Below are positions 1 to 36,840 of a DNA stretch of 36,840 nt, in pieces. A program made the position numbers and the translations under genes. This DNA is from Saprospiraceae bacterium. GTDB lineage: Bacteria; Bacteroidota; Bacteroidia; Chitinophagales; Saprospiraceae. The notes beneath the pieces were generated by a model. That model did not search any database. It saw only the letters and a list, made by a program, of their open reading frames with translations, and was not told where the DNA came from. The DNA is taken from assembly GCA_021739645.1 (NCBI GenBank), contig JAIPBL010000062.1, positions 1 through 36,840 on the forward strand. Direction: 5' to 3'. Positions within the stretch are counted from its first letter, which is position 1, and each line of letters begins with the position of its first letter.

Positions 1-8
1 TTTGAAAA

Positions 9-23
9 GCCCCCATAGGGGGC
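9..23 (-). terminator. GC-rich hairpin, possible terminator
   Basis: GCCCCC and GGGGGC flank a 3-nt loop. Read on the minus strand the stem is followed by TTTTCAAA, so it could end a minus-strand transcript; on the plus strand there is no T-run. Bases 1-158 otherwise hold no gene that I can see. Confidence 0.3.
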
Positions 24-101
24 CTGCCCTCAATACGTGTTCCTAACGGCCCTCATGACTTGAAAACGTGCTATTTTTAAGGCAAAGCCGAAAGAACATA
101 A

Positions 102-120
102 CCACCTGCAAAGCAGGTGG
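102..120 (+). terminator. 8-bp perfect hairpin upstream of the first gene
   Basis: CCACCTGC, an AAA loop, then GCAGGTGG, followed by ATTTCTAATTT. It lies 38 nt before the start codon at 159. It may end an upstream transcript or be a leader hairpin; the T-run is weak. Confidence 0.35.
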
Positions 121-158
121 ATTTCTAATTTGCATTAAACAATCAAAATTTTCAAAAA

Positions 159-1367
159 ATGAAAAAGCAACATCGTAATTTTTGGTTTACATTCATCATC
201 TTTTCAATCATGGGTGTGACTATGTACTTCGGCAGTTGTACCCACGATGATCAAGACTTGGACGAATTCATTCCTGAGGCAACAATAAATGACACCGAGC
301 TTCTTTCCAAAAAAGTAACGACAGCACCTACAGTTGATGGAACTATTGATGCAGTTTGGGATAGTGCGAAAAAATTAATTGGAACCGCCACTGTGCCGGA
401 TCCGGGACAAGATGTTTTCAAAGGTTATGTTGGGGACTCTTACAATTTCACAATGAGGTCACTCTACGACACAGAAAACATCTACTTATTGGTTGAGTGG
501 AACGACAAAGACAACTCACAAGACCGGGAAACTTGGTTCTTCGACAGTGAAGCAAAAAGGTGGGAAGAGGAAAGCAGGTGGCCAACCTTCAACGCTTCCG
601 GTCAAATGACCCGACAGGCATTTTATGAGGACAAACTTGCAATTCTTTGGAATGTAAATAACTCTGTGGCTGATTGGGATAAAACTTCGTGCTATGCCAC
701 TTGCCACACCGGACTAAGCGCAGCTGACGGCCTTGCAAGGCACTACACCAATGCAGCAGATGAGAAGATAGACATGTGGCACTGGAAAAGTGTTAGGGAA
801 GGTGTTTGGGGAGTTATGGACGACCAATACCAAGACAATACTACTCCGAATGGCCGCAAAAGCGACCCAAAAATCAGCGGAAGTTATACAGATAACAACC
901 AATCTTTGGCTATCACTGGTACAACTGACATGGTGAAGGTTCCTAAATACTTCATTCCTGGGAGGGAATACTACTACTGGATTACCAAAACTGAAATCGA
1001 CAACGGTACCGCCAAGCTCATCACGGCTGTGGATGCGGAAGGCAGGTTGACTTATGATGGTGGCGTGATTGACCCAAATGTTGACGGAGGATACCTCCAA
1101 GATGGAAGTATATCCGGGCCAAAGGGCATACCTAGTATTTACACTGAAAGAGTAACTGGTAACCGAGGCGACATTACTGCCAAATTCCAATACACTGGTT
1201 CGGGTTGGATACTTGAGATACAACGCAAACTTAACACTGGAGACGCTGAAAATGTGGACATCAACTTCGCCGATTTGTCCGACCAGTATTTCGGTATCGG
1301 CATCATGGACAATGCAGCCATTGCTCACGCCATAAAGGCAAATCTTTTGCTAAAGTTTGAGAAATAA
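159..1367 (+). CDS. EB_dh-type heme-binding lipoprotein (c-type cytochrome-like)
   Basis: A 402-residue secreted protein. The N-terminus has a hydrophobic stretch ending in the lipobox FGSC, so it is probably lipid-anchored at Cys27. Residues near 57-72 (APTVDGTIDAVWDSAK) and the later IYLLVEWNDKDNS and LAILWN segments resemble the heme-binding domain of the ethylbenzene/dimethylsulfide dehydrogenase gamma subunits (EB_dh family), which carry electrons from periplasmic oxidoreductases. A CYATCH motif near residue 178 has three, not two, residues between the cysteines, so covalent heme attachment is possible but atypical. The gene heads a run of cytochrome and redox genes and is followed by a strong hairpin at 1379. 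Function in this pathway is inferred from family and context; the partner enzyme is not in the window. Confidence 0.75.
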   Translation: MKKQHRNFWFTFIIFSIMGVTMYFGSCTHDDQDLDEFIPEATINDTELLSKKVTTAPTVDGTIDAVWDSAKKLIGTATVPDPGQDVFKGYVGDSYNFTMRSLYDTENIYLLVEWNDKDNSQDRETWFFDSEAKRWEEESRWPTFNASGQMTRQAFYEDKLAILWNVNNSVADWDKTSCYATCHTGLSAADGLARHYTNAADEKIDMWHWKSVREGVWGVMDDQYQDNTTPNGRKSDPKISGSYTDNNQSLAITGTTDMVKVPKYFIPGREYYYWITKTEIDNGTAKLITAVDAEGRLTYDGGVIDPNVDGGYLQDGSISGPKGIPSIYTERVTGNRGDITAKFQYTGSGWILEIQRKLNTGDAENVDINFADLSDQYFGIGIMDNAAIAHAIKANLLLKFEK

Positions 1368-1378
1368 ATTATCGCAAT

Positions 1379-1402
1379 GCCGGCCTTCGGGCCGGCTTCT
1401 TT
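1379..1402 (+). terminator. UUCG-capped hairpin terminator or attenuator
   Basis: GCCGGCC, TTCG tetraloop, GGCCGGC (1379-1396), followed by TTCTTTC. This very stable stem sits between two genes that look functionally linked, so it may be a partial terminator that lowers expression of the downstream genes. Confidence 0.7.
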
Positions 1403-1422
1403 CAATCTAAAAATATTCCATT

Positions 1423-1827
1423 ATGAAAAATATAAAAGTCATCGCAAGCGCAGCCTTGATTGGGATGGTTCTAATGTTCATGGGGAGCTGTTATTATGAC
1501 GAAGTGTTGCCTGAAGACTTGAAAGTTCAAGATGATGGCGCTTTAACAGACGCCAAATTCAGCACTGATATCCTACCAATTTTCAATTCTAGTTGTAGTG
1601 CTGCGGGATGCCATAATACTGGTGGTACTCCTCCAGACCTAACTCCTGCAAAGGCATATGATGCGTTAATTGGTGGTGGGTATATTGATACAGCGGTACC
1701 TGAAAACAGTGGACTCTACCAATGGATGAAAGGCAACAAAGGCATTCCAATGCCTATCACTGGTGCCAACCCTGCCTACAATGCAAAGGTTTTGGCCTGG
1801 ATAAAACAGGGCGCTCAAAACAATTAA
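1423..1827 (+). CDS. Small cytochrome c-like lipoprotein with a CX4CH heme motif
   Basis: A 134-residue lipoprotein; MKNIKVIASAALIGMVLMFMGSC ends in a lipobox with Cys23 as the anchor. The mature part contains TDILPIFNSSCSAAGCHNTGG near residues 48-68. The CSAAGCH motif has four residues between the cysteines instead of two. A distal PMP (residues 110-112) could supply an axial methionine. The fold resembles short cytochrome c domains found at the end of Bacteroidota lipoproteins. It sits 23 nt before a DUF5777 barrel gene, the same arrangement as the hexaheme lipoprotein and the second barrel downstream. The role as an electron carrier on the membrane surface is inferred. Confidence 0.75.
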   Translation: MKNIKVIASAALIGMVLMFMGSCYYDEVLPEDLKVQDDGALTDAKFSTDILPIFNSSCSAAGCHNTGGTPPDLTPAKAYDALIGGGYIDTAVPENSGLYQWMKGNKGIPMPITGANPAYNAKVLAWIKQGAQNN

Positions 1828-1850
1828 CCTAACCAGTAAATAATCTAATT

Positions 1851-2741
1851 ATGAAAAAGCATCTTAAAATATTCTTTCGTGCGCTGGTGGTTGTAAATAT
1901 CCTGCTCTTGGGTACAACGCTTTATGGACAAGAGGAGGAGAGCAGCAAAGACTTGCGCCCCGTGCGAAATATGTTTGAAAGCAGCTGGTTGTTAGACAAC
2001 CAATCAGTTTTGGTTCCTGTGAAAGGTACTTTTGGATTTGACATCCTTCACAGGTTTGGCGTAATTGACGGATACGATAATTTTTTTGGCCTATATGCCC
2101 CTTCAAATATTCGTTTGGGTTTTAGTTACGTACCCGTTGATAAATTAATGGTGGGTTTCGGCCTCACAAAATTTAACCTAACATGGGATATGAATGTCAA
2201 ATATGCCATATTAGAACAAGCCCGAATTGGAGGGTCGCCAATTAGTCTGACCTATTATGGCAATATGGCAATTGATACAAGAGACAAGGAAAAAACGCCC
2301 TATTTGAATGATTCAGACCGATTCTCCTACTTCCATCAGCTCATTTTAGCCAGAAAAGTTACTGACAAATTCTCATTACAGGTTGCTGGCAGCTTATCAC
2401 ATTTTAACACGGTAGAAGCCTACATCAATTCTGACAAGGAAATTGAGGGCATAATGAAAAACGACCATGTCGCAGTCTCAGTAGCAGGACGATACAAAGT
2501 TGGACCATGGCTGAATATCATTGGCAACTATGACCAACCAATAACCGAACACAAGCGGAACAATCCAAACCCAAATATTTCCTTTGGTATTGAGATGACG
2601 TCAAGCTCTCACCAGTTCCAGATTTTTGCAGGAAACTACTACAATATTATTCCTCAGCAGAACAACGTTTTCAACAAAAACAACTTCGGCGATAGCGAAA
2701 TTCTTATTGGTTTCAATATCATCCGTTGGTGGAATTTATAA
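1851..2741 (+). CDS. DUF5777-family outer-membrane beta-barrel protein, copy 1
   Basis: A 296-residue protein with an N-terminal signal peptide (cleavage near LYGQ-EEE) followed by alternating hydrophobic/aromatic segments typical of an outer-membrane barrel, ending in an aromatic-rich IIRWWNL. The RPVRNMFESSWLLDNQSVLVPVKGTF block, the GYDNFFGLYAPSNIR block and SSSHQFQIFAGNY are shared with a second copy in this window (11302-12186), so the two are paralogues. I recognise the family as DUF5777, whose molecular function is unknown. Its position directly behind a cytochrome lipoprotein suggests that it hosts or partners an electron carrier, but nothing in the sequence proves this. It is followed by a strong terminator. 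Confidence 0.8.
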   Translation: MKKHLKIFFRALVVVNILLLGTTLYGQEEESSKDLRPVRNMFESSWLLDNQSVLVPVKGTFGFDILHRFGVIDGYDNFFGLYAPSNIRLGFSYVPVDKLMVGFGLTKFNLTWDMNVKYAILEQARIGGSPISLTYYGNMAIDTRDKEKTPYLNDSDRFSYFHQLILARKVTDKFSLQVAGSLSHFNTVEAYINSDKEIEGIMKNDHVAVSVAGRYKVGPWLNIIGNYDQPITEHKRNNPNPNISFGIEMTSSSHQFQIFAGNYYNIIPQQNNVFNKNNFGDSEILIGFNIIRWWNL

Positions 2742-2746
2742 CCAAG

Positions 2747-2784
2747 AAAGGGTTGGGGCATTTATCTAATCCCCAACCCTTTTC
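2747..2784 (+). terminator. Rho-independent terminator after the first DUF5777 gene
   Basis: A perfect 12-bp stem: AAAGGGTTGGGG (2747-2758) pairs with CCCCAACCCTTT (2771-2782) across a 12-nt loop, with a short T-run. It separates the first cytochrome/barrel set from the ferredoxin-NrfD set. Confidence 0.8.
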
Positions 2785-2802
2785 CATGCAAATGTTTTCA
2801 AA

Positions 2803-3048
2803 ATGAGCAACATGAAGAATGATAAACCCTCCCGCCGCAAATTTCTTTCCCTTGGTTTATTGGGCGGTGCCAGTTTGCTGGCTGGAAAGGCTGAAGCAAA
2901 AACACCATTAGAAAGTGGAGAAACTGTAAAAATGCTCACGCCAGATGGCCAATTGGTGGAAGTGGACAAAGCTGTGCTGGATGCAATGAGCACCGAGCAC
3001 AAGGCAACCAATAAAACAATACTTGATTGGACAAATCAGGTGAAATAG
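2803..3048 (+). CDS. Small twin-arginine signal protein
   Basis: An 81-residue protein. PSRRKFLSLGLLGGASLLAGKAEA is a textbook twin-arginine (Tat) signal, leaving a mature chain of only about 50 residues. The mature part has VKMLTPDGQLVEVDKAVLDAM, nearly identical to VKLLSPDGKLVEVDSKHL in the ferredoxin encoded next (3120-4064). It carries no cysteines or heme motif. It could be a small subunit or Tat-cotransported partner of the ferredoxin, or a remnant of a duplicated N-terminal region. The complete Tat motif and intact reading frame favour a real gene. Confidence 0.65.
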   Translation: MSNMKNDKPSRRKFLSLGLLGGASLLAGKAEAKTPLESGETVKMLTPDGQLVEVDKAVLDAMSTEHKATNKTILDWTNQVK

Positions 3049-3119
3049 CAACCACTAGGAGATAGTATAACCACTAGTTTCCAGTACTTTTTTTTTGCCA
3101 AATTTTCAAAAAGACAACC

Positions 3120-4064
3120 ATGCAAAATTCTGACAATACGCACGGGAATGAAAGAAGAGACTTCATAAAACTCACTGTTTTGGGAGCTGCCGCTGCAGCA
3201 TGTGGGAGTGCCATTTGTTCCTGTGGCAACAAAGAAGAAGCGGGGAAAAAGGTGAAGCTGCTCTCGCCCGATGGAAAATTGGTCGAGGTAGATTCCAAAC
3301 ACCTAAGACCCGTACACAAAACTGTGGGCGTATCAACCGAGGAAGCTCGACTCGGCATCCCTGGCCGCAAATTCGTGATGGTGATTGACCTTGCAAAATG
3401 CAGTAACGCCCGAAAGTGTGTTTCGGCATGTCAGAAAATGCACCACTTGCCAGAAGAAAAAGAGTGGCTCCAAGTGAAACTGATGATGGACAACCCAGAA
3501 TCGGCGCCGTATTGGTTTCCAAAAACCTGCTTTCATTGTGACAACCCACCTTGTGTGAAAGTTTGCCCAGTAGATGCTACTTTCAAGCGCCAGGACGGAT
3601 TGGTACTGATTGATAGCGACCGGTGCATCGGCTGCAAGTTTTGCATGGCTGCCTGCCCATATTCTACCCGGGTTTTCAACTGGAGCGAACCAGACCTGCC
3701 CGAAGATATCGCCGGTCTTTGTTACTCTCCAGAAACCAGTGTTCCAAGCCAAGTTGGTACCGTCGAAAAATGCGACTTCTGTCCAGACATGGTTCGTGCA
3801 GGCGAACTTCCCGATTGCGTCACCGCCTGCCCAAATGGTGTGTTCTATTTTGGTGATGAGAATGAAGACGTGGTGTCCAATGGAGAAGAAACAGTCAGGT
3901 TCTCACAATTGATAAAAGACAAGGCAGGCTACCGTTTCATGGAAGACCTAGGTACTCAACCCCGGGTTTGGTACCTACCACCAAACGACCGGTTATTCCC
4001 GGTTGAGCGCGGTCTTGACGACTTGCCAGATAATATCAAGGATAGGTTCAATGATGTCATGTAA
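3120..4064 (+). CDS. Tat-exported multi-cluster 4Fe-4S ferredoxin (HybA/NrfC-like)
   Basis: A 314-residue iron-sulfur electron-transfer subunit. The Tat signal ERRDFIKLTVLGAAAAACGSA predicts periplasmic location; a CSCG follows. Four cysteine groups are visible: CSNARKCVSAC near residues 94-104, CFHCDNPPCVKVCP near 138-151, CIGCKFCMAACP near 169-180, and CDFC...CVTACP near 219-238. The first group lacks the second cysteine of the usual CxxCxxCxxxC, a pattern I associate with a subfamily carrying a CxNARKC motif. Together with the NrfD-type protein encoded next it forms a quinone-linked electron-transfer module of the CISM type. No molybdopterin catalytic subunit is encoded here, so the electron donor or acceptor is unknown. 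Confidence 0.88.
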   Translation: MQNSDNTHGNERRDFIKLTVLGAAAAACGSAICSCGNKEEAGKKVKLLSPDGKLVEVDSKHLRPVHKTVGVSTEEARLGIPGRKFVMVIDLAKCSNARKCVSACQKMHHLPEEKEWLQVKLMMDNPESAPYWFPKTCFHCDNPPCVKVCPVDATFKRQDGLVLIDSDRCIGCKFCMAACPYSTRVFNWSEPDLPEDIAGLCYSPETSVPSQVGTVEKCDFCPDMVRAGELPDCVTACPNGVFYFGDENEDVVSNGEETVRFSQLIKDKAGYRFMEDLGTQPRVWYLPPNDRLFPVERGLDDLPDNIKDRFNDVM

Positions 4065-4148
4065 GCTGTTGCTTTTTGATAGTATTCCCTTGCTAAATTG
4101 AGTAACGGAAGGCAATAATCAACCAACAACAAACAACTGCTAATAATT

Positions 4149-5459
4149 ATGAAAGCTTCCATTTCAGCCAGCGAAAGACTCAAATATTTTGCTCCGCAAA
4201 TCGAAAAAACAAGTCTCAGCACCAAGGTTTGGATAGTCATTTTGTTGATGTTCATAGCTGCAGGGGGTGTAGCATTGTACCAACAAATTGCTATTGGCCA
4301 CGTCGTCACAGGCATGAGGGACAACGTCATTTGGGGGTTGTACATCGCCAATTTCATTTTCTTTATTGGTATCAGTTATGCCGGGGCCATTTTGTCTGGT
4401 GTGCTCTATGTTTTTAAAGTTCCTTGGCGGAGGCCAATTGTGCGAATTGCGGGGCTGGTTACCATCGCAGCGGGGTTGATAGGCCCGGTATTCATCTTGC
4501 TTTGCATCGGGCGATTCGACCGGATGCACCACTTGTTCCTTTATCCCCGTCTTCAGTCTCCCATCACTTGGGACGTGATGGCCATTTGCACCTATTTGGT
4601 AGGAGCAGTGCTTTATTTGTACTTGACATTGATCAGGGATTTTTCTTTGTACAGTGATGCGGATTTCCTCAACATCCCAAACTGGAAAAGGAAACTTTAC
4701 AAAACGCTATCGCTTGGTTACAAGGGTACGGGAGTACAGAAAAAGCAACTGAAATCAGCAACCAGGCTATTGGCCATCGTGATGATTCCGTTGGTAGTCA
4801 TCATCTCCTCTGTGCTTTCATGGATATTCGGCATGACGCTACGGCCAGGATGGCATAGTTCCATTTTTGGCCCCTACTTCGTAATTGCCTCCATACTCAC
4901 CGGCGTTGGTGTTATCATCATCATTATGTGGACTTTCAGAAGGCTGTATAATTTGAAAGAATACCTAACCGACAAGCATTTTACCTACATGGGTTTCATC
5001 ATGCTGGTACTGGCAGCTGGCTATGGGTATTTCAGTTTTTCAGAATACCTAACTGGATGGTATGGATCCGAAAAATGGGACTCAGAGGTATTGTCCAAAC
5101 TATTTAACACAAACGAGTACGGTTGGTGGTTTTTATTCTCCAACATTTTCGCCATCGTCCTGCCAATTCTAGTTGTAGCCTTACCCAAATTGCGTAAGCC
5201 AGGGCCGATAGCTTTCTCCGCATTGTTGATGGTTTTTGCTATGTGGGTAAAACGCTATCTGATTGTAGTGCCAACACTGGAAACGCCATTGCTCCCGGTG
5301 CAAGATACAAGAATGGAGTACGTCCACTACGCTGCCACATGGCAGGAATGGGCATTGACATTTGCAGGCATCGCTACATTCCTTCTCATTTTTATCATAT
5401 CGTCAAAATTGGTGACCATCGTGCCTACTTCTGATTATATAGATGATGAAAAGGCATGA
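4149..5459 (+). CDS. NrfD/PsrC-family integral membrane quinone-reacting subunit
   Basis: A 436-residue polytopic membrane protein with about ten transmembrane segments, beginning near residue 25 (VWIVILLMFIAAGGVALY). The loop RFDRMHHLFLYPRLQSPITWDV near residues 124-145 is typical of NrfD/polysulfide reductase membrane subunits, which exchange electrons and protons with the quinone pool and dock the preceding ferredoxin. It starts 85 nt after that gene, in the classic FeS-NrfD order. The stop is followed 51 nt later by another membrane-anchored protein gene. Family assignment is firm; direction of electron flow cannot be read from sequence. Confidence 0.88.
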   Translation: MKASISASERLKYFAPQIEKTSLSTKVWIVILLMFIAAGGVALYQQIAIGHVVTGMRDNVIWGLYIANFIFFIGISYAGAILSGVLYVFKVPWRRPIVRIAGLVTIAAGLIGPVFILLCIGRFDRMHHLFLYPRLQSPITWDVMAICTYLVGAVLYLYLTLIRDFSLYSDADFLNIPNWKRKLYKTLSLGYKGTGVQKKQLKSATRLLAIVMIPLVVIISSVLSWIFGMTLRPGWHSSIFGPYFVIASILTGVGVIIIIMWTFRRLYNLKEYLTDKHFTYMGFIMLVLAAGYGYFSFSEYLTGWYGSEKWDSEVLSKLFNTNEYGWWFLFSNIFAIVLPILVVALPKLRKPGPIAFSALLMVFAMWVKRYLIVVPTLETPLLPVQDTRMEYVHYAATWQEWALTFAGIATFLLIFIISSKLVTIVPTSDYIDDEKA

Positions 5460-5510
5460 AGTAGATAAAACATCTTGGACCTATTTGAAATAATCAAAAA
5501 AATAACTGTC

Positions 5511-6461
5511 ATGGTTTCTAATATAAATCAACTACTGACATCCTTTGGCAAAATGGCTTTTGCATTGTTGCTCATCCTTTGGCTAACTCCGAGTAATCTT
5601 TTTGCACAAACCCCGCCTGCAACTGAGGAACCAACCGAAGAGGCTGCCGAAGCCGATGACGCTGCCGAGGCTGAAACTGAAGAGCCTGAAAAGTTCAGCT
5701 CGAAAATGAGCTTGAGCACCACCCAATACTTGGGGGACACCGTAGAACTTCAAGGGTTGTTAAGGGCCAAAATGGACAAGTCGTGGTCAGCAGTTCCAAA
5801 TGAGAAAGTCAGTTTTTTCGCCGTAGGCGATGAAGATGAGAAGGCGTTGGGCGAGATGGTGACCAATGCTAAAGGCATCGCAAAATTAAGAATCAGTGCG
5901 AAAGCGATGGCGCTCAACGCTGATGGATACCTTGCATTCGCCGCCAGGTTTGCGGGAAACGATGAGCTGGAAGAAAGTGATGGCGATGCCAATATCGTGA
6001 GGGCCAGCATGAAATTGACGCCGGTTAAAGAAGATAGTACTATCACCATTTCATTGAATGTTACGGCACCTTCTGCTGATGGTGAAACGCCCATAGCTGA
6101 GGCTGACGTAGTGATTTATGTGAAAAGGATGGTGGGCCGACTGAAAGTTGGAGAAGGCACGACCGATGAAGAAGGCAATGTGGATATTGACTTCCCTACC
6201 GACTTGGCTGGCGATGACTTGGGCAACCTATTCATCACTGCGCTGATTGAAGATTATGAGGAATACGGAAACATCGCAGCCGCAACTGTACAACCTTGGG
6301 GAAGGCCAATTTCTTACAAGATTAGTGAATTGCCAAAATCACTTTGGAGCCCCAACCCTCCGAATTGGATGGTGATTACCTTCTTTGTAATGATGGCCGC
6401 TGTTTGGGGGCATTATGCAGTTGTACTGTATAAACTCTCTCAACTAAAGAAAGCAAGCTAA
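5511..6461 (+). CDS. Signal-peptide protein with acidic linker and C-terminal membrane anchor, function unknown
   Basis: About 316 residues from the ATG at 5511; an in-frame TTG at 5475 would add 12 unconvincing residues, and an ATG at 5553 would also leave a signal peptide. After the signal (LLLILWLTPSNLFAQ) comes an acidic, Ala/Glu-rich linker, then a beta-rich region with two Ig-like or carboxypeptidase-regulatory-like repeats (VSFFAVGDEDEKALGEMVTNAKG and ADVVIYVKRMVGRLKVGEGTTDEEG). One transmembrane helix lies near the C-terminus (WMVITFFVMMAAVWGHYAVVLY). It is thus probably anchored in the inner membrane with its body in the periplasm. Its place between the NrfD gene and a cytochrome c gene suggests an accessory or assembly role. 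I do not recognise a named family. Confidence 0.7.
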   Translation: MVSNINQLLTSFGKMAFALLLILWLTPSNLFAQTPPATEEPTEEAAEADDAAEAETEEPEKFSSKMSLSTTQYLGDTVELQGLLRAKMDKSWSAVPNEKVSFFAVGDEDEKALGEMVTNAKGIAKLRISAKAMALNADGYLAFAARFAGNDELEESDGDANIVRASMKLTPVKEDSTITISLNVTAPSADGETPIAEADVVIYVKRMVGRLKVGEGTTDEEGNVDIDFPTDLAGDDLGNLFITALIEDYEEYGNIAAATVQPWGRPISYKISELPKSLWSPNPPNWMVITFFVMMAAVWGHYAVVLYKLSQLKKAS

Positions 6462-6620
6462 TTTTGGCGATTCAGAAAAAAAGTGACAAGGAAAATGATA
6501 ATAATCAGTTACTTTCGGGATTAATGTCCGTCAACAGAACTTGGAAAGCCTGTTCCTTTGCACTTGAAAACAAGCTTCTAAAGAATAGCTTTCTTTTAAT
6601 TCACAATAAAATCATTCGAT

Positions 6621-7019
6621 ATGAAAAGTAAGATTTTTTCAGTTTTAATGCTCATCTCGGCCGCCCTCGTTGGTATGGCATTCGTGACTACCGACTTACA
6701 GACTAAACCTTGGCCTGTACCTGACAAGTACAAGAAAATGGAAAATACTGTGAAATATGACAAAAAAGTTGCTGCTGCACTTTGGAATAAGCACTGCAAG
6801 TCATGCCACGGTAAAGACGGTTTGGGAGATGGACCAAAAGCTGCACAGTTGGACACCGAAGCAGGTGACTTTTCAACTGCTACTTTCCAAAAACAATCCG
6901 ACGGTGCTATGTTCTACAAAACTTTCGAAGGCCGTGACGATATGCCGACCTACAAAAAGAAAATACCAGACGCAGAGGATATCTGGCAATTGGTTCATTA
7001 CATGCGGGAATTCAAATAG
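6621..7019 (+). CDS. Monoheme periplasmic cytochrome c
   Basis: A 132-residue protein with an N-terminal signal/anchor (IFSVLMLISAALVGMAFV) and one classical heme site, HCKSCHGKDGLGDG near residues 58-71. The DDMPTY segment near residue 112 supplies the likely axial methionine, and IWQLVHYMREF at the C-terminus is the usual final helix of class I cytochromes c. It probably shuttles electrons between the NrfD-type module and other carriers. A 159-bp gap separates it from the gene upstream, and a terminator follows at 7061, so it may be its own transcript. Assignment as cytochrome c is secure; partners are inferred. Confidence 0.88.
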   Translation: MKSKIFSVLMLISAALVGMAFVTTDLQTKPWPVPDKYKKMENTVKYDKKVAAALWNKHCKSCHGKDGLGDGPKAAQLDTEAGDFSTATFQKQSDGAMFYKTFEGRDDMPTYKKKIPDAEDIWQLVHYMREFK

Positions 7020-7060
7020 TCAAGGTTTCCAGAAGTAATTATTTTTTAGATTAGTGAAAG

Positions 7061-7095
7061 AGAAAGGCGATGGATTTTATCTGTCGCCTTTTTCT
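7061..7095 (+). terminator. Rho-independent terminator after the monoheme cytochrome
   Basis: AAAGGCGA (7063-7070) pairs with TCGCCTTT (7084-7091) across a 13-nt loop, followed by TTCT. The rest of 7096-7272 is AT-rich with no gene that I can support. Confidence 0.75.
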
Positions 7096-7272
7096 ATTGC
7101 ACCAAATACTCATCCGCATAAAAGCCGATAAAAGCTGAATTGAACCTTACCAAATAAATGATAAAGGTTAAAAATTATGGTGATTTATCTCACCATTGCA
7201 CCTTGGCCTTATGGATATCATTGCTACGGGAAATTTCATGAAATTACCTATCAAAAAGTAACACCGAATCAC

Positions 7273-8988
7273 ATGGAAGAACTAAAGAATAAAGCTCCTG
7301 ACTTTGGCAGCAGTCTGCATATTTCGGACTGGCAAGCCATTAAAAATGCTGCACTATTGTTATTGCTCGTCGTATTGGCTGGCATCCTTTCTCAAAACAT
7401 TTATGGTTGGATAAGTCACAAGTATCTAGCACATTGGTTAGGGTTATTGGCTGGGGTAGTTGTTTTTGTTGGAGCCCTGGCTATGTTTGGCAAATCGTTA
7501 TTTAAAATTGTTGACACCCCGCCTTTTAATGTCACCAATTTAATTGCGATTGCTTTTGCCACAGCACTAGGGACTTTTATACCCCAACAATCAGACAACC
7601 TCAACCTTTCATTCACAGATAAATTGGTGGGATTTCTCCATTTGGACGACCTCTTCCATAGCTGGTGGTATGTTTCATTTTTCATACTTCTTGCTGTAGG
7701 CTTGGTTAAAGCTAGTGCCAGAAAAAAAATTGATGTCCAGCATGTTGGATTCCATTTAGCGCATCTAAGCCCAATACTTATTTTGTTCGGCTTCTGGGTT
7801 GACTATTTTCTGGGGTTCCGTGGCATAATCAAATTGGAAGAGGGACAACAGGCAAATACCGTCCAAATTTATAAAGGAAATACCGGATTCTACAGTGACA
7901 GTACGGTACTTGATTTCAGTATTCGGCTCGACGAATTTGATTTTGAGAAATACCAACCCGACTATCGGATTCAGCTGTGGAAACGAGATACCCTAGGCCA
8001 TGCAGTAGAGGCATCTCATGGGGGAAGTAACGACCCAAAACCACCAAAAATCGTTGCGTCTCTACCTTTAGAAAAAGGTAAAATACACCGCATTTATGGC
8101 ACGGACATGTATTTCCGCATGGCCGAATTCTACCCTGATTTTGAATTTGATTACGAGTACCCAACCCAAACGGATACCATAGCAGCCAACGACCCAGGCA
8201 TCTTGATTGACCTAAAGACAAGTGAGGGCGATGCCTTTGTCCAATTGCGAACAAACAAGCCTGGAAAAAACAAACTGGGAGATGTCGTCAATTTAGGTGC
8301 ATCACTTGAGTTCTTTTGGGAATTGCCAAATGAGTTAAAAAATGAAATAGAATCAAAGAAAGTCAACGCAGAATTGGCCAAGGAGAATCGAATAATTTTC
8401 GAAGGAAAAAATAAAAAAATATACTTCGTAACGAATGGTCTTATTTCAGTTGAACCATTGAAAACAAAATCGTTTTACGCAACGAAAGAAGGCGACAGCA
8501 TCGGGTTTTCCGTTCGATTCTTGATGCCTGCCGTAGGCTATCTAAAATCTTTGCCCTCCTCAAAAAGTGAGGAACTTAAAAGACCGGTCGCCAAAATCGA
8601 AGCCTGGAAAAGCGGAGGCCCAGCCCAGATTTCCTTTATCTACCCATCCTCCCTACAGGACAAAACTGCCATGTACATGGTCCCGGGCACCGTTCATTTT
8701 ATTGCCTTGGAATCGCTTAAAGACAAGGAAACCAAGTATTTTAAAAGTGAACTTTCCGTGGTAAACAAAGCCGGAGAAATTGTAAAAAAACAGTCCTTGA
8801 AAGTGAACGAACCGATGCTTTACGATGGCTACCGATTTTACCAAAGCGACTATGACCCCGCCAAACCAACCTACTCTGGCATTGGCGTGAGCCATGAGCC
8901 TGGATTGATGGTAATCTACCTTGGATTCTTTTTATTGGTTGCTGGGGTCGCACACATGTTTTACCTCAGGAGGACGTTGGAATCGTAG
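7273..8988 (+). CDS. resB: ResB-type cytochrome c biogenesis protein (System II)
   Basis: About 571 residues from the ATG at 7273. An upstream in-frame ATG at 7177 would give 603 residues but prepends a non-hydrophobic stretch (MVIYLTIAPWPYGYHCYG), so I prefer the later start. Membrane helices lie near LLLLLVVLAGILSQNIYGW, LGLLAGVVVFVGALAMF and VSFFILLAVGLV. A large periplasmic domain follows, and a last helix near the C-terminus (GLMVIYLGFFLLVAGVAHMFYL). FRGIIKLEEGQQAN and MLYDGYRFYQSDYDP are typical ResB/CcsB sequences. With CcsA, encoded 51 nt downstream, it exports heme and ligates it to apocytochromes, which fits the many cytochromes in this locus. Many Bacteroidota fuse the two; here they are split. 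Confidence 0.85.
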   Translation: MEELKNKAPDFGSSLHISDWQAIKNAALLLLLVVLAGILSQNIYGWISHKYLAHWLGLLAGVVVFVGALAMFGKSLFKIVDTPPFNVTNLIAIAFATALGTFIPQQSDNLNLSFTDKLVGFLHLDDLFHSWWYVSFFILLAVGLVKASARKKIDVQHVGFHLAHLSPILILFGFWVDYFLGFRGIIKLEEGQQANTVQIYKGNTGFYSDSTVLDFSIRLDEFDFEKYQPDYRIQLWKRDTLGHAVEASHGGSNDPKPPKIVASLPLEKGKIHRIYGTDMYFRMAEFYPDFEFDYEYPTQTDTIAANDPGILIDLKTSEGDAFVQLRTNKPGKNKLGDVVNLGASLEFFWELPNELKNEIESKKVNAELAKENRIIFEGKNKKIYFVTNGLISVEPLKTKSFYATKEGDSIGFSVRFLMPAVGYLKSLPSSKSEELKRPVAKIEAWKSGGPAQISFIYPSSLQDKTAMYMVPGTVHFIALESLKDKETKYFKSELSVVNKAGEIVKKQSLKVNEPMLYDGYRFYQSDYDPAKPTYSGIGVSHEPGLMVIYLGFFLLVAGVAHMFYLRRTLES

Positions 8989-9039
8989 TACCAATGCGGT
9001 TTTACTGTGATTATTTAGCAAATCTTTTAATCAAATGCC

Positions 9040-9879
9040 ATGCAAGAAAGTTTCTATTATACTTCGCAATTGTTCAAATCAAGTTTCTATGCCTATTTGC
9101 TGGTTTTCGGAGTTTACCTGTTGGGGTTATTTGTAAAAAAGAAATGGGCTGGCCAAGTATCATTGGCATGCTTTGGCATTGCCTTCCTCATTTGTACCGC
9201 CTTGGTAGCAGACCGTTGGATAGAGGCTGGAAGGCCACCATTTAAAAGCCTTTATGAGTCCTTGATATTTGCTGTTTGGACAGTATCCTTAATTAGTTTG
9301 GTGGCCGAATGGCGCTTCAAAATAAGGCTAGTAGGCGTTTTATCCTCCTTCAGCATACTGGCCATCTTCCTTTACTCCTTGACAAAAAGAGACGTGGAAA
9401 TAATTGCATTGCCACCAGCATTGCAAACCTGGATGTTCATCCCGCACGTAATTTCTTATTTCGTGGCTTATGGGGCACTGTTTGTGGCTGGGCTCGGTGC
9501 TGTGCTTTATCTTATTCTACCAAAAGGCATGGCATCTCACCATAGTTTAGGGCTGCAATCAAGAATTGATTTTAGTGATTTCACCTATCAAATAACAAAA
9601 CTAGGCTTCTTGTTTCTGACATTAGGTTTGTTGCTGGGCGCATGGTGGGGACAAAGCGCCTGGTCCAATTACTGGGCATGGGATCCCAAGGAGAATTGGG
9701 CATTGATTACTTGGCTGGTTTTTGCGGCGTACCTACATTTCCGCAACATAGCCTCCATGGACAAGCGAAAGTTATCCTGGGTGGTAATCATCGGCGTTTT
9801 AGCAGTAATATTCACCTATTTGGGTATGGGTTACTTGCCTACAGCCAATGACAGCCTTCATGTTTATTCAAATAACTGA
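9040..9879 (+). CDS. ccsA: CcsA/ResC cytochrome c synthase subunit (System II)
   Basis: A 279-residue protein with about eight membrane helices. The tryptophan-rich WWD heme-binding signature is clear near residues 205-226 (WWGQSAWSNYWAWDPKENWALITW). Likely heme-ligand histidines occur in FIPHVISYF near residue 133 and LHFRNI near residue 237. It partners the ResB-type protein encoded just upstream to deliver heme to apocytochromes c in the periplasm. The length is that of a stand-alone CcsA rather than a CcsBA fusion. The gene has no terminator before the next intergenic region. Confidence 0.9.
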   Translation: MQESFYYTSQLFKSSFYAYLLVFGVYLLGLFVKKKWAGQVSLACFGIAFLICTALVADRWIEAGRPPFKSLYESLIFAVWTVSLISLVAEWRFKIRLVGVLSSFSILAIFLYSLTKRDVEIIALPPALQTWMFIPHVISYFVAYGALFVAGLGAVLYLILPKGMASHHSLGLQSRIDFSDFTYQITKLGFLFLTLGLLLGAWWGQSAWSNYWAWDPKENWALITWLVFAAYLHFRNIASMDKRKLSWVVIIGVLAVIFTYLGMGYLPTANDSLHVYSNN

Positions 9880-9954
9880 TTATTTTTTTGAAAAAGATGC
9901 CTGATTATTTTTTGCCATGATAGTCATTTTTACCTTTACGCCACCTGACAAAAC

Positions 9955-9970
9955 TGTGACAAATGTCACC
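9955..9970 (+). promoter_or_regulatory. CRP/FNR-superfamily-like operator upstream of the hexaheme cytochrome
   Basis: TGTGACAAATGTCACC contains a perfect inverted repeat (GTGACA, AA, TGTCAC) and matches the CRP pattern TGTGA-N6-TCACA at nine of ten fixed positions. It lies 113-128 nt before the start at 10083. The rest of 9880-10082 is AT-rich; a weak TACCTTTA (-7-like) occurs at 9931, 16 nt after a TTG, which is shorter than the usual spacing. Confidence 0.5.
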
Positions 9971-10082
9971 CCTTCCAATGAGGTTAGTCATGCACGAATG
10001 CCCTTATTTGAAGGAATTTTACAGCGTAATGACAAAGGGAATAAAACACATTCCATTATATTAAATCAAAACCACCAACATC

Positions 10083-11144
10083 ATGAAATTACAGAATTCA
10101 ATTTTAAGTATCTTGTGTTTAGCACTCTTCATGGGTTTCTCTTCCTGCAAAGGGGATGAAGGTTTGGCAGGTCCAGCTGGACCTACTGGTGGAGTCGGCC
10201 CTCAAGGTGCAACAGGTGCAAACGGAGCAGAGCAATGCTTGGAATGCCACAGCAACTCTCAATTGATCACCGCTAAAATGTTCCAATGGGAGCATTCTGG
10301 TCACGCAACTGGAGGACACTATGACAGGAACGCAACTTCCTGTGCTGTTTGCCACACCAGCCAAGGATTCTTGGAGCGCATCGCTACAGGAGCTGCGACC
10401 ACTGCTGAGGCCATCAATGACCCACTGCCACAAAACTGCTACACCTGCCACAAAATTCACCAATCTTACACACAAGAAGATTGGGCGCTTACCCAATCCG
10501 AACCCGTTACCTTATGGGAAGGTGGTCAAACGGTGGACTTGGGAAAAGCTAACCTTTGTATCAGTTGCCACCAATCAAGGGTTGTTTCTCCAGCACTGCC
10601 AAGCCCCGCTACAGGTGGAACAATTACCATCACAAGTTCGAGGTACGGCCCTCACCACGGCCCACAAGGTGTAATGCTACCTGGCCTTAACGGCTATGAA
10701 TTAACAGGTCCAGAGCCTTACGTAAATTCAGCACACACCGCATTGCTGGCAAATAGCGACAAAAATGCTTGTATCGTTTGTCACATGGGCACAGCACAAG
10801 CTACTAACTCTGGTGGACACACGTTTAGGGTTATCAGTGAAGAAGGTGATATCAACACAGCCGCTTGCGTTGCTTGCCACCCAGTCGCAGGTGACCTGGT
10901 CACTTTGGTTGATGAAAAGCAAGCAGAGATTGAAGGATTGTTAGCTCAACTCAAAACAAAGTTGGTTGACAGAGGTCTATTAAATGCAACGACAGACTTA
11001 GCCATTGTTCCACAAGAATTCGAAGGACATGAAGCCGGTGCATTTTACAACTACAAATTCGTACAAGAAGACAATAGCCGTGGCGTACACAACTATAAAT
11101 ATGCCAAGGCACTCTTGATAAATTCGATAGCTGCTCTTCCTTAG
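10083..11144 (+). CDS. Hexaheme c-type cytochrome lipoprotein with collagen-like stalk
   Basis: A 353-residue lipoprotein; the lipobox GFSSC puts the lipid anchor at Cys22. Directly after it come eight Gly-X-Y triplets (residues about 28-51: GLA GPA GPT GGV GPQ GAT GAN GAE), a collagen-like stalk that would hold the heme domain away from the membrane. Six canonical heme motifs follow: CLECH, CAVCH, CYTCH, CISCH, CIVCH and CVACH. Scattered His residues (HSGHATGGHYD, THKIH-type) can be distal ligands, as in multiheme cytochromes used in respiration or extracellular electron transfer. A CRP-like site lies upstream and a DUF5777 barrel gene downstream. Heme count is seen directly; surface exposure and role are inferred. 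Confidence 0.88.
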   Translation: MKLQNSILSILCLALFMGFSSCKGDEGLAGPAGPTGGVGPQGATGANGAEQCLECHSNSQLITAKMFQWEHSGHATGGHYDRNATSCAVCHTSQGFLERIATGAATTAEAINDPLPQNCYTCHKIHQSYTQEDWALTQSEPVTLWEGGQTVDLGKANLCISCHQSRVVSPALPSPATGGTITITSSRYGPHHGPQGVMLPGLNGYELTGPEPYVNSAHTALLANSDKNACIVCHMGTAQATNSGGHTFRVISEEGDINTAACVACHPVAGDLVTLVDEKQAEIEGLLAQLKTKLVDRGLLNATTDLAIVPQEFEGHEAGAFYNYKFVQEDNSRGVHNYKYAKALLINSIAALP

Positions 11145-11232
11145 GAGATAGGTATCTAAGTTCAAATTCGGGTTCTTAATTGATTTACTTTCAACCTTTG
11201 AATCGAAAAGAGAACCACGATTAGCTAGCCAT

Positions 11233-11270
11233 GAAAGGTGGCTTCAAGGTTGAGGCCACCTTTCTTATTT
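11233..11270 (+). terminator. Rho-independent terminator after the hexaheme cytochrome
   Basis: GAAAGGTGGC (11233-11242) pairs perfectly with GCCACCTTTC (11255-11264), followed by TTATTTC. It lies only 32 nt before the next start codon, so some read-through into the second barrel gene is plausible. Confidence 0.75.
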
Positions 11271-11301
11271 CATCTTTAAAGCTTTTTAAAATCTTCCTTA
11301 A

Positions 11302-12186
11302 ATGAAACGGATAACTCGAAACAGCAAGCAAGTCCTGCTTTTATTGGCAGTATTATTCTTGTCGGTATATTCAATAAACGCTCAGGAAGAAAGTGAGCCA
11401 GTGAAGGATACTCGGCCCGTAAAAAACATGTTCGAAAGCATTTGGCTGATTGACGACCAAACAGTTCTTGTTCCAATTCAAGGTACTTTCGAATGGGATT
11501 TCCAGCACCGTTTTGGCAACTTCAATACCGGATACGATGAATTCTACGGCATTTTTTCCCCATCCAATATCCGCATGGGGCTAAATTATACGCCAGTAGA
11601 AAATCTTATGGTGGGCTTCGGCTTTACCAAGGAAAGAAAAATGTGGGACTTTCTGGCCAAGTATGCGCTGTTGAAACAGGGCCGGAGTGGTGGCTCTCCT
11701 GTAAGCGTAACTTACTTAGGTGTTGCTGGGGTTGACACAAGAGAAATGAAAAGCACACAATACAATGAATCGCTGGATAGATGGTCTTACTTCAACCAGT
11801 TGATGGTTGCAAGGAAACTCAATGACCACATCTCGGTTCAGGTTGCAGGTGATTTCTCCTATTTCAATTACCCAGACCATTTTTATACTGCTGAAAATGA
11901 ATTTATCGGCAGGATGAAAAACAAGCAATTCGGCATGTCTGCTTTACTCAGGGTGAAGGTGACAGATGTAATGTCAGTTATTTCAAGCTATGATTTCCCA
12001 TTATCCAATCATGATATTAACGAGCCAGAACCAAGTTTTGGATTTGGTCTTGAAATGGTTTCAAGCTCTCACGCCTTCCAGATTTTTGTAGGCAATTACA
12101 AAAGTTTAGTGCCTCAAATGAATACCGTCAAGAACCAAAACAGCGACTTCTTGATTGGGTTCAACATTACGAGGCTCTGGAATTGA
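11302..12186 (+). CDS. DUF5777-family outer-membrane beta-barrel protein, copy 2
   Basis: A 294-residue protein with a signal peptide (LLLLAVLFLSVYSINAQ) and a barrel-like pattern ending in FNITRLWN. It is a clear paralogue of the copy at 1851-2741: both share RPV+NMFES.WL.D.Q.VLVP, GYD.F.G...PSNIR, the GGSP(I/V)S.TY segment and a SSSH.FQIF.GNY segment near the C-terminus. Each copy directly follows a cytochrome lipoprotein gene. The family function is unknown; I infer an outer-membrane partner for electron carriers. The gene ends 48 nt before a convergent terminator shared with the minus-strand locus. Confidence 0.8.
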   Translation: MKRITRNSKQVLLLLAVLFLSVYSINAQEESEPVKDTRPVKNMFESIWLIDDQTVLVPIQGTFEWDFQHRFGNFNTGYDEFYGIFSPSNIRMGLNYTPVENLMVGFGFTKERKMWDFLAKYALLKQGRSGGSPVSVTYLGVAGVDTREMKSTQYNESLDRWSYFNQLMVARKLNDHISVQVAGDFSYFNYPDHFYTAENEFIGRMKNKQFGMSALLRVKVTDVMSVISSYDFPLSNHDINEPEPSFGFGLEMVSSSHAFQIFVGNYKSLVPQMNTVKNQNSDFLIGFNITRLWN

Positions 12187-12233
12187 TATTGATCGGATTT
12201 CTTTCTAAACCCTTTTTGTGAAGCTAAAATCAA

Positions 12234-12270
12234 AAGCCATGTTAGTATATGATGCTAACATGGCTTCTTT
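12234..12270. terminator. Bidirectional terminator between convergent genes
   Basis: AAGCCATGTTAG (12234-12245) pairs perfectly with CTAACATGGCTT (12255-12266) and is followed by CTTTGTTTTC on the plus strand; on the minus strand the stem is followed by TTGATTTTAG. It lies between the plus-strand barrel gene and the minus-strand C25-like gene. Confidence 0.75.
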
Positions 12271-12288
12271 GTTTTCACACTGAAAAGA

Positions 12289-15081
12289 CTACCTCATCAA
12301 AACTATCCGCTTCGCAAAAATTTCACCTAACAGCCTGATTTTCAGCCAGTAAACGCCGCTCGGCAATTCGCTTATATCGAATTTGCTCCGCTCCACCACT
12401 TTTGTTTTTTCGGCAAAAACCAGCCGCCCTACCCTATCCCAAACTTCCACGTCAAGCGGCTCACTCGGCATTTTGTTTTCGATGATAAAATGACCGTTGG
12501 ATGGGTTTGGAAAAACGTTAATGCATTGCTCCGCAACCTCCTCGCTCGAACCGACCAATGGATGGAAATTGTAATTGACAATGCTGTCGCAACCATCTAC
12601 CGAAGAAAAAGTAAAGGAAAAAGTAAAATCATCCGAATGCGAAACGCCGCCAATGACGATGGGGGGAATGTAATTCGAGTCAATTTCTATTTCATAATTC
12701 GCTTTGACAATCAGAAGAACCCCCCAATGCTGAATACAGCCCAGTGAGTCGGTCAGGATGATTTCATGGTTGCCAGGTTCCATCAATACGCTGTCTCCAA
12801 TCATGATGTTCTCTCCTTCACAAATCGTGAGAATCGTTGAAACAATTGGCGAGTACTCTACATCGAGAAATACCCTGACCAAACTGTCGCACCCGCTCAC
12901 AGAAGGAAAGATTTGTTCATAAATACCTGATTGTGTGTAAGTTGACCCATTCCATTCAAAAGTTTGGCCTTCGCAAATGGAGACAAATTGCTCCTCCAAA
13001 ATATTCTGGCCAGCACACGGGTCAATCGTTTCCACAAAGCTCCCCAAACTCAAATTCCAGTACGAGCCGCTACCCGAAGTCTCCCATTTTACCGCCCGCA
13101 CCATGTAAAGTCTATCCTCCAAAGGCCCAACCGCATCCACAAAAAAAGTGTCCAAAACCACTTGGCTGATATTGACAAAATCCGCTGCCAAACTGTCGAA
13201 CCGGTAAACTAAATAATGCGAAATCACCTCGCCCGCCGGGGGCGACCAATGCAGTTCAAACCCTTGCCCCTGAACGGTTGCTGTCAAATTTTCAACAGGT
13301 TTCACCGGATGCAGCCGTAAGGTCGGGTCGCCCATCAGCGCCGTGTGGACTAGCTGAGGGCCAGGGTAATAATCCGCTTCAGTGGCATTTTGGGTACGCA
13401 GCAAACCAAGGCCAATCGGCTCGCCCATCGCCATCCGGTGCAGGGTAAATGGCGGGTTGCCAGCCCAACTGCTGGTCAACGTCCAACCCGGCGAGGCAAG
13501 CGGGGCACGTAGGAACGCATCGGGATTGTCCCAGTCTCCGAAGTAGCTGCCGCAGAGCATTGTGAAGATATTTTTGAGCGTATCGTTGGCAAATTCTTGG
13601 GTTGTACCGACACCATTTGCGCTCGTGAAACTGCCACTCCCGCCACCAAATGACCACAGGTAGCCCTCGTTTTTCATCGTTGAAAAATAGTCGAGTGAAG
13701 CCACGCTGTCAGCAGTGAACATCGGGGCAAAATTGCGCCAGCCACTGGCCGCAGGTGCGCCCAGTGCGATGCCAAGATTGTCGTCCACCAGTGCCCGTCG
13801 AGGCACTGCCACCTGTCCCGTTTTGAAGAGGTGGGCTTTCTGGAGGTAACGTCGAGTTAGTTCCACGTCGTTGAGTCCGAAGGCTGGCATGTCGAACAAA
13901 TCCACCCGCCCAACCGCCAATTCCACCGGGGTTGGAATATCACTTTGGTCAAATTTGCCATCGCCGGGCAAGTTGTGGTTTCGAGAGAAAGTAGCGCTGG
14001 TGTTCGTCACGCTGTTGTCCGTCCAATCCCCGTCCATTTCACCATAATAAACATCCGCCGGCCAAGCGCCCCAATGGCTTTCAATATGACCATCGGCGTG
14101 AAAATTGCCACTGTACGGTACAGGAACATGGCCAAGCAGGTAAACCATTTTCAAGTCTGGCGTTTGCTCAAATTCGTTGACAATCAATGATTTAACAGCA
14201 GTTACCGAGTCCCCTCGGTTCACCTCCAGCTTTTTTACCCGCCATCCATCGCCCCAGATGTCTTGCTCCAATTGCTCGATTTCCGATTGAAGGGGCAGGC
14301 TGTATTCGTCATCAATGACGAGCAGCAAGGTGCCACGATGGTCAAGCAGCGATTGGTCAGGGCCAGCGAGTATGTACCCGAATTTTGGACGTTCAGCAAG
14401 GCTGGTTCCGGGCACACCGGAGCTGTCAATCACCTGACCGTTGAGGGTCGTCAGCGTCCACCAGGTATTGTTGGTGAGCATGTCAGGGTTGATGGTGATG
14501 GTGAGCGGTTCGGTAGGATTACCGCTGTCGCAAATGGCGATGGTGTCCTTTTTCCCAAACCCAAAATCACTGCCGCCTGCCAGCGTATTGCCGCAGGCTT
14601 GCAGTAGGTACCAGCCGTGCCCAAAATTGCAGCAGAGGCCATTCCCGTAGAGGTTGTTGATGGTAAAAATGAGCGTCTCACCTTGCGGAACATCCACCGT
14701 CCGCTCGATTTTTTCAAATCCTTTTTTGTAAAAAGCATATTCGAAAGGCTGCGTTGTTGACACGCTATCATCCGAGAATTCGGTAGCTCCCCAAGGCAAC
14801 GTGCCGATCGGTTGCCCCCAAGTCAGTGAGTCAGGGTGCTTTTTAAAAATGGTGTAACCGCCCTCCGACCAGTCCCAGGGCCATGTGAATTCAAGGCGGT
14901 CTGGGTTGGTTTCAAATTTTGTGCTGACTTGCACCGAGCGGTTGATAGCATCCTGCGCCGCCGTTTTTTCAATAAAAATAAACATGGCGCACAGTAAGAT
15001 TATTACTGTTGGACCTGTTGCCCACAAAATATTCAGAATGTTGCGCACCGGCGACGGCGATAGTGAATACAATTTGCTCAT
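12289..15081 (-). CDS. Secreted C25 (gingipain)-like protein with T9SS sorting domain
   Basis: About 930 residues from the ATG at 15081; an ATG at 15138 is possible but would lengthen the overlap with the upstream gene. A signal peptide (GPTVIILLCAMFIFIEKTAAQ) is followed by a beta-rich region. A gingipain-type caspase-fold region comes next: LLLVIDDEYSLPLQSEIEQLEQDI, MVYLLGHVPVPYSGN, ELAVGRVDLFDMP and IFTMLCGSYFGDWDN. The Cys in MLCGSYFG sits where the C25 nucleophile is expected, but the His-Gly dyad position reads FGGGSGS, so the histidine seems absent. Downstream are a fibronectin III-like region (ENLTATVQGQGFELHWSPPAGE), CDSLV/CDSIV repeats, and a C-terminal type IX secretion domain (VFPNPSNGHF...GVYWLKI). 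Proteolytic activity is doubtful. Confidence 0.82.
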   Translation of the reverse strand: MSKLYSLSPSPVRNILNILWATGPTVIILLCAMFIFIEKTAAQDAINRSVQVSTKFETNPDRLEFTWPWDWSEGGYTIFKKHPDSLTWGQPIGTLPWGATEFSDDSVSTTQPFEYAFYKKGFEKIERTVDVPQGETLIFTINNLYGNGLCCNFGHGWYLLQACGNTLAGGSDFGFGKKDTIAICDSGNPTEPLTITINPDMLTNNTWWTLTTLNGQVIDSSGVPGTSLAERPKFGYILAGPDQSLLDHRGTLLLVIDDEYSLPLQSEIEQLEQDIWGDGWRVKKLEVNRGDSVTAVKSLIVNEFEQTPDLKMVYLLGHVPVPYSGNFHADGHIESHWGAWPADVYYGEMDGDWTDNSVTNTSATFSRNHNLPGDGKFDQSDIPTPVELAVGRVDLFDMPAFGLNDVELTRRYLQKAHLFKTGQVAVPRRALVDDNLGIALGAPAASGWRNFAPMFTADSVASLDYFSTMKNEGYLWSFGGGSGSFTSANGVGTTQEFANDTLKNIFTMLCGSYFGDWDNPDAFLRAPLASPGWTLTSSWAGNPPFTLHRMAMGEPIGLGLLRTQNATEADYYPGPQLVHTALMGDPTLRLHPVKPVENLTATVQGQGFELHWSPPAGEVISHYLVYRFDSLAADFVNISQVVLDTFFVDAVGPLEDRLYMVRAVKWETSGSGSYWNLSLGSFVETIDPCAGQNILEEQFVSICEGQTFEWNGSTYTQSGIYEQIFPSVSGCDSLVRVFLDVEYSPIVSTILTICEGENIMIGDSVLMEPGNHEIILTDSLGCIQHWGVLLIVKANYEIEIDSNYIPPIVIGGVSHSDDFTFSFTFSSVDGCDSIVNYNFHPLVGSSEEVAEQCINVFPNPSNGHFIIENKMPSEPLDVEVWDRVGRLVFAEKTKVVERSKFDISELPSGVYWLKIRLLGEIFAKRIVLMR

Positions 15082-15745
15082 TGTCAAAGGTATATAGTGT
15101 AAATGCCTTGTCCTTAAACGGCAACAAACGTTCATCACTTGCCGCTACTCGATTCATTTTCCCTGACAAATCTACCTTGTTTAGGTCGTCAATCAGGCCA
15201 ACACCAGTCACTTTCAGCAGCGCCTCTTTCATCGTCCAAAAACGGTAAAAGTCTCGGTGCGAGTAAACCATATCGCACTCCCGTTTGGAAAAATAGTTGC
15301 CCGCTACCTCCCAATAATTGAAGCTCTTGTCAATCACTTCGATGTCGAGGCCAATCTCCCGTTCCGTAAATTCGAAGGCGATGGAAATCATATTTCCCGA
15401 GTTGGAAAGGTTGAAAGGTAGGCGTTTTTCAAAACCCTCTAAATAGGGTTTCCCGTATTGTCTTTCTTTGATGACGAGTTCTTCGGCTGGCAATTTCAGC
15501 ATTTCGCTCCCAAGCTTCCGCAACATGCCCCTGCCCGTAAGGTAAACTATCCTGTCTTTTGTAAAACGATATTTTGCCGATTTGCGAAGCTCAATTGGCG
15601 AAAGCAATTTACCGACCTCAAAAGTCAGGTGACTGGGCAGCTTCATTGCATCAAAAAGTAGCACCCGTACGCCCCCTAGGCCGGGTTCATTTGGAAGCTC
15701 CAATAATTGGATGACATCCTGTTTAGACTCTTTCATGTTTGTCAA
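14969..15745 (-). CDS. Sfp-type 4'-phosphopantetheinyl transferase
   Basis: A 258-residue protein that transfers phosphopantetheine from CoA to the carrier domains of the synthetase encoded 52 nt upstream. The Mg-binding and catalytic signatures are visible: IGLDIEVIDKSFNYWEVAGNYFSKRE near residues 131-157 and FYRFWTMKEALLKVTGVGL near residues 166-184 (the WxxKEA motif). Length fits the two-lobed Sfp/AcpT type. The start at 15745 (MTNMKESK) could equally be the ATG at 15736. The 3' end overlaps the predicted start of the C25-like gene by 113 nt. Pairing with the NRPS-PKS makes it the likely dedicated activator; it may also serve other carrier proteins. Confidence 0.9.
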   Translation of the reverse strand: MTNMKESKQDVIQLLELPNEPGLGGVRVLLFDAMKLPSHLTFEVGKLLSPIELRKSAKYRFTKDRIVYLTGRGMLRKLGSEMLKLPAEELVIKERQYGKPYLEGFEKRLPFNLSNSGNMISIAFEFTEREIGLDIEVIDKSFNYWEVAGNYFSKRECDMVYSHRDFYRFWTMKEALLKVTGVGLIDDLNKVDLSGKMNRVAASDERLLPFKDKAFTLYTFDNEQIVFTIAVAGAQHSEYFVGNRSNSNNLTVRHVYFY

Positions 15746-15797
15746 GTTTTGTGTTATAGTGTATTGTAAGAATTGTCAAATAAAATCTAACCAATTT

Positions 15798-18700
15798 TCA
15801 ACCTGCTTTTTCCACACAGCCAACCTCCTCCATGCGTTGTTTCATCACTTCAGCCACTTGCCTTCCATGCGGCTCATCGAAAAGCGTGAGGTGGTTTCCA
15901 CCAATGTCATGGGTGATGACACCTCCGAGTGCAAATTTGTCCCAACCGTAGTTCACAGGGTCATGCAAATAAAACATCTGCTCCTTCGCTTTGAACAGAT
16001 CTACCTGAACATCAAGTGGTTGCAGCACATACTTCTGATAAGCCTCAATGCTCTTGTCGTACACCTTGCTACCATAAGGGATGTACCCTTCCTCGATTTC
16101 ATTGGTTTCACTGTTTCGGAACGCCGTGCGCAACCTTCCTTTTTTCTGCTCAAACTGCATCTTAAGCACGTGGGTTTTGTACTCGAAGGTCTTCGCCGGG
16201 TCTTTCATCAAAAGCGACAAATTGTAGCCGATTTTTTTCATTTTTTTGTTGAAACCACCTACGGCTCCGCTGCCTGTCCACTCGTCCTTTGCGACCGCAT
16301 CAAACAACGAAAGCATATGGACTTCCTTTCCCATCGCCTTTAGCTGTTTGGCCATTTCCCAAGCTATGATTCCGCCGAGCGAGTAACCAGCCAGGCAATA
16401 TGGGCCCGTTGGGTTCTGCCGCATCATTTCCGAGATGTAGTGCGCCGCCATGTCCTCAATGCGGTCAAGTGGTTCTTCTTCGCCGTTTAGTCCACGGGCT
16501 TGCAGGGCGAAAATCGGTTGGTCGCCATCCATATATTTCACCATGTTTTGGTAAAAAAGGACGTGCAGTCCACCGCCATGCACGAGGTAAAGCGTTGGTT
16601 TCGAGCCACCCTCCCGAATGGGCACGAGTGACGTAAATTCTTTATTCTCAGCCATTCTTGAATGGCCTTTATGGTTAAACCCGTTGAGTTGAACTGCTAA
16701 TTTACCCAACGTCGAGTGTTGAAAAAGGGTAGTCAGCGGCAACTTCACGCCCGTTTGCATTTTGATTTTCGTCATCATCTGCACAGCTGCCAGGGAGTGC
16801 CCACCCAACTCGAAAAAGTCATCGTTAACGCCTATTTTTTCTACACCAAGCAACTCCTTCCAAAGTGCCTCCAGCAACTTCTCGCCTGGCGTACTCGGTG
16901 ATTGGTATTCTCCAGAGAGAATTGTCAGGTCAGGTTTTGGCAGCGCCTTCCGGTCCACTTTCAGCGAAGTGTTTTGCGGAAACGCATCCATTTTGATGAA
17001 GGAACTAGGCACCATGTAGCCCGGCATTTTGCTCCGCAAAAAATCCTTCAATCGTGCTTCCCAGCCTTCATCGAGCGGTACGCCATTTTCAACTACATAT
17101 CCTACTAGGCGTTGACTGTCCATTGTATCGTTTAACACGTTCACTACACTTTGATACACACCGGGAAACTGCTTCATGGTTTCCTCAATTTCACCCAGTT
17201 CAACCCGGTAACCCCTGATTTTTACTTGGTCGTCAATTCGTCCGAGGAACTCAATTTCGCCAGTGGGCAAGTACCGAACGAGGTCGCCAGTTTTGTAACA
17301 CGGCCTGTCAGTCCGTGTCACGAACCTCTCCGCCGTCAATTCTGGGCGATTCAAGTATCCTGCAGCCACCCCATTTCCACCAATAAAAAGCTCACCGGGA
17401 ACACCAACTGGTACCTGCTCACCATTTTTATCCAAAATCAACATTTTCACGTTGGCAATCGGAGCACCGATGGCGGCAAATTCGCCGGGGCAAGTTGCCA
17501 AGTGTTCCTCAGAAATCAGTTGCCAAGTAGCATAAATCGTTGTCTCCGTTGGGCCATAGCCATTCCACACCTTGCCACAGCAATGCATCATTTTAGCCGC
17601 CAATTCTTTGGAAAATGCCTCGCCCCCTGCAATTGCCCGAAGGTTTGTATCGCCTTTCCAGCCCGACATCAAAAGGATTTTCCAAGTTGTCGGGGTGGCT
17701 TGCATCACGGTCGGGCGGTAGGTTTCGATTTCTTCCCGAAGGGCAAACCCATCTTTCTTGGTCTCTTCACCCGCTAAAACCAGCGTTGCACCAGTAATCA
17801 TGGTTAAAAAATAATCGGGAATACTCATATCGAACGCCATGCTCGACACACTGAACACGGTGTCCAACTCATTCATTTCCAGCTGTTTATTGATGGCAAA
17901 CAGCGTGTTGATGGCGTTGGCGTGACTTATCACTACCCCCTTGGGCTTACCCGTGGAACCTGACGTGTAAATGACGTAGGCAGCCTCCCCCTTGCCCTCT
18001 CCCAAGGAGGGGGAGATAGCATCTGCTAACTTGTCCAATACCGAAACCTGAACTTTTAGGTACGTCTCTGCTCCCTCCCCTTGGGGAAGGGTTGGGGTGG
18101 GGCCTACCAGGTGCGTGCATCCAGCATCCTCCAAGGTCAAGCGGATACGCTCCTGCGGGTTTCGTGGGTCAATCGGCACATAAGCGCAGCCCGTTTTCAG
18201 GATGGCATAAATGCTGACCATCATATCCAGCGAGCGTTCCATGCACAAGCCAACAAATGCCCCAGTTTGCAAGCCATTTTCGAGCAGATGTGCTGCAAGC
18301 GCATCGGCCTTGTCATTCAGTTGGCGATAGCTAAGTGATTGATTGTCAAACTTAACAGCGATTTTTTCAGGCGTTCGCTCCACTTGTTTTTTAAAAAGCT
18401 CATGTAGCGTCGAATTCAATGGGAAGTCGTTGCAGACCTCACCCCGACCGAATTGCTCCAATCGTTTTTTCTCAAAATCGGGCAAAAGAGAAAGCCGTCC
18501 AATTGTGCCGCCGAACTCCAGTTCGGCGCAGGTTTCAACAATGCTCCTCAAAAACACCTCAAACTCCGCCAGTCTCAATCGAATACTTTCCCTTCGGAAC
18601 AAATCGGTATTGAAGTTCCACTCGAAGTCAATGGTTGAGCCAAGCGGCTTCAGATTGATAAATGAATCAAAGGTTTCGTAATGCCTTGGAATGGCACGAG

Positions 18701-21700
18701 TAGTAGCATTCAGGCTTCCAAATTTTAGGTTTTCCAGCGGACTGTCGAGGTTGAATGCCACACTTATCAGCGTGTTTCGGCTGGCGTTCCGGCCAATTTT
18801 CAGTTTTTTCACCAGCGCCCCAAACGTGTATTGCTGGTGGTCGAAAGCATCGAGCACTTGCTTGCGCACTGTTTTCAAAAAATCCCCAAATGGGCCATCG
18901 CTTTTCACTTTCGAACGCACCGGCAGCAGGCTAATGGCATGAGCGACCAGGTTGGCGTTGCCTGGCAAATTATGCCCGGCAGCAGCTACACCCACCACAA
19001 TATCCTCCTGCCTCGAAATGCGACTCAAATAGGCTTTGTATGCCGCCAACATGAACACATAAAAGGTGCTGCCCTGCTTCGCTGCTGCTTTGCGGATTTG
19101 GTTTGTAAATTCTTCATCGAAACTGATTTTCTCTACCGCTCCGTTGAATGTTTTTATAGGTGGGCGGGGGAAGTCAGTGGGCAAATCGAGTGCCGGAACA
19201 GCATCCCTAAATTGCTCCAACCAGTATTTTTCGTTTTTAAAAAATGCGTCAAATTGCTGTAAATCAGCCTGTTCCGTGGCGAATTGACTGAGTTGTTTGC
19301 AGGAACCAAGACTTTTCAAGTTTTCGAAACTTGGAAAATCTGAGCCGTACAACTCCCCTAGCTCTTTGGTAAGAATACCAAGTGACCACCCATCACAAAT
19401 GATATGGTGCACATTGATAAAAACGAGGTGAGCCTGCGCCTCCAATTTCACGATTTTAAAGCGCACAAGCGGCCCATTTTGCAAGTCAAACAGGTGTTCG
19501 GCTTCCTCATTGTGCAAACCGTAACACGGACTGTCAGTCCGTGCTTCTCCGTTTTGGGTTTTTCTGTCAGTCAATTCGTTTGAGTCAGCGCACGGACTGG
19601 CAGTCCGAGTTACGTCCACCAACGGCACCTTAATTTCCAGCTTTGGCAGCACCGTCATTGTCTTTCCATCAGCCGAAAAAACCGTGCGAAGCGCCTCGTG
19701 CCTATCCACCAAAGCTTGCAATGAAGTCCGCATTTTCGCTTCGTCAAACTCGCCTTCCAGCCTAATTTCTGTGGCAATATTGTACGCCTTTGAAGCTGCG
19801 GGGGAAAACTGGTCAGAAAGGAAGATTTCTTGCTGACCTTCGGTGGTCGGAAACGTGCCGCCGAACTCCAGTTCGGCGGAGGAAATGCTTTCAATAATCC
19901 CCACTTCAATATTTGACTCCACCTCCACCGAACTGGAGTTCGGTGGCACAACTATCACGTTTAAATCCTCCCCTTCCCAAGGTTCCATCAGCCCAAGTAC
20001 GAACATCTCGTCAATGGCATCTTCAAAACCTATGTAAGTCCGCTCAAAATCTGCCTCGGTATGGGCGGTAGAAATGAAACATGGTCGCTCCCGGATATTG
20101 ATGCCTTTGGTTCGAAGTACATAATTGAACAACCGGCTAAGCGGGCTGGCATCCGCATTTTTTATCATAAAAAACGACGACGCAGACTGAATCATCAGCG
20201 GTGCTTTTTTCCGAAGGAAAATCTCGCTGATGCGTTCCGCAAAACGGGCAGTTTTTTCATTCAAATCCACCTGCATGGAAGTGCCGAGTCGCTGGATTTC
20301 ACTCAAAGCCGCATGGGCTGCCGCCACGCTGATAGGGTTTTTGATAAAGGTGCTGGCGAAGTAGGCGATGACTCCATCCGGTGAGCTGTCGTCGCCATAG
20401 CCCCAGTAGCCACCGTCAAATGCGCTCATGTACTTCTCCTTTCCAGCAACCGCTGCGAGCGGGAAGCCGCCGGAGATGCTCTTGCCGTAGGCAGAAATGT
20501 CCGCATCCACGCCATACCAAGCCTGTGCGCCACGCTGGTCAAGTCGGAACCCGTTGATGATTTCATCAAAAATCAGTGCTACGCCATTTTGCTCAGTTAT
20601 TTTTCGGATGGCTTTTATCAGCTCGCCATGCTGCCAATGCGGGTTTTGAGCCTGCACCGGTTCGATGACGACCGCAGCCAGTTCGCCGATTTGGTGCGCC
20701 AGTTTTTGCAGCACTTCTGGGTCGTCGTAGTCGAGCACCAGCGTGTTTTCCACCAAAAATTTGGGGACGCCGGGCGACGAAGGCATCGTTTTACTTTCTC
20801 CCCCCGAGCCATCGGGGCGAGATTTGAAATGCACCCCACGCACCATGAACTGGTCAATCATACCATGGTAGTCTGTGTCGAAAACGGCGATTTTATCCCG
20901 CCCTGTAGCGGTGCGAGCGGCACGAACCGCACCTAGCACGGCTTCCGTTCCAGTGTTTGCCAGCGTCACCCGGTCGTAGCCTGTCATCTCGCAAATCATA
21001 CGGGCGATTTCGGTGGCCTCCGGCGGCAACAGGTCTATCGAGTTGCCTCGCTGGATGGCAGCGGCGGCAGCTTTTTCCACAAAATCGGGCATGTGGCCGA
21101 ACAGCGCCACGCCGTAGCTCATCACGTAATCCACGTATTCGTTGCCGTCCACGTCCCAGATATGCGCACCTTTCGAGCGTTCATGGGCAATTTGGTAGCA
21201 GACTTCTTTCCATAATTTGCTGAAACCCGTCACGCTGCGAGGGTCGGCGTAATATTGTCGGTGGCGCTGTGCCATCGCCTTCGATTTTGGGGTCATCGCT
21301 TCGTACTGTTGCATGAAATCCTGCAACCCGGCACGCTGTTTTTCACTCAAATCATCGCCTGTTGAAATCTTTTTATAACTGTTCAACTTGGCCGTGACGC
21401 CCTTGGTGGAGCGTTGGATTTCGACTTCAGGTTGAGGATTTGAGGATTCGTGGATTTGAGGATTTGAGAGGGCAGTGGGTTGGCTAACTGGTTGGGTTAC
21501 AGATGGTTGAACATTTGCCTGCGCCAACGGCTGTCCTTGCAACAGCGCCAATTGTTGCTGCATCAACTGCAACTGCTGGTTGATGATTTGTTGGATAGCA
21601 GGCGAGTTTTCCGCAGAAAACTGTTGCATCGGTTGCTGATAGATCCCACTCCCATTTTCTACTTGCGCAATTTGGCTTGGAATTGTTGAATTAGGTTCCC

Positions 21701-24700
21701 CTTTTGGGGTCAAGGGCAAAACGGCTGGCGCAAAAATCCCAGCCGGGAGCAGTTCATCCACGAACTCCGCCAGTTCCTCAATGGTCGGAGCATCCTCAAA
21801 CAGCACCCGAAAACTCAAGTCCAGCTTGAATTTTTGGTTGAAACGGATGATGGCTTGACTCAAAAATAAGCTATCGAAGCCCAGTTCTAGGAAACTCGCC
21901 GAGGCATCCATTTGAGCAGGTTCCATGCCGCTCAGTTCGTGCAGCGAGGCTTTGATTTCTGCGATGAGGTTGGGGATGCGGGATGTGATTGTATCTGTCA
22001 TGGCAGTTGTGCCGCCGAACTCCAGTTCGGCGGGTGGTTTGGTTAAAGCTGTTATTTTTTCAAATTCTTGACTTCCGCCGAACTGGAGTTCGGTGGCACG
22101 TTTCGGAGCAATAAAATACTTCTTCCGTTCAAACGGGTAGGTCGGAAGTGGCATACGACGGTGTTTTTCACCTTCGTAAAATGCCTGCCAGTCAACGTCC
22201 ACACCGTTGACCCAGAGTTTTCCAAGTGTTTTCAGGATGAACGCCACGTCGTTGCGCACCTCTTTTGGGTGCCGCACGGACGCTAATATGGTTCGAGCCT
22301 CGCCGGGGAGAGTGGGAAGAGCCCGGGCAAACGTACTAAGCGTCTGTCCGGGTCCCACTTCGAGGAAGATACGGTTCTTATTTTGTGATTGGTGATTGAT
22401 GATTGGTGATTGGGCGGCCAGCGTCGCAAGTCCATCGGCGAATCGGACGGGTTGACGGAGATGGCGCAGCCAATAATCCACGGAGGTGGTCTCATCGGCG
22501 GTGAGCCAAGTGCCAGTCACGTTGCTGACCATGGGGATTTTGGGCGCATGAAGCTCAACACCTTCGAGGTATTTTCTGAATTGGGGTAAAATTGGGTCAA
22601 TCAATGGTGAATGTGCTGGAACCTTGATGTGGATTTTGGAGCAATCTACGCCAGCTGTCTTCAGAGATTCTTGCAGTTGGTCAATTGCCGAGGCCGTTCC
22701 GCTGACCACGAGGCTGTCAATTTTATTGATAACGGAAATGGTATGGTTGGCATCCAAAAATGGTCGGAGCAAGTCCTCCGTCGCCGCCACGCTCATCATG
22801 CAGCCATCGCCTTCCAGCGTCTCGAAAAGCTTGCCCCGAACTGTCACCAATCCGAGCGCAGCTTCCAACGACATCACGCCAGCGATGCAGGCAGCCGTGT
22901 ACTCGCCCATCGAGTGGCCAATGAGTTCGGCAGGCTGGATGCCCCAATGCTGCCATAATTTTGCCAGTGAATACTCAATGGTAAAAAGGCTGGCCAAACC
23001 AGCCGCAGGGTTTTGCAGGACGGTTTCATCTGCCTCATTTTTTTCCTTTGGAAAAATTAAGTCCTTGATATCCAGGCCGTGGTGCTGTTCCAATATGGTA
23101 AAACAAGTATCCACTTGTTGCCTGAAAAATAGGTTGGTTTCGTACAAGTCCCTCGCCATGTCAACGTACTGCGCACCGCCACCAGGGAACATGAAAACAA
23201 GGGATGAGGAATGAGGAATGAGGGATGTTGCCTTTATTACTTCCTGTTTTCCTTCGCCTCCGCCAACAAGCAGGGCATTTCGCTTCGCAAAATGTTGGCG
23301 GCCTGTTGCGAGTGTGAAGGCTGCATCTGCAATCGGTACTTGCTTATTTATCTCAAAAAAATAGGTGATGCGGTCAGTCAATTTCGCTAATACCTCGTCG
23401 GTCTTGGCAGAAAGTGGCAATAGTTGCGGACTGCCAACTGCCAACTCAGAACTGCCAACTGAAACTGGGGCTTCTCCTAAAATGACATGCGCATTCGTCC
23501 CGCCCAAACCGAAGCTGCTCACACCAGCAAACCGTGGTTTTTCGCTTCGCTGCCAAGGCCGTAATTCAGCATTTACTTCGAAAGGTGTGTTCTTAAAATC
23601 AATTTGTGGATTGTTTTTTTCAAAATGCAATGTGGCTGGCAACTGCTCATGGTGCAGCGCCAGTGCAGTTTTGATGATGCCAACGATGCAGGCGCCGGCG
23701 TCCAAATGACCGATGTTCGTTTTCACAGAGCCGATGTAACACGGACTGCCAGTCCGTGCTTTTTCATCAAAAGATTGGCTGGCATTTGAAACGGAAACGC
23801 ACGGACTAGCAGTCCGTGTTACGGCTTCGGTCAAGCCTTGAATTTCAATTGGGTCACCGATGAAAGTTCCAGTCCCATGGGTTTCAAAATAGCTAATTTG
23901 GTTACTTGTCAGCCCGGCTTTTTCTATGGCTTTTTGGATGACGTCGGCTTGTCCTTTGCTGCTGGGTGCGGTAATGCCCGTTTTATCCGAGCCGTCATTG
24001 TTGATGGCACTTGATTTTATGACCGCCCAAACATGGTCGCCATCTTCAATGGCCTTGTCCAATTTTTTCAATACCAACATCGCCATTCCGTGGCCCTGCA
24101 CCATTCCGTTTGCGCCAGCATCAAAAGCACGGCAGTAGCCATCAGCAGACAGCGGCCCGCCCTCAATGTGCTCATAGCCGCCATTTACCGGCGCTTGCAC
24201 ACGACCACCACCGACGAGCACCATATCGGAGTCACCGGCGAGGAGGCTTTGGCAGGCAAGGTGCACTGCTACCCCACCCGTCGAGCAGGCGGTTTGAACG
24301 TTGACGGCGGGGCCTCGAAGGTTCAGCTTGTAGGCCACCCTGGTTATGCTGAAACTGCTATCCGAAGCCAACATTTCCTGGTACCAACCACCACTTTTTT
24401 CGAGTAAATCCTTATTTGTCAGTAAGTTATTCAGGGCGTAAGTGTTTCTAGCTACTCCGCCGAATACCCCAATTTTTCCACCAAAACTGTACGGGTCGTA
24501 GCCCGCAGATTCAAGTGCTTCATGGGCGGTTTCGAGAAAATGCCTGTGCTGTGGGTCCATCATTTCCGCCTCTTTTAGGTGATAGCCGAAAAAGGCTGCA
24601 TCGAAGGCATAGGGGTCGCTTAGGGCATAAGCCCGATTTACGATTTTGGATTTACGATTTACGATTATCCCTTCTGCATCAATGTCAGCGTCAGTGACGA

Positions 24701-27700
24701 GGTGGCTGACGTCCTTCCCTTCCACCAGATTTTGCCAAAACTCCTCGACGCTGTTGGCGCCTGGCAGGCGGCACGACATGCCGATGATGGCAATTAACGA
24801 TTGATCGATTGACGATTGACGGTTTTCCTCAACACTCGCAACACCAGAATCGTCAATCGTAAATCGTAAATCGTCAATACCTTGATAGCCAAGCTGTTGT
24901 GCTGTTTCCCATGTCGCTTCGCAAAGGAAATTATCTTCCAAAACGCCCTTCCAATCTTGGGCTTTTCCAGCGTCAATTTTTTTCTTTTGGTCAAAATGGG
25001 TATCTCCCATTGACCGGCTGTCACGGTGGATACCATCGGTCATTTTCTTGTCCAAATCCTGGTAAGGATTGAGCAGACCCTCGTGGAATGGAATATCAAG
25101 CGCCCTACACATGGCTCTCATATTGGCCTCAGGCTGTTGAACCAAATCTTCGTACTCCATTCGAAATTGGCGGTCAGAGGGTACTTTTTCCAAGATTTCA
25201 ACCGTGTTCCGATGGCTCTCCAACCAGACGAGTTCACCAAGTTGCTTCGGGGTGAAGTTGTGCGGATGCAGATAGAGCACCTGGTCCATGTGGTATTTTT
25301 CAAATGACCGCACCATGCTGTACGGGTGGCGAACAAGATGGATAAAACGGGCATTTGGGAAGTCGGCCAGGGCTTTTTCCAACGCTAGGCCGTCCAGCGC
25401 ATAACTCGGCGATTTGTCAACGATTAGGCGGTCGCCACCGACCCATTCCTGCAATTTTGCAAACATCTCAGCAGTCGTCACACCCTCCGCTTCAAAACTG
25501 TGGAGCAAAGCTTTGGCATCTTCAGCAGGGCAGTTTTTCAACTCCATGATTGCCCTGATTAATCCTTCTGACCACAAGGTAAATTTACCCTGATATGCTT
25601 CGTTACGTTCTGCAAGTGTCTCAAAATGGAGCAGTTGCAGTTCGTTGCAAGCGAACAACCCGGGATGCCCAGCGAGCATGACTCGCAGTAACGTGGTGCC
25701 CGAACGGGGCGGTGCAAGGATGAAAATCGGTGCCTGTGAATTGACGATTGACGACTGACGACTGACGATTGGAGGCAGGTGGATTGGGACAATCTTTTTG
25801 AAATCGGCAATGTCGGATGGGGTTAGGGTTACTAAATTTTTGGAGTTTGGAAAACCTTCGTTGTTTTTTGAGGAGCGACTGTTTCCAGCCACTCCCCCTG
25901 TCGTAGGATTATAAATATGGACAGTATCTTCCAGCAACCTCGGAAGGAGGTTTGGATAATTTTCTTCAAAAAAGGCAGCATATCCTGCTACAGTTGGGTG
26001 GTCGAAAATTGTGGTGATGAAAATGGAGGCTTCGCATGCAGTCATCAAGCTGCCGATAAACTTGGCAGCGAGGATGGAATTTCCACCCAACTCAAAGAAC
26101 TTGTCGTGTCGGCCAATGGGGCTGACTTGCAGTAGTTCTTCCCATTTTTCCGTGAAAATTCTCTCTAATTCGCCCTGTGGGGCTTCGAAATTTTGGGCGA
26201 GTTCTGGCCGGTCATTGGCCGGGTCGGGCAATGCTTTCCTATCAATTTTCCCGTTTGTGGTCAGCGGTATTTTCTCTAAAAAAACAACATGTGATGGTAA
26301 CATGTACGCTGGCAAATTGGCAGAAAGAAAGTCATGGATGTCGCTTATCGTCAGCACAAGTCCCTGATTTTGAACGATATAGGCCACCAACTTGCCTTCG
26401 TTTACAACGTGCTGATTTTTTAAGACAACCACTGTCTCCCGAACGGCAGGGTGGTTGGCGATGGCGGTTTCAATTTCACCCAACTCAATCCGATAGCCCC
26501 GAAACTTGACCTGAAAATCGGAGCGGCCCAGGAATTCGATGTTGCCATCAGGTTGCCATCGGGCGAGGTCGCCAGTCCTGTAGCACGGACTGTTAGTCCG
26601 TGATTTTTCTTTTTGGGTGTCAGCAGGCTGGGAAATGGGAATGCACGGACTGGCAGTCCGTGTTACGAAGCGCTCGGCAGTCAATTCTGGGCGGTTCCAA
26701 TAGCCACGACCCACCACGGGCTTGGTGCCTCCGATATAAATTTCACCGACTTCACCACGGGGCACTTCCTGCATTTTTTCATCCAAAATGAAAATCTCGT
26801 AATTTAGGATAGGGATTCCGATAGGCGCCTTAGGCTCATTGAAACCTTTGGGGAAGGTGAAATAGGTACAGTTGACCGTTGCTTCGGTAGGGCCATAGAG
26901 GTTGTAAAGCTGGCCTTCCGGGATGATTTGCTCGTGCTTTTGCGCCAGCGAAGTAGGGCAAACCTCGCCACTGACGTTGACGAGTTTCAGGCTTTGCAGC
27001 TTTTGGACTGGCGCTTGTTCGAGCAGTAGGGTGTAAAGCGAAGGCAGGGTGAGGATGTGGGTTACGTTGTTTCTAAAAATAGTATCAGCAAGTTCCGCCA
27101 TGTCTTTCTCCTCACCCTGACGAGGCAAAACAAGGGGCGCACCTTGCAATAATGTCCAGAAAATAGTAAGTACCGAAACATCGAAGCTAATGGAGCAAGT
27201 GAGCATCATGGCTCCGATGAGTTCCGGTGCGATGGCCTGCTGGCCTTCGAGTTGGTTGCAAAGGTTTTCATGGGTAATCATGCAGCCCTTGGGCTTTCCG
27301 GTGGAACCGGAAGTGTAAATCATGTAAGCCAGGTTGGCTGGATTTACGATTGACGATTTACGATTTACGATTTTGGGAAGGGGCTGGTCAAGCTTTATGA
27401 TTTTTGCTTTTGCATTTATGAGTTTTTGGGTCAAATGGCTTTGGGTTAGGATGACTTTTGCTGCGCAATCTTCCAGCATAAAGGCCATGCGGTCGGTGGG
27501 GTAATCCACGTCTATGGGGACATAAGTGGCTCCGGCTTTTAGGGCTCCGAAAATGCCTATTATCATTTCAAAGGAACGCTCCAAATAGATGGCGACGAAA
27601 TCTTCTGTTTGGATGCCGAGTTGTGTAAGTTGTGAGGCGAGTTGGCTAGAACGGCGGTCAAGCTCAACGTAAGTCATTGATTCTGAACCAAATACAAGTG

Positions 27701-27803
27701 CAGTTGCATCAGGGCAACGGCGGACTACCCGCTGAAAAATATCATGCAGACAAATATCGGATGGAAACGTTGGTACGCTCGATACGTGTTTGTTTTCCTT
27801 CAT
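15798..27803 (-). CDS. Hybrid NRPS-PKS: A-PCP-ST-KS-AT-ACP-AMT-C-A-PCP-TE
   Basis: A 4001-residue single-chain assembly line from the ATG at 27803 (MKENKHVS); an ATG at 27839 would add 12 residues. The domains, listed separately below, give a loading amino acid (A1-PCP1), a sulfotransferase, one malonyl-type extension (KS-AT-ACP) with no ketoreductase, beta-transamination by a class III aminotransferase, condensation with a second amino acid (C-A2-PCP2), and thioesterase release. All main active-site residues are visible. The KS-AT-ACP-AMT-C-A-PCP order matches the transaminating core of mycosubtilin/iturin and microcystin synthetases. The reading frame is open for 12 kb although many short repeats lie in linkers and loops. 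A consensus promoter lies upstream and a phosphopantetheinyl transferase gene follows. The product is not known to me. Confidence 0.92.
   Translation of the reverse strand: [4001 protein letters not shown]
15810..16615 (-). other. Thioesterase domain (type I TE)
   Basis: [19 protein letters not shown], the nucleophile elbow [18 protein letters not shown] and a C-terminal [13 protein letters not shown] with the likely catalytic His. It releases the finished chain by hydrolysis or cyclisation; which cannot be read from sequence. Confidence 0.88.
16690..16890 (-). other. NRPS domain PCP2 (carrier)
   Basis: Carrier domain with [22 protein letters not shown]; the Ser of GGHSL is the phosphopantetheine site. 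It precedes the releasing thioesterase. Confidence 0.88.
17295..17321. repeat. Solo palindrome, family P, copy P4 (in A2)
   Basis: 27 nt from GTAAC to GTCAC around CACGGCCTGTCAGTCCGTG (one mismatch). It encodes VTRTDRPC just before YKTGDLVRY, the same loop as P1 in A1. It looks like a P element collapsed to a single palindrome. Confidence 0.8.
17985..18103. repeat. GC-rich inverted repeat, family R (in A2)
   Basis: CTCCCCCTTG...CAAGGAGGGGGAG (17985-18015) and CCTCCCC-TT-GGGGAAGG (18073-18090, running into GGGTTGGGGTGGGG) flank a core of about 55 nt. It encodes [11 protein letters not shown]...[10 protein letters not shown] in frame in the loop just before VIYTSGSTG. This peptide is a familiar by-product of a common genomic repeat. 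Confidence 0.8.
18505..18530. repeat. Solo palindrome, family Q, copy Q1 (C-A2 linker)
   Basis: CGCCGAACTCCAGTTCGGCG at 18509-18528, preceded by the GTGC end typical of the family. It encodes AELEFGGT in the linker after the C domain. No partner palindrome is nearby. Confidence 0.85.
18540..19850 (-). other. NRPS domain C (condensation)
   Basis: Starts [16 protein letters not shown] and contains an intact HHxxxDG active site ([15 protein letters not shown]). It joins the beta-amino acyl chain on ACP to the amino acid on PCP2. A paired palindrome is inserted in the loop before the catalytic motif (19521-19613). Confidence 0.88.
19521..19613. repeat. Paired palindrome, family P, copy P3 (in C)
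   Basis: 93 nt from GTAAC to GTTAC, with palindromes at 19525-19543 and 19591-19609 (one mismatch). It encodes TRTASPC...RTDSPC in the C-domain loop before [11 protein letters not shown]. Confidence 0.9.
19855..19949. repeat. Paired palindrome, family Q, copy Q2/Q3 (AMT-C linker)
   Basis: 95 nt from GTGCC to GGCAC, with 22-nt palindromes at 19858-19879 and 19925-19946. It has the same outer ends and palindromes as the copy at 22009 but a different core. It encodes PPNSSS at one end and [10 protein letters not shown] at the other. Confidence 0.9.
19970..21350 (-). other. AMT domain (class III PLP aminotransferase)
   Basis: Glutamate-1-semialdehyde-type aminotransferase with [48 protein letters not shown] and the PLP lysine in [11 protein letters not shown]. 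In mycosubtilin and microcystin synthetases this domain converts the ACP-bound beta-keto group to a beta-amine; the absence of a KR domain here fits the same chemistry. Confidence 0.9.
21433..21464. repeat. Octamer array H8 (ACP-AMT linker)
   Basis: Four 8-nt units: TGAGGATT, TGAGGATT, CGTGGATT, TGAGGATT. Encodes [14 protein letters not shown] in the linker before the aminotransferase. Confidence 0.85.
21750..21990 (-). other. PKS domain ACP (carrier)
   Basis: Carrier domain with [20 protein letters not shown]; the Ser of GFDSL is the phosphopantetheine site. The flanking Q/P-rich linker (about 21430-21720) holds poly-Gln-like stretches and repeat-derived sequence. Confidence 0.85.
22009..22099. 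repeat. Paired palindrome, family Q, copy Q4/Q5 (AT-ACP linker)
   Basis: 91 nt from GTGCC to GGCAC. Palindromes CCGCCGAACT-CC-AGTTCGGCGG (22012-22033) and CCGCCGAACT-GG-AGTTCGGTGG (22075-22096) encode AELEFGGT and ELQFGGS in frame. Confidence 0.9.
22130..23215 (-). other. PKS domain AT (acyltransferase)
   Basis: [18 protein letters not shown] and [14 protein letters not shown] (active Ser) are clear. The specificity segment reads [12 protein letters not shown], closer to the malonyl type (HAFH) than to the methylmalonyl type (YASH), so malonyl-CoA is the likely extender. Heptad arrays flank the N-terminus and lie just before [10 protein letters not shown]. Confidence 0.85.
22385..22412. repeat. 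Heptad array H5 (in AT)
   Basis: Four units: GTGATTG, GTGATTG, ATGATTG, GTGATTG. Encodes [10 protein letters not shown] just before [10 protein letters not shown]. Confidence 0.88.
23201..23227. repeat. Heptad array H6 (KS-AT linker, AT start)
   Basis: Units GGGATGA, GGAATGA, GGAATGA, GGGATG. Encodes SLIPHSSSL directly before FMFPGGGAQ. Confidence 0.85.
23429..23463. repeat. Heptad array H7 (KS-AT linker)
   Basis: Five units: GACTGCC, AACTGCC, AACTCAG, AACTGCC, AACTGAA. Encodes [13 protein letters not shown] after [10 protein letters not shown]. Confidence 0.85.
23736..23822. repeat. Paired palindrome, family P, copy P2 (in KS)
   Basis: 87 nt from GTAAC to GTTAC, with palindromes at 23740-23758 and 23800-23818. 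It encodes TRTASPC...RTGSPC in the KS loop between ETHGTGT and KTNIGHL. The core differs from that of P1. Confidence 0.9.
24635..24669. repeat. Heptad array H4 (in KS)
   Basis: Five units: GATTTAC, GATTTTG, GATTTAC, GATTTAC, GATTATC. Encodes [12 protein letters not shown] in a KS loop upstream of FDAAFFG. Confidence 0.9.
24794..24878. repeat. Inverted pair of heptad arrays H3 (ST-KS linker)
   Basis: An array of GATTGAC-type units (24794-24821) and an opposite array of AATCGTC/AATCGTA units (24848-24875) face each other across about 26 nt. They encode the whole ST-KS junction peptide. Confidence 0.85.
24885..25735 (-). other. Embedded PAPS-dependent sulfotransferase domain
   Basis: About 280 residues resembling Sulfotransfer_3/tyrosylprotein sulfotransferase-like enzymes. 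The 5'-phosphosulfate loop is [19 protein letters not shown] and the 3'-phosphate motif is [22 protein letters not shown]; an [25 protein letters not shown] segment follows as in the family. It lies between PCP1 and KS, so it could sulfate the residue carried on PCP1. Sulfotransferase domains are known in CurM and in cyanobacterial olefin synthases, but there they lie next to a terminal TE. Confidence 0.85.
25742..25769. repeat. Heptad array H2 (PCP1-ST linker)
   Basis: Four 7-nt units: TGACGAT, TGACGAC, TGACGAC, TGACGAT. Encodes [12 protein letters not shown] directly before the sulfotransferase. Confidence 0.9.
25955..26180 (-). other. NRPS domain PCP1 (carrier)
   Basis: Carrier domain with [20 protein letters not shown]; the Ser of GGNSI is the phosphopantetheine site. 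It holds the amino acid loaded by A1 and is followed, unusually, by a sulfotransferase rather than a condensation or KS domain. Confidence 0.85.
26580..26666. repeat. Paired palindrome, family P, copy P1 (in A1)
   Basis: 87 nt from GTAGC to GTTAC. Two 19-nt palindromes, CACGGACTGTTAGTCCGTG (26584-26602) and CACGGACTGGCAGTCCGTG (26644-26662), flank a unique core. It encodes a TRTASPC...RTNSPC peptide in frame just before YRTGDLARW. Confidence 0.9.
27341..27375. repeat. Heptad array H1 (in A1)
   Basis: Five 7-nt units: GATTTAC, GATTGAC, GATTTAC, GATTTAC, GATTTTG. Encodes [11 protein letters not shown] in the variable loop before MIYTSGSTG. Confidence 0.9.
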
Positions 27804-27995
27804 AGTGGTATGCTTAATGCAGGCTCTGCCAAGCTGCATAGTATTTGTTCTATTCAGTGCGAAAGGGAGGTGAGATTTCTGGAAGACCTAATAGCTGCAA
27901 TCGCTAATTTTATAGCCAGCAGATTTGAATGGGAATAGTCGGTTAGAATTAATGAAAAATCTAAAATTTGCGGGGAGCAATATCAAAATAGTGTA

Positions 27996-28027
27996 CAAAA
28001 ATAGTCCAAAAATGGTTAAGACACAAA
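27996..28027 (-). promoter_or_regulatory. Predicted sigma-A promoter of the NRPS-PKS operon
   Basis: On the minus strand, TTTG (28027-28024), 20 nt, then TATTTTTG (28003-27996). This fits the Bacteroidota consensus TTTG-N19/21-TAnnTTTG at every fixed base. Transcription would start near 27990, giving a leader of about 185 nt before the ATG at 27803. The rest of 27804-28164 shows no convincing gene. Confidence 0.65.
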
Positions 28028-28164
28028 TGGTTTGATGTAGTTTTACCAAATCTTTTATTCTACCCTCCCCTACGCTATGGCCTGATTGTTGGATTTTTAA
28101 TGTTTCACAACCCGTGACTAAGGCATTTTTTGGGATTGCCGGTCCAACAACAACTTGTGACTGA

Positions 28165-28917
28165 ATGAATAATTTACACAATTCACTGACTTTCAAGATT
28201 TTAGCAATTTCTTTCCTTCTCTTTTTGGCCCCGCTGTCTGCTTCAGCCCAATTTGACTACAACCAAATTGTACTGCCCGAAGGGCAGCGCCCTACCTCTT
28301 TTGAAGATTATCTGGTGCAGCTTGCTTGGATGAACAGCCCTGAGACCAAAATATTGGAGTACGAGAAAACGAAAGAAGAAAAGGAAGTTGACTTGCAACG
28401 GATGGACTGGATGAACGATGTAAATTTCGGTTTCAACATCAACGAAGTTAGCCTCTCCAATGTCTTGCAGCCAAGCCCAGACAATCTGGTGCTTTATCCC
28501 TTGTACCAGTTTTCAACCAGTGTTAGCCTCGGAAGTTTTACCACAAATAAAAAGAAACGGGAAATTGAAGAGGTGGATGTCCTAATTTCAGAAATGGAGG
28601 GAAATCAACACAAAATGAAAATCAGGGCGGAAACTTTGGCTCGCTACCGCAAACTTTTACTTGCCATCGAAACCCTTAAGGTGCGCACTTCTGCTGAGGA
28701 AGACACTCGCAATGTTTACCAAATTTCACAGCAGCGCTTCAAAAATGCTGACCTTGACATGGAGGACATGCTGCGAGCCTCGGAGGCTTACAACAACGCC
28801 ACAGAAAAAAGACTTGCCGCCGAAACTGACATTCAACTTTCCATTATTGGTATGGAAGAAATGATTGGCATAAAATGGGAAAATGCCAGAAAGGCTGAGG
28901 AGCGTTATAAAAAATAG
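28165..28917 (+). CDS. Short TolC/OEP-like periplasmic coiled-coil protein
   Basis: A 250-residue protein with a signal peptide (ISFLLFLAPLSASAQ). The body begins with SFEDYLVQLAWMNSPETKILEYEKTKEEKEVDLQRMDWMNDVNFGFNINE, the start of an outer-membrane efflux (TolC) repeat: helix, then beta segment. Long helices with coiled-coil character follow (residues about 140-245, ending NARKAEERYKK). It is roughly half the length of a canonical TolC, so it may be a single-repeat relative that must oligomerise differently, or an adhesin-like protein. It is divergent from the NRPS-PKS and ends 11 nt before the convergent surface-polysaccharide operon. Export of the NRPS product or of polysaccharide is conceivable but unproven. 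Confidence 0.65.
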   Translation: MNNLHNSLTFKILAISFLLFLAPLSASAQFDYNQIVLPEGQRPTSFEDYLVQLAWMNSPETKILEYEKTKEEKEVDLQRMDWMNDVNFGFNINEVSLSNVLQPSPDNLVLYPLYQFSTSVSLGSFTTNKKKREIEEVDVLISEMEGNQHKMKIRAETLARYRKLLLAIETLKVRTSAEEDTRNVYQISQQRFKNADLDMEDMLRASEAYNNATEKRLAAETDIQLSIIGMEEMIGIKWENARKAEERYKK

Positions 28918-28928
28918 CCTAGTCCTGA

Positions 28929-29804
28929 TTATTTCAAGACACCAGCTTCAATAAGTTTATCCAAATAAAGACGAGCACCCACTTTGTTCACATGCTGGTA
29001 ATCACCAAATGCTTCCGTTTCCGTCACGGCATCTTTAAAATCCTTCACGGTTGCTCCGGTTGCCAGGCTGATGTCCCTCATTAAACTGTCCAGGTTACCG
29101 ATTTTGGGCAAGAATGCTGGAAAGTACGGATTCACCACCATTTCTACCCTAGTGCCTTTTTGCTGGGCATATTTGACCATATCCATTAGGGATTCCATCA
29201 TTTTCGGCGAATAATGAAAACGCAAAGTGGTCTGTTTGTCCACATCATTTACCATGCTTTGTGAAATGACTCGGTCCAGCAACCAGTCCTTGTCCGATTT
29301 TTTCCAATAATAAAACGTGCGCTGAAAAACTTCACTGTTGCAACGGTACAAGTGGCTCAATTTGCCAGCATAAAAATCGTTGCGAAAATCTTTGGCAAGC
29401 AGGTTAGAAAGCCGTTCGGAGTATGGCGTGTAATGGTTAAATTGGTAAGCCAGCTTGTTGTCCATCCGCACACTGTCCATCATGGAGATATCCACCACCA
29501 ATACTTTGGGCGCCGGGTGGCGGTCGAGGTAGTCCTTGACGAGGAGCGCTCCCAAGTCAATCGGCATGCCATTATAGCTGAGGTTGGCGGTGGTGAGTCC
29601 TGTCTTTTCTTCTGCATAGGGCTGGTAGTAAGAAAGTCCCCTAGAATTTCCGATAAAAAGCACGTCCTCAGTCTCGGTGCTGTTGTAAAGCCGAGAGTAC
29701 CGGAATTGGCTTTCCTTTGTTATTTTACCCAAAAACCAACCTCCTGCCCTATCGCACAGCAGCGCAACGGCTAGGGTCGCAAATATCCAGTATGCTTTTT
29801 TCAT
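28929..29804 (-). CDS. AlgJ/DltD-like SGNH-fold protein, partner of the MBOAT acyltransferase
   Basis: A 291-residue protein with an N-terminal membrane anchor or signal (WIFATLAVALLCDRAGGWF). SGNH-type motifs are visible: VLFIGNSRGLSYYQP near residues 48-62 (nucleophile Ser) and the DxxH pair in GDYQHVNKVGARLYLDKL near residues 267-284. It starts 9 nt after the MBOAT gene ends, so the two are cotranscribed. In alginate, cellulose and teichoic acid systems such a periplasmic SGNH protein takes the acyl group from the MBOAT protein to the polymer. It is the last gene of the operon. The acceptor glycan is unknown. Confidence 0.75.
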   Translation of the reverse strand: MKKAYWIFATLAVALLCDRAGGWFLGKITKESQFRYSRLYNSTETEDVLFIGNSRGLSYYQPYAEEKTGLTTANLSYNGMPIDLGALLVKDYLDRHPAPKVLVVDISMMDSVRMDNKLAYQFNHYTPYSERLSNLLAKDFRNDFYAGKLSHLYRCNSEVFQRTFYYWKKSDKDWLLDRVISQSMVNDVDKQTTLRFHYSPKMMESLMDMVKYAQQKGTRVEMVVNPYFPAFLPKIGNLDSLMRDISLATGATVKDFKDAVTETEAFGDYQHVNKVGARLYLDKLIEAGVLK

Positions 29805-29813
29805 CGTGAGTCT

Positions 29814-31241
29814 TTAAAACTGAAAGTAGATAAATGCTCCGCTGCCAAACGAGCCGAAGAATGCCAGCAACAGCAGCAAAATTGCGTAAGCAGCCACCCT
29901 GAAATTCGGGTTTTTAAAAGCCAAACTGCTCCAGTGCATCCGCAAATTACTTACCTCAACAACGAGCAGGATACCAATGAGCAGCACTCCTTTCATCACC
30001 GTGAACTTGCTCATCACGTTCACAAAACTAAATCCTTCCATCCCAGCTATTCCAGCAAAAAGGTCGTTGGCATTCTCGAAATTTGGACTGCGGAAATAAA
30101 CCCAAGCCACACAGGTGAAAAAATAAGTCAGGCCAATGTTCACACCTGTTTTCAGTGCCGGGGGAAAACGCAGGCCACTCATCAGTGCGCCGAACGGTTT
30201 TCCTAGCTGTCGCTGCGCAATGAGATACACGCCGTGCAGGAGACCCCAGAATACAAAAGTCCAGTTGGCGCCATGCCAAAGGCCACCGAGCAGCATAGTC
30301 AGCATGTTGTTTTTATAGGTAGCCAACTTGCCGTTGCGGTTGCCGCCAAGTGGAATGTACAAGTAGTCACGCAGCCAGCTCGACAGTGAAATATGCCAAC
30401 GTGACCAAAATTCACTGAAGTTTTGACTGAAATAAGGCGTTCGGAAGTTTTCGTTAAAATCGAATCCGAGGATGCGGGCAAAGCCGATGGCAATATCGGA
30501 GTAGCCCGAAAAGTCGCAGTATATCTGGAAGGAATAAAAAATAACACCGATGAGCAAGTTCACCGAAGCAAAACCATTTGGCTCCATGAAAATCTGGTCA
30601 ACGAAGGGTGCCAGCGAATCTGCCACCACGCATTTTTTGAAAAACCCCCAAAGCACTCGTCCAGTGCCGGAGACAATCCTATCCCAATTGAACTCGTGGT
30701 CCCTGTGGAATTGTGGTAAAAAATCAGCGGCCCTGACAATTGGGCCAGCGACCAACTGCGGCCAAAATGCAACAAAAGTGCTAAATCTTAGTAGGCTCTT
30801 TTCAGCTTGGATTTGCTTCCTGTACACGTCAATTGTGTAAGACATGCTCTGAAAAGTGTAAAAAGAAATGCCGACTGGAAGGATAATTCTCAAAGTGTGC
30901 ACCGAGGGGTTCATCCCAAAATTCTGAAGAAGCGTGACGAAGGAATCGGTGAAAAAGTTGAAATATTTAAAGAATCCCAGAAAACCTAAGTTGAGCACCA
31001 TGCTGATAATCAACAACTTGCGACGTTTTTTATCGTCGTTCACATCTTCCATGCTTCGACCAAGGTAGTAGTCAACCAAAGTTGAAATGGCAATGAGTGA
31101 AAGAAATCGCCAATCCCACCAACCATAAAAAATATAGCTGCCAATGAGGCTGAGCCAAAGTCTTGCGTTTCCCTTGAGCGAGAAATACAGTGGCAAAAAC
31201 AAAGCGATGAACGCCAAAAATGTAAGGCTATTGAAAATCAT
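29814..31241 (-). CDS. MBOAT-family O-acyltransferase (AlgI/DltB-like)
   Basis: A 475-residue polytopic membrane protein. Family signatures include IFYSFQIYCDFSGYSDIAIGFARILGF, FWSRWHISLSSWLRDYLYIPLGG and the catalytic-histidine segment GGLWHGANWTFVFWGLLHG near residues 316-334. It moves an acyl group, usually acetyl, across the inner membrane for O-acylation of a surface polysaccharide. It lies between two SGNH-type genes in one operon with glycosyltransferases, which supports polysaccharide modification. Length and motifs are normal for the family. Confidence 0.92.
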   Translation of the reverse strand: MIFNSLTFLAFIALFLPLYFSLKGNARLWLSLIGSYIFYGWWDWRFLSLIAISTLVDYYLGRSMEDVNDDKKRRKLLIISMVLNLGFLGFFKYFNFFTDSFVTLLQNFGMNPSVHTLRIILPVGISFYTFQSMSYTIDVYRKQIQAEKSLLRFSTFVAFWPQLVAGPIVRAADFLPQFHRDHEFNWDRIVSGTGRVLWGFFKKCVVADSLAPFVDQIFMEPNGFASVNLLIGVIFYSFQIYCDFSGYSDIAIGFARILGFDFNENFRTPYFSQNFSEFWSRWHISLSSWLRDYLYIPLGGNRNGKLATYKNNMLTMLLGGLWHGANWTFVFWGLLHGVYLIAQRQLGKPFGALMSGLRFPPALKTGVNIGLTYFFTCVAWVYFRSPNFENANDLFAGIAGMEGFSFVNVMSKFTVMKGVLLIGILLVVEVSNLRMHWSSLAFKNPNFRVAAYAILLLLLAFFGSFGSGAFIYFQF

Positions 31242-31249
31242 GTTTTCTC

Positions 31250-31325
31250 AATTGAAAATTGAAAACGGATAATTGAAAATTGGCGTCGGTGTGCCCTTTC
31301 TCAATTTTCAACTTTCAATTTTCCT
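31250..31325. repeat. Inverted AT-rich heptad repeat between SGNH and MBOAT genes
   Basis: AATTGAAAATTGAAAA-type units (31250-31280) face CAATTTTCAACTTTCAATTTTC (31302-31323) across about 20 nt. The right arm overlaps the 3' end of the SGNH gene and supplies its last codons and stop (KLKVEN-stop). It fills the 59-bp intergenic gap. Confidence 0.85.
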
Positions 31326-32005
31326 TTCAAAACCGCTGCCCATTTCAAATAGGCCGCCCCGTTTAGGTGGACGCCGTCCAGCGTGTAGGCTGCATCCAAA
31401 TTTCCGTCCAAATCCTGCATGACGCTGTACAAATCAATGAAAATCAAGTTTTTCGCTTGCGCAAATTGCTTGATTTGCTCATTGAGCGCATGCACATCAT
31501 CGTTGTCCACGGCTGTGGGACTGACATTGTTGTTGACTGGCAGTACGCTCTGTAGAAAAAGCTGCGTGGAGGGGGATTTTGTCAAAATTTCATTGACTAG
31601 CCGCTCGTATTTCGGCCAAGTTTGGGAGGGGGAAATGAAGGCTAGGTCGTTGATGCCAGCCATCAGAAAAATCTTGGAGGGGTGGTGACGAAACACTTCG
31701 TCGAGGCGTTCTCGCATCCCGTCGCAGTGGTCGCCAGGGATGCCACGGTTCAGGATGTTTGGGTTGCCCAGCAGTTCTGTCCACTCGCCGGCAGCGGTAA
31801 TGCTGTTGCCGAGCATGACGATGGCCCCGTCTTTTGGAGGTAGCATTTCAAACAGGTTTTTGCGATGAAAATAGGTCTTCTCGATGCCCCGGTTGTTGAT
31901 TTTTGCCCAGAGGTTGCGCAGGCCACCGTATTTGTGGATGGCAAACGCAATGGCAGCCAGCAACAGCAGGTTGATTATTAGCGAGATATAACCCAGTTTG
32001 TTCAT
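31301..32005 (-). CDS. SGNH/GDSL-family hydrolase or esterase
   Basis: A 234-residue protein with an N-terminal membrane anchor (GYISLIINLLLLAAIAFAIH). All four blocks are visible: block I IVMLGNSITAAGEW near residue 63, block II Gly in NRGIPGDHC near residue 87, block III MAGINDLAF near residue 116, and block V DGVHLNGAAYLKWA near residue 213. This points to an active serine esterase, for example a glycan deacetylase acting against or with the MBOAT system. Its ATG overlaps the stop of the upstream small gene (TAATG), indicating translational coupling. The last codons fall inside an AT-rich repeat, so the native C-terminus may have been replaced. Confidence 0.88.
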   Translation of the reverse strand: MNKLGYISLIINLLLLAAIAFAIHKYGGLRNLWAKINNRGIEKTYFHRKNLFEMLPPKDGAIVMLGNSITAAGEWTELLGNPNILNRGIPGDHCDGMRERLDEVFRHHPSKIFLMAGINDLAFISPSQTWPKYERLVNEILTKSPSTQLFLQSVLPVNNNVSPTAVDNDDVHALNEQIKQFAQAKNLIFIDLYSVMQDLDGNLDAAYTLDGVHLNGAAYLKWAAVLKGKLKVEN

Positions 32006-32355
32006 TAATTGCTTTCGGCTCTAAGTCCCTGTACCGTCTCAAAAGCCGATACGACTGGAAACTCAATAGCACCCCGCTTGGCCATCTTTTCGGCATAAAA
32101 TTGCAGTAGCCCGAACAGTTTTTCAGCGGACTGCCACTCCCCGTCTCCGCTGCGCCACCAGCTCAGGAGGCGGTGGTGGAATTCGTTGAGCAGGTTGATT
32201 TCCTTCAGTTTTTCCTCGGTGGTAAAATCCCCGTTTTCCATCATCACCCGGATGGAGATGGTCAAGTTCACTGACACGAGGCGGTGAAAATGGGACTTGG
32301 TGGCTTCGTCCCAGGCATTGATGGCGGTTATCGTTTCTTCGGCGGAGTATTGCAT
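32005..32355 (-). CDS. Small helical protein of unknown function in the polysaccharide operon
   Basis: A 116-residue protein without signal peptide or membrane segment, predicted largely helical (SAEETITAINAWDEATKSHFHRLVSVNLTISIRVMM...EKLKEINLLNEFHHRLLSWW). I do not recognise a family. It lies 13 nt after a glycosyltransferase gene and its stop overlaps the start of the SGNH gene, so it is firmly in the operon. A cytoplasmic accessory role is the most that context allows. Confidence 0.7.
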   Translation of the reverse strand: MQYSAEETITAINAWDEATKSHFHRLVSVNLTISIRVMMENGDFTTEEKLKEINLLNEFHHRLLSWWRSGDGEWQSAEKLFGLLQFYAEKMAKRGAIEFPVVSAFETVQGLRAESN

Positions 32356-32368
32356 TTTTAGAATCGGT

Positions 32369-33574
32369 TTATTTCAAAACATCTTCAATTGTTACGCTCA
32401 CCTTGTGCTCCGTGTGCTTAAAGTTTTTATTTGGGTTGCCCATTTTGAATAAGCCTTTTATTTGTCGGAAAACAAAAGCAGGCATCGCCGCTACGGCATT
32501 CCAAACAGGCTGGGGTGCTTGGCTCAGTTTCAGCGTCCAGAAAATGGTCAGGATGAACAACACAACAGCCACCACAAGCGCCAAAGATACCCACAGGTTT
32601 ATGAACAAACCAAGCACGGCGAGGCCAAAAGCGGCGAAGAGCATCACGAACATGGGCGGGGCGATGGTCACGAGGCCGAATAGCCACTGGTTCCAACTAA
32701 AGTTGAAAAGGCCACGGCGCAGGATGCCGAGTGAATTCGGGATGTTCTGGAAGTAGCTGAACAACCAACGGCTGCGCTGCGTCTCAACGGCGTCGGCGCT
32801 GGTCACTTTCTCGTCGTAGCAAATGGCATCCCAGGCGTAGGCGATTTTGGTGTCTTTGCGGAGCAAAAAATTCTGTAGGATTTTGTCCTCCTGAAGCATT
32901 TTCTTCCATTGGTGCTTGCCCTGTTCGATTTCGGGACTAGCGAGGTATGCCTTGTACAGCTCGGACTCCACGGCCATTCCACTGCCACTGATTACTGCTG
33001 AGGAACCATTGCGATACGGCGCTACCCTATCAATGTAATTCTTGTAAAACTCGCCCAAAGCATCGGCGCATGCCATCAGTGTGTCGAGGTTTTTGGCGGT
33101 GCGCTGGCCTTGAATAGCTTGGTATCCGGCGTTTGCGTAGCGGTTTATTTCGGTCAAAAAATCAGGGTGTGCCAAGTTGTCCGCATCGAAAACCGTGATG
33201 TAGTCGTGTGGTCTGACGAAGTTTTCAATGCCATGGATGATTGATTTTGCCTTTAGGTTGAGTGGATGTGAAGGCATAAGCACGGTCAATTTCTCATCCT
33301 CAATGTCCCAATTGTTGAGGTCGCACCCATCTGCCACGAGGTAGATATGGTGGTTGGCGTGGAGCTGTTTGAGCAGTGATTTTATGAGTCCCTTGGCGAT
33401 GTCAGCGTTCTTGTAGGCAGTGATGACAATGCCATAATCAAATTCAATTGGCTGCTTTGGTGACTTGATTCTTTCCTTTGAAAACAAGGAAAAAAAGACG
33501 TTTAACGTTGGCATTACCAAAAAAAAGACAAGGCTTGCAGCAAGAATGACGAAAATGTAATTCAAAAAATCCAT
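32369..33574 (-). CDS. Family 2 membrane glycosyltransferase
   Basis: A 401-residue processive-type GT2. An N-terminal membrane helix (IFVILAASLVFFLVMP) is followed by the catalytic domain with GIVITAYKNADIAKGLIKSLL, the metal-binding DADN near residue 130, an ED-type base in LQEDKILQNF near residue 216, and the QRSRW motif near residue 251. C-terminal helices (LFAAFGLAVLGLFINLWVSLALVVAVVLFILTIFW) complete the cellulose-synthase-like topology. It probably builds or exports the glycan backbone of the surface polysaccharide. The upstream gap contains the tandem repeat array. Confidence 0.88.
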   Translation of the reverse strand: MDFLNYIFVILAASLVFFLVMPTLNVFFSLFSKERIKSPKQPIEFDYGIVITAYKNADIAKGLIKSLLKQLHANHHIYLVADGCDLNNWDIEDEKLTVLMPSHPLNLKAKSIIHGIENFVRPHDYITVFDADNLAHPDFLTEINRYANAGYQAIQGQRTAKNLDTLMACADALGEFYKNYIDRVAPYRNGSSAVISGSGMAVESELYKAYLASPEIEQGKHQWKKMLQEDKILQNFLLRKDTKIAYAWDAICYDEKVTSADAVETQRSRWLFSYFQNIPNSLGILRRGLFNFSWNQWLFGLVTIAPPMFVMLFAAFGLAVLGLFINLWVSLALVVAVVLFILTIFWTLKLSQAPQPVWNAVAAMPAFVFRQIKGLFKMGNPNKNFKHTEHKVSVTIEDVLK

Positions 33575-33624
33575 CGTGGTTGTTCAGTGTTTTGGCAAAA
33601 ATAGTTGGTTTCTGGCAAAGGGAA

Positions 33625-33643
33625 GGCCTAGGTTAACTAGGCC
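33625..33643. other. 7-bp hairpin next to the tandem array
   Basis: GGCCTAG, loop GTTAA, CTAGGCC. Followed by CATCATTTTT on the plus strand. It lies between the two glycosyltransferase genes and may end or stabilise transcripts; no clear T-run in the minus direction. Confidence 0.4.
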
Positions 33644-33660
33644 CATCATTTTTAAAATAA

Positions 33661-34090
33661 AGTAAGGGGGGTAGAGTCTGGTCGTATTTTGATTGATTCG
33701 GTAAAAGGGAACCGACTCAAGTTGATTGAATGTATGGGGGGTAGAGACTGGCTTTTCTTTCTGACTCCTGGGTTTACTCATTTTCCTGAGAAAAAAGTAA
33801 GGGGGGTAGAGTCTGGTCGTATTTTGATTGATTCGGCTTTGAAAACCGGCTCAAGTTGATTGAATGTATGGGGGGTAGAGACTGGCTTTTCTTTTCGGTT
33901 TTTGGGCTAAATCTTTCTCAAAAAAAAAGTAAGGGGGGTAGAGTCTGGTCGTATTTTGATTGATTCGGCTTTGAAAACCGGCTCAAGTTGATTGAATGTA
34001 TGGGGGGTAGAGTCTGGCTTTTCTTTTCGATTCTGGGGCATACTCATTTTCCTGAGAAAAAGTAAGGGGGGTAGAGTCTGGTCGTATCGT
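33661..34090. repeat. Tandem repeat array, 65-70-nt half-units
   Basis: GGGGGGTAGAG begins at 33666, 33736, 33801, 33870, 33933, 34002 and 34066, seven times. Two alternating half-units (AGTAAGGGGGGTAGAGTCTGG and TGTATGGGGGGTAGAGACTGG types) make a full period of about 132-135 nt, repeated three times plus a partial copy. It fills most of the gap 33575-33982 and extends into the 3' end of the next glycosyltransferase gene. Confidence 0.95.
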
Positions 34091-34972
34091 TTGCTCGGTG
34101 AAATTCCACCGGATTGCATTCATAAATGCTTTCAGGTTGATAAAATCGCCTTTCAGCAGAAACATCAAACTGTTTTTGGGCACTGTGAACAGGAAAAGGA
34201 ACACACAAAATACCCGCCATTGCGACTTAGTCTTGTTACGTCGTATGAAAAGCAAGCGGTTCCGGTTGATGTAGTAGGTTTTAAGGGTGCTGATTTTGCT
34301 CACGGAATAACTTTCCTTGTGGTAAATCTTCGCATTTGGCTCTACCCACACTTCGTAGCCCGCCCGTCTGATTTGTTCGCACCAGTCCAATTCTTCGTAA
34401 TACAGGAAAAATTCTTCCGACATCATTCCTGCTTTACTCAACACTTTCCTGGGCACCATCATGGCGGCGCCGTGTGCGTATGCTGTTGGTTGTGCTTTTT
34501 GATACTGTCCTTTGTCCAACTCCCGCTCTCCGAGAGTGCTGTTCCGGGCAGTGAGCGGATGGACATGTGTAGTACCAAGGTACTGAATCACGTCCGGCTC
34601 ACTACCCGGTCTAGCGTTATGATAACAAATTTTCGGACTTGCGATGCCGATTCCGGAATTTGTGCTGAACAGTTTCAGGAGCGTTTCGATAGCTCCTTCC
34701 GTAAGTTCAGCATCGTTATTGAGGAAGAACAAGAAGTCACCTTTGCTTGCTTTGATGCCAAGGTTGTTGCCACCTGCAAAGCCTAGGTTCTTTTCACTTC
34801 GGACATAAATTACTTCCGGATAATGGTTTTTAAGGTATTCTTCTGGGTTTACTGTTGAGGCATTGTCCACTACCACCACCTCCAAATCTTTACCTCCGAA
34901 TCTGCGAACGGATTCGAGCAATTCACAAGTGACTTCCAGCGAATTATAGTTGATGGTGATGATAGAAACCAT
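33983..34972 (-). CDS. Family 2 glycosyltransferase (rhamnosyltransferase-like) with repeat-derived C-terminus
   Basis: A 329-residue GT2 of the WbbL type: VSIITINYNSLEVTCELLESV at the N-terminus, VVVVDNAST near residue 34, LGFAGGNNLGI, the metal-binding NNDAEL near residue 88, and FFLYYEELDWCEQIRRAGY near residue 189. It would transfer a sugar onto a lipid-linked precursor in the cytoplasm. The last ~35 residues (from about TIRPDSTPLTF to the stop at 33983) are encoded by the tandem repeat array. The original C-terminus probably ended near NAIRWNFTEQ. It starts 7 nt after the sugar transferase gene ends. Confidence 0.88.
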   Translation of the reverse strand: MVSIITINYNSLEVTCELLESVRRFGGKDLEVVVVDNASTVNPEEYLKNHYPEVIYVRSEKNLGFAGGNNLGIKASKGDFLFFLNNDAELTEGAIETLLKLFSTNSGIGIASPKICYHNARPGSEPDVIQYLGTTHVHPLTARNSTLGERELDKGQYQKAQPTAYAHGAAMMVPRKVLSKAGMMSEEFFLYYEELDWCEQIRRAGYEVWVEPNAKIYHKESYSVSKISTLKTYYINRNRLLFIRRNKTKSQWRVFCVFLFLFTVPKNSLMFLLKGDFINLKAFMNAIRWNFTEQTIRPDSTPLTFSQENEYAPESKRKARLYPPYIQST

Positions 34973-34979
34973 ATTTGTA

Positions 34980-36077
34980 TTAAACGTCTTCTTCTTGAAT
35001 TATCGCAAAAGGGGTTTTTGCAATGATTTTCATGTCGTACCAAAACGAATGATGGTCAGCATAAGTCACATCCAAGGAGATACGTTCTTCGGTTGACATG
35101 TTGTTTTTTCCACGTTTGGTCACTTGCCACAGCCCCGTAAGTCCGGCAGGCGCAAGGAAACGCTTCGCCCAAAGGTCTCGGGTTAATTGCTCCGCTTCGT
35201 AAAGTGGAAGTGGCCTGTTACCCACTATCGACATGTCGCCTTTTAGGATATTGAATAACTGTGGAAGCTCGTCGAGACTTGTTTTTCGAATTAGCCTACC
35301 GGTTTTCGTTACCCTTGGGTCGTTGTTGATTTTGGTAAAAAGCGCGCCACTATCTTTAGCAGAATACTGGTTCAGGTGTTGTAAATCTATTAGCCGTTGG
35401 TCAGCATCTTGAAACATAGAGCGAAATTTCAAGAATTCAAAAACTTGGTAGCCTGTTCCAACCCGTCTTGATCGATAAATGACAGGCCCTCTTGACTCAA
35501 GTTTTATGGCCAATGCCACAAGAATAAGGACTGGGCTGAATGCCAGAATCGCAATCAAAGAAAATACAATGTCAAAAAATCGCTTGGCAAAAGAGATACG
35601 AACGCCAACCTGCTCAGATTCGTCAAGGGACACTGTATCGAAATCTCTTAAAAATTGGGTCAAAAAGTCAACCCTATCACGCAATACTTGCCAGTGCACA
35701 GGGACATCATAGTAGTCATCAAACCCCAATTTAAGTGCCTCTAATTTATGGTTGAGCCCATCACGGTTCATGGCAATTAGCGGGATGTACTTTAACTGGG
35801 AATGTTCTTTTACATTTTGGAGTAAAAGGAAATTTTCTTCTTCAAGAGAACCGAATTCACAAACGATTGCTTTTGGTAAATCTTCATTGTGCTGGGTAGC
35901 GACCGCATTGTGCAGCCATTGGAAGGCAAGGAACGAGTTCTCGAATTCTCGAATATTAAAGCCAATGTTGATGCCAGACGAATTGATTAGGCACTCGTTG
36001 AAGGAACCATCAAAACCCAGGACAACAATTTCATCCAAAACAGAATCCAAGTCTTGCAAAGGTAAATTTGAGTTCAT
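34980..36077 (-). CDS. Sugar-1-phosphate transferase with N-terminal pseudo-receiver domain
   Basis: A 365-residue initiating transferase that loads a sugar phosphate onto undecaprenyl phosphate. The catalytic half (about 158-365) has one hydrophobic segment (FFDIVFSLIAILAFSPVLILVALAI), KFRSMF, RKTSLDELPQLFNILKGDMSIVGNRP and PAGLTGLWQVTKRG. The first ~140 residues look like a response-regulator receiver, but the phospho-acceptor position reads CEFGSLEE and the KP pair reads VPV (FDDYYDVPVHWQVLRDRV), so phosphorylation is unlikely. A true single-domain receiver is encoded 75 nt upstream. The domain may act as a dimerisation or signalling surface. Confidence 0.88.
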   Translation of the reverse strand: MNSNLPLQDLDSVLDEIVVLGFDGSFNECLINSSGINIGFNIREFENSFLAFQWLHNAVATQHNEDLPKAIVCEFGSLEEENFLLLQNVKEHSQLKYIPLIAMNRDGLNHKLEALKLGFDDYYDVPVHWQVLRDRVDFLTQFLRDFDTVSLDESEQVGVRISFAKRFFDIVFSLIAILAFSPVLILVALAIKLESRGPVIYRSRRVGTGYQVFEFLKFRSMFQDADQRLIDLQHLNQYSAKDSGALFTKINNDPRVTKTGRLIRKTSLDELPQLFNILKGDMSIVGNRPLPLYEAEQLTRDLWAKRFLAPAGLTGLWQVTKRGKNNMSTEERISLDVTYADHHSFWYDMKIIAKTPFAIIQEEDV

Positions 36078-36151
36078 AATGCCGATTTTAATTTGTTACC
36101 AAGGTTAAAAACCTATTTGTCTCACTTAATTAAATTGGGGGGGGACAAATA

Positions 36152-36550
36152 TCAGTTGAGTACAAACGTGTCAGACTCATAAAGAACGTTTTCAATTCGT
36201 TTTTTTAGTGAAATTGGGTTGAATGGCTTGGTCAGGTAGTCATCAACTCCCCAACGGAGACAGTTCTTGACGTCTTCTTCACCGTCGTTGCCGGAAACGA
36301 CAATTACAGGAATGTCACGGAAGAAGCCACTTTGACGGATGTTTCTAAGGAATTCGTCGCCACTGAGTCGTGGCATGCTCATATCGAGCAGGATAAGGTC
36401 GGGGAGGTTGCCTTTTACAAGCCAAGCCATGCCTTCAAGTCCATCTTTCGTTGTGATGACTTCGTAGGATTTGCTCAACATTGTCCCCAACAGTAATCGA
36501 ATGCTTTCGTGGTCCTCAATAATTAGGATCCTTTTTCTAGCGCTGTTCAT
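36152..36550 (-). CDS. Single-domain response regulator (CheY-like receiver)
   Basis: A 132-residue receiver with no output domain. Acidic pocket IIEDHES near residue 10, phospho-acceptor Asp in LILLDMSMP near residue 56, Ser in VIVVSGND, and Lys in DYLTKPFNP near residue 109 are all present, so it should be phosphorylatable. It heads the polysaccharide operon and precedes a transferase carrying a degenerate receiver, suggesting control of polysaccharide initiation by protein contact. No histidine kinase is in the window. The region 36551-36746 is AT-rich, without a clear promoter match. Confidence 0.92.
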   Translation of the reverse strand: MNSARKRILIIEDHESIRLLLGTMLSKSYEVITTKDGLEGMAWLVKGNLPDLILLDMSMPRLSGDEFLRNIRQSGFFRDIPVIVVSGNDGEEDVKNCLRWGVDDYLTKPFNPISLKKRIENVLYESDTFVLN

Positions 36551-36746
36551 GTTTGTGTTTGTTTTGGTTACTAAAAATTGTAAGATAAAATGCCCTTAAC
36601 TTAAATTAAAAACAAAATTGACCAAGGGAGAATCGAGACAAGGTTCCTCAAGGTATTAAAAAAAACAAAATAGTCCTAATGAGAGGAATTGAGAGGAGAA
36701 TGGGTGTAGGACAAATTTCCCAGAATGTTAAATTTACGGGAAAAAG

Positions 36747-36840
36747 ATGACACAGCAACAAATTTCCCAGGCGAAGGATCAGTTTGAAGAAAACCTCAGA
36801 AAATGGTTGAAAAGCCAGGAAGGACAGACTGACGGTTATG
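36747..36840 (+). CDS. 5' end of a gene truncated by the window edge
   Basis: The ATG at 36747 opens a frame of 31 codons to the window end (MTQQQISQAKDQFEENLRKW...), preceded by GGGAAAAAG. The peptide is hydrophilic and helical, without signal peptide. It is divergent from the response regulator. Too little is visible for identification. Confidence 0.5.
   Translation, partial: MTQQQISQAKDQFEENLRKWLKSQEGQTDGY

Follow-up and report, generated by a model that had tools for sequence, protein, structure and literature searches.

How can one long gene carry short repeats of several families at many of its domain seams and loops and still be read in a single frame? The question is raised by a hybrid NRPS-PKS gene on the minus strand (15798..27803) of the window, which here means the whole analysed stretch of 36,840 nucleotides from a Saprospiraceae bacterium. 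In what follows, WIN denotes the studied gene and its genome, L024-L032 are close orthologues and L033-L041 are more distant orthologues.

Structure and coding state of the megasynthase gene

The gene has the order A1-PCP1-ST-KS-AT-ACP-AMT-C-A2-PCP2-TE, taken from the positions of Pfam matches together with motifs; the families matched are adenylation, PP-binding, sulfotransferase, ketosynthase, acyltransferase, aminotransferase, condensation and thioesterase. Its frame spans 15798-27839 and encodes 4013 aa without interruption. Although the reading frame is open to an ATG at 27839, the start at 27803 is backed by the N-termini of the orthologues L025, L028 and L030.

The frame holds 16 repeat sites, every one of them in frame, and inspection of inserts and codons agreed with the sequence-only reading, which had described at least sixteen in-frame repeats at seams and loops. 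Two palindromes recur, namely F1, CACGGACT-NNN-AGTCCGTG, with three inverted pairs and one single copy in the gene, and F2, CCGAACT-NN-AGTTCGG, with two pairs and one single copy. Heptad arrays (GATTTAC, for example) make up most of the remaining sites, together with a single octad array and a C-rich inverted pair. A fixed-threshold label recovers 14 of the 16 sites; the octad array and the C-rich pair score below it and are visible by eye.

From the 5' end of the gene, a GATTTAC/GATTGAC heptad array (H1, 27341..27376) lies in A1 upstream of the motif YMIYTSGSTG, and an REPIN-like F1 inverted pair of 87 bp (P1, 26580..26666) fills the A1 loop ERF..TGDL. The PCP1-ST linker has a heptad array (H2, 25739..25772), the ST-KS linker has an inverted pair of heptad arrays, that is, a hairpin (H3, 24791..24879), and a loop near the KS N-terminus has a further heptad array (H4, 24634..24666). 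A second F1 inverted pair of 87 bp (P2, 23736..23822) fills the KS loop ahead of IGSVKTNIGHL. Three heptad arrays follow, one in the KS-AT linker (H7, 23430..23459; VGSSELAVGS), one directly before AT (H6, 23199..23228; LIPHSSSL) and one within AT (H5, 22382..22413; SPIINHQS). F2 inverted pairs occupy the AT-ACP linker (Q4/5, 22009..22099) and the AMT-C linker (Q2/3, 19855..19949), and the octad array with its 8-bp period stands between them in the ACP-AMT linker (H8, 21432..21468). A C-domain loop carries an F1 inverted pair of 93 bp (P3, 19521..19613), an insert that is found only in the WIN species among the 10 close orthologues examined. The last three sites are a single F2 palindrome at the C-A2 seam (Q1, 18508..18529), the C-rich inverted pair in A2 (R, about 17985..18101; PTPTLPQGEG..SPSLGEGKGE) and a lone F1 palindrome in the ERF..TGDL loop of A2 (P4, 17295..17317).

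The assignment of sites to loops rests on alignments to solved homologues and on length variation among orthologues. Specifically, the F1 inserts of KS and A1 are gaps in the alignment to solved homologues, and that of the C domain falls in a stretch with several gaps when aligned to 2jgp.

Outside the repeats, dN/dS between WIN and four orthologues was 0.07-0.10, with a dS of 0.56 against L024 and of 1.5-2.0 against the other three, where it is near saturation. Strong purifying selection acts on the megasynthase domains. That the repeats reflect an assembly artefact or a pseudogene is exceedingly improbable: several F2 copies do sit where contigs end, and the orthologues come from metagenome assemblies, but the 4013-aa frame is open with recognisable domains, long open frames exist in independent orthologues, and the low dN/dS together with these frames rules out the pseudogene reading. 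It had also been claimed that the inserts leave the frame and the catalytic motifs unbroken, which fits the open frame and the recognition of the catalytic domains by Pfam.

Repeat families across the genome and enrichment in the gene

In the 6.16 Mb genome, whose repeat totals may be low as repeats break assembly, F1 was found in 84 arms at up to 2 mismatches (5 for a reversed-pattern control) and F2 in 60 arms at up to 1 mismatch (control, 2). The heptad GATTKACGATTKACGATT gave 67+87 overlapping matches (control, 0), several of which stand close together on opposite strands, as in the ST-KS site. The megasynthase makes up 0.2% of the genome and holds 7 of the 84 F1 arms and 5 of the 60 F2 arms, as against 0.16 and 0.12 arms expected under a uniform distribution. 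F2 palindromes also lie within 50 bases of the ends of contigs C1, C10, C50, C66, C90, C103 and C122; F2 therefore probably breaks the assembly and is undercounted.

We then compared the gene with a control sample of 300 kb (20 stretches of 15 kb on already-known contigs, and thus not strictly random), of which 173 ORFs of at least 200 aa, or 229 kb, formed the coding set. With one detector for all, the 12.0 kb of the megasynthase yielded 6 hairpins and the same number of heptad arrays, and 4 hairpins and 4 heptad arrays in the 229 kb of other coding DNA with ORF ends trimmed by 30 bases; without trimming, 11 of the 173 ORFs contained 8 hairpins and 4 heptad arrays. The combined density of hairpins and heptad arrays in the megasynthase is 20-30 times that of the other sampled genes. 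The non-coding rest of the sample had 27 hairpins and 5 heptad arrays, so that the hairpin density of the megasynthase (0.50/kb) is similar to that of non-coding DNA (0.38/kb). The seven sampled ORFs of at least 1000 aa showed no hairpins or heptad arrays; long genes as dense as the megasynthase, which would have refuted the sequence-only reading, were thus not met with in the sample.

The same reading had seen none of the families inside other genes of the window. This holds for the window, since the detector found no hairpin or heptad array in the 24.6 kb outside the megasynthase, but not for the genome, where F1 or F2 copies occur in frame within a murF-alr type fusion (an F1 pair, accompanied by a heptad array), a gatA-like amidase, a nuoF-like gene, an FMN oxidoreductase, a penicillin-amidase-type gene and an FAD oxidase. 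Beyond the Pfam family, the names of these host genes (the likeness to murF-alr, gatA and nuoF) are our own presumed identifications. The FAD oxidase gene (L053, C50:1-6007, ORF 71-3178) carries in frame an F1 pair together with two heptad arrays, both of them short; it is the richest other gene seen and resembles the megasynthase on a smaller scale. A separate feature of the window is a 132-bp tandem array of 3.3 copies with GGGGGGTAGAGTCTGG units at 33654-34087, which overlaps predicted ORF ends.

Among genome stretches fetched outside the megasynthase, some of them because they carry repeats or Y1 genes, 63 F1 arms comprised 28 in no ORF of at least 80 aa, 15 only in ORFs of 80-149 aa and 20 in longer ORFs; of 36 fetched F2 arms, 19 lay in no ORF of at least 80 aa and 4 only in ORFs of 80-149 aa. 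Well-formed F1 pairs with tags outward on both sides numbered 23, namely 7 in coding sequence and 16 elsewhere, and the spacing between arms was divisible by 3 in all 7 coding pairs as against 8 of the 16 others (p=0.026).

Different repeats at the same seams in orthologues

When public genomes were scanned with the aminotransferase domain, 18 loci were obtained that were assigned to Saprospiraceae, Saprospirales, Bacteroidetes or Bacteroidota, and 12 of 13 other genomes of the same genus had a match of at least 74% identity. Orthologue loci were paired with genomes by coordinates, identity or frame length. Note that the sites were picked from WIN repeats, which favours WIN, and counts are hence also given without it. 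In the close group (WIN and L024-L032), a repeat was present in 78 of 143 covered site-by-species cells, or in 64 of 127 without WIN, as compared with 4 of 128 in the distant group and 5 of 229 random background windows in the same genes. Across nine orthologue loci, 80 features were counted in the 97.9 kb of the gene itself, as opposed to 5 in 46.0 kb of neighbouring coding DNA. L029 by itself accounts for 15 heptad arrays plus 4 hairpins, and L033-L041 together have one hairpin (L038), zero heptad arrays and some 8- or 9-bp arrays (L033-L035).

At least three repeat labels were found at 13 of the 16 seams, or at 11 if heptads one base apart are merged, the ST-KS and KS-N seams reaching three labels only through heptad variants that differ by one base. 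At the AMT-C seam, for example, WIN has F2, L025 and L028 have two other palindrome pairs, and L026 and L029 have heptads. Three seams are without such turnover: AT-ACP has F2 only, and the C loop and C-A2 have a repeat in WIN only. The search for shared inserts among orthologues thus mostly turned up different ones, with two exceptions, namely the F1 insert in KS, common to WIN, L025 and L028, and F2 at AT-ACP, common to WIN, L024, L027, L028 and L031 and degenerate in all except WIN. The F1 pair also occupies equivalent loops in different domains, that of A1 in WIN and that of A2 in L028. Several repeats have been lost or have decayed in L024.

The suggestion that the gene tolerates insertions in linkers accords well with these observations, as the repeats lie in loops and linkers that vary among orthologues, the F1 pairs of KS, A1 and C lie where alignments to solved homologues have gaps, and the domains are under purifying selection. 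However, tolerance alone leaves the excess over other long genes unexplained.

Could the inserts have been selected for a function, either as mRNA hairpins that slow ribosomes at seams or as peptides that serve as flexible linkers? The five F1 and F2 pairs of the gene fold strongly as RNA (-30 to -61 kcal/mol, z -6.6 to -10.1), many repeats stand at domain borders, and different repeats converge on the same seams. However, distant orthologues have the same core domains without the repeats, both repeats and peptides vary between species, some inserts lie inside domains, and L024 has dispensed with several of its repeats or let them decay. We therefore regard a selected function as improbable, and the inserts are presumably without benefit to the enzyme.

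Repeats in the gene and in each host genome

F1 is present in the gene of WIN, L025 and L028 only, and these genomes hold 65, 32 and 69 copies, respectively (up to 1 mismatch); seven orthologues without F1 in the gene have 0-6 F1 copies in their genomes. When four families were followed through 11 genomes, 48 of 965 matches fell in the gene as against 1.65 expected if uniform, an excess of about 29-fold in which the 48 are not independent events because heptad matches overlap; without WIN, 30 of 741 matches fell in the gene. Repeats in the relatives are often of kinds that are common in their own genome, as judged from genome-wide counts that cover few repeat families of L030-L032. The correspondence has gaps. 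The L026 gene, about half covered, has neither F1 nor the GTM heptad despite 26 and 87 genome copies; the GTM heptad is absent from the gene of L028 (22 genome copies) and L025 (3 copies), and the exact CGC heptad is absent from the gene of WIN and L024 despite 28 and 31 genome copies. Viral contigs gave 0 exact matches to the 24-base F1 consensus.

F2 arms in the gene differ in their state of preservation, with no mismatch in the four arms of WIN and 3, 2 and 3 mismatches in the three alignable arms of L024. This is only suggestive of homogenisation of F2 arms in the WIN genome, since the p=0.004 of the 8-to-0 split presupposes equal rates.

Plain insertion and possible loop replacement

Loop lengths provide information on the mode of entry. 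The KS loop is 16 residues long in all eight covered rows of L033-L041 and 33-34 residues long in the three rows with F1, where the pair supplies about 29-30 residues and about 4 ancestral ones are kept; about 12 ancestral residues are therefore gone. In A1, nearly the whole loop is supplied by the F1 pair, and the V and Y on either side of the A-domain loop are encoded by the ends of F1. A C-domain stretch of roughly 10-17 residues elsewhere is almost gone in WIN beside the insert. On average, rows with and without a repeat are less than 3 residues apart at six seams (A1 pre-A3, KS-N, KS-AT, AT-N, AT-ACP and ACP-AMT), and at the other ten of the 16 seams the rows with a repeat are at least 5 residues longer, so that pure loop replacement does not hold for every seam. 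These lengths give a clear picture of apparent replacement at some seams and growth at others. The missing residues may reflect mechanistic replacement or later trimming.

One explanation of the excess is that the gene is targeted more than others, e.g. because it is often single-stranded or offers short matches (AATC, GTA/TAC) to the repeat ends, with entry by microhomology-guided patching that replaces the loop. Such a bias is possible, if doubtful. It would account for the excess over other long genes, for the KS loop that keeps so few of its residues beside F1, for the V and Y encoded by the F1 ends at the A-domain loop borders and for the six seams with little change in length. However, the lengthening at the ten other seams is what plain insertion predicts, and insertion bias and selection after insertion are not separable on present data. 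A related proposal, that hairpin elements replace loops in frame, in a patch-like manner or linked to a Y1 transposase, and that copies at shared seams are kept near the consensus while the family is active, strikes us as unlikely. If the proposal were true, each species would be drawing on the repeat pool of its own genome to rewrite the loops of one enzyme.

Mobility genes and REP/REPIN features

The genome has seven Y1_Tnp matches, of which the one on C58 falls just short of the Pfam cut-off (21.8 of 23 bits). The C58 gene is RAYT-like and has a perfect F2 palindrome on both sides, as a cognate gene of a REP/REPIN family would have; a RAYT-like gene on C51 is flanked by a CCCC variant of F2, and a C14 gene, IS200-like in look, has one F2 copy nearby. 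The best NCBIfam match of C58 and C51 is REP_Tyr_transpos, at 65.2 and 74.0 bits, both below the cut-off of 80. C123, the sole RAYT over that cut-off, has no flanking palindrome. The flanks of F2 show no clear GTAG or CGTC tag.

F1 has most of the features of a REP/REPIN family. It is a palindrome of 20-40 bp with a GTAG-type tag on one side and tens of copies, it forms inverted hairpin doublets (23 pairs, of which the three in the gene have RNA z values of -6.6 to -10.1), and it is predominantly extragenic, as seen in the 63 arms fetched outside the gene. The tag is mostly GTAA, with few GTAG, in the consensus GTAACACGGACTGCCAGTCCGTGCTT, which was built from 70 copies, each oriented to favour a left GTA tag. 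A RAYT gene cognate to F1 was sought near the seven Y1 genes and none was found, no F1 palindrome with a perfect stem being present within 500 bases of them; C138 has a hairpin only partly similar to F1. Judged by their sequence, the F1 and F2 pairs look like REPINs, i.e., inverted REP doublets, and they may have moved by means of RAYT or IS200-type Y1 transposases. Against such a route, Y1 transposition is not known to delete target DNA, and here loop residues are missing.

Further loci of this kind were seen in the genome. L090 (C51:36708-43447) has a RAYT-like gene with eight F2-variant palindromes of the CCGAACCCC type, three of them inside the predicted frame. L022 (C91:613-3807) has a Y1/RAYT-like gene between long perfect AT-rich palindromes (AAATCATGGTGATTT...), and L020 (C27:1-2148) has a RAYT-like gene with several flanking palindromes that belong to yet another type (CGCCGAAGTCCCCTTCGGCG, CTGCCGAAGTGGACTTCGGCAG and a CGCCAAAG form).

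The proposal of domain exchange

The repeats had also been proposed to act as short homologies that drive domain exchange between modular genes, a proposal that we consider very unlikely. It finds some support in the position of repeats at domain seams, in the same F1 pair in the equivalent loop of A1 (WIN) and A2 (L028), and in a 72-nt stretch at 79% identity between A1 and A2 of WIN. However, several repeats lie inside domains rather than at seams, and no modular partner turned up in a search confined to Condensation and AT families: the genome has one Condensation gene, and the sole AT domain outside the megasynthase lies in a frame of 306 aa.

Domain trees mostly agree as well. L031 and L032, and likewise L034 and L035, are sisters in 9 of 9 domain trees, and WIN and L024 in 8 of 9, the exception being AT with a support of 0.46. 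Apart from A2, domain distances correlate with those of the rest of the gene at r 0.81-0.94. On the side of exchange are A2, where r is 0.36, and the branches of L025, L028, L030 and L033, which shift between domain trees. The A2 of L025 (aligned to residues 3140-3720 of P0001) is unusually divergent from close relatives and is possibly an exchanged or fast-evolving adenylation domain. L034, L035 and L038 are about 5020-5040 aa long, with an apparent additional C-A module. They hold 0, 0 and 1 hairpins, respectively, and no heptads, which argues against exchange driven by repeats; two 9-bp arrays are present in L034 and three in L035.

Proposed origin of the inserts

In the explanation that we favour, and to which we assign a probability of about 0.75, the gene acts as a long-term sink that collects small hairpin-forming repeats active, now or formerly, in the host lineage. 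REPIN-like pairs, namely F1, F2 and, in relatives, other palindromes, and heptad arrays, some of them head to head, would enter the gene again and again, and purifying selection would remove the copies that break frame or fold, so that in-frame copies would survive at a limited set of loops and linkers. Entry would proceed by replacement of part of the old loop. Resident copies would then decay and later families would take their place, a serial replacement that would leave different repeats at the same seams in different species.

If so, the megasynthase is a natural insertion scan, and the seams that tolerate 7-30 foreign residues map sites for enzyme engineering. Moreover, traffic of REP-like elements into a strongly selected gene becomes readable across species, which bears on how such elements move and on whether proteins are shaped by them.

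Comparison with known systems

The heptad arrays of the megasynthase are, we presume, akin to STRR-like heptanucleotide repeats. Like bacterial heptanucleotide tandem repeats, as far as the partial descriptions at hand go, they are 7-bp arrays at many genomic places; unlike these, they also lie in frame in protein loops and sometimes form inverted array pairs. The palindromes resemble REP/REPIN systems with their RAYT (TnpA-REP) in being short, in the GTAA/GTAG tag of F1, in their inverted doublets and tens of copies, and in the presence of several families per genome. They differ in the unusually many copies in one coding gene, in that no F1 RAYT was found and in the unclear tag of F2. The F2-flanked RAYT-like gene has NHVH and YILNNP, as listed for RAYT subclass 2.4 in the sections available of PMC6006769, which report this subclass from Bacteroidetes among others.

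In the open-access literature, most subscription papers being outside it, we came across no account of such repeats, either from NRPS/PKS genes or from Saprospiraceae. Rickettsia palindromic elements (RPE) are about 150 bp long and encode peptides in frame in unrelated genes, according to the available portion of PMC10969869. The likeness to the present elements, which are likewise palindromic and in frame inside conserved genes, is one of kind and not of sequence, and ours are about 20-95 bp long and concentrated in one gene. Closer parallels are intragenic GTAG/CGTC REPs, for which the available portion of PMC3733652 describes in-frame singles and dimers that encode 20-30 aa inside genes, double insertions in the single gene uvrA, and recB genes of two Xanthomonas species in which different REPs occupy roughly the same site, and proposes that linkers and loops tolerate REPs. 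Relative to that portion of the work, which deals with DNA repair genes, the target here is a megasynthase, about 16 sites lie in one gene, heptad arrays occur beside REP-like pairs, and ten close orthologues are compared together with genome copy numbers. In-frame REPs and RPE are thus known, and what is new is this density, the reuse of seams by multiple families and the partial replacement of loops.
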